Of a stretch of 64,000 bases of DNA, positions 1 through 64,000 are shown in pieces. Below the pieces are notes generated by a model. The model was not told where the DNA came from. It made no database searches and worked only from the letters and a program-made list of their open reading frames with translations. The DNA is taken from positions 1 through 64,000 of the forward strand of contig QCIS01000004.1 in NCBI GenBank assembly GCA_003216535.1, given 5' to 3'. Source of the stretch: Prochlorococcus sp. AG-402-N08 (GTDB taxonomy: Bacteria; Cyanobacteriota; Cyanobacteriia; PCC-6307; Cyanobiaceae). Both the position numbers and the translations under genes were made by a program. Positions within the stretch are counted from its first letter, which is position 1. Each line of letters begins with the position of its first letter.

Positions 1-379
1 GAACTTGCCCAACAAAACTTAAACTCTCACTTGGATCTAATTCTTTTAAATTTTCTATCTGTTTAAGAGTTCTTATTGGGTCCTCAATTATTGGACCTTT
101 ACTTTCTATTATTTCAAAATTTATGCCCATTCCTGGAAGAGGCGTGAGAATATCTGAAAAAAGGATCACACCATCTGGTTTGAAAGCATGAAAAGGCTGC
201 ATTGATATCTCATATGATAATTCTGGATTTTCAGACCTCTCTCTAAAACTTGGGTAACGCTCCCTTAAATCTCTATAGATTTTCATATATCTTCCTGCTT
301 GCCTCATCATCCATACTGGAGGCCTATTTACTTTTTTACCTAATGCGGCAGAAAGTAGTAGCGGTAAATTTTCACCCAT
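1..379 (-). CDS. hemE: Uroporphyrinogen decarboxylase, N-terminal part (cut by window edge)
   Basis: HemE converts uroporphyrinogen III to coproporphyrinogen III in the cytoplasm, on the way to heme and chlorophyll. I translated this region from the reverse complement: it starts with ATG at 379 and stays open to base 1, giving the first 126 residues. The family signature [14 protein letters not shown] is at residues 20-33, with the two substrate-contacting arginines at 26 and 30, and the catalytic aspartate motif FSDIL has its Asp at 76. The C-terminal two thirds lie outside the window. It is upstream of and co-directional with nothing visible; glgB lies 119 bp behind it on the same strand. 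The identification is secure. Confidence 0.95.
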
Positions 380-498
380 TTTTTAATTCGATATGTTTTT
401 TTTAAAAAAAAAATAAAATTCCAACTTAAAAATCTTACAATGCAAAGCATATCAAAAGCGTTATATGAACATTTATATGAAGTACTAAGTTAAACTTA

Positions 499-2763
499 TT
501 ATTTTTTTGCTTGATGTTTGAAGATACTTACGCTCAATGGGGGTAAAGCAATTTCTAGGGCATTTTGATAATCATGAATACTATGATTTATAGATTCTTT
601 ACCTCCCATATTTCCTTTATTACTGCCTCCATATCTAGATCCATCTGAATTGAATATCTCTTTGTAGAAACCTTCTACAGGAACACCTACTTTATATGAA
701 CCATGAGTATTAGGAGTAAAGTTGGCAACTACAACAAGCCACTCATTGGTATCGTTTTCTCTTCTCATAAAACTTATTACCGAATTAGATTTGTCATTAC
801 AATCAATCCATTGGAATCCATAAGGATCAAAGTCGTTTTTCCATAACGCAGGTTCATTTTTATAAAGTGTGTTTAGGTCATCAATCAAGTTTCTGATACC
901 TTTATGAGGCTCAAATTCTAGTAACTCCCATTGCAGATCATCCCAAACGTTCCATTCTTGTCTTTGTCCAAATTCCATTCCCATAAATATCGTTTTTTTA
1001 CCAGGGTGGGTCCACATATAAGTTAGTAAAGCTCGAGTATTAGCATATTTTTTCCAGTCATCACCAGGCATTTTATGCAAAAGATGACTTTTCCCATGGA
1101 CAACCTCATCATGACTAAGAGCAAGCATAAAGTTCTCTGTATAGTTATATGTTATGGAAAAAGTTACACTATTTTGATGGAATTGCCTAAACCAAGGATC
1201 TATCTCAAAATAATCGAGCATATCGTGCATCCATCCCATATTCCATTTTAAATTAAACCCTAACCCTCCCGTGTTAGTTGGTTTGGTCACCATCGGCCAA
1301 GTCGTTGATTCTTCTGCGATAGAAAGTGCACCTGGGAAATGTTGGAAGAGTACATGATTAGCCTGTTGAAGAAATTTAACTGCTTCTATATTTTCATTCC
1401 CACCGTTTTCATTGGGTATCCATTCTCCATCTGGGCGTAGATAATCTCTGTAAAGCATTGAAGCTACAGCATCTACTCTTATGCCATCAATATGAAACTC
1501 TTCAAACCAATAAACGAGGTTGGCTACTAAGAAATTTCTTACTTCGTTTCTGCTGTAATTAAATATTAGGGTTCCCCATTCTTTGTGTTCACCTATGCGT
1601 GAATCTCCATGTTCATAAAGATGACAACCATCAAAAAATGCTAAACCATGCTTATCTTTTGGGAAATGACCAGGTACCCAATCAAGAATTACGCCTATAC
1701 CCTCTTTATGACATTTATTGACAAACTCTCTAAATTCATTTGGGGTACCAAACCTACTTGTTGGTGCATACCAGCCTGTAACCTGATATCCCCATGAACC
1801 GTCGAAAGGATGTTCAGATATTGGCATAAGTTCAATATGAGTAAATCCTCTCTCTTTAACGTAAGGGATGAGTTTTTCTGTTAATTCTGGATAAGTTAAT
1901 AATCTTGTTCCAGGTTTTAAGTCGGCTGCAGGCACTGGTTCTCTTGGTTCACCATTTTCTTCGAGATATTTATTATCTGTTGATTCATGGAGCCAACTTC
2001 CTAAATGCATTTCATAAACTGAAATTGGCTTGTTAATTTGATTAGAAGAATCTCTATTTGAAATCCAAGAATTATCATTCCAATTAAAGTTTTTCAATTT
2101 TGAAACTACTGAACCATTTTGAGGTCTGATTTCATGAAGAAAACCATATGGATCAGCTTTCTCATAAATATGACCTTTTTGTGTTCTTATTTCATATTTA
2201 TATGTGTCTCCCTCCTCCATTGTTGGCATGAATAGTTCCCAAATTCCCCCTAATCTTTTTTGCATTGGATGTTGTCTCCCATCCCATGAATTTATATCTC
2301 CAATTATTGAGATAGATTTTGCATTTGGAGCCCAAATGCAGAACATGACTCCTTTTTGATTCTTTTCTTCAATGAGGTGTGCTCCCATTTTTTCCCAAAT
2401 ATGATGATGATTACCTTCTGCAAAAAGATGCCTATCAACTTCTCCCATCCACTCTTCTCTAAATGACCAAGGGTCACGTTGTGTATGTGTAATCCCTCCT
2501 CGAGAAATATTTAATTCGTAATTAGAATTTGGATTTTCAGGCAGGATTGCTTCAAAAAGCCATTTATGATTTATGCTTTCCGCCTTGTAGGTTTTATTTT
2601 TAAAATTTACTTTAACTTCTTCCGCTTCAGGCATCCATACCCTTATTACCCATTGCTCTTCATAAAAATGAGGACCTAATATTTTTAATGGATTATCATT
2701 GCAACAATTTTCTAGGTTGATAGCTTCTGATTTAATCCAGTCTGCTTGAATTGTCTCGATCAT
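499..2763 (-). CDS. glgB: 1,4-alpha-glucan branching enzyme
   Basis: GlgB introduces alpha-1,6 branches into glycogen, working with glycogen synthase (glgA at 29951). The 754-residue protein has the usual length. It carries N-terminal carbohydrate-binding/E-set modules (about 30-230), the GH13 barrel (about 245-600) and a C-terminal all-beta domain. The catalytic triad is intact: Asp431 in GIRVDA, Glu484 in SIAEES and Asp552 in LSHDEVVHG. These are each offset by 26 from Asp405, Glu458 and Asp526 of the E. coli enzyme. The ATG at 2763 gives a full N-terminus. It lies between hemE and a CocE-type hydrolase on the same strand, with a 36-bp gap to the latter. Confidence 0.97.
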
Positions 2764-2799
2764 GACTGGTAGATATTAAGAATTAATAATATCAAATGA

Positions 2800-4395
2800 T
2801 TAACCAAAAAAATTATTATTTATAAAAAAAGGGGTCATTTTCATATATGTTTTATTAAGGTTAAAACTTAAAGTGATAATTCTATGATTTGCTGAAGGTG
2901 CTCCAACATTTCCCTTCCCAAATCCAGGATTAACTCCAATAGCAGGAAAAGCTGCTGCAGATATTGATAAGCGAAGCCTGCTACCTTTAATCAAACAAAT
3001 ATTTGTTGGCTGCATTGTTATTTGATAAATACATTCTTCACTTATTTTGGAGTTTTTAACCCTTAAGAATCCAGTTGAAAATTGATTCACCTTCTCATTA
3101 CCTTCTTCAATTAGAGATAAAGCAAGGCAGATATCGAAATTGGACTGATCACTTTTTACTGGGATTTCTAATGTGGGAACTCCTTTTAAATACTGATCTT
3201 CTTCAAAAGAATTGGTTTGAAAAACACCTACATCTAGGCGTTTATCGATAATACTTCTATTAAACTTTCCTGGATTTGGACCTAAATGACCACCGTCAGA
3301 TGGAGCAGGTCTCCATGGGTCATTAACAATTGTGAACCATCCTGATCCTTTTGAATTTATGGTCAGACTTCCATCTTCAACATCAACATTTGCAGTGCCA
3401 TCGCTTTTGAGCCCAAAAATAAATTTAGGGTGAAATTTATTATCTAATTCTTCCCATTTATTTAATGAAATATTCCATATTTTATTCTCGCCTTTTAAAT
3501 TCTTAGAATTAAATTTTCCATCTGATTTTAAATGTTTATCAAAAAATTTTAATAAAGATTCTTGTGAGCCCTCCCACCAATTTAGATGTGTCGCATTCCC
3601 AATAATAATTTCTGGACTTCCACCAGCTTCTTTAGATTTTTTATAAAGATCAAAGGCACCTTTTAAATGTGGATCCCAAAGTCCACCAATAATTAACATA
3701 GGTTGTTTAATCCATGTTGAAATTGGCTTAAATTCTTCAAAGGGGAGAGAATTATTTAAATTTTTAAGCCATTCCAAAACAAAGCTATTAGGATCATATT
3801 TTTTTAAAATATTAATTCCTTCCGTTAAATAACTTTTATTTTCTAAGGCTAATCTTATCTTTCCCCACTCAAACAAATTATTTTCTCTTTTCATTTTTAG
3901 TGCTGCGATTTGAAGTCCCCATGCAATATTGTTATTCCACCAATATGCTCCTCCATCTGAGCACCAATGATCCTTAATATTCATCCCAGTCATTGCTGGA
4001 GATAAACAATCGGGCGGCTTTGAATTTAATTCGCCAGTTAGTTGAGTAAATCCTTGATATGAAAAACCATATAAGCCAAGTTTCCCATTACATTCTTTTA
4101 GAGACCTTACCCATTCATGTGTTTCTGAAGTATCGCTAGCTTCTTGAGAAAAGCCATTAAAAACTCCTTCAGAAGAACCCGTACCTCTAACATCTTGAAT
4201 TATCACCATATACCCTTTGGAAGCCCACCATTCAGGGTGAGAATAAGTAATAGTTGAAGCTATTTCCCTGCCATAAGGTTGTCTCATTAATAATGCGGGC
4301 CATGGCCCATTACTATTAGGAATCCAAATCCTTGATATAAGTTTTACTCCATCTCTAAGCACTAGAGACTTGTCAAACCATCTTGAACCAGACAT
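2800..4395 (-). CDS. CocE/NonD-family alpha/beta hydrolase (X-Pro dipeptidyl-peptidase-like)
   Basis: This 531-residue protein has the architecture of the CocE/NonD group: an alpha/beta-hydrolase domain (about 10-290) followed by a jelly-roll domain (about 330-525). The nucleophile elbow YGFSYQGF puts Ser112 in place. Asp241 (GGLWDPH) and His270 (NATHLNWW) are good candidates for the rest of the triad, and the oxyanion region reads QPYGRE near residue 40. The family includes cocaine esterase, glutaryl-7-ACA acylase and X-Pro dipeptidyl peptidases. The true substrate cannot be told from sequence. No signal peptide is seen, so it is probably cytoplasmic. It sits 7 bp from the small secreted protein gene upstream, suggesting cotranscription. 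Confidence 0.85.
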   Translation of the reverse strand: MSGSRWFDKSLVLRDGVKLISRIWIPNSNGPWPALLMRQPYGREIASTITYSHPEWWASKGYMVIIQDVRGTGSSEGVFNGFSQEASDTSETHEWVRSLKECNGKLGLYGFSYQGFTQLTGELNSKPPDCLSPAMTGMNIKDHWCSDGGAYWWNNNIAWGLQIAALKMKRENNLFEWGKIRLALENKSYLTEGINILKKYDPNSFVLEWLKNLNNSLPFEEFKPISTWIKQPMLIIGGLWDPHLKGAFDLYKKSKEAGGSPEIIIGNATHLNWWEGSQESLLKFFDKHLKSDGKFNSKNLKGENKIWNISLNKWEELDNKFHPKFIFGLKSDGTANVDVEDGSLTINSKGSGWFTIVNDPWRPAPSDGGHLGPNPGKFNRSIIDKRLDVGVFQTNSFEEDQYLKGVPTLEIPVKSDQSNFDICLALSLIEEGNEKVNQFSTGFLRVKNSKISEECIYQITMQPTNICLIKGSRLRLSISAAAFPAIGVNPGFGKGNVGAPSANHRIITLSFNLNKTYMKMTPFFINNNFFG

Positions 4396-4402
4396 TTAGG
4401 CT

Positions 4403-4675
4403 TTAGATAATGTCTGGACAGTGCAGCCCAATGACGTAAATTGAAAAGATCTCTGCGTTAACAGGAGTTAACTTTTTTTTGGTTGAAACATACTCTATAG
4501 CTTTATCTGAACTAGCTGAAATCCCTTTTGAATTAAACTCTCTAAACTTATTACATAAATTCCTAGCTTCGTTTGGATTCTTTTTTACACTTTCCAATAA
4601 GTTAGATTGACTAAAAACAGGGTATAAAGAGTTGGAAAACAAAAATAATAAAAATAAAAAAGGTTTCATTATCAC
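4403..4675 (-). CDS. Small predicted secreted protein
   Basis: I do not recognise a family for this 90-residue protein. It begins with a typical Sec signal: a Lys, then a run of Phe/Leu (PFLFLLFLFSNSL) and a plausible cleavage after VFS-Q near residue 23. Methionines at residues 1 and 3 both precede the Lys; the second (ATG at 4669) is the more natural start. The mature part is short and contains two cysteines, one in ARNLCNKFRE and one near the C-terminus in GLHCPD, which could form a disulfide in the periplasm. It lies tightly upstream of the CocE-type hydrolase on the same strand. Confidence 0.6.
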   Translation of the reverse strand: MIMKPFLFLLFLFSNSLYPVFSQSNLLESVKKNPNEARNLCNKFREFNSKGISASSDKAIEYVSTKKKLTPVNAEIFSIYVIGLHCPDII

Positions 4676-4721
4676 AATCTTTTTCTAAATTCTACATTAA
4701 AAAATTTTTTTAACCAAGATT

Positions 4722-5129
4722 TCAAATAGATTCGAAGATTTGACTAGCTTTTTTAATCCATTCTTTTAGGAGAGTAAATGTTGTATCTGTCTCAGTTTTT
4801 ACTCTAAGATTTCTTTCTAATCTACCAATTTTGCGTTCTAATTCGTAAGGAGTTGATAGTGATAATGATTTAATAGAAGATATACCGCAATGTAAAAGTA
4901 GATATGCTTGCGGTGGAGAAATTCCAATTTCTTTTTTAAAAATAGCTATAGCTCTAATTTTTTTTAGATTATTTAATGTACATAGTGAAGACTTTCTTTG
5001 AATCTCATTTATATCTAGGTCCGAAAGATTACTTAATTTTTCAAAGTCAGTAAAATTATTTTGAATAAAAAAAGATTTCTCATGTCTAAAGTTAGTTGGT
5101 AAAAAATCAAAAAAGGTTTCATTTTCCAT
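4722..5129 (-). CDS. DUF4332-like helix-hairpin-helix protein
   Basis: This 135-residue protein has two regions resembling helix-hairpin-helix modules. One is around 32-60 (LSDLDINEIQRKSSL) and the other around 75-110 (ISPPQAYLLLHCGISSIKSL), which fits the DUF4332 group seen in cyanobacteria and plastid-bearing eukaryotes. That group is predicted to bind DNA or protein, but no function is established that I can cite. The start ATG at 5129 lies 11 bp beyond the stop of the Ycf51-like gene, so the two are probably in one transcript. The family assignment is from pattern and not tested. Confidence 0.65.
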   Translation of the reverse strand: MENETFFDFLPTNFRHEKSFFIQNNFTDFEKLSNLSDLDINEIQRKSSLCTLNNLKKIRAIAIFKKEIGISPPQAYLLLHCGISSIKSLSLSTPYELERKIGRLERNLRVKTETDTTFTLLKEWIKKASQIFESI

Positions 5130-5140
5130 TGTCTAATAGA

Positions 5141-5584
5141 CTAATTCATTTTGACATTTTTCTGAACTTCTCCTATAACCACTGGTTTACTTACTCCATC
5201 TGAAATTTTTTCAAGTTTTCTTATCTTTATTTTTACATTCGCACCAGATCTGCTACCTTTCCTTAAGTTTTCCGATAATTGTTCTAAAGTTGGTTCAATA
5301 GAATCTTCTGGGAAGTCATAATCTGCTTTAGCAATAATCAAATCGAACCCATTGTCATAAACAATTGGGACATATTTTGCATCTTCTATTAGTACTTTTT
5401 CAGTATAACTTTGTATAAATGCCCAACTGCTTAAAGAAAGTAATAATGAGAAAATGGTTGCTCCAATTATTCGAAATTTAAAACCAAAATTAAATATAAA
5501 GGCTATTACAGTAAAGCATAAAAGGAATATTCCAAGAAATCCAAAAATTTTGGGTGAATTCTCCAATAGTTCAAAAAAAGACAT
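5141..5584 (-). CDS. ycf51: Ycf51/DUF2518-family membrane protein
   Basis: This 147-residue protein has two hydrophobic helices (about 14-33 and 37-60) followed by a soluble domain. The tail GVSKPVVIGEVQ and the preceding segment about an ATP-free beta domain (VPIVYDNGFDLIIAKADY) match what I remember of the Ycf51 family, which is conserved in cyanobacteria and red-algal plastids and has no assigned role. It is presumably a membrane protein with the C-terminus on one face. It is divergent from the TamB-like gene, with 52 bp between the two starts, so the two share an upstream region. Confidence 0.75.
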   Translation of the reverse strand: MSFFELLENSPKIFGFLGIFLLCFTVIAFIFNFGFKFRIIGATIFSLLLSLSSWAFIQSYTEKVLIEDAKYVPIVYDNGFDLIIAKADYDFPEDSIEPTLEQLSENLRKGSRSGANVKIKIRKLEKISDGVSKPVVIGEVQKNVKMN

Positions 5585-5636
5585 TTAGTGGCTTTGACCT
5601 GATTAATTTCTTATATTTTGTAAGCCTACTCTATTT

Positions 5637-8600
5637 TTGGGTTCTAACTTGAAAAAAATTAGATCTCTAAATTTAAATACTAAGATTCTTTTATTAGGGA
5701 TTCTTTTCTCCTTGGGTTTTTTAGGCACTTTTTTATTAAATAATTTTTTAAAAGAAACCTATAGTTCTAGGAAATTAGAACTAGAAGAAAGTATTGAGAA
5801 TCTTTTAGATAAAAATGTTGATTTAGGTGATTATGTCGGGATTAGATTTTTAGGTATTTCTTTGGGTAATTCTAAAATTAAGGATAAAAAAAATATTGAT
5901 TCTGAAATTAAAGCTAAAAATGTATATGTGGGCATTATGCCTTTAAGATCTTTTTTAAAACAAAAATGGATAGTAAAAATAAGGCCTGAGCAAGCTGAAA
6001 TTAATATTGATAGAGATTTTTTTAAAAGGGACAAACCTTATGAAAAAAATAAAAGTCCAAACAAATCAAAATTAAAATATGATTTGAATTTTAACTTAAA
6101 TAAATATTCAATTCTAAATCTCAAAAAATCAGGATTAGAAACAAAAATAAAAGGTAATGTTATTTATAATTCAAATAATAGAGAAATTACTGCAAATATA
6201 AAATCAAATTTTTATGGTAAAGGTCTTCTAGAATTAAAATTTAATACAAAATTAAATAAAGACTTTTTAAAGCTGGAGTTATTTTCTAATGGATTAGATC
6301 TTAAGAGCTCTTCGTATAGTATTGGGAACAGCAAAATTAGCTTTAAAAAGGGTAACTTTAAATCTAACTTTAAGTTTAATAAATCATCAACACAAACATT
6401 TTGCAAAGGAAGTTTTTCTTTTACAAATTTAAAAATAAAACCAGAAGATTTCTCAGAGAATATAAATTCAGATTCAACTATATTTTTCTGTAAGGATAAT
6501 TATTTAATTGGAAATTCTGAAAACTTAAATTACGGAACTTTGAATTCAAACTTTAATCTAAATATCCCATTAAATCAAAGTTCTAACAAAATTGATCTTA
6601 AAGGTAGTATTGGATATATTAATAGCCTGAATCCAGATATCAAATTATCGGGTAATATTCCCTATTGGTTTGATAGAAGAGGGATTAATTTTGGTGATGT
6701 AGATTCTAATTTCAAAATAAATAGAACTCAATTATCTAATTTAAATATTTTCCGAAATAATGATATTAGGGGTTTCGTTACTGCTAAAGGTGAATTAAAA
6801 GGAAAAATTAGTGATCCTGCTATTTCAATAAAGTTTAATGTTGATTATCCGCACTTTAAAGGGATTCGTATCAGAGAAATATGGGAGGGAGATATTAAAA
6901 ATAAAAATGATAAATTTCTGTTAAATATGAAAAATAGATACTCTCCCATACCTTCATTTCTCTCAATAGAGTTTGATTCTAATCTTAAATTAGATAATGT
7001 TTCTTTTAGTAGAATTTTTAATTCTAAAAAAGGAAGCATAGAAGTATTAAAAGAAAATAATAGTTATATTTGGACAGCTAATAATTTTCCTCTTGATGAA
7101 CTTCAATTATCAATAAGAAACAATCAATTCGATAGAATTGAGGGAATTATTAATGGTTCTGGATCAATATCGTCAGACCAGTCATCCCTTGATGGACGAC
7201 TTGCTTGGAGTCTGGGTAAATATAGAAATATTAATCTGGCCAATTCATTATTTGATTTCAGCGTCAAAAATAATTCTTTTTATATAAACTCTTCATTGTA
7301 TCCAATTGATGGCGGAATAATTGAAGTCGAATATGATTCAGATAAAAATAATTTAATTAATTCAGAATTCACGAATATAAGTATTAATTGGACTATCCTT
7401 ACCGCTGTTGATATTTTTAACTTTGATAATAAAAAAGTTATTCCAATAAGTAAATCGAATATTTTGGATGATTTGGAAATTAGTAATGATAATAAATCAT
7501 ATAAAGAGAGAATCGATTTTATAAATAACTTTATTGAAAATAGTAATGTGCTAGAGGACAAATTTAATTTGCAAAAATATTTAAATAAATTTAGAAGCAG
7601 ATACAATGGAAGAATTACTATTCAGGGCGATAGACCAGTCAATTATAAATTGAATGCAAAATTAAATGGCTATCTTGATATATCTACAGATGACTATAAG
7701 AATAATAAAGAGGAATTTTCTATTGATTTGGAAGGAGGATTATTAACAGGGAAAGGTGCTTTAAGAATTAAAAAATTACCATTAAGTGCAGCAAATATCT
7801 TTTTAAATAAACCAAGAGATTTTCTTGGAGGGTTGGATATGAATTTAATTTATGATCTTGATAAAAAATCTTTCTCAAGTGAAATTTCTTCCAATAATTC
7901 ATCAATCAAAAATAACATAATAATATTTGATAAAGGACTAATTGAATTTAATAATTCTATTTTTGAGATTGATTTTTCCCTTCTAATAAATGATTCTGAA
8001 ATCCCAATTAATATTGAAGGCTCAATACCTATAAATAAATCAGATAACTTAGATCTAAGATTGGTTGGGAATGGCAAATTTGTTGAATTAATTGATATTT
8101 TTGCTGATGAATACTTTACCTTTAAAGAAGGTAATGTGAATCTTAGAATGATTCTAAAAGGAACCATAAATAAACCTCTTTTAAATGGATTTGTTGTAAT
8201 TAAAGATTCTGAAATTGATTTTTATAACAACATAGTAAAAGATATTAATAGCTTGATAATTTTTGATTTTGATTATTTAGAGATCAAAAATTTAGAAGCA
8301 AAAGACGAAGATTCTGGAAATATTTTCATAATAGGTTCTTTGCCTTTTTATAAAGAGAACGATTCTGTACAATCAGAGATTAATTTTAAAGCTAATAATT
8401 TTACTTTAAAGACAGAAAATTTCAATTTTCTAGTAGATTCAAATATAAATTTAGGCGGATCATTTAAGAATCCTGTTCTGGGAGGTAATCTTTCACTTAA
8501 TAATGGATTTATTAATTTTAATAGCTCCAACCAAAATAAAAAAATTGATAAAAATATTAAACGAAAAGAATATAAAAAAGATTGGCCAGAACTCTATTGG

Positions 8601-9578
8601 AATATTAATGAAAATATTGAAATAATTTCAAATGAAACAATTTTGAATTCAGTTCTTTTAGGAGAAAGATTGCCTAATTATTTAGATAATTTAAGCTTTA
8701 GCAATCTTAAATTAAAACTTGGACCAGATTTTAAACTTCAATATTCAGAAATAGTGCAAGCTTATCTAGATACCAAATTAGACCTTAATATAAATGGCGA
8801 GGTAGGAAAAGATTTAAATGCTAGAGGTTTAATTTATCTAAAAAAAGGAAGAGCTAATTTATATACTACTCCATTTAAACTTGATAGAAATAAAGAAAAT
8901 TATATTTTATTTGCTTCAAGAAGTGGTGTCGTTCCATTTATTAATTTTTCTCTGGTTAGTAAAGTTCCAGATTCTATAATACCAATAAGTGAAAATAATC
9001 AGGAATCAAATATATCAGGTGATCGTGATGCAGATGCTACTGCGAGTGGTTTTGGATCATTTGGGATTGGCAATTCAAGGCTTATCAAAATTGAAGCTTC
9101 TTATGAAGGATTTTTAGATCAATTATCATTTGAAGATGAAAATAGAAGAATCCAATTAAGAAGCACGCCAAGTTACAACAGATCACAAATAATAGGTTTA
9201 ATTGGAGGTAACTCTGCAAATTTAATAAATAGAGCATTTATTTCTCAACTTAATAATGCTGAGGCATTTAGTGAGAGATTTCAATTATCTTTATATCCAG
9301 CTCTAATAGAAAATAATGATTCTTTAAATAATATTTTTTCCAATGAAAATTTAGATATGGAAAATGATGAGGAATTTTCTTCTCAAGCTTGGGTAGCTGA
9401 ACTAGGGCTTGATATTACTGATTCTATAAATTTTGCCTTTCAAACCGTTCCTGGTAGAGATGACCTTTCACCTTTAGGAATTTTGACCTTTCAGGCCAAT
9501 CCAAACTTAGAATTAATAGGTTCTTATGAGTCCAATGGGGATTGGAAAAGTCAAGTTCAATTATTCTTTAGATATTAA
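5637..9578 (+). CDS. tamB: TamB-like protein (translocation and assembly module, DUF490)
   Basis: This 1313-residue protein has an N-terminal membrane anchor (about 16-38, KILLLGILFSLGFLGTFLL), a very long beta-rich and Asn/Lys/Ser-rich middle, and a C-terminal DUF490 region of about 300 residues. It ends in a strand with a terminal aromatic (VQLFFRY). This is the build of TamB/AsmA-like bridge proteins, which span the periplasm and help with outer-membrane assembly or lipid transfer. The track start is TTG at 5637; a second TTG at 5649 would give MKKIRSLN, a more usual N-terminus for an anchored protein. A perfect hairpin follows the gene at 9605-9635. No TamA/BamA gene is visible nearby. 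Confidence 0.85.
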   Translation: MGSNLKKIRSLNLNTKILLLGILFSLGFLGTFLLNNFLKETYSSRKLELEESIENLLDKNVDLGDYVGIRFLGISLGNSKIKDKKNIDSEIKAKNVYVGIMPLRSFLKQKWIVKIRPEQAEINIDRDFFKRDKPYEKNKSPNKSKLKYDLNFNLNKYSILNLKKSGLETKIKGNVIYNSNNREITANIKSNFYGKGLLELKFNTKLNKDFLKLELFSNGLDLKSSSYSIGNSKISFKKGNFKSNFKFNKSSTQTFCKGSFSFTNLKIKPEDFSENINSDSTIFFCKDNYLIGNSENLNYGTLNSNFNLNIPLNQSSNKIDLKGSIGYINSLNPDIKLSGNIPYWFDRRGINFGDVDSNFKINRTQLSNLNIFRNNDIRGFVTAKGELKGKISDPAISIKFNVDYPHFKGIRIREIWEGDIKNKNDKFLLNMKNRYSPIPSFLSIEFDSNLKLDNVSFSRIFNSKKGSIEVLKENNSYIWTANNFPLDELQLSIRNNQFDRIEGIINGSGSISSDQSSLDGRLAWSLGKYRNINLANSLFDFSVKNNSFYINSSLYPIDGGIIEVEYDSDKNNLINSEFTNISINWTILTAVDIFNFDNKKVIPISKSNILDDLEISNDNKSYKERIDFINNFIENSNVLEDKFNLQKYLNKFRSRYNGRITIQGDRPVNYKLNAKLNGYLDISTDDYKNNKEEFSIDLEGGLLTGKGALRIKKLPLSAANIFLNKPRDFLGGLDMNLIYDLDKKSFSSEISSNNSSIKNNIIIFDKGLIEFNNSIFEIDFSLLINDSEIPINIEGSIPINKSDNLDLRLVGNGKFVELIDIFADEYFTFKEGNVNLRMILKGTINKPLLNGFVVIKDSEIDFYNNIVKDINSLIIFDFDYLEIKNLEAKDEDSGNIFIIGSLPFYKENDSVQSEINFKANNFTLKTENFNFLVDSNINLGGSFKNPVLGGNLSLNNGFINFNSSNQNKKIDKNIKRKEYKKDWPELYWNINENIEIISNETILNSVLLGERLPNYLDNLSFSNLKLKLGPDFKLQYSEIVQAYLDTKLDLNINGEVGKDLNARGLIYLKKGRANLYTTPFKLDRNKENYILFASRSGVVPFINFSLVSKVPDSIIPISENNQESNISGDRDADATASGFGSFGIGNSRLIKIEASYEGFLDQLSFEDENRRIQLRSTPSYNRSQIIGLIGGNSANLINRAFISQLNNAEAFSERFQLSLYPALIENNDSLNNIFSNENLDMENDEEFSSQAWVAELGLDITDSINFAFQTVPGRDDLSPLGILTFQANPNLELIGSYESNGDWKSQVQLFFRY

Positions 9579-9604
9579 CTTGAAAAGAAAGTTAGTTTAA
9601 AGAA

Positions 9605-9635
9605 TCGTTAATTTGAATTATTATTAAATTAACGA
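9605..9635. repeat. Perfect 10-bp inverted repeat between tamB and proA
   Basis: The arms TCGTTAATTT (9605-9614) and AAATTAACGA (9626-9635) are exact reverse complements with an 11-nt loop. It lies 26 nt after the TamB-like stop and 10 nt before the proA ATG. A run of A rather than T follows on the plus strand, so it is not a textbook terminator for the upstream gene. It could be a terminator with a poor tail, an operator, or an RNA hairpin in the proA leader. Confidence 0.6.
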
Positions 9636-9645
9636 AAAAAATATT

Positions 9646-10956
9646 ATGGCTAATATCTTTGAAGTTCCTCAACCAGGTAATGATCTTTTAGAAAAAGCTG
9701 ATTTAATTCGTTTGGCATCAATAAAAATAAGTCAAACTGAAAATCATAATAGGATTAAAGCCTTAAATTTTATGGCTGATTATCTAGAGAAAAATACTAA
9801 AGAAATTTTAGAGGCTAATAGTGAAGACTATAAAAGAGCAGAAAAAAAGGGAATTTCAAGGGCTTTACTCTCTAGATTAAAGTTATCAAAAGAAAAATTT
9901 AATTCAGGAATTGAAGGAGTAAGAAAAGTTGGAGACTTGGCTGATCCTGTAAATCAAGTTCAAATTAAAAGAGAGCTTTCAAAGGGGTTGATCTTAGAAA
10001 GAAAAACTGTGCCAATTGGAGTCTTGGGAGTTATTTTCGAATCAAGGCCAGATGCTGTAATGCAGATAAGTTCTTTAGCAATAAGATCAGGTAATGGAGT
10101 AATGCTAAAAGGTGGTAGCGAAGCCAATTTAACAAATTCTGAAATAGTCAAAGCACTGCAAGAAGGTTTAAAAAAATCAGGCCTTGATAAAAATGCAATA
10201 TGTTTACTAACAAGCAGAAAAGATAGCATGGCGATGTTAAATCTTGAGAAATATATTAATTTAATAATTCCAAGAGGAAGTAATGAATTAGTTAAATTTA
10301 TTCAGGAGAATACAAGAATTCCTGTGCTAGGCCATGCTGATGGAATTTGTCATTTGTTTATAGATATTGAGGCAAATCTAGAGATGGCTTTATCAGTCGC
10401 TTTGGACAGCAAAATTCAATATCCTGCAGCATGTAATGCTATCGAAACTTTATTAGTCCATAGAGATATCGCACCAGCTTTTTTAGAAAAGGCCATCCCT
10501 TTGTTTAATTCTAATGATGTTAAATTAATTGGAGATAAGAGATCTGTTGAATTAGGGTTAAAGTATGAGGCTAGTCTAGAAGATTGGAAAACTGAATATT
10601 TGGATTTAATTTTATCGATAAAAATTGTTGATGATCTTGAGGAGGCAATTAAACATATTCAAAAATATAGTTCAAAACATACAGATGGAATAATTACTGA
10701 AAATTTAATTACTGCTAATAAATTTATGAATGTAGTTGATTCTGCAGGTGTTTTTCATAATTGCTCTACTCGGTTTGCAGATGGGTTTAGATATGGATTC
10801 GGAGCTGAAGTTGGTATATCTACTCAATCTCTTCCACCAAGGGGACCTGTAGGTCTTGAAGGTTTGGTAACTTATAAATATTTCCTAAAAGGTAATGGGA
10901 ATATAGTTGATGATTTTTCTTCAGGAAAGGTTATCTATACGCATAAAGATCTTTAA
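9646..10956 (+). CDS. proA: Gamma-glutamyl phosphate reductase
   Basis: ProA reduces gamma-glutamyl phosphate with NADPH to glutamate-5-semialdehyde, the second step of proline synthesis. The 436-residue protein is full length for the aldehyde-dehydrogenase-fold family. The catalytic cysteine is Cys263 in PAACNAIETLL. The cofactor-binding region includes GVLGVIFESRPDA (about 125-137), and the C-terminal signature FHNCSTRFADGFRYGFGAEVG is near residue 370. The ATG at 9646 has no strong Shine-Dalgarno sequence, which is common in this genome. folB follows after 11 bp and is probably cotranscribed. Confidence 0.97.
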   Translation: MANIFEVPQPGNDLLEKADLIRLASIKISQTENHNRIKALNFMADYLEKNTKEILEANSEDYKRAEKKGISRALLSRLKLSKEKFNSGIEGVRKVGDLADPVNQVQIKRELSKGLILERKTVPIGVLGVIFESRPDAVMQISSLAIRSGNGVMLKGGSEANLTNSEIVKALQEGLKKSGLDKNAICLLTSRKDSMAMLNLEKYINLIIPRGSNELVKFIQENTRIPVLGHADGICHLFIDIEANLEMALSVALDSKIQYPAACNAIETLLVHRDIAPAFLEKAIPLFNSNDVKLIGDKRSVELGLKYEASLEDWKTEYLDLILSIKIVDDLEEAIKHIQKYSSKHTDGIITENLITANKFMNVVDSAGVFHNCSTRFADGFRYGFGAEVGISTQSLPPRGPVGLEGLVTYKYFLKGNGNIVDDFSSGKVIYTHKDL

Positions 10957-10967
10957 AACTTTTATAG

Positions 10968-11330
10968 ATGGAAACTTTTTTAAAAATTGATAATATTAAA
11001 CTTTGGGCTAGAGTTGGCGTTCTTGATGAAGAAAGGGAATTGGGACAACTATTTATTTTAGATATATTTTTGTGGACTGATTTTGAAAAATGTACAGTAA
11101 ATGATGATATAAAACAAACAGTTGACTATTCAAAATTAGTTCAACTTTTAAAAGATCATTCTAAGAAAATATATTGTTTCACAATCGAAAAATATTCAAA
11201 CGAGATATTAGAAATCCTTGATAAGGAATTTAAGCTTTCTAAAATTAAAATTATTTTGACAAAATGCAATCCTCCAATCACAGGTTTTGATGGGAAGGTG
11301 TCAATAGTGAGAATTCTTGAAAATAATTAA
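10968..11330 (+). CDS. folB: Dihydroneopterin aldolase
   Basis: FolB cleaves 7,8-dihydroneopterin to 6-hydroxymethyl-dihydropterin and glycolaldehyde in folate synthesis. The 120-residue length is right for the family. The N-terminal WARVGVLDEERELGQLF (about 13-29) carries the conserved Glu after the GVLD/GV.. strand, the middle has VDYSKLVQLL, and the C-terminal strand has the KCNPPITGF motif near 100-108. The enzyme normally forms octamers in the cytoplasm. The gene sits 11 bp after proA and its end overlaps the following lipase-like gene by 14 bp, so all three form an operon. Confidence 0.93.
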   Translation: METFLKIDNIKLWARVGVLDEERELGQLFILDIFLWTDFEKCTVNDDIKQTVDYSKLVQLLKDHSKKIYCFTIEKYSNEILEILDKEFKLSKIKIILTKCNPPITGFDGKVSIVRILENN

Positions 11331-11928
11331 AGGATTGGGGAAGAGAAATCCCATTATATTGATTCATGGTCTTTGGAATACTTCAAGTATTTTTTCTTCT
11401 ATTACCTCAAGACTTGATGATATTGGCATTGAATATTTTTCCCCAACTCTTAAGCATTCATTTGGAATGACTTCAATTCTGGATTTGACTAATAAATTAA
11501 ACGAATTAATTTTAGAGAAATATGGTTTAGAAAAAGAAATAGATATTTTGGGATTTTCTATGGGAGGAATAATATGTAGATGCTGGCTTCAAAAATTTTA
11601 TGGATATAAAAGAACAAGAAGATTAATATCTATAGGTTCGCCTCACAAAGGAACTTTGATGGCTCAATTAATACCTAAATACCCTTTTAGAGGAATATCA
11701 GAAATGAAAATAAATAGTAAATTTTTGAGAGAACTTGAAGATAATGATTTTTTCCTTGATGATATCGAGTGTATAAATTTCTTTACTTATTGGGATCTAA
11801 TGGTTTTCCCTGGCTGGTGGACAAATTTAAATTTTGGGAAAAAAATATCAGTAAAGGTATATAAACATAGAAATCTTGTAAGAAATAAATCTGTGGTTGA
11901 CAAAATAATCGGTGAAATTACTAAGTAG
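11317..11928 (+). CDS. Lipase-like alpha/beta hydrolase
   Basis: This 203-residue alpha/beta hydrolase has the opening strand PIILIHGLWNTSSIF (HG oxyanion motif at 17-18) and a nucleophile elbow GFSMGG with Ser81, followed by SIGSPHKGT, typical of triacylglycerol-lipase/PGAP1-like proteins that cleave esters. There is no signal peptide, so it is likely cytoplasmic or peripheral at a membrane. The substrate is unknown. The TTG start at 11317 overlaps folB by 14 bp. The stop overlaps the convergent M3 peptidase by 8 bp. Confidence 0.8.
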   Translation: MKIIKGLGKRNPIILIHGLWNTSSIFSSITSRLDDIGIEYFSPTLKHSFGMTSILDLTNKLNELILEKYGLEKEIDILGFSMGGIICRCWLQKFYGYKRTRRLISIGSPHKGTLMAQLIPKYPFRGISEMKINSKFLRELEDNDFFLDDIECINFFTYWDLMVFPGWWTNLNFGKKISVKVYKHRNLVRNKSVVDKIIGEITK

Positions 11929-14008
11929 TTTCAGATAGCCCCAAGTGTCTTATTAAGGAATCTGTTTGTGGCTCTCTTCCCCTAAATAGTTTAAATATAT
12001 CTAATGGAGGTAAGCTTCCTCCTAAACTAAGTATTGTATCTTTAAATTTCTTTCCTATTAACTTTAAATCTTCAGAGTTTTCTAGATCAGCTTCTTCGAA
12101 CATTGAAAATGCATCAGCACTTAGAACCTCAGCCCATTTATATGAGTAATATCCTGCAGAATATCCGCCTGCAAATATATGACTAAAACAACAAAGAAAT
12201 TGATCTTCTTGAATTGGTTCAATAACAGTAGTTTGTTTTGCAATTTCTCTTCTTATTTCATCTGCTGTTTTACCTTCGTTTTTATGAATACTACTGTGTA
12301 ATCTGAGGTCTGTTATCGCGAAATGTAGTTGTCTAAGTGTAGCCATACCACAATTAAAAGTTCTATTCTTTAGTAGTTTTTCAAAGTTTTCGTCGGATAA
12401 TTTTTCTCCTGTTTTATAGTGCTTAGCAATATTCAAAAGTGTGTTTTTGTGGAAACACCAGTTTTCCATGAATTGACTTGGAAGTTCGACTGCATCCCAT
12501 TCAACATTATTGATACCAGCTGCTTGAGGAAGATTTACAGTAGTAAGCATGTGTTGAAGACCATGACCAAATTCATGGAAAAGTGTCTGAACCTCTTCAA
12601 AACTCATCAAACTTGGTTTATCTTTTGATGGTGGAGTCTGATTGCAAACAAGATAAGCTACAGGGAGAGTCTTTTTTCCTACATTATTTTTATTCAAACA
12701 TTCATCCATCCAAGCGCCTCCTCTCTTTGATTCAGGCCGAGAATATGGATCGAGGTAAAAAGATGCTATTTTATTAGCTTCCTTATTGAGGATATTAAAA
12801 AACAAAACGTCATCATTCCACAGAGGAGCCTCATCTGTTGCCTCGACTACTTTAATTTCAAAAAGCTTTTCGCTTAATTTAAATAAGCCTTTTAAAACAT
12901 CATTTAGTGGGAACCAAGGTCTCAAAGACTCTTGATCCAAATTAAACTTTTCCTTTCTAAGAAGTTCAGACCAATAACTAATATCCCATGGCTCAATATT
13001 CTGTGATTCTGGAAATCCATTAGCTTTAGAAAACTTATCGAGCGTTTCTAATTCAATTTTTGCTGTTTTGAATGCTGGTTCTCTCAATTCTTCTAAAAGG
13101 TTTTCAACATTTTGAATTTCTTTAGCCATTTTCGTTGACAAACTTAGTTCAGCCCAACTTTTATAACCGAGAAGATTAGCCTGTTTAGTTCTTAGAGATA
13201 ATATCTCTTCAAGGATTTGAGAATTATTTTTTTCTCCTTGAGACGCTCTACTAACGAATGCCTTGTATAGTTTCTCTCTAAGGTTACGGTCGGTGGCATG
13301 TGTCATAAATGAAATGTAAGTTGGTATGTCTAGACTTAATTTCCAAGGACCATTTTTAATATCAACTTCTTCATCTTTTTTTAAGTGATTGTGTGCAGAA
13401 ATTGCCATCAATTCAAGTACTCGTTCAGGAAGACCATCAACTTCAGATTTTTTATTTAATATCAAAAACCATTTATTAGTGGCATCAAGAACATTGTTGC
13501 TGAAGTCTGTTGATAACTTTCCAAGCTTTTCTGAAATATTGTTGAAATTTTCTTGATCATTTTTTTGTAGTGAAATTCCTCTATGTTGCATCTCAAGAAT
13601 TTCTTTATCTAAAATTCTATTTCTGATTTGATCAAAATTATTTGTTTCTTTAAGCTTGACTAAAGAATTGTAAATTAATTTACTTTGTCCGAATTTATTA
13701 CTCAAGCTAATAATCTCGGGAAGAAATTTTGAATAAATATCTCTAAGACTTTCAGAATTATTTACAGCATTTAGATGACTTATTACACCCCAACTCCATC
13801 TAAGAATTTCGTTGACTTCATTTAATGGATTTATGACCTTATCCCAATTTAAATCATTTTTAATCAAATAATTAGATAAATTTTTCTCTATGTTTTTAAA
13901 GTCTTTAGCTATCTTCTCAAGTACTAGTGGAAATTGTTTACTTATGTTTTCGGGAGTAAATTTTTTAAATTCTGGTAATTCTCCATATTTAAAAATTGAG
14001 GTATCCAT
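11921..14008 (-). CDS. prlC: Oligopeptidase A-like M3 zinc metallopeptidase
   Basis: This family degrades short peptides, including cleaved signal peptides, in the cytoplasm. The 695-residue protein has the family length. The zinc motif HEFGH is at 478-482 (LFHEFGHGLQH), with a third ligand expected in the following helix (NNVEWDAVELPSQFMENW), and a substrate-binding GGYSAGYYSYKWAE segment near residue 635. The start ATG at 14008 is 13 bp from the ndhD stop, so it probably ends the long leftward run that begins around 20994. Its 3' end overlaps the lipase-like gene by 8 bp. Confidence 0.92.
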   Translation of the reverse strand: MDTSIFKYGELPEFKKFTPENISKQFPLVLEKIAKDFKNIEKNLSNYLIKNDLNWDKVINPLNEVNEILRWSWGVISHLNAVNNSESLRDIYSKFLPEIISLSNKFGQSKLIYNSLVKLKETNNFDQIRNRILDKEILEMQHRGISLQKNDQENFNNISEKLGKLSTDFSNNVLDATNKWFLILNKKSEVDGLPERVLELMAISAHNHLKKDEEVDIKNGPWKLSLDIPTYISFMTHATDRNLREKLYKAFVSRASQGEKNNSQILEEILSLRTKQANLLGYKSWAELSLSTKMAKEIQNVENLLEELREPAFKTAKIELETLDKFSKANGFPESQNIEPWDISYWSELLRKEKFNLDQESLRPWFPLNDVLKGLFKLSEKLFEIKVVEATDEAPLWNDDVLFFNILNKEANKIASFYLDPYSRPESKRGGAWMDECLNKNNVGKKTLPVAYLVCNQTPPSKDKPSLMSFEEVQTLFHEFGHGLQHMLTTVNLPQAAGINNVEWDAVELPSQFMENWCFHKNTLLNIAKHYKTGEKLSDENFEKLLKNRTFNCGMATLRQLHFAITDLRLHSSIHKNEGKTADEIRREIAKQTTVIEPIQEDQFLCCFSHIFAGGYSAGYYSYKWAEVLSADAFSMFEEADLENSEDLKLIGKKFKDTILSLGGSLPPLDIFKLFRGREPQTDSLIRHLGLSETT

Positions 14009-14021
14009 TTATTAAAATAAT

Positions 14022-15563
14022 TTAATTAACTAAAGTTGGGATTAATCCTACTAACTTAGCTAAAGTAAGCTGCTGACTGAGAGCATTGGTTGAAGATTCG
14101 TATAGATTTATGGCGATTTTCGGCCAAAAACCTATCACCAAAGTAGGCAATAATAAACTAAAACCAATCGTCAATTCTCTACCATTCATCTCTTTAACTG
14201 TAGCTAGTGCTGGAATTCTAGGGCCAAAGAATACTCTCCTACACATTGACAATAGATATATTGGCGTAAGAACTAAACCTATAGCTGCAATAAGAATAGT
14301 TATCGATCTAAATATAGAGCTGAAGCCTTCTTGACTAGTGATGCCTAAAAATACAGTTATTTCACTTATAAAACCGCTCATCCCAGGTAGTGCTAAAGAG
14401 GCCAATGAGCTTGCTAAGAAAAAAGCAAAAGTTATTGGCAATACCTTTGCTAACCCGCCCATATTTGGTATGGAAAGAGTATTTGTTCTTTCATAGAATG
14501 AGCCCGTAACAAAGAACATAGCTGCAGCGATAAGTCCATGACTGATCATTTGTAGCATTGCTCCGCTTATCCCTAAAGCATCTACTGCTCCAATCCCTAA
14601 CAGAACAAAACCCATATGACTGACTGAGCTACATGCAATTCTCCTTTTAACATTATCTTGTGCAAATGCATTTAGTGCTCCGTAAATTATATTAATTATT
14701 CCAAGAATAATTAATGCAGGTGCAATTTGAAGATGTACTTCAGGTAGTATTTGAACATTGAATCTTAGGAGAGCGTACCCTCCCATTTTTAAAAGTATTC
14801 CAGCGAGTAACATTGAAACTGGTGCATTAGCCTCTCCATGAGCATCGGGTAACCAAGTATGTAATGGAAAGATAGGAAGTTTTACTCCGAAACCAATTAA
14901 AAATCCTAAATAAGATAATAAAGCTAGGCTGCCTGTTACATGTTTATTAGTTAAATCGGTAATATTTAAAGTAAAGGTATCACCATTCAAAGCAATTGCT
15001 AATCCACTTATGAGTATTAATAAAGAAGCTAAAGCTGTGTAAAGAATAAATTTGGTGGCCGCATATAATTTCTTTTTCCCTCCCCAAATCGCAATAAGAA
15101 GATATACCGGAACTAATTCAAGTTCCCACGCTAAGAAAAATAATAGGAAATCTTGAGAAAGGAAAACAAGTGCCTGTGCTGATGCTTGTACTAATAAAAG
15201 AGCAAAATATAGATTAGATTTTTTCTTAATTTTCCAACTTGCGGCAGCTGATAAAAATGTAATTAATCCACTCAAAGCTACCAAAGGAGCAGATAATCCA
15301 TCTACGCCAAGAGACCACTCTAAGCCGATTGAGGGTAACCAAGAAGCTCTTTCTACCAGTTGTAAAGAGCTATCTGAAGTATTGAATTTTTGAAAAAGGA
15401 CACCGATTATTAATAAAAAATCTATAAATAAAAAACTTAATGAGATATTTCGTGGGAGTGTGTTATCTTCTCCTTCTTTCGAATTCAAGAAAGGCATTAT
15501 TAATGCCCCAATTAAAGGCAGTAAAACAATAGATGATAGCCAAGGAAAAGATTCTAAATTCAT
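14022..15563 (-). CDS. ndhD: NAD(P)H-quinone oxidoreductase chain 4 (NdhD)
   Basis: NdhD is a proton-pumping subunit of the thylakoid NDH-1 complex, used in respiration and cyclic electron flow. The 513-residue protein is almost entirely transmembrane. Recognisable segments are [19 protein letters not shown] (key Glu about 146), [20 protein letters not shown] with the conserved Lys about 227, and [20 protein letters not shown] (about 306-325). The sequence looks like the respiratory/cyclic NdhD1 type rather than the CO2-uptake forms, but I would not insist on the subtype. It lies between thrB and the M3 peptidase on the same strand; 79 bp separate it from thrB. Confidence 0.96.
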
Positions 15564-15642
15564 TTATGTAATGAATAATTTTTTTATTCTAGTTGAAGTT
15601 GTACTAGCTTGAGACTATAACATTAAAAATGCCTAAGTAAAA

Positions 15643-16590
15643 CTACTTACCAGAGATAGTGCTAAATTGGCTACCTGCTGTTTGAAGATTTAAAAATGGT
15701 GCTCTGCTGGCTACACCTGATTTCTCCCATGCTTTCACCATGGCTTGACTGACATTTTTACCATTTTCTTTTTTACACAAAGCTAAAATACTTGGTCCAG
15801 CACCACTAATTGCGCATCCTAGAGCACCTGCATTTAATGCGGCATCTTTGACGTCTAATCCACCTTTAATAAGTTTCCATCTGTAGGGTTCATGTAGCTT
15901 ATCAAACATTCCCTCTTTTATAAGTTCCTCATTTCCTGCTTTTAAGCCATTTAGTAACAAAGTAAGTGCTCCCATATTTGTCACTGCATCAGATATAGGT
16001 ACATTTTTGGGCATAACCTTTCTTGCTTCACTTGTGCTTAGTCGAATAGCAGGTATTGCTACAACAGCTTTAATTGAATCGTGCCAATCACATCTAATGA
16101 TTCTCCATCTTTGAGAAGAAGACCTAGCGGTCAAACAAAGCCCACCGAGGAGAGAGGGAACTACATTATCAGGATGACCTTCTATATCAATGGCAAGTTC
16201 AAGGAGTTTTTCTTTGGACAATGGAGAATTCATTATTGCATTTGCTCCGATTAGTCCAGCAACTATTGCTGTTGCACTACTTCCAAGTCCGCGTGCAGGT
16301 GGCACTGCCAACTTAACTCTAGCTTCAAGTGCAAAAGGTTCCATATTTGCGCTCTCCCATACTTTCTGAGCTGCTCTAAAAACTAAGTTTTCGGGTCCAC
16401 CTCTTAAATGATTGCCATCTGTACTTTCCATTATTAAATCAAATCTATCTCCACCACCTTCAATTCTTGTAAAAATAAACTCATTATACAAATCTAAGGC
16501 TGCTCCAAGACAATCAAATCCAGGACCTAAATTGGCTGTTGTGGAAGGCACTTTCACCCTTATTTTTTTTCCTACTTCAGGAATAGACAT
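15643..16590 (-). CDS. thrB: Homoserine kinase
   Basis: ThrB phosphorylates homoserine with ATP, committing it to threonine. The 315-residue GHMP-family protein has the N-terminal substrate motif STTANLGPGFDCLG (16-29), the ATP-binding glycine loop PPARGLGSSATA (97-108) and the C-terminal motif GCAISGAGPSILAL (about 257-270). It competes for homoserine with MetA, whose gene starts at 63615 in this window. It lies 7 bp after glucokinase on the same strand, within the leftward run from trpS to the M3 peptidase. Confidence 0.97.
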   Translation of the reverse strand: MSIPEVGKKIRVKVPSTTANLGPGFDCLGAALDLYNEFIFTRIEGGGDRFDLIMESTDGNHLRGGPENLVFRAAQKVWESANMEPFALEARVKLAVPPARGLGSSATAIVAGLIGANAIMNSPLSKEKLLELAIDIEGHPDNVVPSLLGGLCLTARSSSQRWRIIRCDWHDSIKAVVAIPAIRLSTSEARKVMPKNVPISDAVTNMGALTLLLNGLKAGNEELIKEGMFDKLHEPYRWKLIKGGLDVKDAALNAGALGCAISGAGPSILALCKKENGKNVSQAMVKAWEKSGVASRAPFLNLQTAGSQFSTISGK

Positions 16591-16597
16591 TTTTTTG

Positions 16598-17635
16598 TTA
16601 TGAAGTTTTTAAAAGCATTTTTGCTCTGCAGGCTGCACTAAAAAGTCCGAACTCTTCATCTAAAATTACTTTCATAGGTATTGTTTTAAGAATATCTTTT
16701 AATCTTCCCTTGTCGAAAAATTGTTTCATAAATAAATCTGATTTAAAGTTTTTGAAATGTTTTGATGCGGTTCCTCCAGAGATCCATAACCCACCAAAGC
16801 ACAATTCTTGAAGAGCAACATCTCCCAATAAAGAGGCATAAGCACCTAACCAAATCCTCTCAACTTCAATCATTTGTTGATCCCCCCCTTTAGAAAGATT
16901 ACAAATTTTTTCAGGTAGTTCTTTTCTCGCAGATTCTAAAATTTTAATTTCTTTTAAATATTTTTGTAGAGGATGGTTTTGGGCATCAGGTTTGCTTAGT
17001 CTCCATTCGGCAATTCTTGATAAACCAATGCCGCTAATAATTCTCTCACAAGATATCCTTTCAACTTTTAGGTAATTCTTAAGCCAAGTTTTTAATTCCC
17101 ATTCTAATTTTGTCTTTGGGGAATACTCAACATGACCACCCTCACTAGCTAAAACTTTTACCTTTTCCCCTGATATTATTCCTCTTGCAATGCCTAAACC
17201 AGTCCCCGCTCCAACAATGGCATGCAAATCATTATTAGCACCTTCAGAGTGGGATCCAATTTGGATAGTAGAATATTGATTTTTTTTTAAATAAGGTATT
17301 CCATAAATTTGGACTGCGAAATCATTTATTAATTCGCAACTTTTAAAATTAAATTTCTTCTGTAAAGCATTGCCAGAAATATTCCATGACAAGTTAATGA
17401 TTTTTGCTTTATTGTTAAATAAAGGACCAGCTACAGCAAAACATGCAGAAGAAGGATGATTAATATTTTTGCATTCATTTTTGAGAAAATCTTCTAGTAT
17501 TAGTTCAAAAGAATCCCAATAAGAAGAGATATATTTCTTTTTTAATATTAACTTAGGCGAATCATCATTTATTTCTTTTTCGAATATCCCCAATAGAACC
17601 TTTGTACCTCCTAAATCACAAGCGAGAAAATTCAT
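16598..17635 (-). CDS. glk: Glucokinase
   Basis: This enzyme phosphorylates glucose with ATP to glucose-6-phosphate. The 345-residue protein belongs to the bacterial Glk family. It begins FLACDLGGTKVLLGIF, the phosphate-1 motif, at residues 3-18. The catalytic Asp is in LINDFAVQIYGIP near residue 105, followed by IVGAGTGLGIARG and the glucose-contacting SEGGHVEYSP near residue 165. The context suggests recycling of glucose released from glycogen or glucosides, as glgA and glgB are also in this window. It sits between thrS (10 bp) and thrB (7 bp) on one strand. Confidence 0.93.
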   Translation of the reverse strand: MNFLACDLGGTKVLLGIFEKEINDDSPKLILKKKYISSYWDSFELILEDFLKNECKNINHPSSACFAVAGPLFNNKAKIINLSWNISGNALQKKFNFKSCELINDFAVQIYGIPYLKKNQYSTIQIGSHSEGANNDLHAIVGAGTGLGIARGIISGEKVKVLASEGGHVEYSPKTKLEWELKTWLKNYLKVERISCERIISGIGLSRIAEWRLSKPDAQNHPLQKYLKEIKILESARKELPEKICNLSKGGDQQMIEVERIWLGAYASLLGDVALQELCFGGLWISGGTASKHFKNFKSDLFMKQFFDKGRLKDILKTIPMKVILDEEFGLFSAACRAKMLLKTS

Positions 17636-17645
17636 ATATTTAAAA

Positions 17646-19562
17646 TTATTTTGTTCTCCCTTTTTTTTCGATTAATTCATCCATAAATTTGTAAAGATTT
17701 GGTAAATTGAAAATTCCTAAATTTCTTCCATTTAAAGCTCTTAAGGCAACTGAATCAATTTCCTCTTCTTTATCTCCAATAACTGCAATTAAGGGAACTC
17801 TCCCGAGAGTTGCCTCTCTTATTTTATATCCAATTTTTTCATTCCTAATATCAACTTTTGATCGGTAACCATTATTATTAATAAATTCATTAAAATTTAA
17901 ACACTTTTCAATATTTCTATCAGTAATACTCAATAAAATTATTTGATAAGGTGCAAGCCAAATTGGGAATTTTGCCTCATATTGTTCAATTAAGATTCCG
18001 ATAAATCTCTCAAAGGATCCTAAAATTGCTCTATGAAGCATAACTGGATTTCTTTTTTCATTATCAATATCTACATAAGTTGCTTCCAATCTAATAGGCA
18101 TTGAGAAATCAACCTGAATAGTTCCGCATTGCCAGACTCTATTAAGACAATCTTTTAACGAGAATTCTATTTTTGGACCATAAAAAGCCCCTTCCCCTGG
18201 TTGAAGTTCCCATTTAAGACTCTTATTATCGAGAGCTTTGGTAAGAGCTTCTTCTGATTTATCCCAAATCTCTTCACTACCTACCCTTTTTTCTGGACGA
18301 GTTGATAATTTGATAATAACTTCATCAAAACCAAAAGTTTTATAAACCTCAAAAACAAGATCTATAAAAGTAGATACTTCTTCTTGAATTTGCTCTTCTG
18401 TGCAGAATATGTGTGCATCATCTTGAGTAAAGTTTCTTACTCTCATTAAGCCGTGTAGTGCACCAGAGGGCTCATTTCTGTGACAAGAACCAAATTCAGC
18501 AAGTCGAATAGGTAAATCTTTATAACTTTTTAAACCTTGATTAAATACTTGAATATGGCATGGACAATTCATAGGTTTAATTGCATAAGTTCGATTTTCT
18601 GATGCAGTAGTGAACATATCGTCTCTAAATTTTTCCCAATGACCGGATTTTTCCCAAAGAGATTTATCTACAGCTTGTGGGGTTTTAATTTCTAAATAAT
18701 CATTTTTTTTAAGTATTTCTCTTATGTATTTTTCCAGTACTTGGTAGATAGTCCATCCATTCGGATGCCAAAAAATCATTCCTGGAGATTCCTCTTGTAT
18801 ATGAAATAATGAATGTTTTTTACCAAGTTTTCTATGATCTCTTTTTTCCGCTTCCTCAATTCTTTTTAAGTATTCCTTAAGTTCTTTCTCTTTTGCCCAT
18901 GCAGTACCATATATTCTCTGTAATGATTCATTCTCACAATTACCTCTCCAATATGAACCTGATAATTTAAGTAATTTAAAGTGTCTCAAATGTCTAGTGT
19001 TGGGAACGTGAGGTCCTCTACACATGTCGATATATTCTTCATGCTTGTATAAATTGATGAGACCTTCTTCAGGAATTTCTTCAATTATTCGTAATTTAAA
19101 AGTCTCATCTCTTTCTTTAAAAGTTTTAATTGCTTCTTCTTTGGAAACCTGGCGGATTTCTACATCATAATTTGATTTAATTAGGATGTTTATTCTTTCT
19201 TCAATTTTTATTAAATCATCAGGAGTAAATCTGTATTCAGAAAAAATATCATAGTAAAAACCATTTTCAATAACAGGCCCAATTGCCATTTTAATATTAG
19301 GGAAAATTTGTTTAACTGCATGACCAATAAGGTGAGCAAAGGAATGTCTTATTATTTCAATTCCTTCTTTATCTTTTGATGTAATGATTACAACTTTGGA
19401 ATCTTTACTTATAGGAATAGTTGCATCAAGCAGAACATCATTTACTTTCCCAGCAATTGTTGCTTTAGCTAATCCAGCACTTATACTTTGTGCAATTTCC
19501 AAAATAGTTACAGATTTTTCAAAAACCTTTTTTGAACCATCAGGCAAGGTAATTAATGGCAT
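17646..19562 (-). CDS. thrS: Threonyl-tRNA synthetase
   Basis: ThrS charges tRNA-Thr. The 638-residue protein has all domains: TGS (1-62), the editing domain with the zinc motif [10 protein letters not shown] (His73, His77) and the CRGPH motif near 182, the class II core with MNCPCHI (zinc Cys) near 335, motif 2 around [20 protein letters not shown], and motif 3 ([18 protein letters not shown]), then the anticodon-binding domain from about 535. The start ATG at 19562 lies 3 bp after the trpS stop codon, so the genes are translated from one message. Its neighbours are trpS and glk. Confidence 0.98.
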
Positions 19563-19565
19563 AAT

Positions 19566-20582
19566 TTATTTCTCCATTTCAAAAAATCCTAATTCTGATT
19601 TAACTCTCTTTAAAGTTTTATTTGCCAAATCTGCAGCTTTTTCCTTACCTTCATCAAGGATTTTGTTTAGCTGATAGGGATCATTAATTAATAATTTATA
19701 TTTTTCTTGAATAGGTTCTAAGGATTCTATAAGTTGTTCAGTAATTAATTTTTTAAATGTCCCCCATCCAGTGTCTGAGAATTCATTTTCACATTGATAA
19801 ATTTCTTTGCCAGATAGTATTGAATAAATCATTAGAAGATTTTTAGATTCTGGCCTCTCAGGATTGTTAAATTCAATTCCAATGTAACTATCACTTTTTG
19901 CTCTTTTTATTTTTTTTGTGATTATTTCAGGAGTATCTAATAAGTTAATGCGACTGCCCTCATTAGGATCGCTTTTGCTCATCTTCTTTGAACCATCAAT
20001 TAAACTCATTATTTTTGATCCATTTTTCATAATAATCGGTTGAGGGATTTTCAAAATATTTTTATCTTTACTAAATCTGGCATTAATTCTTTGTTGTGCA
20101 ATATCTCTGGCAAGTTCAAGATGTTGTTTTTGATCCTCACCCACTGGTACAAAGTCAGCGTCATAAAGAAGGATGTCTGCAGCCATAAGTATTGGATAGT
20201 CAAATAATCCAATGGATACATTATTTCCCTGTTGGATGGATTTTTCTTTGAATTGAATCATTCTTTCCATCCAATTTATAGGAGTCATGCAATTTAATAT
20301 CCAACAAAGTTCTGAATGTGCAGAAATCTGACTCTGGACAAAAATTGAGCATATTTTGGGATCTATCCCACAAGCAACGTACAAAGCCGCAGTAGATATA
20401 GTGTTCTTAGATAATTCTTTGGGATTATATGAAGCTGTGATTGCGTGCAAATCAACTACACATAGAAATGTCTCATATTGATCTTGAAGCGTAACCCAAT
20501 TATTTATAGCCCCAAGCCAATTCCCAATATGTAAATCACCAGTTGGTTGAACTCCTGAAAGAATTCTTTTTTTATTTGCCAT
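19566..20582 (-). CDS. trpS: Tryptophanyl-tRNA synthetase
   Basis: TrpS charges tRNA-Trp. The 338-residue class I enzyme has the HIGH-type motif GDLHIGNWLG (15-24; HIGN at 18-21), the signature DYPILMAADILLYDADFVPVGEDQ around residues 123-146, and KMSKSDPN near residue 200. Length and motifs are complete. The start ATG at 20582 overlaps the last 11 bp of the upstream hypothetical gene, and thrS follows after 3 bp, so the order hypothetical-trpS-thrS appears translationally coupled. Confidence 0.98.
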   Translation of the reverse strand: MANKKRILSGVQPTGDLHIGNWLGAINNWVTLQDQYETFLCVVDLHAITASYNPKELSKNTISTAALYVACGIDPKICSIFVQSQISAHSELCWILNCMTPINWMERMIQFKEKSIQQGNNVSIGLFDYPILMAADILLYDADFVPVGEDQKQHLELARDIAQQRINARFSKDKNILKIPQPIIMKNGSKIMSLIDGSKKMSKSDPNEGSRINLLDTPEIITKKIKRAKSDSYIGIEFNNPERPESKNLLMIYSILSGKEIYQCENEFSDTGWGTFKKLITEQLIESLEPIQEKYKLLINDPYQLNKILDEGKEKAADLANKTLKRVKSELGFFEMEK

Positions 20583-20994
20583 CCTCTTCTACTTCGCTAG
20601 ATTGAATTTCTTCAGTTGAGGAACTTTTTACTGGTCTCGCAAAGGGGTCAGGAGCTGTTTTTGTCTTTTCTTCATAAGGATTTTGTGATTGTCTACTCGG
20701 AGAAGAGTTTTTGTTATTTTTTGCATATTCCGTGATTGATTCAATCAATTTTTCGTCTTTGATCATTTCGCTAAGTGTTCTAACAGAGAAACCCAGTACT
20801 GCAACGGTAGACCTTAATTGAAAGTTCTCTTGTATTAATTTAACAGCTTTCATTTCGTTATCACTCAATCTTATTCGGAATCCTCCTCCATCTCTTTTGC
20901 TACCGGATCTATCTCTGAAATTAGATCTTTCATTATTAGAACGACCTCTGTAATTTTCTTGTCCAGGATTATTGCTGAAATTTGAATTAGACAT
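20572..20994 (-). CDS. Conserved picocyanobacterial protein with Arg/Asn/Ser-rich N-terminus
   Basis: I recognise no domain in this 140-residue protein. Residues 1-36 are low-complexity, rich in Asn, Ser, Arg and Gly (NYRGRSNNERSNFRDRSGS), like disordered RNA-binding tails. Residues 37-90 form a likely folded helical core (RIRLSDNEMKAVKLIQENFQLRS...SVRTLSEMI) and the rest is acidic and low-complexity. The core resembles a short helix-turn-helix, but I would not claim one. It is the first gene of the leftward run and overlaps trpS by 11 bp, which suggests a link to translation. Nothing in the sequence proves it. Confidence 0.6.
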   Translation of the reverse strand: MSNSNFSNNPGQENYRGRSNNERSNFRDRSGSKRDGGGFRIRLSDNEMKAVKLIQENFQLRSTVAVLGFSVRTLSEMIKDEKLIESITEYAKNNKNSSPSRQSQNPYEEKTKTAPDPFARPVKSSSTEEIQSSEVEEDGK

Positions 20995-21159
20995 CTGGAT
21001 GTTTCTTAAGTTATTTAAATAGTTTATTAACTTAGCATCTTGTTATGCAATAAGTCTTTTTAAAAGCCTTAAATTTTTATCTTTTGATTAACGACTTATG
21101 TAATTTCGCTTTTCTCATTCACAACTTGCATTAAAATAAAATTAGAGAAATAAAGCATT

Positions 21160-22494
21160 GTGTTTGATATTAGTAAAGACAACCTTTTAAAGGATTTCAT
21201 AAAGTTTCCAAAAAAAAATCTTTTTTTTATTTTATTAGTATTAGGCTTTGGGGAATGGTTTGTAAGTGACTTAATTCATTTTGCAGGAGGCTCAATAGGA
21301 TTTTTTGCGTTGTGTTTGGGGGGATATTTTTACTTGAAGAATGATAAGCCTAAATTTAATGAGCCAAATAATTTAGATGGTTGGATAAATCTATGTAATG
21401 AAGATTTAAATTTTTTTGAAGAACTTGAAGCAACAAATGAATTAGAGAAAAAGAATTCAAAAAGACAAAAAACACTTGAATTGATTCTTAATAGATGTGA
21501 AAAAGAAAAAATAAGTTGCATTGGACAGAAACATTATCAAAGTTGTCAGTCTGTTTTGAAAAAATATTTTAAAGCAGAAAAGTTTGACTTTGATTTATTC
21601 GAAAAACTGCCTAAATACAATTCTTCTGAAATTATTCCGGATGAAGCTTTGAATAGTGATGCAATTTTCTATTTTATAAACTTGCCTTTGTCGGCAAATG
21701 ATTTTTTGTGGCTGAAAAAGTTTCCTAAAAATATGCCAATCTGGTTGGTGGCTTTAACTTCCAACGAAATAGAAGCCAAAAATCAGATAGAAGACCTAAA
21801 GTCTCAAATTTCAAGTGACTTTATAAATAAAATTATTACTTTTGATGTGAATAATAACGAAATAACAAATATACCTTTTTCTTTAAGGAAGTTTTTCCTA
21901 AGTCCATATAAAAATATTGAAAATACAAAAAAAAGGCTCTTGAAAGAACTTCATGTTGCCTGGCAATCTGAAATTGAAGGGATAAGAAGAGTTCAGTTAA
22001 AAGGTATACAAAGAAAAAATCAAATTCTTGTAGCGTCAACTGTTTTCTTATCTCCTATCCCATCAATTGATGTTATGGCAATGACAGTACTTAATTCATT
22101 AATGATTAAAGAAATTAAGTCTATATGGGGATGTAATTGGTCTCCTGAAATTTTAGATAAAGTATCTAAAGAGATTTTAAAGACTGCAATTGCTCAGGGA
22201 GTTATTGAATGGAGTGGACAGACTCTAATTGGCATAACAAAATTACATGGCCCTAATTGGCTTGTCTCTGGAGCATTTCAGGCTGTCAGTGCTGCTTACT
22301 TAACAAGAGTAGTATCAAGTTCTTTGGCTGATTTTATGGCAATAACAAAAGGAGTAGAAGAACCTGATTTGGATTTTATTAAGAAAAATTCTGAGAAAAT
22401 TGTTGAAAAAGCGTTTGAAAAAGAAAAAATAAATTGGAAAGGATTTATTTCTGATCTTAGAAAACCACTTATGAAACTATCTTTTGGATCATAA
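21160..22494 (+). CDS. DUF697 membrane protein with no visible GTPase P-loop
   Basis: This 444-residue protein starts with GTG at 21160. It has two N-terminal hydrophobic segments (about 20-55), a soluble middle (60-270), and a C-terminal DUF697-like region from about 285 (VFLSPIPSIDVMAMTVLN...HGPNWLVSGAFQAVSAAYLTRV). In related cyanobacterial proteins DUF697 is attached to an Era-like GTPase. Here I see no GxxxxGKS/T P-loop, though SDAIFYFINLPLS and MPIWLVALTSNEIEA look like remnants of GTPase strands. It is likely an inner- or thylakoid-membrane protein of unknown role. It starts a plus-strand run with the manganese transporter genes, 20 bp away. Confidence 0.6.
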   Translation: MFDISKDNLLKDFIKFPKKNLFFILLVLGFGEWFVSDLIHFAGGSIGFFALCLGGYFYLKNDKPKFNEPNNLDGWINLCNEDLNFFEELEATNELEKKNSKRQKTLELILNRCEKEKISCIGQKHYQSCQSVLKKYFKAEKFDFDLFEKLPKYNSSEIIPDEALNSDAIFYFINLPLSANDFLWLKKFPKNMPIWLVALTSNEIEAKNQIEDLKSQISSDFINKIITFDVNNNEITNIPFSLRKFFLSPYKNIENTKKRLLKELHVAWQSEIEGIRRVQLKGIQRKNQILVASTVFLSPIPSIDVMAMTVLNSLMIKEIKSIWGCNWSPEILDKVSKEILKTAIAQGVIEWSGQTLIGITKLHGPNWLVSGAFQAVSAAYLTRVVSSSLADFMAITKGVEEPDLDFIKKNSEKIVEKAFEKEKINWKGFISDLRKPLMKLSFGS

Positions 22495-22514
22495 TCTGAG
22501 GTTGAGCATTAAAG

Positions 22515-23414
22515 ATGAGAAAAAAAATTATTTTTTTAAGTTTGCTAATTCTGCTTTCTCTTGCTTCAGGATCTTGTAAGAGAATATCAAATAAAAATGA
22601 AAGTAAAGAAGTAATACTGACAAGTTTTACTGTTTTGGCGGACATAATTAGAAATCTTTCTAAAGATGATTTTATTGTTAGATCAATAACAAAACCTGGA
22701 GTTGAAGTTCATGGTTACCAACCAACTCCAAGCGATTTGGTAAATGCTTCTAATGCCTTTGTTTTTGTTGATAATGGATTTGAATTTGAATTATGGTCAG
22801 AAAAATTTGTTTCTAATTTAAACGTTAAAAGAATTACCGTCGCAGAAGAATTAGATCCTATTTTTATCAGTGAAGATTTTTATAAAGGGAAACCCAACCC
22901 TCATGCCTGGATTTCTCCAAAAAGAGGGATGCTATACGTAGATATTCTCGTGGATTCTTTATCGGAATTGAGGCCATCCAAAAGGACATTATTTGAAGAA
23001 AATGGAAAAATTTATAAAGATAAGCTCTCTAAAATAGATAAAGAATTCTCACTTTTTATTAATAACTTAAATAAAGAGAGGAGGTATCTAGTAAGTTGTG
23101 AAGGAGCTTTTTCATATTTAACAAATGATTATGGATTAGAGGAAGTTTATTTGTGGCCAGTTAATGCTGAGAGTCAAATTACTCCCAAAAGAATGGCAAG
23201 AACAATCTCACTAGTTAAAGAAAAAAATGTTCCATCTGTATTTTGCGAAAGTACTGTAAGTAACGAATCTCAAATGGTTGTTGCAAACGAAACTGGGGCT
23301 AATTTTGGAGGAAATCTTTTTGTTGATTCATTATCTGATGATAGTGGTCCTGCCAGTTCCTATTTAAAAATGCTTGAGCATAATTTGGATCTGATTAAAA
23401 AAGGACTTTTTTGA
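22515..23414 (+). CDS. mntC: Manganese-type ABC transporter substrate-binding lipoprotein (MntC-like)
   Basis: This 299-residue cluster A-I solute-binding protein has a signal sequence with a probable lipidation Cys21 (LASGSCKR). The four metal ligands are visible: His67 (VEVHGYQ), His130 (NPHAWISP), Glu196 (SCEGAFSYL) and Asp271 (LFVDSLSD). They match the His/His/Glu/Asp set I know for Synechocystis MntC (89, 154, 220, 295) after a small offset. Zinc-specific relatives usually have His at the third position and a His-rich loop, which is missing here. Mn(II) is therefore the likely substrate, as needed for photosystem II. The ATPase and permease genes follow. Confidence 0.88.
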   Translation: MRKKIIFLSLLILLSLASGSCKRISNKNESKEVILTSFTVLADIIRNLSKDDFIVRSITKPGVEVHGYQPTPSDLVNASNAFVFVDNGFEFELWSEKFVSNLNVKRITVAEELDPIFISEDFYKGKPNPHAWISPKRGMLYVDILVDSLSELRPSKRTLFEENGKIYKDKLSKIDKEFSLFINNLNKERRYLVSCEGAFSYLTNDYGLEEVYLWPVNAESQITPKRMARTISLVKEKNVPSVFCESTVSNESQMVVANETGANFGGNLFVDSLSDDSGPASSYLKMLEHNLDLIKKGLF

Positions 23415-23417
23415 ATT

Positions 23418-24182
23418 ATGGAAAAAATCAATTATCAAAACTTTAGGATTGATGCAGAGAATATTTGCGTAGATTACAACGGTAAGGTGGCTTTGTATGA
23501 TGCCAATTTAAGATTAAAACCCGGCCAGATTTGTGGGTTAGTAGGGATGAACGGGGCTGGTAAAACAACTTTTTTTAATGCTTTAACTGGCTTTGTAAAT
23601 ATTTCAAAGGGAAAAATTAGAATAAATGGAGAGTCTGTAAGATCTGCTCAAAAAGATCAGACAATTGCTTATGTTCCTCAAAATGAGGGAATTGATAGTC
23701 AATTCCCAATAAGTGTTTGGGATGTAGTGATGATGGGAAGATATGGTTCGATGAATATTTTTAGGTGTCCTAGAGAGTCTGATGTTCAGGCTGTTAAAGA
23801 TGCTATTGAGAGAGTTGATCTTACTGATCATTTATCTACTCCTATTGGAAACTTATCTGGAGGTCAGAGAAAACGAACTTTTTTAGCTAGAGCAATTGCG
23901 CAAAGAGCATCAATATTACTTCTTGATGAACCTTTTTCAGGGGTTGATATAAGAACTGAGAAACTTATCTCAGAATTATTTATTCAATTTAAAAATGAGG
24001 GGAAAACTATCTTATTATCCACTCATGATATGATTCATGTCCGTGAATTCTGTGATTTGGTTCTTTTAATAAATAAAACAGTTGTAGCTTATGGCGAGAC
24101 TTCTGAAGTGTTTACCCCTGAAAATATTACGACCACTTTTGGAGGAATCTCACCTGATTTCTTGTTTGGACCTGAATCCTAA
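23418..24182 (+). CDS. mntA: Manganese ABC transporter ATP-binding protein
   Basis: This 254-residue ABC ATPase energises metal import. It has Walker A GMNGAGKTT (43-51), the Q-loop glutamine at 88 (YVPQNEG), the signature LSGGQ (146-150), Walker B ILLLDEP (166-172) and the switch His in LLSTHD. It starts 3 bp after the binding-protein stop and the permease gene starts 12 bp after its end, so the three are one operon. The symbol follows the Synechocystis mntCAB naming (A for ATPase) and assumes manganese as deduced from the binding protein. Confidence 0.9.
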   Translation: MEKINYQNFRIDAENICVDYNGKVALYDANLRLKPGQICGLVGMNGAGKTTFFNALTGFVNISKGKIRINGESVRSAQKDQTIAYVPQNEGIDSQFPISVWDVVMMGRYGSMNIFRCPRESDVQAVKDAIERVDLTDHLSTPIGNLSGGQRKRTFLARAIAQRASILLLDEPFSGVDIRTEKLISELFIQFKNEGKTILLSTHDMIHVREFCDLVLLINKTVVAYGETSEVFTPENITTTFGGISPDFLFGPES

Positions 24183-24194
24183 ATTTCAAATTAT

Positions 24195-25067
24195 ATGGAA
24201 CTCTGTTCTTTTTTAACTTTAGATTCATTTATAACAGATCCTCTAACTCATGACTTTATGAGAAAAGCACTTTTTATGAGTTCATTAGTAGCAGCTGTTT
24301 GTGGTTTCCTCTCTAGTTATTTGACTCTTAAAGGATGGGCTTTAATGGGAGATGCAGTGTCACATTCAGTAATGCCTGGTGTTGTGGTTGCTTATGCATT
24401 AGGTCTTCCTTTCTCTTTAGGTGCATTTATTTTCGGAGTTGGTTCTGTAGCATTGATAGGGTTTATTAAGCAGAAATCTAGAGTTAAGGAAGATACCGTT
24501 ATTGGGTTAGTATTTACTGGATTTTTCGCTCTTGGAATCGTATTGGTTTCTAAGATAAAAAGCAATATCGATCTGCACTCTATTCTTTTTGGTAGTCCAT
24601 TAGGAATATCACTTTCAGATGTAAATCAAACTATATTCATTTCTTTATTGGTAGTAATCCTTTTATCAATTTTCAGAAAAGATTTAATGCTTTATTGTTT
24701 TGATCCTAGGCATGCAAAAACAGTTGGGATTAACGTATTTTTTCTTCATTATTTACTCCTCACGTGCTTATCTTTAGCAGCAGTTGTGGGCCTGCAGTCT
24801 GTTGGAATTATTTTGGTAGTTGCAATGTTGATTACACCTGGGGCTACAGCATATTTACTAACGGATAAGTTTGATAATATGACAATAATTTCAGTATTAA
24901 GTGCAATTATCTCAAGCCTAATAGGAATCTACATTAGTTTTTGGTTTGATCTTGAAACAGGTGGATCAATTGTCTTGGTACAAACTTTTATATTTTTATT
25001 TGCTTTTTTATTCGCTCCAAGATACGGAATATTTAAGTTAAAGAAATTATTTGCTGGGTATAAATGA
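24195..25067 (+). CDS. mntB: Manganese ABC transporter permease (ABC-3 family)
   Basis: This 290-residue protein has about eight to nine hydrophobic helices and belongs to the ZnuB/MntB permease family. The conserved segment GWALMGDAVSHSVMPGVVVAYALG begins near residue 47, and the late segment VVAMLITPGATAYLLTDKF is near 210-228. It forms the membrane channel of the uptake system with the preceding ATPase. The gene end overlaps the DUF4336 gene by 4 bp (ATGA at 25064-25067), so that protein is translationally coupled to the transporter. Confidence 0.92.
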   Translation: MELCSFLTLDSFITDPLTHDFMRKALFMSSLVAAVCGFLSSYLTLKGWALMGDAVSHSVMPGVVVAYALGLPFSLGAFIFGVGSVALIGFIKQKSRVKEDTVIGLVFTGFFALGIVLVSKIKSNIDLHSILFGSPLGISLSDVNQTIFISLLVVILLSIFRKDLMLYCFDPRHAKTVGINVFFLHYLLLTCLSLAAVVGLQSVGIILVVAMLITPGATAYLLTDKFDNMTIISVLSAIISSLIGIYISFWFDLETGGSIVLVQTFIFLFAFLFAPRYGIFKLKKLFAGYK

Positions 25068-26236
25068 TAGTGGTGGAAGAAACTTTAAATAAAAAGTGGT
25101 ATTGGTGGCCATTATTTCCCTTATATCCTTATGGAAAAAAGAAAACAGTTTTAAGAGAATTAATTCCTGATCAAATATGGTCCTTGGAACAAATACAGGG
25201 ACTTTATTATGTTGCGGTTCCAATAAGAATGACGGTAATAAAGGTTGATAATGGATTGATGCTAATAAATCCACTGCCTCCGACAAAAGAATTAATAAAT
25301 GAGTTAGAAAAATTAATTGCAATTCACGGCAAAGTGAAAACGATAATTCTACCGAGTGCTTCTGGACTAGAACATAAAATCGGACTGCCAGCGCTTTCAA
25401 GAATTTTTAAAGATGCAGAAATTTGGCTTTGTCCTGGACAATGGAGTTTCCCCATAAATCTACCACTAGATTTTTTAGGAATTCCATCAAAAAGATCAAG
25501 AATACTGTTTGAGGAAGGTACTCCACATACAAACTCCTTTAAATGGTCTTCATTAGGCCCACTGAATTTAGGACTTGGAAGATATCAGGAGATAAGCTGT
25601 TTTCATTATTCTACGAAAACTCTTCATGTAACAGACGCAATAGTTGGAATAGACTCTACACCACCGGAGATATTTAATTTTGATCCAACTCCACTGCTTT
25701 TTCATTCTAGAGAGAGAGGAGATGAACCTTTGATTGACTCCATCGAACAAAGAAAAAAAGGATGGAAAAGGTTAGTTTTATTTTCATCTTTTTTGAAGCC
25801 AGGTAAATTAAATATCCCATCTTTAAAAGAAATAGTTAAGTATTCATTCAAAAAAGATCTTAGAAATTGGAGATCACATTTCGGTATTTATCCCTTTTTA
25901 TGGGACGAAGATTGGGAATCCTCTCTTGTTGAAATAATGGGTAAAGATACTCCTAAGATTCAAATTGCACCAGTTTTACAAAAATTAATTTTTCCGCGTT
26001 CAAAAGAAGTGTTGCTTCAATGGTTAGAAAATATCAAGTCTTTTGAAGATTTGGAATATTTAATTCCAGCTCATTTTACGGCACCCATAAAATTTACAAT
26101 AGAAGATTGTCAAAAATTAATTAATGAAATTAATTCCCAAAAGTGGGACAAACTTCCGGAGGATAATAAATTTTTGATGGGTCTATATAAAAAGTTGTTT
26201 GAACTAGGAATAATCCCTGAAGAAGTAAATATTTAA
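25064..26236 (+). CDS. DUF4336-domain protein
   Basis: This 390-residue protein fits the DUF4336 family conserved in cyanobacteria and plants, which I recall as metallo-beta-lactamase-like in outline but with no established activity. Visible features are GLYYVAVPIRMTVIKVDNGLMLINPLPPT (about 46-74), a His in LIAIHGKVKTIILPSASGLEHKI (about 88-110), and a Pro/Trp-rich middle (AEIWLCPGQWSFPINLPLDF). No signal peptide or membrane segment is obvious. It overlaps the permease gene by 4 bp; translational coupling hints at a metal-linked role, but that is an inference. Its 3' end is 6 bp from the convergent DUF760 gene. Confidence 0.75.
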   Translation: MIVVEETLNKKWYWWPLFPLYPYGKKKTVLRELIPDQIWSLEQIQGLYYVAVPIRMTVIKVDNGLMLINPLPPTKELINELEKLIAIHGKVKTIILPSASGLEHKIGLPALSRIFKDAEIWLCPGQWSFPINLPLDFLGIPSKRSRILFEEGTPHTNSFKWSSLGPLNLGLGRYQEISCFHYSTKTLHVTDAIVGIDSTPPEIFNFDPTPLLFHSRERGDEPLIDSIEQRKKGWKRLVLFSSFLKPGKLNIPSLKEIVKYSFKKDLRNWRSHFGIYPFLWDEDWESSLVEIMGKDTPKIQIAPVLQKLIFPRSKEVLLQWLENIKSFEDLEYLIPAHFTAPIKFTIEDCQKLINEINSQKWDKLPEDNKFLMGLYKKLFELGIIPEEVNI

Positions 26237-26242
26237 AAACTA

Positions 26243-26578
26243 TTATTCTTCAATGGACATGTTTTCATCATTTTTAAGAGTTTGTTCTAGCTCTTTTCTT
26301 TGCTCCATTTGTCTTAAGAAATATCCTGTCATCATTGCAGAAGATAATAAGTTAGCAATGTTGTCTTTTGAAGATGTTATTTTTACATCAAATTGATCTG
26401 AAGGAAGCATTCCAAGAAGACCTTGGACATTATGTCTTATAATTTCTTGAATATCATCACTAGCTGATTTTGCTACTCTTTGCAAAACTTCTGGAGATTG
26501 TTTTTGTAAGTATTGTATTAAATCATTCTCATCGTTTGGATCATTATTTTCAGTAGCAAGAAATTCTGGATTAAACAT
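26243..26578 (-). CDS. DUF760-domain protein
   Basis: This 111-residue protein matches the DUF760 pattern: LIQYLQKQSPEVLQRVAKSASDDIQEIIRHNVQGLLGMLPSDQFDVKI around residues 21-68, followed by a helix with SAMMTGYFLRQMEQR and an acidic tail. DUF760 is widespread in cyanobacteria and plants. I know of no proven bacterial function. It is likely soluble and helical. It lies 45 bp behind the lepB stop on the same strand and could share its transcript. Confidence 0.8.
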   Translation of the reverse strand: MFNPEFLATENNDPNDENDLIQYLQKQSPEVLQRVAKSASDDIQEIIRHNVQGLLGMLPSDQFDVKITSSKDNIANLLSSAMMTGYFLRQMEQRKELEQTLKNDENMSIEE

Positions 26579-26623
26579 TTCTACAACTTCAAGATATAAA
26601 AACCCTACAACATCGCGTACCCA

Positions 26624-27208
26624 TTAATCTAAATTATTAAGGGCAGGGAACCGAATAGGTCCCATTTTATTAAACGGCCAATATCTAAAAATAGCTTTAC
26701 CAATAACCTTTTCATAGGGTAAAAATCCCCAAATATGTGAGTCCATACTATTATTTCTATTATCTCCCATCACCCATAATGACTCTTCTGGGACAATAAA
26801 AGGCCCTGTAGAATAACTAATATTTTTGTCAAAAACGTATTTTTTTTGAGCGAGATCATTTAAGTAAAGTTTACCGTCTCTTACTTCTACCTTGTCTCCA
26901 GGTATTCCAATTACTCTTTTTATTAGTGCAGTATCTGCTTCATAACCAGCAATAATTAATTGTTCGGGAACATTAAAAACAACTATTTTATTTTTAAATT
27001 TTGAAAGATTTGATTTGGATGTGATTTTAGGGGTTATTTTCTCAACAAGAATTTTATCTTGTATTTGAAGAGTTGGAAGCATTGAACCGGATGGGATCCA
27101 TCTTGGTTCTATAACCTGCCATCGTATAATTAAAGCAATAGATATCCAGATTAAAAGATTTCTTAAATCCTTTAGTATTGAATTTCTTTTTTCTTGAGTT
27201 CTAGACAT
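26624..27208 (-). CDS. lepB: Signal peptidase I
   Basis: LepB removes signal peptides from secreted and thylakoid-lumen proteins at the membrane. The 194-residue protein has one N-terminal transmembrane helix (about 16-31), the catalytic Ser42 in IPSGSMLPTL, and the general-base Lys97 in ALIKRVIGIPGD, followed by the GDNRNNSMDSHIWG box near 148-161. Length is normal for a single-TM cyanobacterial enzyme. The gene is divergent from menD with a 50-bp gap. Confidence 0.95.
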   Translation of the reverse strand: MSRTQEKRNSILKDLRNLLIWISIALIIRWQVIEPRWIPSGSMLPTLQIQDKILVEKITPKITSKSNLSKFKNKIVVFNVPEQLIIAGYEADTALIKRVIGIPGDKVEVRDGKLYLNDLAQKKYVFDKNISYSTGPFIVPEESLWVMGDNRNNSMDSHIWGFLPYEKVIGKAIFRYWPFNKMGPIRFPALNNLD

Positions 27209-27258
27209 GTTTTATTTAATTCAGTTATAAGGAAATTCCCAAAGCATTTATATAAATT

Positions 27259-29022
27259 ATGACATCATCTATTGAATGCAAAAATTTTCTTAGAAGTTTA
27301 CAACTTTTAAATCTTCTTATAAAAATAGGAGTTCAAAATTTAATAATTTGTCCTGGTAGTAGATCTGCCCCTTTAGCAATTGCTGCTGGTGAATTAAATA
27401 AATTAGGACTCGTAAATATTTTTAATTCAATAGATGAGAGATCTGCAGGATTCCACTCTCTTGGAATTTCTGCTGCATCTGGTAATCTTTCTTTAGTTAT
27501 TACCACTTCTGGTACTGCCGTAAGTAACTTATTGCCAGCAGCAGTTGAGGCAGACCGATCTTGTAAAGGTATTATATTTCTTACTGCTGATAGACCATTA
27601 AGATTAAAAGATTGTGGAGCTAATCAAACAGTCAATCAAGAAGATTTTTTGAGTTCAGTCTGCAGAAGAGTTTTAAGTACAAATCTAAATGGACTCCATG
27701 AAACACAAGAAAATGAAATCTTAAATTTAGTGAGAATTACTGAGAAACAGATATCAACATTCCCTGGTCCTATTCATTTAAATATTCCTATTGATAAGCC
27801 TTTAGGTATTTCATTTTTAAATAAAAAAAATGTTTTAGAGGTTTTTGAGAGAATTTATTCAAAGAAAAAATATGTCTTTCAGGAAGTTGAAATAAAGTCT
27901 GATAAAAACAAATTCTTAGAAATTTTAAAAAGTTTAAATTTAGATGAATCTGGCATTATTGTGGTAGGTCCCTTTCAAGGTTCCATAAATGACTTATCTT
28001 CTTTCAATAAATCTTTAGAAAAATTACAAGAAATTACTGGTTGGCCAGTATTTGCTGATCCTGTTTCAGGCGTTTATTCTGATTTGAGAGGATTAGTTGC
28101 GAATTGGGAATTAGTCTTAAGAAAAAATAAGAATTTAATAAATTGTCATCAACTTTTGAGGCTTGGTCCAATGTCATCCTCAATTGATTTGGAGAAGTTT
28201 TTAATAACCTTCGAAGGGATACAAATTCTTATAAAAGAAAAAAACTATAGAAAATTGGACCCTATAAAAAAATCATTTGAATATGATTTTGGGCTTTCAA
28301 ATTTTACTAGTCTTTTGTTAGAAGAATTATCAATTAACGAAAAAAACAAAAAGTCTCTTACTCCTTTAGCTCTTGATCTAATAGAGCAAGGTGAGCAAAT
28401 TAAAGAAATTTTAAAAGAAAAAATTACTTATGATAATCAAATTACTGAGTATAAGCTTGCAAATCTTGTTCCAAAACTTTGGCCAGCTGAAAATCCAATA
28501 ATGCTCTCCGCGAGTAGTCCGATTAGAGATTGGCTTACATTTTCTGAGAATGGTACTTTAACAAGAAATTGTTTCAGCTTTAGAGGAGCTTCTGGTATAG
28601 ACGGTACTTTATCCCTAGCGTTAGGAATTTCTAGAATTAAAAATCCTTTACTTCTCGTGACTGGAGATTTGGCTTTTATTCATGATATAAACGGTTGGCT
28701 GATAGAAAAATCAATCGATATGAATTTAACAATTCTCCTAATAAATAATAATGGCGGAAATATATTTAATCGTATTTATAAAAAAAATTTAAAAGAAGAT
28801 GAATTAAAAAAACTATTTCTTATGCCTAAAGAAATAAACTGGCCAAAACTCGCAGAGGGTTATCAAGTAAACTTTAAAAATGTGGCAAATTTTAAAAAAT
28901 TACGAGAAGCTTTCGATTGGAGCATTTCTATCAAGAAATCTGTAATAATTAAAGTTGATATTGATCCAGAAAATGAAATTTGTGAAAAAAATGCCCTGCT
29001 AGAAAAAATAATTAGCAGTTGA
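27259..29022 (+). CDS. menD: SEPHCHC synthase (MenD), phylloquinone pathway
   Basis: MenD uses ThDP to join isochorismate and 2-oxoglutarate to give 2-succinyl-5-enolpyruvyl-6-hydroxy-3-cyclohexene-1-carboxylate. In cyanobacteria the end product is phylloquinone, the photosystem I acceptor. The 587-residue protein has [17 protein letters not shown] (about 29-45), the ThDP glutamate in [13 protein letters not shown] (about 57-69), and the ThDP-binding [12 protein letters not shown] motif near residue 472. menB follows 35 bp later. Other men genes are not in the window. Confidence 0.96.
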
Positions 29023-29057
29023 ATTTATTATTTTCTATCTTTGAATAATTAGGATTC

Positions 29058-29915
29058 ATGAAAGTATTACCTGGTAAAACAACTTTAAATTGGTCAGAAT
29101 GCAAATCTTATGAGGATATATTGTTTCATAAATCAGATGAGGGAATTGCGAGAATTGCAATTAATCGGCCTGAAAAAAGAAATGCATTTAGGCCACAAAC
29201 TGTAGATGAACTCATTAACGCATTTAATATTGTAAGAAATGATGAAACTATTGGAGTAGTTCTCTTTACAGGTGCAGGACCTGACAAGAAAGGAATTTAT
29301 TCTTTTTGTTCTGGAGGTGATCAGAGTGTAAGAGGTGAAAATGGATATAAAAATGATGAGGGCAAGCAGAGATTAAATGTACTTGAACTTCAAAGATTAA
29401 TAAGAAGTTTGCCTAAAGTGGTTATTGCCCTAGTTCCTGGTTTTGCAATTGGAGGAGGCCAGGTACTTCATTTAATTTGTGATCTCAGTATCGCCTCTGA
29501 AAATGCAATATTTGGTCAAACAGGTCCAAGAGTTGGTAGTTTTGATGCGGGATTTGGATCTAGTTATTTGGCAAGACTTGTTGGTCAAAGAAAAGCAAAA
29601 GAAATTTGGTTTTTATGTAGAAAATATAATTCCAAGGAAGCTCTTAGGATGGGCTTAATAAATGCAATTACAAAGATTGAAGAATTAGAAGCTGAGGGTG
29701 TAATCTGGGCAAGAGAGATTTTACGAAATAGTCCAACTGCTATTCGTATTCTTAAAGCTTCATTCAATGCGGAGAATGATGGGATTGCTGGTATTCAAGA
29801 ATTATCTGGATACACAACTCAATTATTTTATTCGACTGAAGAAGCTCAAGAAGGTAGAGATGCCTTTCTTGAAAAGCGTCCACCAGACTTTTCTGACTAT
29901 AACTGGACACCCTAG
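29058..29915 (+). CDS. menB: 1,4-dihydroxy-2-naphthoyl-CoA synthase
   Basis: MenB cyclises o-succinylbenzoyl-CoA to 1,4-dihydroxy-2-naphthoyl-CoA. The 285-residue crotonase-fold enzyme has the oxyanion-hole strand around [11 protein letters not shown] (about 92-102) and the signature [25 protein letters not shown] (about 120-144). The loop [25 protein letters not shown] (about 149-173) is characteristic of MenB and separates it from other enoyl-CoA hydratases. It is coupled with menD in one operon and is followed 35 bp later by glgA. Confidence 0.97.
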
Positions 29916-29950
29916 TTAATTTTTCAAAAGAACTTTTTAAATAATTATCA

Positions 29951-31402
29951 ATGAGAATTCTTCTTGCCGCTGCTGAATGTGCTCCAATGATCAAAGTTGG
30001 AGGTATGGGAGATGTGGTTGGTTCGTTACCTCCATCTTTGATAAAACTTGGTCACGATGTAAGGGTTATAATTCCAGGATATGGGAAATTGTGGAGTCTT
30101 TTAGAGGTATCGGATGAGCCAGTCTTTAGAGCAAATACAATGGCCAACGATTTCGCAGTATATGAAGCAAAACATCCCATTCATAATTATGTGATTTACC
30201 TTGTAGGTCATCCGATATTTGATTCTGACCAAATATACGGAGGCGAAAATGAGGACTGGCGTTTTACATTTTTTGCTAGTGCCACCGCAGAATTTGCCTG
30301 GAATTGTTGGAAACCACAAGTTCTCCATTGCCATGATTGGCACACTGGAATGATTCCTGTATGGATGCATCAGGACCCCGAAATTAGCACTGTCTTCACA
30401 ATTCATAATTTAAAATACCAAGGCCCTTGGAGATGGAAACTAGAAAAAATGACTTGGTGTCCCTGGTATATGCATGGAGACCACACAATGGCTGCAGCAA
30501 TGTTATTCGCAGATAGAGTAAATGCTGTTTCTCCGACTTATGCAGATGAAATTAAAACCAATGAATACGGGGAAAGCCTTGAAGGATTACTTAATTACAT
30601 TTCAGGTAAATTAAGGGGAATTCTTAATGGCATAGATCTTGACGAATGGAATCCAGCCAAAGATCCAGTTTTACCAGCAAAATTCAGTATTAAAAATTTA
30701 GACAATAGGGTAGAAAATAAGAAAATTCTGCAGAAAGAAATGGGTCTCGAAGTTAATCCTAAAAAATATCTTTTAGGTATGGTTAGTAGGTTAGTTGATC
30801 AGAAAGGTGTTGACTTACTTCTACAAGTTTCAAGAAGACTCTTAGCATATACAGATTCGCAAATAGTTGTTTTAGGGACCGGAGACAGATATTTAGAGTC
30901 AGGATTGTGGCAGCTTGCATTAGATTATCCAGGAAGATTTTCAGTATTTCTTACCTATGATGATTCTTTATCAAGACTTATATATGGTGGTTCTGATGCA
31001 TTCTTAATGCCAAGTAGATTCGAACCTTGTGGTATAAGTCAACTCCTTGCTATGAGGTATGGCTCTATTCCAATAGTAAGGCGAGTAGGAGGTTTGGTTG
31101 ATACAGTTTTACCTCATGATCCAGAAAAAAATAGTGGCACGGGTTTTTGCTTCGATCGCTTTGAACCTATAGATTTCTATACATCTTTAGTAAGGTCTTG
31201 GGAGGCATTTAGGCATAAAGATAGTTGGGAATTATTGCAAAAAAGAGCGATGAGCCAAGAGTTTAGTTGGCAAAGATCCGCACTTGAATATGAAATTATG
31301 TACAAAGATGTTTGTGGAATAAAAGAACCATCTCCAGATTTTGCTGAAGTTGAAAAGTTCTCTTATGGACAATCCGCTGATCCATCTTTAAAAAAAGTAT
31401 GA
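29951..31402 (+). CDS. glgA: Glycogen synthase (ADP-glucose type)
   Basis: GlgA transfers glucose from ADP-glucose to alpha-1,4-glucan. The 483-residue GT5 protein has the N-terminal [13 protein letters not shown] loop (Lys15), a variant of the usual KTGGL motif; the second domain carries [14 protein letters not shown] (about 278-291) and [18 protein letters not shown] (about 353-370), where the EPCG loop binds the nucleotide sugar. Its partner glgB is at the left end of the window. It sits between menB and murF, both on the same strand. Confidence 0.95.
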
Positions 31403-31414
31403 CTTAATTTTTTA

Positions 31415-32788
31415 ATGGAATTCTCTTTATCAGAATTAAACAATATTTTGGGGGATATTAAAAATCTGAGCGAGGGGAAAAGAGATTCTTTAAATTTTAA
31501 AAATATAAGTATTGATAGTAGAACTTTATTAAAAAATGATCTTTTTATAGCTATCAAGGGTAAAAATTTTGACGGACATAGTTTTCTTCCAGAGGTTTTA
31601 AATAAAGGAGTTAGATCAGTAGTAATTAAAAAAGGGATGCAGAGATTACTTCCTAGTAATTTTCCTTATTGGGTTGTAAATGATACTTTAGAGGCATTTC
31701 AAAAATTAGCATTGCTAAAGAGAAAAAAATTAAATATTCCTATTGTTGCAATAACTGGTTCAGTGGGTAAAACAACAACCAAAGAAATGATTGGTGGGGT
31801 TTTAAATAAACTTGGAAGCATAAAATTATCTCATGCAAATTTCAATAATGAGATTGGAGTTGGTCTGACTATCCTTGCTACAGATATAGAAGATAAAGTT
31901 TTAGTTCTTGAGATGGGGATGAGAGGTCTTGGACAGATCGAAAATTTATCTAAATACAGTGAACCCGATATTGCAGTTATTACTAACATTGGCACAGCTC
32001 ATATTGGATTGTTAGGCTCGAAAAAAAATATTACTTATGCAAAGTGTGAAATTAGTAAGTTCTTAAATCCCGAAGGAGTTGTAATAATTCCAGCAAATGA
32101 TCTATTCCTAGAGAAAACTTTAAAAGAATTTTGGAAAGGTAGAGTGATAAAAGTAAAACTATTAAATATAGAGAATCAAAAGGAGAGTTTTAAGAAAGAT
32201 GATAATTTGAGGGGATTTTATAATCCTTCGAATAAAAAAATTTTGATTGAAGAAAATATCTTTGAAATTTCATTTGAAGGATTTCACAATGCTTCGAATT
32301 TCTTATTTGCTTATGCAGTTGCTAAAGAGCTGGGAATTGATTTTGCATCTTTTAATAAATTTGATTTTGCAAGTTTAAGTGGAAGAAATAAAATTCTTAA
32401 ATCAGTAAAAACAACAATATATGACGAATCATATAATGCTTCACCAGAGTCAGTAAAAGCATGTGTTAAAAACCTGCTTGAAAAACCGAGAAATAAATTT
32501 TTCATATTTGGAAGTATGCAAGAATTGGGAGAAGAATCTGAAAAATATCATAAAGAAATATTCAACTTAGTAAATAATTCAGACATAGAAAAATGTTTAT
32601 TTATTTGCGATAAAAAAAATGAAAAAATTTATACCAATTATCTAAAAGATAAGAAAAAATTCTTAGTTTTAAATAATATTAAAGACGTACCCAAAGAGAT
32701 AAACAAATCTACAAAAAAAGGTGATTCTATTCTTATAAAAGGGAGCAGATGTTGGCAGCTTGAAAAAATTATTGAATTAATTAATTAG
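31415..32788 (+). CDS. murF: UDP-N-acetylmuramoyl-tripeptide--D-alanyl-D-alanine ligase
   Basis: MurF adds D-Ala-D-Ala to UDP-MurNAc-tripeptide, the last cytoplasmic step of murein precursor synthesis. The 457-residue protein has the Mur ligase P-loop GSVGKTTT (115-122), VLEMGMRGLGQIENL near 164-178, and a C-terminal domain starting near 320 with YDESYNASPESVKA. It starts 12 bp after glgA, and its stop lies 1 bp from the end of the convergent glmU, leaving no room for a conventional terminator. Confidence 0.95.
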   Translation: MEFSLSELNNILGDIKNLSEGKRDSLNFKNISIDSRTLLKNDLFIAIKGKNFDGHSFLPEVLNKGVRSVVIKKGMQRLLPSNFPYWVVNDTLEAFQKLALLKRKKLNIPIVAITGSVGKTTTKEMIGGVLNKLGSIKLSHANFNNEIGVGLTILATDIEDKVLVLEMGMRGLGQIENLSKYSEPDIAVITNIGTAHIGLLGSKKNITYAKCEISKFLNPEGVVIIPANDLFLEKTLKEFWKGRVIKVKLLNIENQKESFKKDDNLRGFYNPSNKKILIEENIFEISFEGFHNASNFLFAYAVAKELGIDFASFNKFDFASLSGRNKILKSVKTTIYDESYNASPESVKACVKNLLEKPRNKFFIFGSMQELGEESEKYHKEIFNLVNNSDIEKCLFICDKKNEKIYTNYLKDKKKFLVLNNIKDVPKEINKSTKKGDSILIKGSRCWQLEKIIELIN

Positions 32789-32789
32789 A

Positions 32790-34139
32790 TCAAGATTTCT
32801 TTCTATTCCAATTTTCTATATTTACTTGCTTAGTTCTTGAGATTGCTAATGAATTATCTTTGGAGTCTTTGGTGATCACTGAACCAGCTCCTGTCGTCAC
32901 TGATTCCCCGATATTTATTGGTGCGACAAAAACTGTATTTGCTCCAATACTGGAATTTTTACCAATTTTTGTTTGATGTTTTTTCTGACCATCAAAATTT
33001 GCAGTAATAGTACCTGCTCCAATATTTGTAGATCTTCCAATAATAGAATCGCCAATATAACTTAAATGGTTTACTTTAGATTCTTCCTCTAATTGACTAT
33101 TTTTGATTTCAACAAAATTACCTATTTTGCTAAAGGAAGATATTTTGGAATTAGGTCTTATATGACTATAAGGGCCAATTTTTATATGATCCATTATCTG
33201 GGAAGCATAAACAGTAGAGTTTGAAATTTCACAATGTAATCCCACATAAGAATTCTCAATAAAAGTATTTGGTCCGATAATGCAATGACTATTTATTTTG
33301 GTATTTCCTCTTATATGAGTATTAGCTTCTATAGTTACATCCTTACCAATTTCGGCTTCTTCACTAATCGAACAACTTGCTTTATTTATAAAAGTTACAC
33401 CATTAAGCATATGCTCTTCTTTAATTGAATTTTGAATATTTTCCTCGCACTCTGAGAGTTGAATTCTGTTATTAATTCCTTGAAGCTCTCCATTATCCTC
33501 TACCTCGATGCTTAGGGATCTCTTTAGCAAAGATACTGTATCTGTTAAGTAAATTTCTTTTTGATTATTATTGCTTTGCAAGGTATTAATTATTTCTGAC
33601 AAGTTACCCCAGTTAAAACAGTAAATACCTGCATTTATTAATTGATTTTCTCTTTCTAGATCATTACAATCTTTTTCTTCAACAATTCGCTCTATAAAAT
33701 TCCCCTTTAAAAAAACTCTGCCATATCCATGAGGAGTTGTTTTCTTTGTAGTAATTAAAGAAACATCAGCATTTTTTGAGTCGTGTAAATATAAAAGTTT
33801 TTTTAAAGTACTAGGCCTAATTAGTGGCACATCGCCGTTAAGTACCAAAAGTTTTCCTTTATGTTTTTTTACTTCTCTACAAAGTACCTGGATAGCATGA
33901 CCGGTTCCTGATTGAGGTTCTTGAATAACAATATGGACCTTTTTATTGTTTGGGATCGACTTTTGTACTTCTTTTGATTTGTGTCCAGTAATTACAAAAA
34001 TTTGATCAGGTTTTAATTCAACACATGAATCAATTACTCTTTGTAGAAGAGTTTTGCCAGAAATTTTATGTAGAACTTTTGGCAATGAGCTTTCCATCCT
34101 AGTGCCCTTTCCTGCCGCTAATATCGCAACACTTAACAT
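32790..34139 (-). CDS. glmU: Bifunctional GlcNAc-1-P uridyltransferase / GlcN-1-P acetyltransferase
   Basis: GlmU makes UDP-GlcNAc for murein and lipid A. The 449-residue protein has both domains: the pyrophosphorylase with LAAGKGTRM (7-15) and Lys21, GTGHAIQVL near 77-85, and NGDVPLI near 99; then from about 250 a left-handed beta-helix of hexapeptide repeats, with the acetyltransferase motif [20 protein letters not shown] near residues 367-386. It converges with murF and lies 25 bp after the MnmC-type gene on its own strand. Confidence 0.97.
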
Positions 34140-34164
34140 GTTTATTAGAAATCCTAATTTAAAT

Positions 34165-35112
34165 TTAACTCTTAAAAGATAACTTCGTCATTCCCCACTT
34201 CTTTCTCCATTTATTTGTAGATGATAGATTTGAGAACAATTGCTCATCTAATCTTTTCTCAATTATATCATCTTTACTTGCGTTTAAATCTTGATCTCTA
34301 TATGGAATACTAGCTTTAGTTAAGAGATGTTCCTCTTCCATCAAAGATAACTTCTCAAAATTGAAATTGGGTTTCAATTTTTTCTTATCAAATTTTGATA
34401 TTGCGACAGTTCCCTGACTCCAAAAAGTTCTGTAATTAAAACTTGGTTTAATAGTGAAAATCTCTAATCCAAGATTTCTTAAAGTTTTTCTTACTGCAGC
34501 TGAAGAAGAATAAGTTATTAAATAACCCTGCGAATTGAGCTTTTCTGTGACTTTAGATAAAAATTCAACTGTCCATACTTGTGGGCATTTTTGAGGAGAA
34601 AAACCATCTAAATAAATTAGATCGAATTTAATAGATGAAGGAATAATGTTGATTTTTTCTCTAGCATCACCCCACAAAACACTGCATTTAAAAAATTGAT
34701 CCTCAAAGTAATTTTTTCGATACAATGATGCAAATATTGTTTTGACTTTTGGAGCCCATAATTTAAGGAAAGATTCACTCATAAGCGAATATTCAAGAGG
34801 CTTTTTATCAATTTCCAAAGCATACAAATTTAAATACGATTTTTGTTTAATTAATTCATCTAATAAAGAAGCGGAATTGTATCCTAAACCAAAACATATA
34901 TCCAAAACATTAAGAGATTTACCCTTAAATCTTTGCAAATTAGAAGTAGCTGTAAATTTTAATTTTGTTTCCTCCAACGCTCCTATTAAGCTATGGAAAT
35001 TCTCTTGAAAAAATACACTTCTTAAAGAGTAACTCCCATCCTTTGTTAAAACTTCAATTAATTCAGACAAAAACTTTTTGGTTAGATAGTTAGTTTGGCA
35101 AGGTCTTCCCAA
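34165..35112 (-). CDS. MnmC-type tRNA wobble-uridine methyltransferase (DUF752)
   Basis: This 315-residue protein looks like the methyltransferase half of MnmC, sometimes a stand-alone MnmD. It has a Rossmann SAM-binding loop [10 protein letters not shown] (71-80) and the family hallmark [19 protein letters not shown] (about 164-182), where the Asp acts in methyl transfer to 5-aminomethyl-uridine at tRNA position 34. The FAD oxidase half of E. coli MnmC is missing. Its start region overlaps the aroA 3' end by 31 bp (35082-35112), so the upstream part of the N-terminus should be treated with caution; a later start is possible. Confidence 0.8.
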
Positions 35113-36398
35113 AAAGTGGGATATGAGACGCTAGCAGCATTAGATCTCATGATTTTTGAGGTACCTTTGGCAAGTAGTGAAGCAATAGCAAGACTCATTG
35201 CTACTCGATGATCCGTCTCACTGTCTACCTCCGCAGAATGAAATTTTGATTGACCATTAATAATTAGCCCATCGTCTTTTTCAATTATTTCAGCCCCGAA
35301 TTTGTGCAACTGTCTTGCCATGACTTTTAATCGATCTGTTTCCTTAACTCTTAATTCTTGGGCATCCTTAATTTCAGAAACTCCATTACAAAAACAAGCA
35401 GCTACAGTAAGAATAGGAATTTCATCTATAAGTTTAGGGAGAATATCTCCTTCAATAGTGAATGATCTCAAATTATTTGCAGTCTTTACTTTAATAGATC
35501 CAATAGGTTCTCCTGCAATAGTTGATTTATCTAAAATCTCATAATTTCCCCCCATTAAATCCATTACTTTTAAAATCCCTGTTCTAGTTGGATTTAATCC
35601 AACATTCTGAATTAAAACCTCCGAATTTGGAACAATAGATGCAGCAATCATCCAAAAGGAAGCAGAGCTTATGTCTCCAGGTATTAATATTCTCTGACCA
35701 CTTAAGTCACCCCCTGACTTAATAACTACATTTCTTCCTAATTCTCCTCTGATACTTATGTTTGCTCCAAATGCTTTTAGCATTCTTTCTGTATGATCTC
35801 TTGAAGATGCTGGCTCAATAACAGAAGTAGTTCCAGAAGCTTTAAGGCCTGCCAATAATATTGCGGATTTTACTTGAGCACTCGCTACAGGGGTCCCAAT
35901 AACACATCCTTTAAGTTTATTACCATCAATTGAGATTGGGGCTTTGTTCCCTTTTTCTCTGCCAGAAATTTTTCCCCCCATCAAAGATAAAGGTTTGCCC
36001 ACTCTACCCATTGGCCTCTCATTAAGAGATATGTCCCCTGTTAAGATAAAATTCTTACCTTCTTGACCGGCTAGTAACCCCATTAATAATCTCATGGTGG
36101 TTCCCGAATTTCCACAATTTAAAATTTCTTTAGGCTCTTTTAATCCATCAAGACCCAATCCTGAAATCGTAAAAGGCTCATCTTTTTTTATTTCTGGTAT
36201 ATTCACACCCAATTTTCTAAGACAATCAGCAGTTGAAAGTGGATCTTCAGAATATAAAAACCCCTCAATAGTCGTTTCACCCTTAGCAATACTTCCAATT
36301 ATTAAAGCTCTATGAGAGATAGATTTATCTCCAGGTACTTTTACTTTTCCTTTTAATTTAACTCCACCTTTTATTGTGCGGATATTATTCATTTTCAA
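35082..36398 (-). CDS. aroA: 3-phosphoshikimate 1-carboxyvinyltransferase (EPSP synthase)
   Basis: AroA joins shikimate-3-phosphate and phosphoenolpyruvate in chorismate synthesis. The 438-residue protein has [16 protein letters not shown] (21-36; active-site Lys25), [19 protein letters not shown] (about 93-111) and [11 protein letters not shown] (about 348-358). Its N-terminus offers Met1 and Met3 as close alternatives. The gene is divergent from comB with a 120-bp gap and overlaps the MnmC-type gene by 31 bp at its 3' end. Confidence 0.97.
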
Positions 36399-36496
36399 AT
36401 TAATACTTGATGAAATTTCTATAAAAACAAATTAGCTCTATATTATCAATAAGTTTGTTTTTTAAAAAAAAATAATCAAATTAAGTAACTGTTTTC

Positions 36497-36502
36497 TATA
36501 AT
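36497..36502 (+). promoter_or_regulatory. Possible -10 element before comB
   Basis: A TATAAT hexamer lies 17 bp before the TTG start of comB, and AAAGGA at 36511-36516 could serve as ribosome-binding site. A start point about 7 bp downstream of the hexamer would leave a very short leader. I see no good -35. Such hexamers arise by chance in AT-rich DNA, so this is tentative. Confidence 0.3.
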
Positions 36503-36518
36503 AAATTTAGAAAGGATT

Positions 36519-37253
36519 TTGATCATTAATCTTACTTATTATCACGTTGCAAAAGATGTTCCAGAAATAAGTCTCGATATTGCAGTTGTCATTGATGTTT
36601 TAAGAGCTACAACCACAATCTCTTGGGCATTATTTAATGGAGCTGACTCAATCCAAGTATTTGCAGATTTAGATCTATTGAAAGAATCTGCAGTCAAGTG
36701 GAAAGCTGATGAGAGATTAATGCTCGGAGAGAGAGGCGGGAAGAAGATTGAGGGCTTTGATTTAGGAAATTCCCCTTTATCAGTTACAAAAAAAGTTGTT
36801 AATGGTAAAAGGCTTTTTATGAGTACGACTAATGGGACTAAATCATTGCAAAAAGTTCAAAATGCAAACCATTTATTTGCTATGGGACTCCCAAATAGGA
36901 AAGCAGTTGCCGAAAAAATCATTTCATTGAAAAAAGAAAATGTTTTAGTACTTGGTAGCGGTTGGGAAGGCTCTTATTCACTTGAGGATTCTTTGGCTGC
37001 AGGTGCTTTGGCTTCATACTTGCAAAAGAACTGTGATTCTGAAATTAATATTATGAATGACGAATTACAGGCTGCTTTGGCACTCTGGGATTTTTGGGAA
37101 AATGATATTTTGAAATGTTTAAAAACAGCAACCCATGGCAAAAGATTGACAAGTCTTGGAGATTATGATGATGATTTAAAATGTTGCTCTGAACTTGATT
37201 GCTTAGATATTGTTCCAGCTCAAGTTGAAAGAGGTGTGATTCGTGCCTCATGA
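36519..37253 (+). CDS. comB: 2-phosphosulfolactate phosphatase-like protein (ComB family)
   Basis: ComB hydrolyses 2-phosphosulfolactate to sulfolactate, known from archaeal coenzyme M synthesis. This 244-residue homologue has VVIDVLRATTTISWAL (about 21-36), LMLGERGGKKIEGFDLGNSP (about 67-86), and a conserved STTNGTKSL segment near 102-110, all family-like. Coenzyme M is not expected in a cyanobacterium and no other com gene is visible, so the physiological product may be sulfolactate or an unrelated phosphate ester. The start is TTG at 36519 with AAAGGA just before it. The nitrilase-family gene follows after 30 bp. Confidence 0.82.
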   Translation: MIINLTYYHVAKDVPEISLDIAVVIDVLRATTTISWALFNGADSIQVFADLDLLKESAVKWKADERLMLGERGGKKIEGFDLGNSPLSVTKKVVNGKRLFMSTTNGTKSLQKVQNANHLFAMGLPNRKAVAEKIISLKKENVLVLGSGWEGSYSLEDSLAAGALASYLQKNCDSEINIMNDELQAALALWDFWENDILKCLKTATHGKRLTSLGDYDDDLKCCSELDCLDIVPAQVERGVIRAS

Positions 37254-37283
37254 TTTACGAATTGGTTCACTAGGAGTAAAGTC

Positions 37284-38111
37284 TTGACTGATTTTTTGGT
37301 AGCTGCATTGCAAATTACAAGTACTTCAAATGTTGAAGCAAATTTTGTTGAAGCAGAAGAACAGATTGAATTAGCTGCTAGAAGAGGTGCTGAGTTAATA
37401 GGATTGCCTGAGAATTTTGCTTTTTTGGGAGGAGATGAAGAAAAACTTAGATTAGCTTCTGAATTGTCAGAGAAGTGTGTAAATTTTCTAAAAACTATGT
37501 CACAAAGATATCAAGTATTTCTTTTGGGAGGAGGGTATCCTGTTCCTGCTGGTAATGAAAGTCATACTTTTAATAGGTCAGCCTTATTTGGGAAAGATGG
37601 ACAGATTTTGGCAAAATACGACAAGATTCACTTGTTTGATGTTGATTTGCCAGATGGAAATTTATACAAGGAATCATCCACTATTTTTCCTGGGGCAGAG
37701 TACCCACCTGTTGTAGATGTTCCAGGTTTATGCAAAATAGGATTATCAATTTGTTACGACGTTAGATTTCCTGAACTCTATAGATATTTGTCTTCGAATG
37801 GTGCAGAACTAATTATGATTCCCGCAGCTTTTACAGCATTTACTGGAAAAGATCATTGGCAAATCCTATTACAGGCAAGAGCAATTGAGAATACAGCATA
37901 TGTAGTTGCTCCAGCGCAAACTGGGATTCATTATGGAAGAAGGCAAAGTCATGGCCATGCAATGGTAATCGACCCTTGGGGTACAGTTTTATCTGATGCC
38001 GGAAAAACTCAGGGAGCTGCAATAGCTCCTGCTGACAAAGAAAGAGTAAAGAAAATTAGGGAGCAGATGCCAAGTCTTAAACATAGAAAAAACAAATTGT
38101 TTTCAAACTAA
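37284..38111 (+). CDS. Nitrilase-superfamily amidase (Nit1/Nit2-like)
   Basis: This 275-residue carbon-nitrogen hydrolase has the catalytic triad Glu43 (GLPENFAF), Lys114 (KYDKIHLFD) and Cys157 (LSICYDVRFPELYR). The ICYDVRFPELYR sequence and the later GRRQSHGHAMVIDPWG resemble the Nit1/Nit2 branch, which removes deaminated glutathione or omega-amides as metabolite repair. The exact substrate is not settled by sequence. The start is TTG at 37284. The stop TAA overlaps the start ATG of the cell-wall amidase by one base region (38111), so the two are coupled. Confidence 0.85.
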   Translation: MTDFLVAALQITSTSNVEANFVEAEEQIELAARRGAELIGLPENFAFLGGDEEKLRLASELSEKCVNFLKTMSQRYQVFLLGGGYPVPAGNESHTFNRSALFGKDGQILAKYDKIHLFDVDLPDGNLYKESSTIFPGAEYPPVVDVPGLCKIGLSICYDVRFPELYRYLSSNGAELIMIPAAFTAFTGKDHWQILLQARAIENTAYVVAPAQTGIHYGRRQSHGHAMVIDPWGTVLSDAGKTQGAAIAPADKERVKKIREQMPSLKHRKNKLFSN

Positions 38112-39196
38112 TGATAAAGTTTTTGTACAGTAAACTTTTTCATTATTTATCAGTTTTTTTATTTTTAAATTCTTCAATCCTCCCAGTAAAATCTTCAAGT
38201 GCTCTGGCGGCATGGGAGATAAACACTAATGGGGTATTAGAATTAAGAACTAAATCATATACAAATTTAAAAGCATACTTTCAGAAGGCTAACCAAATAT
38301 CTGGAGATAGATTCTGGATAGATTTTCCAGGAGAATTAACAAATCCCAGAACAATAAAAGGTAATGGCCCAATAAAAGAAATTAGATTAGGTAAGCCCAA
38401 TAATGGTAAAACAAGACTAGTAATTGAATTTAAGAAAGAGACTTATTTGAAACCTTTGACTTGGCGATTGGTTGGCTTAGATCAAAACAGGTGGAGAATC
38501 AAACTATTTGCCCCAAAATATACTTTTAAGAAGATTGGTGAAGGTCTAGTCGTTAAGAGAATTGGAAATATTAAAAAATATAAAAAATCAATTCATAAGA
38601 AGAAAAGTGATTATCATTATTTGAAATTACCAGATGTAAAACAAAACAAATTTTCGGTTGTTATTGACCCAGGGCACGGGGGGCCTGATCCAGGAGCAAT
38701 AGGTATTGGTGGTATTAGGGAATCAGATGTTGTTCTAGAAGTTTCTAAAATAGTTAAAAATTTACTGTCTGAGAAAGGTGTCAAAGTAAGATTAACCAGA
38801 AAAAATGAAGTTGATTTGGATTTGCCTCCGAGAGTTTCCTTCGCTAACAATACTGATGCAGATATCTTTGTAAGTATTCATGCAAATGCCTCAAGAGGGA
38901 AAAGAAGGGATATTAATGGATTGGAAACTTTTTACTATAGAGGTTGGAAAGGTAGATTGCTTGCCAAAAAAATTCAAAAACAAATTCTAAGAGTTTCTCC
39001 TGGGAGTCCTGATCGAGGCGTTAAACAAGGTAGATTTTACGTAATTAAAAATACAAGGATGCCTGCAGTTCTTGTGGAAATTGGATTTTTAACGGGGAGA
39101 TTAGATGCAAGAAGATTAGAAAAAACAACGCACCGTAAAAGATTAGCTTATGCAATTGCAAAAGGCATTCTTGAATATCTGTATAAAATAGGGTGA
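38111..39196 (+). CDS. amiC: N-acetylmuramoyl-L-alanine amidase with AMIN domain
   Basis: This periplasmic enzyme cleaves the murein stem peptide from MurNAc and typically acts in daughter-cell separation. The 361-residue protein has a signal peptide (about 1-33, ending ALA-A), an AMIN domain (about 34-140) that targets it to the envelope, a basic linker (145-170), and an Amidase_3 domain from 180. The zinc ligands and acid are visible: His189 in DPGHGG, Glu204, His257 in SIHANAS and the catalytic Glu323 in VLVEIGFLTG. Its stop overlaps the murI GTG start by 4 bp. The symbol is by analogy. Confidence 0.9.
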   Translation: MIKFLYSKLFHYLSVFLFLNSSILPVKSSSALAAWEINTNGVLELRTKSYTNLKAYFQKANQISGDRFWIDFPGELTNPRTIKGNGPIKEIRLGKPNNGKTRLVIEFKKETYLKPLTWRLVGLDQNRWRIKLFAPKYTFKKIGEGLVVKRIGNIKKYKKSIHKKKSDYHYLKLPDVKQNKFSVVIDPGHGGPDPGAIGIGGIRESDVVLEVSKIVKNLLSEKGVKVRLTRKNEVDLDLPPRVSFANNTDADIFVSIHANASRGKRRDINGLETFYYRGWKGRLLAKKIQKQILRVSPGSPDRGVKQGRFYVIKNTRMPAVLVEIGFLTGRLDARRLEKTTHRKRLAYAIAKGILEYLYKIG

Positions 39197-39987
39197 AGCT
39201 TAAAATAGGTATATTTGACAGTGGTATAGGTGGTTTTACTATCCTTAATTCTTTACTGAAAACACGTAAAGATGTAGAAGTTTTTTATTTGGCGGATACA
39301 AAAAGAATACCTTTTGGAAGTAAAAATTTTCAAGAGATAAGAATAATAGCAAAAGAGATTTGCAATTTTTTTGTTGATAAGAATTTGGATGCACTCTTAG
39401 TAGCTTGTAACACTACAAATGCATGTGCACTTGATATTCTGGAAGATAATTTAAAGATCCCTTGTTTTGATCTTATAAACTCAGTATCGGAAATAGTTGA
39501 TAAACAAATAATTGGTGTACTAGCAACACAAACAACTGTTCGATCATCATATTACAAAAAAGCTATAAATTCTAAAAAAGAGAATAAGATAATATTTCAG
39601 CAAGAATGTCCAGAATTTGTATCAGAAATTGAAAAAGAAAAATTAAATCTTGATAATTTAAATTATCTTTCGGATTTATACTTAAGACCATTAATAAAGA
39701 AAAATATTGAAGAATTAATACTTGGATGTAGTCACTATCCTTTGATTTATGACTTTTTAAGAAAAAAATTAGATTCAAATATAAAAATTATTGATCCATC
39801 GGTAGCATTAATTAAAAAATTTAATGAATCTTTTGCTATTTCAAAAACTGCCTGTTATGAAAGTCTTTCTTATGAATATGTAGATTTCTTTGTTACTTCA
39901 GAAAAAGATGTATTTTCTAAAAAAGTAAAATTTTGGTTTGAAATTAATAAAGAAATTAGGTTAGTAAACCTCCGAAGCAATGTTTGA
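39193..39987 (+). CDS. murI: Glutamate racemase
   Basis: MurI supplies D-glutamate for murein. The 264-residue protein has GIFDSGIGGFTIL (6-18; Asp9, Ser10), the first catalytic cysteine Cys72 in LLVACNTTNA and the second in ELILGCSHYPL (Cys about 179). It starts with GTG at 39193 inside the end of the cell-wall amidase gene (GTGA overlap), fitting translational coupling between two murein genes. The polyprenyl synthase gene follows 15 bp later. Confidence 0.95.
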   Translation: MKLKIGIFDSGIGGFTILNSLLKTRKDVEVFYLADTKRIPFGSKNFQEIRIIAKEICNFFVDKNLDALLVACNTTNACALDILEDNLKIPCFDLINSVSEIVDKQIIGVLATQTTVRSSYYKKAINSKKENKIIFQQECPEFVSEIEKEKLNLDNLNYLSDLYLRPLIKKNIEELILGCSHYPLIYDFLRKKLDSNIKIIDPSVALIKKFNESFAISKTACYESLSYEYVDFFVTSEKDVFSKKVKFWFEINKEIRLVNLRSNV

Positions 39988-40002
39988 TTCCTTAATATAT
40001 AG

Positions 40003-40986
40003 ATGAGGTCAATCATGAATACAGTAACAGAACTATTACAACCAGTTGAAAATGATCTTGATGATCTTATTCTTGAACTGAAAAATTTAATTGGAGCTGG
40101 TCATCCAATCCTTCAAGCCGCAGCAGAACATCTCTTTAGTGCTGGGGGTAAAAGACTTAGACCAGGTATTGTCTTATTAATTTCAAAAGCAATATCACCT
40201 GAATTTATTTTAACTAGTAAACATAAAAGGCTTGCTGAGATTACTGAAATGATTCATACAGCATCATTAGTTCACGATGATGTAGTTGATGAGGCTTCTA
40301 TAAGGAGAGGAGTAGATACAGTACATAGTAGATTTAATACCAGAGTTGCTGTTTTGGCAGGTGATTTCTTATTCGCTCAAGCAAGTTGGCACCTTGCAAA
40401 TCTTGATAATGTAAATGTAGTTAAACTACTCAGTAGAGTAATAATGGATTTAGCAGAAGGTGAAATTAAACAAAATCTAAATAGATTTGACTCTGCTCAA
40501 TCTTTTTCAAAATACATTAATAAAAGCTATTGTAAAACTGCATCATTAATAGCAAATAGTTCTAAAGCAGCCGGAGTTTTGAGTGGTCTTAATGATGAGA
40601 ACTTGGCCTCTTTGTATGATTTCGGCAAAAATATTGGCTTAGCTTTTCAAGTTGTAGATGACATACTTGACTTTACTGGAAATGATAAACAACTCGGAAA
40701 ACCTGCAGTAAGCGATCTTGCAAGTGGTTATCTAACTGCACCAGTTTTATATGCCTTAGAAGAAAATAAGAAATTGTCTGTTCTTATTAACAGAGAACTT
40801 GCTGAAAAAGATGATTTAGATGATGCCCTAAGTATCATTATGAATTCTAAAGCTATCGAAAGTTCCAGAAAACTAGCTGAGGAATTTGCAATGCTTTCAA
40901 AAGAAGCTTTAGTATGGCTCCCTGATTCAGAATATAAAAGGGCTTTAATGGCTCTTCCAGAATTTGTTCTAAGCCGTATTTATTAG
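40003..40986 (+). CDS. sds: Polyprenyl (solanesyl-type) diphosphate synthase
   Basis: This enzyme elongates isoprenoid diphosphates, most likely to the C45 chain used for plastoquinone. The 327-residue protein has both Asp-rich motifs: DDVVD (92-96) and DDILD around residue 219, plus GGKRLRPG (48-55). Homologues usually begin M-N/T-T-V-x-E-L-L-Q-P-V, so the ATG at 40015 (MNTVTELLQPV) is probably the real start and 40003 only an in-frame ATG upstream. Chain length cannot be fixed from sequence alone. It lies between murI and acs. Confidence 0.9.
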   Translation: MRSIMNTVTELLQPVENDLDDLILELKNLIGAGHPILQAAAEHLFSAGGKRLRPGIVLLISKAISPEFILTSKHKRLAEITEMIHTASLVHDDVVDEASIRRGVDTVHSRFNTRVAVLAGDFLFAQASWHLANLDNVNVVKLLSRVIMDLAEGEIKQNLNRFDSAQSFSKYINKSYCKTASLIANSSKAAGVLSGLNDENLASLYDFGKNIGLAFQVVDDILDFTGNDKQLGKPAVSDLASGYLTAPVLYALEENKKLSVLINRELAEKDDLDDALSIIMNSKAIESSRKLAEEFAMLSKEALVWLPDSEYKRALMALPEFVLSRIY

Positions 40987-41077
40987 ATCTATTAAAGTTT
41001 ATACGAGCTAAATTAATATTAAAATTTTTGAAAACCATAAACTTTTCGACTAAATTTGTTTAGCTTAGGTTTATTAA

Positions 41078-43060
41078 ATGTCATTAGATAAAAAAAATTC
41101 AATCAATAACATACTTGAAGAAAAGAGAATTTTCCCTCCATCAAAAATATTTGCAGAAAACTCAAATATTAGTACTCAAGAAGAATTACAAAGTCTAAAA
41201 AAACAAGCATCAGATAACCCTATTCAATTTTGGGAATCTTTTGCAAAATCTGAATTAGATTGGTTTGAGCCATTTCAAACTATATTAGATAGCGAAAATG
41301 CTCCCTTTTTTAAATGGTTCAAAGAAGGGAAACTCAATATTACATATAACTGCTTAGATAGACACATTAATAGAGGGCTCGGAGGAAAGACTGCACTTAT
41401 ATGGGAAGGTGAACCAGGAGATAGCAAAAAATATACTTATGAAGAACTTCTAAAAGAGGTATGTAAAGCAGCTAATGCATTAAAAGCAATTGGTGTAAAA
41501 AAAGGAGATTTGGTATGTATTTATATGCCGATGATTCCTGAAGCGATGTTTGCAATGTTAGCTTGTGCAAGAATTGGAGCGCCTCATTCAGTTGTCTTTG
41601 GAGGATTTTCTTCAGAAGCTTTAAAAGATAGGTTAATTGATGGAAACGGCAGATTTGTTATTACTGCTGATGGTGGCTATAGAAAAGATAAGGTGATTGA
41701 ACTTAAGCAAGCAGTTGATGCAGCAATTGAAAGTGGGGCAGATAAAGTTGTTGAAAAAGTAGTTGTTGTTAAACGATCCAAAAAAAATATTTCGATGGTT
41801 GATGATAGAGATTTTTGGTGGCATGAATTATTAAAAGATCAAAAAGATCATTGTGAACCAGAAATAATGAATAGCGAAGATAGACTTTTTATTCTTTATA
41901 CTTCAGGTTCTACTGGAAAGCCCAAAGGTGTAGTTCACACTACAGGTGGTTACAATCTTTGGTCCCATTTGACATTTAAATGGATTTTTGATTTAAAAGA
42001 TGACGACATTTACTGGTGTACTGCTGATGTTGGTTGGATTACAGGCCATAGTTATATAGTTTATGGGCCCTTATCAAATGGTGCTACAACCTTAATGTTT
42101 GAGGGAGTGCCAAGACCTTCTAATTTAGGGGCTTTTTGGGAAATTGTTCAAAAATATAAGGTTTCTATTTTTTATACTGCTCCAACCGCAATAAGAGCAT
42201 TTATGAAGTCTGGACGGGAAATCCCTGATAAATATAATCTGGAGAGTCTTAGACTGTTAGGCACCGTTGGAGAACCAATTAATCCTGAAGCATGGATGTG
42301 GTATAAGGATGTTATTGGTAAAAATAAATGTCCTATAGTTGATACATGGTGGCAAACTGAAACTGGAGGTGTAATGATAAGTCCTTTACCAGGAGTCGTT
42401 GCTACAAAGCCGGGTTCAGCTACTTACCCTTTACCTGGAATTGAAGTTGAAGTAGTTGATAAGAATGGAGATAAGGTAATGGAGAATGAAGGTGGGTATT
42501 TAATTATTAAGAAGCCTTGGCCCGGAATGATGAGAACAATTCATGGGAATCCACAAAGATACTTGGATAGTTATTGGGAATATATTTCTTTTAAAGGAGA
42601 AAAGAATGTTTATTTCGCTGGAGATGGAGCACGCATTGATGATGATGGATATATATGGATTATGGGGAGAGTTGATGATGTCATAAGTGTTTCAGGCCAT
42701 CGGTTAGGAACAATGGAAATTGAATCTGCTTTGGTAAGTCATAAATCAGTAGCGGAAGCTGCTGTGGTGGGAAGAAGAGATGACTTAAAAGGAGAAGTAA
42801 TAGTCGCTTTTGTATCTCTAGAGAAAGATGTTAATACTGCTTCAGAATTAATAGAGCAATTAAAGAAACATGTTGTTAAAGAAATCGGAATTATCGCTAA
42901 GCCAGAAAAAATAATAATTTCTGACTCTCTTCCTAAAACACGAAGCGGAAAAATTATGAGGAGAATTTTGAGATCTTTGGCTGCAGGAGAAAAAATCAGC
43001 GGTGATATTAGTACACTTGAAGATAGTTCTGTTTTGGAAAAGTTGAAAGAAACATCTTAA
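41078..43060 (+). CDS. acs: Acetyl-CoA synthetase (AMP-forming)
   Basis: Acs converts acetate, ATP and CoA to acetyl-CoA. The 660-residue protein has the standard length, with the AMP-forming phosphate loop [10 protein letters not shown] around residue 275, the adenylate motif [10 protein letters not shown] (about 426-435), [20 protein letters not shown] near 513-532, and the regulatory lysine in TRSGKIMRR near 623. That Lys is the acetylation site in bacterial homologues. The gene has 91 bp of upstream space. Its stop shares TTAA (43057-43060) with the convergent DUF1350 gene. Confidence 0.97.
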
Positions 43061-43833
43061 TCAGATGTATCAATTAAACTGCAAATTTTTTTTATAGTCT
43101 TTTTTTTAAAATCATCATCAGCCCAGTCTCCTAATAAATTTTCTCTTAATCCTGCACTAGCAATTGTTGTGTGTGTCCCTTTTAATATTACCCCCTTAGA
43201 ATTATCTTCTTTTCGTGCTTTAAGACGAGATAGTAGTTTATCTGTTTGATCTAATTCATCTGTGTTGAATTTTATTAGGAAGTTATTTTTTTGATTATAA
43301 GTTTTTTCAATTATTCGCAAAGTTCTCTCAGGACTGGGGCTGAATTCACTATTAAATTCCAATTTTTGAGCAATCTGTTTCAATAATGGAATTGATTTGT
43401 TGGCACTGAAGTTATTGAAACTAATTGATATGAATTTTTCACAATTTCTTCCGCCATCAGGAGAAATTAAATGAAGTTTGCAGCCTAAACTGTGACCAAT
43501 TCTAATTGAAGGGATCGCCCCCCCTATTCTCTTAGATAATGATATTCGGCAATTTTTAAAATCTTTCCATGCTCTAATAGAAAGTTGTTGGTGATCAAAT
43601 TGTGGAGTGTACTTATATGCATGTACTGCATAATTTTTAATAATTAAGCTTTCTATGAATCTCTTATAAGTTAAATCTGGTTTAGAAGCTAGATAACTTC
43701 CACCGATGAATTCCACAATTTTCTTAGGATTTGAAGGCCAATAACAAAAATTGTTAAATTGATATTTTGTAAAAGGCATTTTAATAAATTTATTTTTTAA
43801 ATCTAAAAAGGTTTTAAAACTTATTTTTATCAA
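43057..43833 (-). CDS. DUF1350-family alpha/beta-hydrolase-like protein
   Basis: This 258-residue protein matches the DUF1350 family of cyanobacteria and plastids. It has the hydrolase-like elbow [12 protein letters not shown] with Ser115 and a preceding strand [22 protein letters not shown] (about 42-63), with [13 protein letters not shown] after it. A catalytic Asp and a C-terminal His (GTHTTIAS near 222) are plausible. No substrate is known. Met19 (MPFTKYQF) could be the true start, as the first 18 residues are basic and poorly family-like. The 3' end shares TTAA with acs. Confidence 0.75.
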
Positions 43834-43908
43834 ATTTGTTTAATTAATATTAATTTAAAAGAAATTTTTGTTATTTGCGTCAAGATAAATAAAAGTGATT
43901 TCAAGTAA

Positions 43909-44688
43909 TTGGAACTATTTAACAAAAAAGAATTAAATCAATTGGATTTTCTTCAGGGTCAAATTAATAGTAACCCCTCTGAAAAAAGTGTTACTTATCA
44001 AGATAAAAAAATTGAAAAAATTTTAATTCTTGATACTGAAACAACAGGTTTAGATGAAAATAAAGATGAAGTCATAGAGATAGGTTGTATTTTGTTTGAT
44101 GTATCTTTTAAATGTGTACTTTCACAGGCCTCATTTTTATTTCCGGTTAATAAAAATGCAGCCGAACATGTTAATGGTATATCTGCAGAAGTAACTAACA
44201 TCTCTCAACCATGGGAAGATGGGTTGAATTTCTTTTTAAAACTTGTTGATTTTTCGGATTTCATCGTCGCGCATAATGTAGAGTTTGACAAGAAATGGTT
44301 TGGGAAAGGAAGATTACCTAAACTTAATAAAAAATGGATATGCAGTTTAGAGGATATTAATTGGTCTTTTCAAAAATCACTAAAAAATAGACCCTCAGTA
44401 ACTGATCTAGCTTTATCTTTTTCAATACCAGTTTGGAATTTACATAGAGCTTTATCTGATTGCGTTTACATATCTGAGGTCTTCAAAAAATGCGATAATT
44501 TAGAGGAACTTTTACTTAAAGCTACTGAACCAAAGTTTTTATACAAGGCACTGATTAGTTACGAAGATAGGTCTAAAGCAAAAAATGCTGGGTTCAGATG
44601 GAATAGTCCTGTGCAAGGAGCTTGGTCAAGAAAATTAACTACTGATGAGGCAAAAAATCTTGATTTTAGAGTAGAGATTTTGAATTAA
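43909..44688 (+). CDS. DnaQ-like 3'-5' exonuclease with C-terminal extra domain
   Basis: This 259-residue protein has an RNase T/DnaQ exonuclease domain (about 36-205). ExoI is ILDTETTGLDE with Asp42 and Glu44, ExoII is in DFIVAHNVEFDKKW (His/Asp about 122-127), and ExoIII has the His/Asp pair in LHRALSDC. The tail from about 218 (YKALISYEDRSKAKNAGFRWN) resembles the short DUF5710-type module (K-A-x-G-x-R-W). It could be a proofreading epsilon-like subunit or an RNA-trimming nuclease. The start is TTG at 43909; 75 bp upstream is shared with the divergent DUF1350 gene. Confidence 0.82.
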   Translation: MELFNKKELNQLDFLQGQINSNPSEKSVTYQDKKIEKILILDTETTGLDENKDEVIEIGCILFDVSFKCVLSQASFLFPVNKNAAEHVNGISAEVTNISQPWEDGLNFFLKLVDFSDFIVAHNVEFDKKWFGKGRLPKLNKKWICSLEDINWSFQKSLKNRPSVTDLALSFSIPVWNLHRALSDCVYISEVFKKCDNLEELLLKATEPKFLYKALISYEDRSKAKNAGFRWNSPVQGAWSRKLTTDEAKNLDFRVEILN

Positions 44689-44718
44689 TATTCAATAAAT
44701 TTTTGACTAAGGTAATAT

Positions 44719-45141
44719 CTAGTGCATCTTACAGGGCATCCATTTATTACCCATTTTATGTGCTCCAATACATCCATATTTTGAGGCAGCCTTTTCAGCT
44801 TCTTGTTTAGTGTTAAATAGATCTGAAATCATATTTTCTTTGCTTGAATTTGAAATTTGTTTTGAATGATTATGATGATTATTTTCAGAATTAGGTGAAT
44901 ATTCCCAAATTCCCATAGTCGTTAAACCGGCAGAGATAATTCCCATCCCTACTATTGATAAATTGACTATTCCCATTGCTACTGCCCCAAAAGAAAATAC
45001 TCCCATTGGTACTATTCCAATACTGATTACTCCCATTGGGACTATTCCTATTGAAACTATACCTAGTGGTGCTATTCCCAAAGCAATTTTTTTTGGTTTT
45101 GTACCGCAATGCTGATTCTCTTTATTTTTATTAATTTCCAA
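44719..45141 (-). CDS. Glycine-pentapeptide-repeat protein with C-terminal DUF3721
   Basis: This 140-residue protein has three parts. Residues 1-20 are basic. Residues 22-81 are twelve tandem five-residue repeats of the type G-[I/V]-x-x-hydrophobic, with Gly at 22, 27, 32, 37, 42, 47, 52, 57, 67, 72 and 77 and Ser at 62. Residues 82-105 are Asn/His/Ser-rich. The tail (about 107-140) is the small DUF3721 module, with KAASKYGCIGAHKMGNKW and a final Cys137. The repeat suggests a beta-solenoid or membrane-interacting sheet. DUF3721 occurs in marine picocyanobacteria with no known function. No signal peptide is evident. Confidence 0.75.
   Translation of the reverse strand: MEINKNKENQHCGTKPKKIALGIAPLGIVSIGIVPMGVISIGIVPMGVFSFGAVAMGIVNLSIVGMGIISAGLTTMGIWEYSPNSENNHHNHSKQISNSSKENMISDLFNTKQEAEKAASKYGCIGAHKMGNKWMPCKMH
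44899..45078 (-). repeat. Tandem 15-bp coding repeat (glycine pentapeptides)
   Basis: The 180 bp encoding residues 22-81 of the DUF3721 protein are built from degenerate 15-bp units. They are visible on the plus strand as recurring ATTCCCATTG / ACTCCCATTG blocks with 30-bp near-identity, for example around 44995-45060. The unit has diverged by point changes, so it is an old repeat under protein-level selection rather than a recent expansion. Confidence 0.7.
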
Positions 45142-45239
45142 TAGTTTTTCTAAGTGTTAAATTAAAATTGTCTCACAGAATAACCAATCAAAGATTAATT
45201 TCTACTTGAATTAAAAATTTTGAATTATTTTCTAGAACT

Positions 45240-46520
45240 TTGAAGAACCTAAAAAATCTTAGAGGAACAGTCGACTTATTGCCTGATCAATTAATAAAGT
45301 GGCAAAACGTTGAGAAAATTTTATTAGAGCAGCTTGCAAGAGCGTCCATCAAAGAAATAAGAACACCAATATTGGAAATGACCGAATTATTTATAAGAGG
45401 AATTGGAGAAGGAACAGATGTTGTCAGTAAGGAAATGTATACATTTCTTGATAGGGGGGAGAGATCATGTACTCTTAGGCCTGAAGGAACCGCCTCCGTT
45501 GCACGAGCGTTAATACAAAATGGAATATCGTCTAATCCTCTTCAGAAACTTTGGTATATGGGGCCTATGTTTCGATATGAAAGACCACAAGCAGGCAGGC
45601 AAAGGCAGTTTCATCAGTTAGGTGTTGAGTTTATAGGATACGATTCAGTTAGAAGTGATGTTGAGATTATTACTTTAGCTTGGGATGTCTTGAGTAAATT
45701 AGGAATAAAAGAACTTAATCTTGAAATAAATACATTAGGTGACGTAAATGATAGGTTAAATTTTCAAAAATCCTTTTTAAAATGGGTAGAAATAAATAAA
45801 AATTCTCTAGATTTAGATTCTCAGAATAGGATTACTAAAAATCCCTTAAGGATTTTTGACTCTAAAAATATTCAAACAAAAAAAACTCTTGAAAATGCTC
45901 CAAGATTATTTGATTTTTTGTCTGAAAAAAGTCATAAAAGATATTCAGACTTTAAAAAAGAATTAGAGGTTTTAAAAATACCTTTCGTGGAAAATTTTAA
46001 TCTTGTAAGAGGTTTAGATTATTACACCCATACAGCCTTTGAGATTACAAGTGGCGCTCTAGGCTCCCAAGCTACAGTTTGCGGAGGAGGAAGATACGAC
46101 AATTTAATAAAACAAATGGGAGGGCCAAATACCCCGGCAATTGGATTCGCCATTGGTTTAGAAAGATTAATCTTACTAGCGGGAAGAGAGCTTGAAGTTC
46201 CAAGAAATACTGATATATATATTATTAATCAGGGTTTCCTTGCTGAATCATTAGCTATGAATTTATCCAGAAAATTAAGAAATTATGATTTGTTAGTTGA
46301 GTTGGATTTAAGTGGATCCTCATTCTCTAAACAATTTAAAAAGGCTAATAAATTAAAATCTAAGAGTATTATTGTTATCGGTGATAATGAGGCGGCTAAA
46401 AGGGAATTTATTATAAGGCTCTTTGATCAATTAGGTAATGGTAATAAAGAAGAGGTTATATCTTTTGAGAATGATATTAAATTAGAAAAGTGGATAAATA
46501 ATAATTTACTTTCAAAGTGA
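45240..46520 (+). CDS. hisS: Histidyl-tRNA synthetase
   Basis: HisS charges tRNA-His. The 426-residue class II enzyme has the N-terminal LRGTVDLLPDQ segment (5-15), motif 2 RPEGTASVARALIQNG from about residue 80, the histidine-specific motifs RGLDYYTHTAFE (about 256-267) and GGGRYDNLIKQMGG (about 283-296), motif 3 PAIGFAIGLERL, and a C-terminal anticodon-binding domain. The start is TTG at 45240. The stop overlaps the next gene's start, suggesting coupling to the small orphan genes behind it. Confidence 0.97.
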   Translation: MKNLKNLRGTVDLLPDQLIKWQNVEKILLEQLARASIKEIRTPILEMTELFIRGIGEGTDVVSKEMYTFLDRGERSCTLRPEGTASVARALIQNGISSNPLQKLWYMGPMFRYERPQAGRQRQFHQLGVEFIGYDSVRSDVEIITLAWDVLSKLGIKELNLEINTLGDVNDRLNFQKSFLKWVEINKNSLDLDSQNRITKNPLRIFDSKNIQTKKTLENAPRLFDFLSEKSHKRYSDFKKELEVLKIPFVENFNLVRGLDYYTHTAFEITSGALGSQATVCGGGRYDNLIKQMGGPNTPAIGFAIGLERLILLAGRELEVPRNTDIYIINQGFLAESLAMNLSRKLRNYDLLVELDLSGSSFSKQFKKANKLKSKSIIVIGDNEAAKREFIIRLFDQLGNGNKEEVISFENDIKLEKWINNNLLSK

Positions 46521-46810
46521 TGCTCTTAAAGTTAGTGATGCTTTTTCTTTTTATATTTATTTTTTTTAATTTAAGTAATTTTCCTAAATTAAATAGAAAA
46601 CAAAAAGTTTTGAAGCCTAAACAATTAACAACTTTTAATAAGAAGAATCTTAATAATTGGATGAATTTAACTAAAAAAGAGAGATATAACTTATCAAAAC
46701 AAGAGTCGGTTAACTATATGGATAGAAGAAAACTTTTATTAGACGAAATTAGAAATGAATATAAAAAAATATCTGGAAAAAATTCTGAGGGGAACATTAG
46801 GAAAAAATAA
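46517..46810 (+). CDS. Small membrane-anchored orphan protein
   Basis: I do not recognise this 97-residue protein. It has one strong N-terminal hydrophobic helix (LLKLVMLFLFIFIFFNLSNF, about 3-22) followed by a highly basic tail (KLNRKQKVLKPKQ...KKERYNLSKQE). This looks like an inner- or thylakoid-membrane anchor with a cytoplasmic, possibly nucleic-acid- or protein-binding, tail. The open frame begins with GTG at 46517, but ATG at 46520, overlapping the hisS stop, is equally good. Its stop is 2 bp before the next gene. Confidence 0.55.
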   Translation: MMLLKLVMLFLFIFIFFNLSNFPKLNRKQKVLKPKQLTTFNKKNLNNWMNLTKKERYNLSKQESVNYMDRRKLLLDEIRNEYKKISGKNSEGNIRKK

Positions 46811-46812
46811 TT

Positions 46813-47112
46813 ATGGAAAATTTCTGGACTTCTAATAAATCCATAAATGGATTAAGACATTTTGTTTTAGTAAATGAGACTAAAGAAAAAGGAAATATTA
46901 CTTTTTTAATGGTTTCCGTGCTTGATTCTGAAATTAATTTAAAAACTACTTACGAAGAATTAATAAATAGTGGAAATTGGTACAAAGGTTTGATCAATCT
47001 TCCAAAGATTCAATCGATTACTGAAGAATATGTTGTCTATAAATCTATTAATAAAGTGGTAGGTATCGATGAGATATTTATTAATGAAGATTCTTTATTT
47101 AATATTTCTTAA
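46813..47112 (+). CDS. Conserved small soluble protein of unknown function
   Basis: This 99-residue protein has no recognisable domain. It alternates beta-type segments (LRHFVLVNET, ITFLMVSVLDSEIN) with a helix around 44-56 and has an aromatic NWYKGLINLP patch near 56-65. No signal or membrane segment is seen. It starts 2 bp after the preceding small gene, so the two and hisS probably share a transcript. A role in the tRNA or translation context would be guesswork. Confidence 0.6.
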   Translation: MENFWTSNKSINGLRHFVLVNETKEKGNITFLMVSVLDSEINLKTTYEELINSGNWYKGLINLPKIQSITEEYVVYKSINKVVGIDEIFINEDSLFNIS

Positions 47113-47248
47113 TTTGACATAAATCTTTGAAATCTCTTTTCTTTATAAATACTAGGTTTTTTGTTATTTAATAATTATTTAAAAGTTTTACCCCTTTCAA
47201 AAAAATAAAATTAACGTTATCAAGGATTAATAATATTTACTCAATTCA

Positions 47249-47482
47249 ATGTTAGGGGATATATGGAGCTCATCTGAGTTGACCGCGGAACAACTAGGAA
47301 TAACTGAAATCAAACTTTCATTTTTACGTGAAAATGGAATCCTAAAGCCTGGGATTCATTGGAAAAGCTCCCCACTCGGTCAGAAAAAACCTTGGAAACC
47401 AAAAGCTCTTTATAATATAAAAATGTGCAGAAAAATAATTTATAAATTTCATTTTGAAGAAAAATGTGATATTGCAGCCTAA
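47249..47482 (+). CDS. Small protein with an excisionase/MerR-like helix-turn-helix pattern
   Basis: In this 77-residue protein, residues 9-38 (SELTAEQLGITEIKLSFLRENGILKPGIHW) look like a winged helix-turn-helix of the excisionase or MerR-N-terminal type: a helix, a turn with LGI, a recognition helix and a short wing ending in HW. The rest is basic (KPWKPKALYNIKMCRKIIYKF). DNA binding is therefore plausible, but the similarity is only by pattern. It is separated by 136 bp from the upstream gene and by 42 bp from the minus-strand small gene at 47525, and it lies upstream of pcbA. Confidence 0.5.
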   Translation: MLGDIWSSSELTAEQLGITEIKLSFLRENGILKPGIHWKSSPLGQKKPWKPKALYNIKMCRKIIYKFHFEEKCDIAA

Positions 47483-47524
47483 AAAAAATATTTTTTTAAT
47501 TGATTTGGAAAATATATAAAATCT

Positions 47525-47701
47525 CTATTCGATTAGATTCTCATCCTTACACTCAATAAGAGTGTTTTGCAAAGTGGGATATAAGTTAATCATATTTATA
47601 TATTGTTTTGATTTTCTGTATGATTTTGCAGCCTTTTTGTAATGAACTTCCGATTTCATTTCTAGTGAAAATTTTCTAGAAGACTCTTGAAAAGTAGTCA
47701 T
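47525..47701 (-). CDS. Very short basic protein (58 residues)
   Basis: I found this open frame by translating the reverse complement of the region after 47482: ATG at 47701, stop TAG at 47525-47527, 58 residues. The protein begins MTTFQESSRKFSLEMKSEVH, continues with a basic helical stretch KKAAKSYRKSKQ around residues 22-33, and ends ECKDENLIE. The composition is soluble and amphipathic and the codon use is like the neighbours (A/T-ending codons). It has no recognised domain, membrane segment or close partner. Its reality rests on an uninterrupted frame with a good ATG in otherwise empty DNA, so I rate it moderate. Confidence 0.5.
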   Translation of the reverse strand: MTTFQESSRKFSLEMKSEVHYKKAAKSYRKSKQYINMINLYPTLQNTLIECKDENLIE

Positions 47702-48030
47702 AATATTAGATGTCTTATCCCATATTTAATAATTGTTTGAGAATGAAGCAATAAAAAGGGTGGTTTAATGAAACAAAACATCTTTTAATGTCAGCAAAAT
47801 GAAATTTTTTAAACTTATTTGAATTGAAAATAGTGGTTTATTTTACAAAACTTATATCTCTGAGAAAAGTTTTTCCACATTAAATCTACCTTCTTTGCTC
47901 TTGGTTTTCCTTATGAATAATTTTTGTTTAGTGACAGCTAGAATTACTAACCTTTACAATTTTGTTATGAATTCAACTGTTTGGTGAAATATAAAGTATT
48001 CTCAAAACGTTTAAGCTAATCAATTCCTAA
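47702..48030. other. 329-nt gene-free region upstream of pcbA
   Basis: I find no open frame longer than about 21 codons on either strand here, and no tRNA-like or conserved sRNA motif. The stretch is AT-rich with a few T runs. It probably holds the pcbA promoter and leader, and could hold an unannotated small RNA. That cannot be settled by reading. Confidence 0.55.
47990..47995 (+). promoter_or_regulatory. Candidate -10 hexamer for pcbA
   Basis: TATAAA is 35 bp before the pcbA ATG and is followed by GTATTC. A transcript starting near 48002 would have a leader of about 29 nt. I see no convincing -35 and no Shine-Dalgarno. Other AT-rich hexamers in the 329-nt region upstream could also serve, so confidence is low. 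Confidence 0.25.
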
Positions 48031-49089
48031 ATGCAAACCTATGGAAATCCAGATACTACCTATGGATGGTGGGCTGGTAATTCAGGTGTAGCAAATCGCT
48101 CAGGAAAATTCATTGCTGCTCATGTAGCTCATGCAGGATTAATTGTTTTCTGGGCGGGTGCATTCACCCTTTTTGAACTTTCACGATTTGATCCAAGTGT
48201 CCCAATGGGTCATCAACCTCTAATCGTTCTTCCTCATTTAGCGACTCTTGGAATAGGGTTTGATGCTAATGGCGTTGCGATGGGAGACACTAAACCTGTT
48301 CTAGCGATAGCAATAGTCCACTTAGTTTCTTCTATGGTTTTAGCCGCCGGAGGACTTTTACATTCTTTACTTCTTCCTGGAAATCTAGAAGATTCTGAGG
48401 TAGCAAGAGCCAGAAAATTCAATATTGAATGGGATAATCCAGACAAATTGACATTTATTCTTGGTCACCATCTAATTATTCTTGGTTTCGCAGTTATCGC
48501 TTTTGTTGAATGGGCAAGGGTACATGGAATTTATGATCCAGCTATTGGTTCTGTAAGACAGGTTGAGTATGAATTAAATTTGGCCAAAATTTGGAATCAC
48601 CAAACAGACTTTTTGACTATTGATAGTCTTGAAGAAGTAATGGGAGGTCATGCTTTCCTTGCTTTCGTTGAAATTACTGGTGGTGCTTGGCATATTGCTA
48701 CTAAGCAAGTTGGAGAATATACCAAGTTCAAAGGTAAAGGACTTCTCTCTGCAGAAGCTGTTCTCTCATGGTCATTAGCTGGAATAGGCTGGATGGCTAT
48801 TATTGCAGCCTTCTGGAGTGCAGCTAACACAACAGTTTATCCAACTGAATTCTTTGGAGAACCACTTGAATTAAAATTTAGTATTTCTCCTTATTGGGTA
48901 GATACTGTTGATCTTCCTGATGGTGAGTACACTTCAAGGGCGTGGTTAGCTAATGTTCACTACTATTTTGGATTCTTCTTTATTCAAGGTCATCTATGGC
49001 ACGCTTTAAGAGCACTAGGCTTTGATTTCAAGAGAGTTACTAATGCTATCAGTAATATTGATAGTGCAACAGTTACCCTTAAAGATTAA
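48031..49089 (+). CDS. pcbA: Divinyl chlorophyll a/b light-harvesting protein (Pcb antenna)
   Basis: Pcb proteins are the membrane-bound antenna of Prochlorococcus, related to CP43 and IsiA, and deliver light energy to photosystem II (or I under iron stress). The 352-residue protein has the start [19 protein letters not shown] and six hydrophobic helices typical of the family. Chlorophyll-binding His residues are in [56 protein letters not shown] and [21 protein letters not shown]-type segments near residue 315. The large lumenal loop of CP43 is absent, as in Pcb. It is a single gene here with a strong terminator behind it, fitting high, monocistronic expression. Confidence 0.97.
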
Positions 49090-49114
49090 TTTTTAAAATT
49101 TCATTACTAATATC

Positions 49115-49143
49115 AAAAGGCTCCTCTTACCGGAGCCTTTTTT
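49115..49143 (+). terminator. Rho-independent terminator after pcbA
   Basis: The stem AAAAGGCTCC (49115-49124) pairs exactly with GGAGCCTTTT (49132-49141) around a 7-nt loop. The stem flows into T's (49138-49143). It lies 26 nt after the pcbA stop. It is the only GC-rich hairpin of this quality I saw in the window and fits the need to end a highly expressed transcript before the symporter gene. Confidence 0.92.
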
Positions 49144-49189
49144 ATTTGAAAAATTTTGTTTATTAATTTAGATTTAGAATTATATATTT

Positions 49190-50572
49190 TTGAAAGCATT
49201 GAATATTTTTTCTCTACTGAATAATGATATATTTTCAAATTCTCTTTTAATAAGTTTTTTGGGATTATTAATTATATTTTTTTTGTTGATTTTTGGGAGG
49301 AAATTTAAACTAGCCGTTCAACTTGAGAGATTTGGATTACCAATAGCAGTTATATCGGGAATTTTAGGTATATCTATAGGTCCATTTGGAGCGATACACT
49401 TTTTGCCAAAAGAAACAATTAATGTTTGGAGTAATTTTCCTACTCCTCTTTTATCATTAGTTTTCGCAACTTTAATGATGGGAAGACCTATTCCGAATAT
49501 AAATGGTTTAGTTAAACCAATTTTTAATCAATTTCTTTTAGCTCTTTCTCTAGGTTTCGGACAATTTTTTGTTGGAGGTATTGTTGTTAAATATTTTCTG
49601 CCTCCATCTATGGATGCAAATCCTTTAATGGGATGTTTAATAGAGGTCGGTTTTGAGGGTGGTCATGGAGCTGCATCAATAATCGGTGAAAGTTTTAATA
49701 AATTAGGTTTCCAAAATGGTTTAGATCTTGGCTTGGCTATGGCAACAATGGGTCTTTTATCCTCTTCAATATTGGGTAGCATATTTATCTTTCTTGGTAG
49801 AACTTTAGGTCTTTCAGATACTGAGGAAATTCTTGAACAGAAAGATATTCTAAAAGAAAAAAATAAGATAGGAATTTTTGCAGATTTAAGAATTTTTATA
49901 ATAAATCTTGGATTCTCCGGGTTGGCAATTTCTTTTGGTGTTTTGCTACTTAAATTTTTAAGGCATATTTCAAGTTCTTTTGGTGATTTTTCGAAGGAAA
50001 TTATTTTTTCACTTCCAGTATTCCCCTTTATACTTATAGGTTCGCTCCTTATTAGATATATTTTAGAGAAAACCAAAAATACAGAATTTATTTCAAATAT
50101 TCTGCAGAGGGAGATTGGTATTTTATCCACAGACTTATTGATTTTTACAGCTATGGCGAGTTTAAATATTGCAGTTGTTTTTGATAATTGGATACTTATT
50201 TTAGTGTTTACTATTTTTGGTTTATCTTGGAATTTAATCTGCATTGCTTATTTCGCATACTTTATTTTTGATGATTATTGGTTTGAAAAAAGTTTGATAG
50301 AGTTTGGAAATTCTACAGGTGTAGTAGCTTCTGGGTTACTTCTTTTAAGGCTTGCAGATCCTAAAAATATTTCTAAGACTTTACCAATTTTTACTTCAAA
50401 ACAGCTATTCGCTCAGTTAATTCTTTCTGGGGGACTATTTACAGTTCTTGCACCATTAATGATTTCTAAAATTGGGTTAGATTATTGGACAGAAATTTGT
50501 GCCCTAATTACATTCGCAATTCTTTTTATTGCATTTATATTTAATAAAGTAGAGATGAAAAAATTTCAATAA
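49190..50572 (+). CDS. gltS: GltS-like sodium/glutamate symporter
   Basis: This 460-residue membrane protein has about 12 hydrophobic helices and resembles GltS, which imports glutamate with Na+. The two re-entrant-type motifs are visible: EVGFEGGHGAASIIGESF (about 147-164) and a second one in the C-terminal half with EFGNSTGVVASGLLLLRLADP (about 368-388). Between them is a cytoplasmic loop with a charged stretch (about 215-228). Glutamate is the family substrate; another dicarboxylate or amino acid is possible. The start is TTG at 49190, and an internal start cannot be excluded. Confidence 0.8.
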   Translation: MKALNIFSLLNNDIFSNSLLISFLGLLIIFFLLIFGRKFKLAVQLERFGLPIAVISGILGISIGPFGAIHFLPKETINVWSNFPTPLLSLVFATLMMGRPIPNINGLVKPIFNQFLLALSLGFGQFFVGGIVVKYFLPPSMDANPLMGCLIEVGFEGGHGAASIIGESFNKLGFQNGLDLGLAMATMGLLSSSILGSIFIFLGRTLGLSDTEEILEQKDILKEKNKIGIFADLRIFIINLGFSGLAISFGVLLLKFLRHISSSFGDFSKEIIFSLPVFPFILIGSLLIRYILEKTKNTEFISNILQREIGILSTDLLIFTAMASLNIAVVFDNWILILVFTIFGLSWNLICIAYFAYFIFDDYWFEKSLIEFGNSTGVVASGLLLLRLADPKNISKTLPIFTSKQLFAQLILSGGLFTVLAPLMISKIGLDYWTEICALITFAILFIAFIFNKVEMKKFQ

Positions 50573-50608
50573 GAACACTAGAATGGTAAAAGCGTAAATT
50601 TTATTTTA

Positions 50609-50866
50609 ATGTCATTTACTCCTTACGATATTCCACCTCAAGAAAATAAAGGGAAGTGGTTTAGGAGTCATTTACTCGGAAGGGAAATCGAACTTGGTGA
50701 ATTGTATAGTCTTGGATCAAATGATTTAGATTTGCTTATGGCTGAGACTGCAGAAATTAGGAGCGATCTTGATTTTAAAGAAAAAAATATAGGCAAATTT
50801 AGGACTGCAGGATATTTCTTGGAGTTAGCAAGAATAATTGAGAAAAGGAAGTTGTTGGAAAGTTAA
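50609..50866 (+). CDS. Small conserved cyanobacterial protein, function unknown
   Basis: This 85-residue protein has no recognised domain. It starts MSFTPYDIPPQENKGKWFRSH and is mostly helical afterwards (LLGREIELGELYSLGSNDLDLLMAETAEI, then a basic helix ending LARIIEKRKLL). It is soluble and mildly acidic, and the pattern is consistent with a conserved picocyanobacterial protein. It lies 36 bp after gltS, and its stop shares TTAA (50863-50866) with the convergent GST-like gene. Confidence 0.65.
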   Translation: MSFTPYDIPPQENKGKWFRSHLLGREIELGELYSLGSNDLDLLMAETAEIRSDLDFKEKNIGKFRTAGYFLELARIIEKRKLLES

Positions 50867-51522
50867 TTAGATGGGAAATAATTCTTTCTAGAATTTGGTT
50901 CCCATAATTCGTATTTATACATTAAGGATTTAAATTCTTTATTTTTCTCAAATAAATCTAACCAGTTTTTTATTGAGGATTCAAAATAATTTGTTCTTTT
51001 TTGACTTTCACAAGCGATTCTAAATTGTCTTACAAAAGGCCAAATAGACCAATCAGCGATTGTGGGGTTATCTCCAAAAAAGTATTTGTTTTCTGCAAGA
51101 AGTCCGTTCCATCTCTTTATAAATTTATGCGCATTTGTGAAATGAAATTCTTCATCGCTATTCTTGTATCTTGTGGCATATTTAAATCGATCTAAATGAT
51201 ATTTGAATTCGTTATCGTTTTCGTTAATTATTTCAAAAATATCCTCCTTTTTGTTCTCAGGAAAATAAATTAATTTGATGTTTTTCTTTTCTGATTCTGA
51301 GAGAGCCCACAGGATGATTTCAAGACTTTCTTCAATAACTTCACTATTTTTTTTTATAAGTATTGGAACCGTTTTGGTCTTTGAATTATTTAAAAAATCT
51401 AGAGGTTTATTTTTTAAATCAATTTCTCTTATTTCTACTTTTATTTCGCAAATTAAAAGTGCCCATCTTGCACGAATTGCATATGGACATCTTCGAAATG
51501 AATATAAAATATCGTTTTTCAT
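50863..51522 (-). CDS. Glutathione S-transferase-like protein
   Basis: This 219-residue protein has an N-terminal thioredoxin-fold GST domain: ILYSFRRCPYAIRARWALLICEIKVEIREID (about 5-35), with a CPYA motif at Cys12, and the cis-Pro region TKTVPILI near 49-56, followed by EESLEIILWAL. The C-terminal helical domain (about 90-215) includes NPTIADWSIWPFVRQFR, matching GST helix 6 with its conserved Asp. Such proteins act in detoxification or redox chemistry with glutathione. The substrate is unknown. Its 3' end shares TTAA with the small plus-strand gene. Confidence 0.85.
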   Translation of the reverse strand: MKNDILYSFRRCPYAIRARWALLICEIKVEIREIDLKNKPLDFLNNSKTKTVPILIKKNSEVIEESLEIILWALSESEKKNIKLIYFPENKKEDIFEIINENDNEFKYHLDRFKYATRYKNSDEEFHFTNAHKFIKRWNGLLAENKYFFGDNPTIADWSIWPFVRQFRIACESQKRTNYFESSIKNWLDLFEKNKEFKSLMYKYELWEPNSRKNYFPSN

Positions 51523-51596
51523 ATTGTAAAAACTTTTAATTACCCTTATTCTTTGAGTATTATCTAAGTAGGAACAGTATTAATTTTACAACGCAA

Positions 51597-52139
51597 ATGT
51601 CGGGATATGTTTACCTTATTAGAGTAGGAGACCTTTATAGGATTGGGAAAACGGATAATCTTGAAAAGAAAATTAAGAAATTAAAGCCAGATGAATTATT
51701 AACATCAATTATGACAAAGGAGCCAGAAACTCTTGAAGCAAGATTATTAAGAAAATATAAGTCGCAAAGAATTCCTGAAACTGGTTATTTAAAGCTTTCT
51801 AAAAGACAAATTAGAGAATGTAAAAAGCAATTTGAATTAAAGGGTAGCTTACCTCACACTTTAGATGCTGAAGTTTCCATAACTCTTTTTGCATCTTTTT
51901 TATTGTTTTCATTAAGTTTCTTTATTTTCATTTATTTAAATTTTGGATTTGTAAAATCTATATCTTATTCTTTCGGAATGGCATCTCTACCAATGGTTAT
52001 ATTATTTATTACAGGTAGTTTTGGGGGATACTTTTCTGAAGATTTATCTCTTTTTTCATTGTTAACTAATCGAATAAAAGGTCTATTTATTGCAATTGCA
52101 ATGCTTTCAATGGCTTTCTTAATTTTCAATTTAGGTTAA
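51597..52139 (+). CDS. GIY-YIG-domain protein fused to membrane helices
   Basis: This 180-residue protein begins with a GIY-YIG nuclease-like module (residues 3-75): YVYLIRV for the GIY strand, YRIGKT for the YIG strand, and a Glu-containing helix ETLEARLLRKYK (44-55) followed by a TGYLKLSKR strand. The C-terminal part has three hydrophobic helices (about 95-116, 122-146, 160-178), which would anchor the domain to a membrane. Whether the nuclease is active is unclear: the Arg in GIY-YIG enzymes is not unambiguous here. I know of no characterised protein with this build. The 3' end shares TTAA with the convergent SDR gene. Confidence 0.65.
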   Translation: MSGYVYLIRVGDLYRIGKTDNLEKKIKKLKPDELLTSIMTKEPETLEARLLRKYKSQRIPETGYLKLSKRQIRECKKQFELKGSLPHTLDAEVSITLFASFLLFSLSFFIFIYLNFGFVKSISYSFGMASLPMVILFITGSFGGYFSEDLSLFSLLTNRIKGLFIAIAMLSMAFLIFNLG

Positions 52140-52843
52140 ATTTCATAATTACAATTTAAGGCAATTTCAAATGGAACTGATTGGGAAGGTAACTTCAGAA
52201 TAGTTGAGCATATTTCAGCAATATCTTCAGGTTGTGTCATGCTTGATTTGTCTAGGGAAGAAATATTTTGAGCCATTTCTGTATTAACCCAACTTGGGCA
52301 AATTGCTGAAACCCTTATATTTTTATCCCAACCTTTGTTTCTCATCGTTTGGCATAATCCCATCAAAGCAAACTTTGAAGAAGAATATGCGGCTAAATCA
52401 CCTTTGGATCTTTTCCCACTCATTGAAACTAAAACAATGATTCTTCCTCTGCCTGAGTTACATAAATGTTCCCAAGAAAGCCTACATAAATACCAAATTG
52501 CCAAAAAATTGATATTTAATGTATTTAAGATATCTTCTTCATCACTATCTTTGTATAAGAAAGGAACTTTTGATAATACTCCAGAACAATTTATTACTGA
52601 ATCAAATCCTCCAAATTCATCTACGGTATTTTTTATCCAATTTTCGGCTGTAATTTTTTTTAATGCATCATAGTGATTGATTATAATTCTCCCTTCTGGC
52701 CATTTATTTGGATCAATAGCGCTCCCTTTTAGTGATTCTAAATCTCTTATGCCAACACTAATTCTATTGCCTTCTTTTAATTCTTTATGTGCAATATTTA
52801 GTCCAATACCTCTACTGGCTCCACTTATTAGTATGGTTCTCAT
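52136..52843 (-). CDS. Short-chain dehydrogenase/reductase
   Basis: This 235-residue classical SDR has the NAD(P) motif GASRGIG (8-14), NCSGVL (about 85-90) in place of NNAG, the catalytic Ser140 and Tyr153-x-x-x-Lys157 (YSSSK), and a PSWVNTEM segment near 185. The substrate cannot be deduced. The first codon ATG at 52843 lies 7 bp from the lycopene cyclase stop on the same strand, so the two are probably cotranscribed. This raises, without proving, a carotenoid or pigment role. Confidence 0.85.
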   Translation of the reverse strand: MRTILISGASRGIGLNIAHKELKEGNRISVGIRDLESLKGSAIDPNKWPEGRIIINHYDALKKITAENWIKNTVDEFGGFDSVINCSGVLSKVPFLYKDSDEEDILNTLNINFLAIWYLCRLSWEHLCNSGRGRIIVLVSMSGKRSKGDLAAYSSSKFALMGLCQTMRNKGWDKNIRVSAICPSWVNTEMAQNISSLDKSSMTQPEDIAEICSTILKLPSQSVPFEIALNCNYEI

Positions 52844-52850
52844 TTTTAAA

Positions 52851-54134
52851 CTATATATTTGGAAATATTATCCTAAGTAACATTTTAAATTCTCTACCAT
52901 GCATAATCATAAGACCTTTCTTTACACTCCATGGAGCCTTTATAAACATTACCCACATCGCATATACAATCTCTCTTAAGGAAAGAGTATCAGTTAGAAA
53001 ACCATACCATTGATTTTTAGGTAGTTGGAAAAAACTGCCAAAAAATTCTCTCAATAGTTTCTCGTCAAACCTCATGAGTTTTTCTAATCCAAATTGGTAA
53101 AGTGATTTCTTCCTAATTAATTCTTTTGACCATAAAGTTTCCCAACCTTTTCTAGCAATATGATAGGTACTTAGATTTTTGTTTTTAATTGCTTCTGAGA
53201 CTGCCTTAGCTACAAGTGGAGCTCTTCTTAAAACATTACCAATTAAATATCCAGATGCAGGATGTACCATTGAAGCAGCACCACCATATCCCAGTATTTG
53301 TTGTTTGAAATCTGGTATTGGCATATTCATTGGTAAAAACAAACCAAGCTCTTCGTGTTGCATACTTGTAATAGATATATTTCGATAAGATAGCCTCTTC
53401 TCTAGTCTCTCTTTTAAGTTTTCCATTGTTAGAGGATTTACTAAACCAAGAGATGTTTCTTCAAGAAAATATTTCCCATTTCCCATATCCATGGCATAAA
53501 GAAAAGTGGGCGGTTCTTTTCTTTGCTCTTCATTAAGATGGTCATTTCTATAGTCCATTAATACAAACTGCCCTTTTTTTAAAGGAGGTTTACTGAAATT
53601 ACCCACTATCCCATAACAAGTTTGTACTGCTAAAGGACCACAAGATTTTAATTTAAGAAAAACAGGATCATATCCTGTTGCATCTACTACTAATCTTGCA
53701 GAATAAGTCTTGCCATCTTTTGTACTTACTGTACTTTTATATTTTTCATAATGTATATTGTTTGCAAATCCTTGATGCCATTTAATAAAAGACTTATTAC
53801 ATTCATTAAACCAAAAATTGTGGAGTTTCTCCTTATCAAATAGTCCATAATCTAGAGAATGCTCTGTGGCTTTGTTCTCGTCGTCTTGTTCTTCTAACGC
53901 GCCATGCCCAAAAAAACTTACAGTATTCTTCCATCTATATTCAAGTAAATCCTGAAGCCCAAGTTGATCAACTTCTTCCCCCCAAATACCATAAGTGTTT
54001 GGCCAAGGTTCATCTGGTCCATTTGGAGAAAGAACTTCAACATCTAATTTTTCCTTTCCCAAAGCTGATGCAATTGCCATGCCCGCAGGCCCTGCACCCA
54101 AAACAAGAACATCTGGCATGCTTTCTTTTGACAT
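52851..54134 (-). CDS. crtL: Lycopene cyclase (CrtL type; epsilon-type likely)
   Basis: This FAD/NAD(P)-dependent enzyme cyclises the ends of lycopene to form alpha- or beta-carotene rings. The 427-residue protein has the dinucleotide fold GAGPAG (13-18), the cyclase signature PWPNTYGIWGEE (43-54), and the later GYGGAASMVHPASGYLIGN (about 286-304). Prochlorococcus makes both alpha- and beta-carotene and is known to have two CrtL proteins, a beta-type and a bifunctional epsilon-type. I favour the epsilon-type here because I recall that gene lying close to pcbA in related strains, but the sequence alone does not settle it. An SDR gene follows by 7 bp. Confidence 0.85.
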   Translation of the reverse strand: MSKESMPDVLVLGAGPAGMAIASALGKEKLDVEVLSPNGPDEPWPNTYGIWGEEVDQLGLQDLLEYRWKNTVSFFGHGALEEQDDENKATEHSLDYGLFDKEKLHNFWFNECNKSFIKWHQGFANNIHYEKYKSTVSTKDGKTYSARLVVDATGYDPVFLKLKSCGPLAVQTCYGIVGNFSKPPLKKGQFVLMDYRNDHLNEEQRKEPPTFLYAMDMGNGKYFLEETSLGLVNPLTMENLKERLEKRLSYRNISITSMQHEELGLFLPMNMPIPDFKQQILGYGGAASMVHPASGYLIGNVLRRAPLVAKAVSEAIKNKNLSTYHIARKGWETLWSKELIRKKSLYQFGLEKLMRFDEKLLREFFGSFFQLPKNQWYGFLTDTLSLREIVYAMWVMFIKAPWSVKKGLMIMHGREFKMLLRIIFPNI

Positions 54135-54359
54135 TAAAGATAAATCTTATGATTAAAGAAATTTATGGAAAAAAGTATAATTTCTGCGATTGTGTTTTTA
54201 TATTCCATCCAATACTTGTAATGAGAGTAGATTAATAATAATCAAATTACTCAAATACTAGTGACTAAGTTTTCAGTGTTTTAACAATAATTTATAAGAT
54301 TACAAAATAAAAAAAACTTTATTTATTTTTTTATCATAAAAAAAAATATAGAAATTTAA

Positions 54360-55361
54360 ATGATTAAAAATAAAAATATTTTAATTACTGGAGGTAATTC
54401 AGGCATAGGTTTTTTTGCCATTATTAATTTACTGAAGACGGAAAATAATTTATATGTTGTAATAAAAAACGAATTAAGAAAGAAAGAATTTCTAAAAAAA
54501 ATTGAGAAATATTTTGATAAAAATTACCTTAGTAAATTTTTAAATATTATTGAAAATTGTGATCTTTCAGATCTAGAGAATATTAAAAAAATTAAAGATT
54601 ACTTTATTAGTAAAAAGATTTTTTTAGATGTAGTTGTTTTAAATGCAGGATTGCAATATACAGGCTCTTTTTACCCTAAAGTATCAAAACAAGGTATAGA
54701 ACTAACTTTTGCGGTAAATCATCTTTCACATTTTTACTTGGTAAATATCCTAAAAGATTTTGTAAGAGATAAAGAAGAATCTAGAATCATTATTACATCA
54801 TCAGATGTTCACGATCCCAAAAGTTCAGGTGGCAATATAGGAAAGAAAGCAGGACTTAATAACCTAGTTGATTTTAGAAAAAAAGTAGTTGGGCAATTTT
54901 TAAATTTTAATGCTGATGAAGCTTATAAAAATAGTAAGTTATGTAATATTTTGTTTGCTAAAGAACTTGAAAAAAAATTAAAAATGTCCTCTAGTAAAAT
55001 TTCTGTAATTACTTGGGCTCCTGGTCTAGTAATACCAAATGATGATTCAGGTTTTTTTAGATACAGTAAAAGTTTTAATCTCTTTGGATATTTAATTTTT
55101 TCTAAAGCTGCAAAAAATATTTTTGGAATTTCTGAAAGTTTAGAAAATGCTGGAAAGATACTTTCTCAGATAGTCCTTGATTCAAATTTAAATAATATTG
55201 GCTTCATACATTTAAGTAATAAACTTATATCTTTTAAAAAACATAAATTAGTTAAAAGTAATGTTAGTGAGGAAGCAAATAGTGCTGAGTTGGCCTCAAA
55301 ACTCTGGATTTTAAGTGAGGAGATTTGCGGATCATTTGGCTTTGTTACTTTCAATATTTAA
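54360..55361 (+). CDS. Divergent protochlorophyllide-reductase-like SDR (POR paralogue)
   Basis: This 333-residue protein resembles light-dependent POR, an SDR that reduces protochlorophyllide. Shared signatures are the Rossmann loop GGNSGIG (11-17), NAGLQYTG (95-102), TSSDVHDPKSSGGNIGKKA (146-164) and EAYKNSKLCNILFAKEL (187-203), with Tyr189, Lys193 and Cys195. The C-terminal ASKLWILSEEICG also matches POR. The key active-site cysteine of POR (Cys226 in Synechocystis numbering, in PGC) is replaced by Leu223 (APGLV). The gene is more AT-rich than its neighbours, with 225 bp of A/T-rich upstream DNA. Reductase activity on another pigment or an altered POR is possible. Confidence 0.72.
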   Translation: MIKNKNILITGGNSGIGFFAIINLLKTENNLYVVIKNELRKKEFLKKIEKYFDKNYLSKFLNIIENCDLSDLENIKKIKDYFISKKIFLDVVVLNAGLQYTGSFYPKVSKQGIELTFAVNHLSHFYLVNILKDFVRDKEESRIIITSSDVHDPKSSGGNIGKKAGLNNLVDFRKKVVGQFLNFNADEAYKNSKLCNILFAKELEKKLKMSSSKISVITWAPGLVIPNDDSGFFRYSKSFNLFGYLIFSKAAKNIFGISESLENAGKILSQIVLDSNLNNIGFIHLSNKLISFKKHKLVKSNVSEEANSAELASKLWILSEEICGSFGFVTFNI

Positions 55362-56369
55362 GGTTTGTGTTGGGAATGCAAACTCAATATTATTAACTGC
55401 GAATTCTTCAATTATTTTTAAATTTATAGATTGTTGAGCTTCCATCGCAGCAAGATAATTATTTGTTGGTATGTAATAAACAAGTTCGAAATTAAGACTG
55501 AAGTCGCCAAAATCTGTAAAATGACATCTATCAAAAGACGCATCTTTTGTCTCTTCAACTATTTTTTTTATTATTATTGGAATCAATTTCATAAGTTTTG
55601 GAGAGGTTTCATAAACAACTCCTAATTTATGCACTAACCTTCTTTTTTTCATTTGTGCGTAATTTGAAATTATTCCATTTGTAAGGGCGCTGTTGCTCAT
55701 TACTATTACTTCTCCATTGATACTTCTTATCCTTGAGGATCTTACTCCGACCCTCTCAACCATTCCTAGGACTCCATCAGATTTAATAAACTCACCTTTT
55801 TGAAAAGGTTTATCAAGCAAAATTGTTATGTATTCAAAGAACTCCTGAACTGGATCTTTCAAAGCTAATCCTGCTCCAATACCCCCTGCACTGAGTAAAG
55901 CCCAAATAGCAGTCATTTGAACACCTATATTTTGTAAGAAAAATATTGAACCAATAGTCCATGTTAATGCTTTTATTAAAGGAGTAAGTGAAGATATCAT
56001 TGAACTGATTGAGGAATCGTTAATTTTCGATGTCGATTCTGTTAAAGATTTGATTAAAACTTTGTTGAGAGCTTTTATAATGATTATCAATATAAATAAT
56101 TTTTTAATATTCAATAAGACTGAGATAAAAGTTATTTCATCAGCAAAAAAATAATCAATTGAAAAATAAAATGAGAGGAGAAAACCTATAGGTTTAATAA
56201 TTCCAGAGGCGACCTCAAAAATAAAATCATCAAAATTTGTTTTTGTACGTTTGGAGATCTTTTTGAAGAATATTTTTGAAAGTTTAGAAATTATTATCGA
56301 CAATAAAATGCCAATAAAAAAAATAGATATCGCCAGAAGGAAGTTTTCAGTAACTAATTTCATATTCAA
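55332..56369 (-). CDS. Mechanosensitive channel of the MscS family
   Basis: MscS channels open on membrane tension and release solutes on osmotic downshock. The 345-residue protein has about four to five hydrophobic helices (about 7-30, 55-75, 80-100, 125-170), the pore helix with Gly/Ala packing in LLSAGGIGAGLALKDPVQEFFEY (about 160-182), the beta domain GEFIKSDGVLGMVERVGVRSSRIRSINGEVIVMSN (about 193-227), and the C-terminal alpha/beta domain. Conductance and gating cannot be judged. The 3' end overlaps the convergent POR-like gene by 30 bp. It may act with the compatible-solute-like genes at 58.5-61 kb, but that is an inference. Confidence 0.88.
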   Translation of the reverse strand: MNMKLVTENFLLAISIFFIGILLSIIISKLSKIFFKKISKRTKTNFDDFIFEVASGIIKPIGFLLSFYFSIDYFFADEITFISVLLNIKKLFILIIIIKALNKVLIKSLTESTSKINDSSISSMISSLTPLIKALTWTIGSIFFLQNIGVQMTAIWALLSAGGIGAGLALKDPVQEFFEYITILLDKPFQKGEFIKSDGVLGMVERVGVRSSRIRSINGEVIVMSNSALTNGIISNYAQMKKRRLVHKLGVVYETSPKLMKLIPIIIKKIVEETKDASFDRCHFTDFGDFSLNFELVYYIPTNNYLAAMEAQQSINLKIIEEFAVNNIEFAFPTQTLNIESNKAK

Positions 56370-56441
56370 AAAAACTTTAAAAATTTATCTTTAATAAAAT
56401 TTTAAATTATCTCTAGATAACAAACCAGTCTTGATTTTTCT

Positions 56442-57011
56442 TTATCTAATAATTATATTTCTAATTTCTTTAAATTCTTTTCTATTGGCAGTTTTGCATA
56501 ATTCAAAAATTATTGATTCAGTAGTTGTTAAGATTGCTCCCTTCTGAATCATTCTCTGTAATGATATTTCATGATCTACCCTATTTCGACTGCTCATAGC
56601 ATCTGATACGAGAATAACTTCAAATCCTTTTTGTAAACAATCTAAGACTGTTTGTTGAATACAAATATGCGTTTCGATACCACAAACTATCAAATTTGTA
56701 ATTTTCTTATTTTTAAGTTCTTTTAAAAATTCTTGTATGTTAGCTAGGCTAAATTCCATTTTCTCAATTTTTGTAAATCCATTTTTAGGCAATAATTCAG
56801 ATATAGTTGCACCCAATTTGAATGGGTTCTGTTCAGATACAAAAATGTTTTCTTCTAAAATTTGGTAGGCATCTACAAGCTTTTTGATGTTTTTGGTTAT
56901 TGCATCCTTATTAAATATTGCTTTTATAATTTTTTCTTGAACATCTATGATTAGTAATGCATTCACTTTTGGTGATAGTTTTTCAGAAGATTTTTCATGC
57001 CCCTTCATCAT
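56442..57011 (-). CDS. Isochorismatase-family cysteine hydrolase
   Basis: This 189-residue protein has the catalytic triad of the isochorismatase/nicotinamidase family: Asp23 (LLIIDVQEKI), Lys84 (KIEKMEFS) and Cys117 (CGIETHICIQQT), with the cis-peptide loop VSDAMSSRNRVDHE (about 135-148) after them. Members include nicotinamidase, ureidosuccinate hydrolase and other amidases. This resembles the YcaC-like branch of unknown substrate. There is no evidence of siderophore synthesis next to it. It is divergent from the Fur-family gene, with 114 bp between starts containing the palindrome at 57101-57115. Confidence 0.85.
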   Translation of the reverse strand: MMKGHEKSSEKLSPKVNALLIIDVQEKIIKAIFNKDAITKNIKKLVDAYQILEENIFVSEQNPFKLGATISELLPKNGFTKIEKMEFSLANIQEFLKELKNKKITNLIVCGIETHICIQQTVLDCLQKGFEVILVSDAMSSRNRVDHEISLQRMIQKGAILTTTESIIFELCKTANRKEFKEIRNIIIR

Positions 57012-57100
57012 TTGTATTTCAAGATATATTCAACATAGTATTTTGAAGAACTTTAGTAAACATTTTAAATCAAAAAGTTGTTTTACTCTCATCTAGAGTT

Positions 57101-57115
57101 ATTATTGAGAATAAT
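57101..57115. promoter_or_regulatory. Perfect 6-3-6 palindrome, possible Fur-family operator
   Basis: ATTATTGAGAATAAT is a perfect inverted repeat (ATTATT / AATAAT around GAG). It lies 10 bp before the TTG start of the Fur-family gene and 90 bp before the isochorismatase-like start. The flanks GTT and CATGG extend the resemblance to half-sites in Fur boxes (GATAAT-type). Autoregulation is common in this family. AT-rich DNA gives short palindromes by chance, so this is only suggestive. Confidence 0.45.
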
Positions 57116-57125
57116 CATGGGTTAA

Positions 57126-57581
57126 TTGTTGTCGTTATCCTCTCAATACAATGTCATCACATCTCCTCTTGGCGACGGTTTACATAAAGATGGGAAGAGG
57201 TTAACTCCTCAGAGGCTTAAGGTTCTTAATTTATTTGAAAATATTGGTTCTGGAAAGCATCTTAGTGCTGAAGAGGTTCATGAAAAGTTAGTTAAATCAA
57301 GTGCCAAAGTTTCGCTTGCAACAATTTATAGAACTTTAAGACTTTTAGTACAAATGGGTTTGCTTCATGAATTGGAACTCAGTGAGGGCGGACACAGATA
57401 TGAGTTGCTCAGTAATGATACTCCTGATCATCATCATTTAATTTGTATTAGGTGTGGAAGAACAGAAGAATTCGAAAATGACGATGTTTTAGAAGCAGGC
57501 AAAGTTGCAGCAAAAATTAATGGGTTTAAACTAATTGAATCCTCTTTAAACGTTAGAGCTATATGTCCTAATTGCATTTAG
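57126..57581 (+). CDS. fur: Ferric uptake regulator-family transcription factor
   Basis: Fur-family proteins sense a metal (iron, zinc, manganese) or peroxide and repress uptake genes. The 151-residue protein has the winged-helix region with recognition helix SLATIYRTLRLLVQ (about 63-76), the metal-binding HHHLICIRCG (His102-104, Cys107, Cys110) and a C-terminal pair Cys147/Cys150 (CPNC). The two CxxC sites form the usual structural zinc. Which metal is sensed is not settled; Fur, Zur and PerR differ little here. The start is TTG at 57126 (TTG at 57129 is an alternative). A palindrome lies directly upstream. Confidence 0.88.
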   Translation: MLSLSSQYNVITSPLGDGLHKDGKRLTPQRLKVLNLFENIGSGKHLSAEEVHEKLVKSSAKVSLATIYRTLRLLVQMGLLHELELSEGGHRYELLSNDTPDHHHLICIRCGRTEEFENDDVLEAGKVAAKINGFKLIESSLNVRAICPNCI

Positions 57582-57587
57582 CATATT

Positions 57588-58520
57588 TCAACTTAAAGTC
57601 CCTCCGCAACTTGATCCTGCACCTGCAGTACAAGCAAAACAATGTTCTTTTACAGCTACCCTGTAGTCAAAAGTAAATGACTCATCCAATAGATCAAAAA
57701 GTGTCTTTGGTCCTTTATTCTCTCGGAAATTTATCTGTTGATTGAAGTCACAATCATAAATTTCTCCAAGCCAATTTACACTAATAGTTTTTTTGCACAT
57801 AAGATTTTCTAAATTATTTTTATTAAAATTTTCTTTTAGTAATTTGAAATAAGTATTTAGTTTCCCCTCTCTTCTTAGAGATTCTTCATATCTATTTATG
57901 GGCATATTAGTTATTGTATATAAGTTATTAAAAACAATATTATATTTTTCGTATAGTATTTTTTTATAATCTTGTTCCAATATTTTCTGAGCAGGAGGAA
58001 GAATTGGGCTTACAGGATTGTAAACAAGATTTAATTGCAATCCATTTTCTTTCTTTCCATAGCCTAAATCATTAAGAATTTTTATAGCATTAATACTTTT
58101 TTCAAAAACCCCAATACCCCTCTGAAACTCAACATTATTTTTTTCGTAACATGGTAGCGAAGCTGTAACTATCACATTATTCTTTGCAAGAAATTGAGGA
58201 AGATCTTCATAACCTTCTTCAAAGAAAATTGTCAAATTACACCTGTCAATAATATCAACCTTTTTTGTGCTCAAACTATTTATTAGGTTTTTAAACTCTG
58301 GGTGAAGTTCTGGTGCGCCACCCGTAATATCTAAAGTCTTAATTTTGTATTTTTCAATTATTTTTGGAATAACAGATATAATTTCATTTGACATCTTTTC
58401 TGTCCTTAGGGGACTTGAATTGACATGACAATGCTTACAAGCCTGGTTGCATTTATAACCTATATTAATTTGCAATGTTTCTATAGGTTCTTTATATATT
58501 GAGGGGAATTTTTCTTTCAT
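57588..58520 (-). CDS. arsS: Arsenosugar biosynthesis radical SAM protein (ArsS-like)
   Basis: ArsS is a radical SAM enzyme thought to add the 5'-deoxyadenosyl group to dimethylarsenite to make arsenosugars. The radical SAM cysteines are CNQACKHC (Cys24, 28, 31 with the start chosen here), preceded by ETLQINIGYK. The C-terminal Fe-S/SPASM-like signature is HCFACTAGAGSSCGG, and the middle has FNNLYTITNMPINRYEESL. The open frame extends upstream to 58604, but those 28 residues overlap stpA by 44 bp and have no family counterpart. ATG at 58520, giving MKEKFPSIYKEPIETL, fits the family, so I chose it. The last 6 bp before fur's end leave no terminator. Confidence 0.85.
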   Translation of the reverse strand: MKEKFPSIYKEPIETLQINIGYKCNQACKHCHVNSSPLRTEKMSNEIISVIPKIIEKYKIKTLDITGGAPELHPEFKNLINSLSTKKVDIIDRCNLTIFFEEGYEDLPQFLAKNNVIVTASLPCYEKNNVEFQRGIGVFEKSINAIKILNDLGYGKKENGLQLNLVYNPVSPILPPAQKILEQDYKKILYEKYNIVFNNLYTITNMPINRYEESLRREGKLNTYFKLLKENFNKNNLENLMCKKTISVNWLGEIYDCDFNQQINFRENKGPKTLFDLLDESFTFDYRVAVKEHCFACTAGAGSSCGGTLS

Positions 58521-58560
58521 ATATATATTATTTATAAATTGACATTCGAAAACTAAAAAA

Positions 58561-59781
58561 TCAACTATTTTTTTTAAAGTTTGATCTCTTATTAGCAAGT
58601 TCAATGAACCAACTTATATATTCTTTGGGACCATTTTTAAAAACTATATCAAACTTTAAGTTGTCATAAATATCACTAATTCCTATTAAACCAGTTTTTT
58701 TTGTAGAAGGTCTTTCAACTTCACCAGAACTACTATCTACAAAAATTATTTTATTATTAATCCCAAATTCATTACCTAATATTTGTATAAATTCTAAAAA
58801 AGACCTGTCACTCCCTCCTCTTAAATAATTTTTCTTACCATTATTTTTTTTTGAGGTTACTGTGTCACCAACTCCTACAATCAGTGGCATATCTTCTATT
58901 TGAATATTTCTTTTGCAAAAATCAATTTTATCCTTAATAGAATTTGGAGAATTTCTAAAATTAAAATCACTTCCAAAAGGAGCTTTACCAGTTTTATCCG
59001 TAATAAATTTATTTAAAAGAAATAAAACTCCAGAATCTTTAACTGCTCCTTTAATGAGTAATTGTATGTCTGTTGATCCAATATCATCTTTAGAAGAAAG
59101 TTTAATTTTTTCTCTACCATTTTCATTACCTAAATTTGGTGAAATATGAAGGAAAAATGAGTTTTTGAGGCCTTCGGATTCAGCTTTTAAGATGATTTCA
59201 TACATCATTTTTTCAAAACTAATTTGAATAAGCTTTCTTTTATCAGGATCTTTGTGAACTAAATCAAATAGACTATTGAAATTAATAGTTGGCGAGAAGC
59301 GTGTTTCACAAATTGATTTTACTGCGTGAAAATTGATATCTTCTTGGCTAAGTTCAGGAAAAATATTCTTAACTATAAAATTAAATTTTGGTCTTATTAA
59401 ACTAGGTACTTTGGATAGAAAATTTAGTTCTTTTTCTGAAACTCCTTCAAAACTTATTTCACCTTTGTTGTCTTGATACTCTACTCCACAGGCTGCTAAA
59501 CCTCTTAAATATAGTTCTTTGTTTTTAGGCTCAGTAGTGCTCCTTAAACTCCTTTCTATTATTCTGTTAACTCCTCTTGACCCTTCATGTTCCCCGCAAG
59601 TTAATACAAAGAATTCCTCAGCAAATTCTTTAACTGCATAGATATATTTTGATTCTAACTTTCTAGTCATTGGATCTTTAACTAAAGGGATACAAACTCC
59701 GTCAATATCTTGAATAATTAAGATATTTTTAGAAGAAATTAATTGTTTTTGTACCTTTAAATTACTTGCCAAATATTCCAT
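58561..59781 (-). CDS. stpA: Glucosylglycerol-phosphate phosphatase-like protein (StpA/GgpP family)
   Basis: This 406-residue protein matches the StpA/GgpP family, which dephosphorylates glucosylglycerol-3-phosphate, the last step of the compatible solute glucosylglycerol. The HAD-like motif LIIQDIDGVCIPLVKDP (21-37) supplies Asp25 and Asp27. Other similar segments are VLTCGEHEGSRGVNRI (about 59-74), GLKNSFFLHISPNLG, KDSGVLFLLNKFI and the C-terminal MPLIVGVGDTVTS with LRGGSDRSFLEF. GgpS, the synthase, is not in the window. The neighbour arsS starts 40 bp beyond its stop, so they are probably one transcript, divergent from the dehydrogenase-like gene. Confidence 0.85.
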   Translation of the reverse strand: MEYLASNLKVQKQLISSKNILIIQDIDGVCIPLVKDPMTRKLESKYIYAVKEFAEEFFVLTCGEHEGSRGVNRIIERSLRSTTEPKNKELYLRGLAACGVEYQDNKGEISFEGVSEKELNFLSKVPSLIRPKFNFIVKNIFPELSQEDINFHAVKSICETRFSPTINFNSLFDLVHKDPDKRKLIQISFEKMMYEIILKAESEGLKNSFFLHISPNLGNENGREKIKLSSKDDIGSTDIQLLIKGAVKDSGVLFLLNKFITDKTGKAPFGSDFNFRNSPNSIKDKIDFCKRNIQIEDMPLIVGVGDTVTSKKNNGKKNYLRGGSDRSFLEFIQILGNEFGINNKIIFVDSSSGEVERPSTKKTGLIGISDIYDNLKFDIVFKNGPKEYISWFIELANKRSNFKKNS

Positions 59782-59940
59782 ATTTATAATTATTTCTCTT
59801 TTTATTAAATTTTTAAGAAATTATAAATTAAAAAATTCAATATTTACAATAAATAATTTGCTATGGTCAAAAATTGCTTTAATGTAGAAAAATATTGTTA
59901 ATGATAAGAAATTAAAAAATTATCAAGAATTTCCAAAAAA

Positions 59941-61449
59941 ATGAAGAATAATTTCATAGAAAACATAAATGATGAAAAATATTTTTATTCATTGATTGAA
60001 GATATAGAGAACAGCAAAGTTGGATTCTACAGTGTTGGTTTATATCCTGCTTCATTAGCATACAACTGTGCTATGCATGGAAAATCAAACAATATTCTCT
60101 TGGCGCCTAGGGAAGATAGAGATTTGTTAGGTGCTTTCTCAAATGATGTTCTTTCTGATATGGATGTTGAGATTATTGAAAAGATTAAGAGAATGGGACA
60201 TTATTCTTCAGAGGGGAAGAGAAAGTCTTTTGATCTAAAAGATCTTCTCTTGGAATGTGAGATAGTTATTCTTGCTTCAAACAGTAATCACATAAAAGAT
60301 GATGTTAAACATGCTTTAGAACTCAAAAAAACTTTAAAAAGAGAAAATGTGGTTCTTGGCTGTCTCGTCGGTTCTTTTTGCGTTGATAATAAAAGTAAAA
60401 ACCCTTTTATTCTCTGTAATAAATATCCAAATTTAGCTTTTTTTACAGGATTTCATCGTCATGGAGCTTTACGAAATCCTAATGATAGTTTTACTGCAAA
60501 TTTCTGCCATCCTGATGCCCTAACTGCTTTAATAGGAGCTCGCATTTTGAATAAATTGTCCCCGAAAATTCAAGTTTCTCCTGGAGTTCATAATATTGAA
60601 TGTCAATATATAAAATCAATAAAAAATATCTCATCCATATTTGCAGGTTTTGTAAATAACTTTCATTCCGATAAGCCAGGAATGCTACCTAGCATTAATA
60701 CGATTTTGTTAACTCAATGTTTAGATCAGGCCGCATCAGTATCATTACAAGTTAGAAAAGAAAATAAACTAGAAAATAAATATCTTTCATTAAAAGAACT
60801 TGGTTATGGAGAAGAAATAATTAGTGCAAAGGAAATAATTAATGATAAATTTTGTGAAAAAGGAGATTATACTTTCTCTCAATTGAATGCTGTTAAGGCT
60901 GATGTCTTAGGGAGCATGACTCTACCAACTGAAGGAAAACCAACACGGAATTTTCAGGCAGGACAAGTTTTATCAGATATGCTTTTGCAACTCAACAGAT
61001 GTCCAAAAGATGTCTCAGAATTTATAAATTGGTGTAATAAATACTCTCTCAGTCAAGGAGGTTTAGAAGGTCTAAAATCTTTAAATTTTTGGCCAGAAAT
61101 TTATAAAGAATTCAAAATCAAAAATAATAATTGTTCAATGATTAATCTTATTTATTTATGCTTTAATGCTAACTCAGAAGAAAAAAAAGAAATTTATAAA
61201 GTTTTAATTAGTTCAGAAGAAATCACTAATTTTTGCCAAGAATCTGTTAAATCCGAATTATCTTTGGAACTAAATGAAAAATTAAAAGGAGATTATCTTT
61301 TTAATGATATTGAAAACCTTTATAGTAAATTGTTTTTTAACAAAGAGGAAAATGATCTTAAAAAACATGAAAACAATGATCAAATTTCTAAAAAATTTCC
61401 AAGTTATATTAATGTCTTGAAAATTATTAATAATTATTTTAATAATTGA
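59941..61449 (+). CDS. Rossmann-fold dehydrogenase-like protein, uncharacterised
   Basis: I do not recognise a named family for this 502-residue protein. The N-terminal region (26-160) looks like a NAD(P)-binding Rossmann fold of the 6-phosphogluconate/glycerol-3-phosphate dehydrogenase type. It has KVGFYSVGLYPASLAYNCAMHG (about 26-47), ILLAPREDRD after the second strand, and CEIVILASNSNHI for a middle strand. A polar centre (FFTGFHRHGALRNPNDSF) and a helical C-terminal half follow, with VNNFHSDKPGMLPSINTILLTQC near residue 240. It is divergent from stpA with a 159-bp gap. Supplying a sn-glycerol-phosphate or sugar-acid intermediate is one possibility, unproven. Confidence 0.6.
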   Translation: MKNNFIENINDEKYFYSLIEDIENSKVGFYSVGLYPASLAYNCAMHGKSNNILLAPREDRDLLGAFSNDVLSDMDVEIIEKIKRMGHYSSEGKRKSFDLKDLLLECEIVILASNSNHIKDDVKHALELKKTLKRENVVLGCLVGSFCVDNKSKNPFILCNKYPNLAFFTGFHRHGALRNPNDSFTANFCHPDALTALIGARILNKLSPKIQVSPGVHNIECQYIKSIKNISSIFAGFVNNFHSDKPGMLPSINTILLTQCLDQAASVSLQVRKENKLENKYLSLKELGYGEEIISAKEIINDKFCEKGDYTFSQLNAVKADVLGSMTLPTEGKPTRNFQAGQVLSDMLLQLNRCPKDVSEFINWCNKYSLSQGGLEGLKSLNFWPEIYKEFKIKNNNCSMINLIYLCFNANSEEKKEIYKVLISSEEITNFCQESVKSELSLELNEKLKGDYLFNDIENLYSKLFFNKEENDLKKHENNDQISKKFPSYINVLKIINNYFNN

Positions 61450-61542
61450 TTATTTGTTTAATTTACTAAAAAGCTAAGTTCTTCATTTATTTACTAATCT
61501 TGATTGCGGAGTTAGAATTATTATTACTTTAAAAGGTTTTTT

Positions 61543-62202
61543 TTGAAAAAGGAATTAACACATCGTTCTCATGAACTGAAAGCCCTTGGTTGGAATCAAG
61601 AAGATTTAACAAGATACGAAGATTTATGGGACTACAGTCAAAGATGGGGATTAATAAATTTAGAAAGAGAAGACAGACAGTTCTTAAAGAAAGCTGAAAA
61701 GTTACTCCCAAAGATCCAAAATAAAAAGATATCAATTAAAAAAACTATTGAAGAAAAATCATATTATTTATGGTTAAATTTTTACCTCGATGAAATTAAC
61801 ATTTTTAGTAATTCCAATCTTCCCAAAAATAAACATGGTGTTTGGACACTCTTAATTGAAGAGGAAATAAAACTTCTTAAGGAATTGCAACCAGTTATGG
61901 GTCTTCCAGATACTTTAAAAGCCAAGAATCTATTTGAAAATAGAAAGGAGCTCATAAATAAAGCTTTTAGCGAATTTGACGCTAAAAACAACAATAAGGG
62001 TTTCAATTTTGATGAGGTTCTAAACAACTCTGAAAAAGATGTTGGTAAGAATTGGAAATCAATTACTGAAAAAGATCCTGAGGCTAATAAAACTTTTCCA
62101 ATAATAGATTCTGCAAATATAGAGAAACTTAGATCTGCGATAAAAGAGGATTTGAGTTTATATATGAAAGATAATTACCCTTCATTAAAAAAGGATTTAT
62201 AA
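61543..62202 (+). CDS. Conserved picocyanobacterial protein, function unknown
   Basis: This 219-residue soluble protein begins with TTG at 61543. I recognise no domain. The N-terminal 55 residues (LGWNQEDLTRYEDLWDYSQRWGLINLEREDRQFLKKAEKLLP) are Trp/Tyr-rich and look folded and well conserved in type. A helical middle contains LWLNFYLDEINIF (about 74-86) and EEEIKLLKELQPVMGLPDTLKAK (about 106-128). The C-terminal third is Lys/Asn-rich and probably loose. It lies 93 bp behind the dehydrogenase-like gene and 70 bp before metY, with a T17 homopolymer in between. Confidence 0.6.
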   Translation: MKKELTHRSHELKALGWNQEDLTRYEDLWDYSQRWGLINLEREDRQFLKKAEKLLPKIQNKKISIKKTIEEKSYYLWLNFYLDEINIFSNSNLPKNKHGVWTLLIEEEIKLLKELQPVMGLPDTLKAKNLFENRKELINKAFSEFDAKNNNKGFNFDEVLNNSEKDVGKNWKSITEKDPEANKTFPIIDSANIEKLRSAIKEDLSLYMKDNYPSLKKDL

Positions 62203-62211
62203 ATATTTATC

Positions 62212-62228
62212 TTTTTTTTTTTTTTTTT
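62212..62228. repeat. Homopolymer of 17 T
   Basis: Seventeen consecutive T's lie between the unknown gene ending at 62202 and metY starting at 62273. It is the longest single-base run I saw in the window. It follows AAATATTTATC, so it could be the tail of a weak terminator. Such runs are slippery in replication and sequencing, and its true length may vary. Confidence 0.8.
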
Positions 62229-62257
62229 GGGACTTTTTTAAGTTAAATAGATAATAG

Positions 62258-63600
<1,343 letters not shown>

Positions 63601-63601
<1 letters not shown>

Positions 63602-63610
63602 GAAAGGAGA
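63601..63610 (+). promoter_or_regulatory. Strong Shine-Dalgarno sequence for metA
   Basis: GGAAAGGAGA lies just 5 nt before the TTG start codon of metA. It is one of the few clear purine-rich ribosome-binding sites in this window and fixes the TTG at 63615 as the start in spite of the weak codon. Confidence 0.7.
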
Positions 63611-63614
63611 TTTA

Positions 63615-64000
63615 TTGGCTTTAATAATTCCTAGTAATTATCACAAGATTAGTGATGTTGAGAAAAATCATATATCTTGGATCGAACCAGAATTGGCAAA
63701 AAGACAAGATATACGTCCTCTTAGGATTGGTATTTTGAATATCATGCCTCTCGGCAAGCAGTATGAATTTAACTTATTACATCCACTTGGGTTATCTCCT
63801 CTTCAAATTGAGCCAGTTTGGATAAAGCTTAAAACTCACTCTTATAAAACATGGGATCTTAATCATCTAAATAATTTATACATAACTTGGGAAGAAGCAA
63901 ATAATCCAGAACCGTTAGATGGAATCATTATTACTGGAGCCCCCATTGAGCACCTAGCCTTTGAGGATGTTAAGTATTGGGATGAATTTGTGAAAATTGT
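63615..64000 (+). CDS. metA: Homoserine O-acyltransferase MetA, N-terminal part (cut by window edge)
   Basis: MetA acylates homoserine in the first methionine-specific step. I translated 128 residues from TTG at 63615 to the window end. The opening MALIIPSNYHKISDVEKNHI, the IGILNIMPLGKQYEFNLLHPLG segment (about 38-59) and IITGAPIEHLAFEDVKYWDEF are family signatures. In the last, the residue after GAPI is Glu112. In characterised homologues a glutamate there marks acetyl-CoA specificity and a glycine succinyl-CoA, so this is probably an acetyltransferase. That fits metY next door. The catalytic cysteine lies beyond the window. Confidence 0.93.
   Translation, partial: MALIIPSNYHKISDVEKNHISWIEPELAKRQDIRPLRIGILNIMPLGKQYEFNLLHPLGLSPLQIEPVWIKLKTHSYKTWDLNHLNNLYITWEEANNPEPLDGIIITGAPIEHLAFEDVKYWDEFVKI

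Follow-up and report, generated by a model that had tools for sequence, protein, structure and literature searches.

The window (64,000 nucleotides of contig QCIS01000004.1 of Prochlorococcus sp. AG-402-N08) carries a Fur-family regulator gene, arsS, stpA and the gene for a protein called here GX (Table 1). The last three had been picked out by an earlier sequence-only reading and are real genes, the GX reading frame being divergent from stpA and arsS. The names given there to ArsS and StpA are borne out as well, both exceeding the equivalog cut-offs of NCBIfam: StpA scores 614.8 bits against TIGR02399 (cut-off 365.5), in addition to 498 bits against PF09506, and ArsS scores 442.6 bits against TIGR04167 (cut-off 300). 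The arsS gene starts with the ATG at 58520 and lies 40 bp behind the stpA stop; a longer frame with a TTG start (to 58604) is unlikely because it overlaps stpA. Orthologues of GX are found in six of six sampled genomes of the genus, that of AG-402-N08 included. The glucosylglycerol-phosphate synthase model TIGR02398 (GgpS) has no match in the AG-402-N08 genome or in the five others, and the only strong ArsM-like match of AG-402-N08 is on another contig (G000:C11:47958-48557), so that both genes are indeed outside the window, as first reported.

Table 1. Features of the arsS-stpA-GX locus (positions in the window).
Feature	Position	Strand	Description
Fur-family regulator gene	57126-57581	+	PF01475, 119 bits; conserved arsS neighbour by synteny
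arsS	57588-58520	-	310 aa, arsenosugar-type radical SAM protein; TIGR04167
stpA/ggpP	58561-59781	-	406 aa, glucosylglycerol-phosphate phosphatase family; TIGR02399, PF09506
stpA-GX intergenic region	59782-59940	.	159 bp, divergent; putative shared promoter region, from the coordinates
GX	59941-61449	+	502 aa, proposed divergent NAD(P)-dependent glycerol-3-phosphate dehydrogenase-like protein; fold match, GpsA complementarity

No Pfam or NCBIfam model matches GX, including PF01210 and PF07479 of the canonical glycerol-3-phosphate (G3P) dehydrogenases GpsA/GPD1 (EC 1.1.1.8 / 1.1.1.94). PF07479 has no match anywhere in the AG-402-N08 genome and is reached by one of 29 GX members, weakly (E 0.0087); an NCBIfam scan of the same 29 proteins gave scattered, weak and unrelated matches. 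Searches of PDB sequences with GX, as a single sequence and as a profile, returned chance-level matches, profile-profile comparison (hhalign) with 13 cyanobacterial GpsA proteins, whose start codons we trimmed ourselves, gave no significant alignment, either locally or globally (E 0.3), and none of 70 pattern stretches checked in viral contigs was confirmed as a GX relative. Structural comparison gave the following picture. In Foldseek, the best 14 PDB matches of the AlphaFold model of GX, at E 1.8e-9 to 1.3e-7, are G3P dehydrogenases without exception. With VIA-align, 16 G3P dehydrogenase entries reach Z 22.1-28.4 and the next family, ketopantoate reductase, 14.1; a second model, of another member whose alignment is partly different from the first, gives Z 21.6-27.3 for 16 G3P dehydrogenase entries and 13.6 for the next family. 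By these two predicted models, GX is a protein of the G3P dehydrogenase fold, composed of a Rossmann and a helical C-terminal domain, in agreement with the "Rossmann-type" guess made from its sequence.

The likeness to GpsA/GPD1 extends over approximately 300-330 aligned residues, with Z as high as 28, and may include a Lys-Asn motif in the C-terminal domain and a [ST]RN motif. The candidate residues in GX are K228-N229 and T335-R336-N337, which like D321 are invariant in 29 of 29 GX proteins, and we take the Lys-Asn, Asp and [ST]RN residues of G3P dehydrogenases to have catalytic or substrate-binding roles. The hhalign alignment places K228-N229 on the KN of GpsA, without significance, and the Asp and TRN were paired by eye only. 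The differences are also clear: GX has about 500 residues against about 300-311 in the 13 cyanobacterial GpsA proteins, lacks significant sequence similarity to them, and has, according to the alignments, an extra stretch at residues 270-310 and a C-terminal extension. Its nucleotide-binding loop is altered as well, the canonical GxGxxG being absent and replaced by S31-x-G33-x-x-P36 (three positions invariant in all 29 proteins), whereas the loop of the 13 GpsA proteins is G-x-G-A-W-G. A shared fold alone does not prove the substrate, and the G3P activity of GX is a proposal.

The metabolic place of GX is suggested by its distribution, which is complementary to that of GpsA. Among 151 genomes of the family, the main comparison covers the 95 that are at least 90% complete, counts that are not phylogenetically independent; the 56 genomes below 90% were tabulated apart. 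In the near-complete set, 39 genomes have GX only, 39 GpsA only, 15 both and two neither, so that one or the other is present in 93 of 95. In the two genomes with neither, stpA is at the end of contigs of 3.2-3.3 kb that break off where GX is expected. When other genes are considered, most genomes fall into four classes: GpsA without GX, StpA, GgpS, GlpK and GlpD (38/95); GX, StpA, GgpS, GlpK and GlpD without GpsA (20/95); GX and StpA without GpsA, GgpS, GlpK and GlpD (19/95, among them AG-402-N08, in which GgpS, GlpK and GlpD have no match); and all six present (13/95), with five exceptions. GlpK was counted at E 0.001 or lower (62 genomes, 10 of them over the curated cut-off), and GgpS in the joint tables over its cut-off (61 genomes; four weaker ones, G069, G096, G118 and G143, left out). 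PlsY, which consumes G3P, is found in all 95. Thus, in the 19 genomes of the third class, GpsA, glycerol kinase and GlpD are missing yet PlsY is kept, which makes GX the sole G3P-making candidate found; in the 15 genomes that also have GpsA, GX needs no lipid role. Among the incomplete genomes (mean completeness 76%), 26 of 56 (46%) lack both GX and GpsA and 18% lack PlsY; of these 26, glycerol kinase is present in 12, and ArsS over the cut-off is absent as well from 19. This may reflect the drop-out of whole blocks from assemblies or a real loss in some lineages.

GX is closely associated with StpA, as the sequence-only reading had supposed for its large Rossmann protein. StpA is present in 53 of 54 near-complete genomes with GX, and of the 73 genomes with both genes, 63 have them at most 5 kb apart and on opposite strands (counts that take in fragments: both proteins in G069, StpA in G057 and G027). 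The named Prochlorococcus/Synechococcaceae loci, 80 kept from 305 found and all picked for holding GX, likewise show the two genes divergent in every case (80 of 80). The check suggested at the time, for stpA without ggpS, gave the 19 near-complete genomes described above, in which the pair persists on its own. Three loci of genera g10 and g24 place GX inside a glucosylglycerol island with the order ggpS, solute-binding protein, two ORFs, ABC ATPase, GX, stpA, GH13 and glpD, with glpK beyond glpD; the two ORFs sit where permeases are expected, and Pfam domains were assigned in one of these loci. The likeness to the Synechocystis-type GgpS/GgpP/Ggt system consists of this ggpS-transporter-stpA island in two genera and of the StpA family itself, assigned at equivalog level; AG-402-N08, by contrast, lacks matches to GgpS, GlpK and GlpD and has no complete pathway. 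Within genera g10, g24 and g35, GX is present or absent together with GgpS, except in G102. Among genomes below 90% completeness, 11 carry GgpS without GX and StpA, and G103 and G128 have GgpS without GX.

G3P is the backbone of membrane lipids and is required for their synthesis. The available parts of the literature indicate that EC 1.1.1.94 lacks an annotation in Prochlorococcus and in Synechococcus WH7803 (PMC3369817), and marine strains are reported with glpA and not gpsA (PMC9361551). Taking this together with fold, distribution and gene neighborhood, GX very probably makes G3P. The explanation that we hold with considerable confidence is that GX is a G3P dehydrogenase of the marine picocyanobacteria that came with the glucosylglycerol island, replaced GpsA and was kept after the loss of ggpS; we infer the reaction, the cofactor, the history of replacement and the role of StpA without GgpS. 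Its substrate would be dihydroxyacetone phosphate, reduced to G3P at the expense of NAD(P)H. The enzyme probably entered with a gene island for salt adaptation, in which it would supply G3P to GgpS, and StpA would take the phosphate off glucosylglycerol-phosphate. GX would then take over from the canonical GpsA and, in Synechococcus-like genomes and Prochlorococcus without GpsA, would also feed membrane lipids via PlsY. Lineages without ggpS would keep GX because it is their sole de novo route to G3P. The dN/dS of GX in the named loci counts against this proposal, being 0.145, above ArsS (0.078) and Fur (0.040), and a housekeeping enzyme need not evolve so fast. Both GX and stpA are under purifying selection. 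The GX tree was built with FastTree and midpoint-rooted.

If true, GX would close a gap in the metabolic maps drawn for some of the commonest phototrophs of the ocean, and it offers a single gene with which to test for the G3P step missing in published annotation. It would also be a case in which a housekeeping enzyme was supplanted by one linked to a salt-osmolyte pathway, marking the marine-freshwater divide, where the habitat of many genomes is deduced from gene content and from the accessible part of PMC9361551. The open-licence literature, as far as its text was available, contains no identification of GX, and database annotations elsewhere may already name it; in the accessible portions of the Prochlorococcus genome-scale model literature, a G3P-forming reaction is not discussed. 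GX is, at a guess, one of the tags SYNW0859/0860/0861; SYNW0859 and SYNW0861 are absent from the available text of the open-licence articles listed under the three tags.

These data sharpen the question why StpA, the partner of GX, stays under selection after the loss of GgpS. DxDG and GxxDT are invariant in 31 of 31 StpA proteins, and 72 of the 89 positions invariant in 15 genomes with GgpS are also kept in all 16 without it. In the accessible text of PMC11505929, Prochlorococcus MIT 9303, with ggpP and without ggpS, was found unable to make glucosylglycerol, and it is speculated that StpA acts as sucrose-phosphate phosphatase after spsA lost its phosphatase part. It is possible, though we would not expect it, that StpA has this function in Prochlorococcus without ggpS and that GX is kept separately as a housekeeping G3P dehydrogenase. 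Consistent with that, sucrose-phosphate phosphatase (S6PP) has no more than a weak match in AG-402-N08 (E 1.1e-7), and its match is weak or absent in 11 of the 19 genomes of the third class above; the other eight, however, have a strong S6PP match and still keep StpA without GgpS. These eight genomes make it less likely that the replacement of S6PP alone explains the retention of StpA. Such a role of StpA would not conflict with the explanation preferred for GX.

Improbable, in our opinion, is a reading of GX and StpA as the two-gene counterpart of a fused enzyme of Dunaliella salina, DsGPDH (6iuy), which we take to be a G3P dehydrogenase that serves osmoregulation and includes a phosphatase domain. 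GX shares its fold (Z 25.9) and a phosphatase is encoded next door, but here the two are separate divergent ORFs, StpA belongs to the GgpP family and glycerol is a hypothetical product. StpA, freed from GgpS, would dephosphorylate G3P or a new glycosyl-G3P, and the glycerol or glycosyl-glycerol made without ggpS would be an osmolyte, a redox sink or excreted carbon; with GlpK and GlpD lost, the cell would be unable to recover the glycerol in the usual way. It is improbable too that GX, with its G3P dehydrogenase fold, has a different phosphorylated ketose or glycoside as its substrate, perhaps as one step of a separate glycosyl-glycerol pathway, G3P coming from an unrecognised source. The distance from GpsA in sequence, the atypical nucleotide loop and the close association with StpA also where GgpS is absent would fit such an enzyme, but 19 near-complete genomes would then have PlsY and no G3P source among those searched for, and the complementarity of GX and GpsA would be a coincidence.

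That the adjacency of GX and stpA is inherited gene order only, with no functional tie, seems improbable as well. Many neighbors are equally syntenic in part of the family; nonetheless, the divergent pair persists in g10 and g24 amid a different gene order, both genes co-occur in the 10 genomes in which they are not near each other (four of them only by lying on different contigs), and GX, StpA and GgpS are broken together in G069, which has a GpsA match over the cut-off.

The cluster had also been read as a possible arsenosugar or glycosyl-glycerol-arsenic pathway. From that reading the tie between GX and StpA stands, with G3P, the acceptor in glucosylglycerol synthesis, as the proposed product of GX; the arsenic part is not supported. 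In the latter, which seems very improbable, ArsS would adenosylate an arsenical, GX would provide the glycerol phosphate aglycone and StpA would dephosphorylate the product. Oxo-arsenosugars and radical SAM adenosylation of arsenic have been reported in cyanobacteria (PMC12159101, in its accessible part), and arsS is at most 2 kb from stpA in 57 of the 77 genomes with StpA and ArsS over the cut-off. Nevertheless, of the 151 genomes 127 have ArsS over the cut-off, and StpA is missing from 50 of these; an arsM-like gene lies at most 10 kb from arsS in 23 genomes, none of them among those 57; the AG-402-N08 gene is likewise not clustered with arsM. As no genome of the 151 reached the curated ArsM cut-off, our own threshold of E below 1e-40 was used (87 genomes); with it, a strong ArsM match is absent from 16 near-complete genomes whose arsS lies beside stpA. 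In nine genomes GX and stpA stay adjacent with arsS far off (six genomes) or on a different contig (three draft assemblies). The Fur gene accompanies arsS in 76 of the 80 named loci, and since arsS also adjoins it in the loci retrieved from the clade with this arrangement, the position of arsS resembles ordinary conservation of gene order; ArsS beside stpA is probably a syntenic neighbor outside the function of GX and stpA.

The source genome of the window (1.61 Mb, 97% complete) has Prochlorococcus as its named relatives, and the nearest copies of GX, the gene divergent from stpA, belong to single-cell genomes (identity up to 97%), while those of MIT 9302 and MIT 9107 are 94% and that of MIT 9201 is 92% identical.

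Coordinates and strands of the features (window positions unless a genome, contig or fetched locus is named)
Feature	Position	Strand	Remark
MscS-type mechanosensitive channel gene	55332-56369	-	few kb from the osmolyte phosphatase gene stpA
arsS	57588-58520	-	ArsS clearly above its equivalog cut-off
stpA	58561-59781	-	StpA clearly above its equivalog cut-off
GX, 502 residues	59941-61449	+	no match to Pfam or NCBIfam models
APH-type phosphotransferase gene, 383 aa	L154:9346-10497	+	another genome of the same family
GX copy of genome G220	G220:C126:22705-24207 (L208:14706-16217)
GX fragment, genome G069	C3:16045-16613
StpA fragment, genome G069	C50:128397-129184
GgpS fragment, genome G069	C48:26195-26567

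The AlphaFold model of GX, built from an alignment of 29 orthologues (pLDDT 81, pTM 0.82), points to a glycerol-3-phosphate (G3P) dehydrogenase. All 14 top Foldseek matches are enzymes of this kind, and VIA-align superimposed the model on 16 G3P dehydrogenase entries with Z of 22.1-28.4 and rmsd of 3.0-3.9 over 298-332 residues, Z dropping to 14.1 for the next family, ketopantoate reductase. A second prediction, with a 46-47% identical member as query and an alignment including the outlier genome, agrees with the first. This likeness is not visible from sequence alone: hhalign against 13 cyanobacterial sequences of GpsA, the canonical NAD(P)-dependent enzyme, produced an alignment only at and near the Lys-Asn motif (E 0.3). 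Since this match is insignificant and the nucleotide loop in the orthologue alignment reads SxGxxP, GX is not a GpsA by the sequence definition of that family, though on its modelled fold it would function like one.

The sequence-only reading had linked arsS, stpA and GX in a cluster for a glycosyl-glycerol derivative, and the part of it that joins GX to stpA stood. Among 151 Cyanobiaceae genomes, whose counts are not independent, GX is present in 75 and StpA in 78; the 95 that are at least 90% complete comprise 53 with both, 38 with neither, one with GX alone and three with StpA alone, two of which (G013, G073) have a short contig that terminates at stpA, just where GX is expected to begin. 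The two lie on opposite strands at most 5 kb apart in 63 of the 73 genomes with both. Two rare natural exceptions are useful as tests: G083 has GX and GgpS, which makes glucosylglycerol-phosphate, without StpA, and G102 has StpA and GgpS without GX, GpsA being present. In several other genomes of the family the APH-type phosphotransferase gene follows GX; it is absent after GX in the window.

The distribution of G3P-forming enzymes is consistent with a role of GX as G3P dehydrogenase. GpsA (PF07479) occurs in 64 of the 151 genomes, the FAD-dependent GlpD in 60 and glycerol kinase (GlpK) in 62 (each with a top hit at E 8e-142 or below, though just 10 exceed the strict NCBIfam cut-off). Scored for GX, GpsA, GlpK, GlpD, StpA and GgpS, the near-complete genomes comprise 38 with GpsA only, 20 with all except GpsA, 19 with GX and StpA only, 13 with all six and five exceptions; none of the 95 lacks GX, GpsA and GlpK at once. 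PlsY, an acyltransferase that uses up G3P, is found in all 95, the source genome included, and neither GpsA, GlpK nor GlpD was found in the 19, so that GX is the only candidate found there for G3P synthesis. This fits remarks in PMC3369817, on EC 1.1.1.94 being without annotation in the Prochlorococcus strains studied and Synechococcus WH7803, and in PMC9361551, which place the FAD-dependent enzyme in marine and brackish strains and gpsA in freshwater and also SC5.2 brackish strains. In the 56 less complete genomes, 26 lack both GX and GpsA, above the expectation from PlsY drop-out; 19 of these also lack ArsS above cut-off, as though one block were absent, and 12 have glycerol kinase. True loss of GX and GpsA in some of these lineages is possible.

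Three loci of genera g10 and g24 carry, in this order, an HSP90-type gene, ggpS, a gene for a solute-binding protein, two ORFs in permease position, an ABC ATPase gene, GX (opposite strand), stpA, a GH13 enzyme gene and glpD, with glpK farther along, which places GX within a glucosylglycerol island. In g10, g24 and g35 the set is complete in some members and entirely absent from others, except for G102, which has it without GX. In G069, which also has a GpsA match above cut-off, GX, StpA and GgpS survive only as fragments, an apparent joint decay. Among 292 searched genomes of the phylum, GX occurs beyond the Cyanobiaceae in one, G220 (4.9 Mb, another family); its copy, 67% identical to a Cyanobiaceae copy and lacking stpA within a retrieved stretch of 34 kb, falls inside the picocyanobacterial copies in the midpoint-rooted tree, a branching that suggests horizontal transfer. 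In the simplest history, GX would have come in supplying G3P for the osmolyte, the marine clade would then have lost GpsA, and Prochlorococcus would later have lost ggpS, glpK and glpD.

StpA keeps its motifs although GgpS is absent from the genomes sampled in the genus. Of 80 named loci, 79 have an intact StpA (in the last one the match spans 61%), and purifying selection acts on it, with a median dN/dS of 0.18 over 25 sampled loci (GX 0.145, ArsS 0.078 and Fur 0.040 in the same comparison). The VIA-align matches of the GX model include 6iuy, the osmoregulatory enzyme of Dunaliella, in which a G3P dehydrogenase is fused to a phosphatase. By analogy with this pairing, the boldest reading is that GX and StpA may form glycerol. 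A proposal in PMC11505929 has StpA converted into a sucrose-phosphate phosphatase, but it leaves out 8 of the 19 genomes with GX and StpA only, in which a strong match to the dedicated enzyme (S6PP) is retained. The MscS-type gene is syntenic with stpA in several genera.

The place of arsS in the cluster was not supported: ArsS is above cut-off in 127 of the 151 genomes, 50 of them without StpA. When both are present (77 genomes), arsS is no more than 2 kb from stpA in 57; loci retrieved from this part of the family share the position of the Fur gene in the gene order and, in some genera, that of isochorismatase, MscS-type and SDR genes. The suggested tie of the arsS-stpA pair to arsenic is not borne out by the neighbours of arsS, an arsM-like gene lying within 10 kb of it in 23 genomes, none among those 57. 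Sixteen near-complete genomes with arsS adjoining stpA (G003, G010, G026, G031, G039, G053, G056, G058, G065, G073, G085, G086, G093, G110, G130 and G146) have no ArsM match below E 1e-40, and ArsS there is thus without an obvious supplier of dimethylated arsenic. The TIGR04167 scores of ArsS above cut-off form two groups, at about 428-464 and 354-382 bits (one fragment outside), apparently two subfamilies inside one cyanobacterial family.
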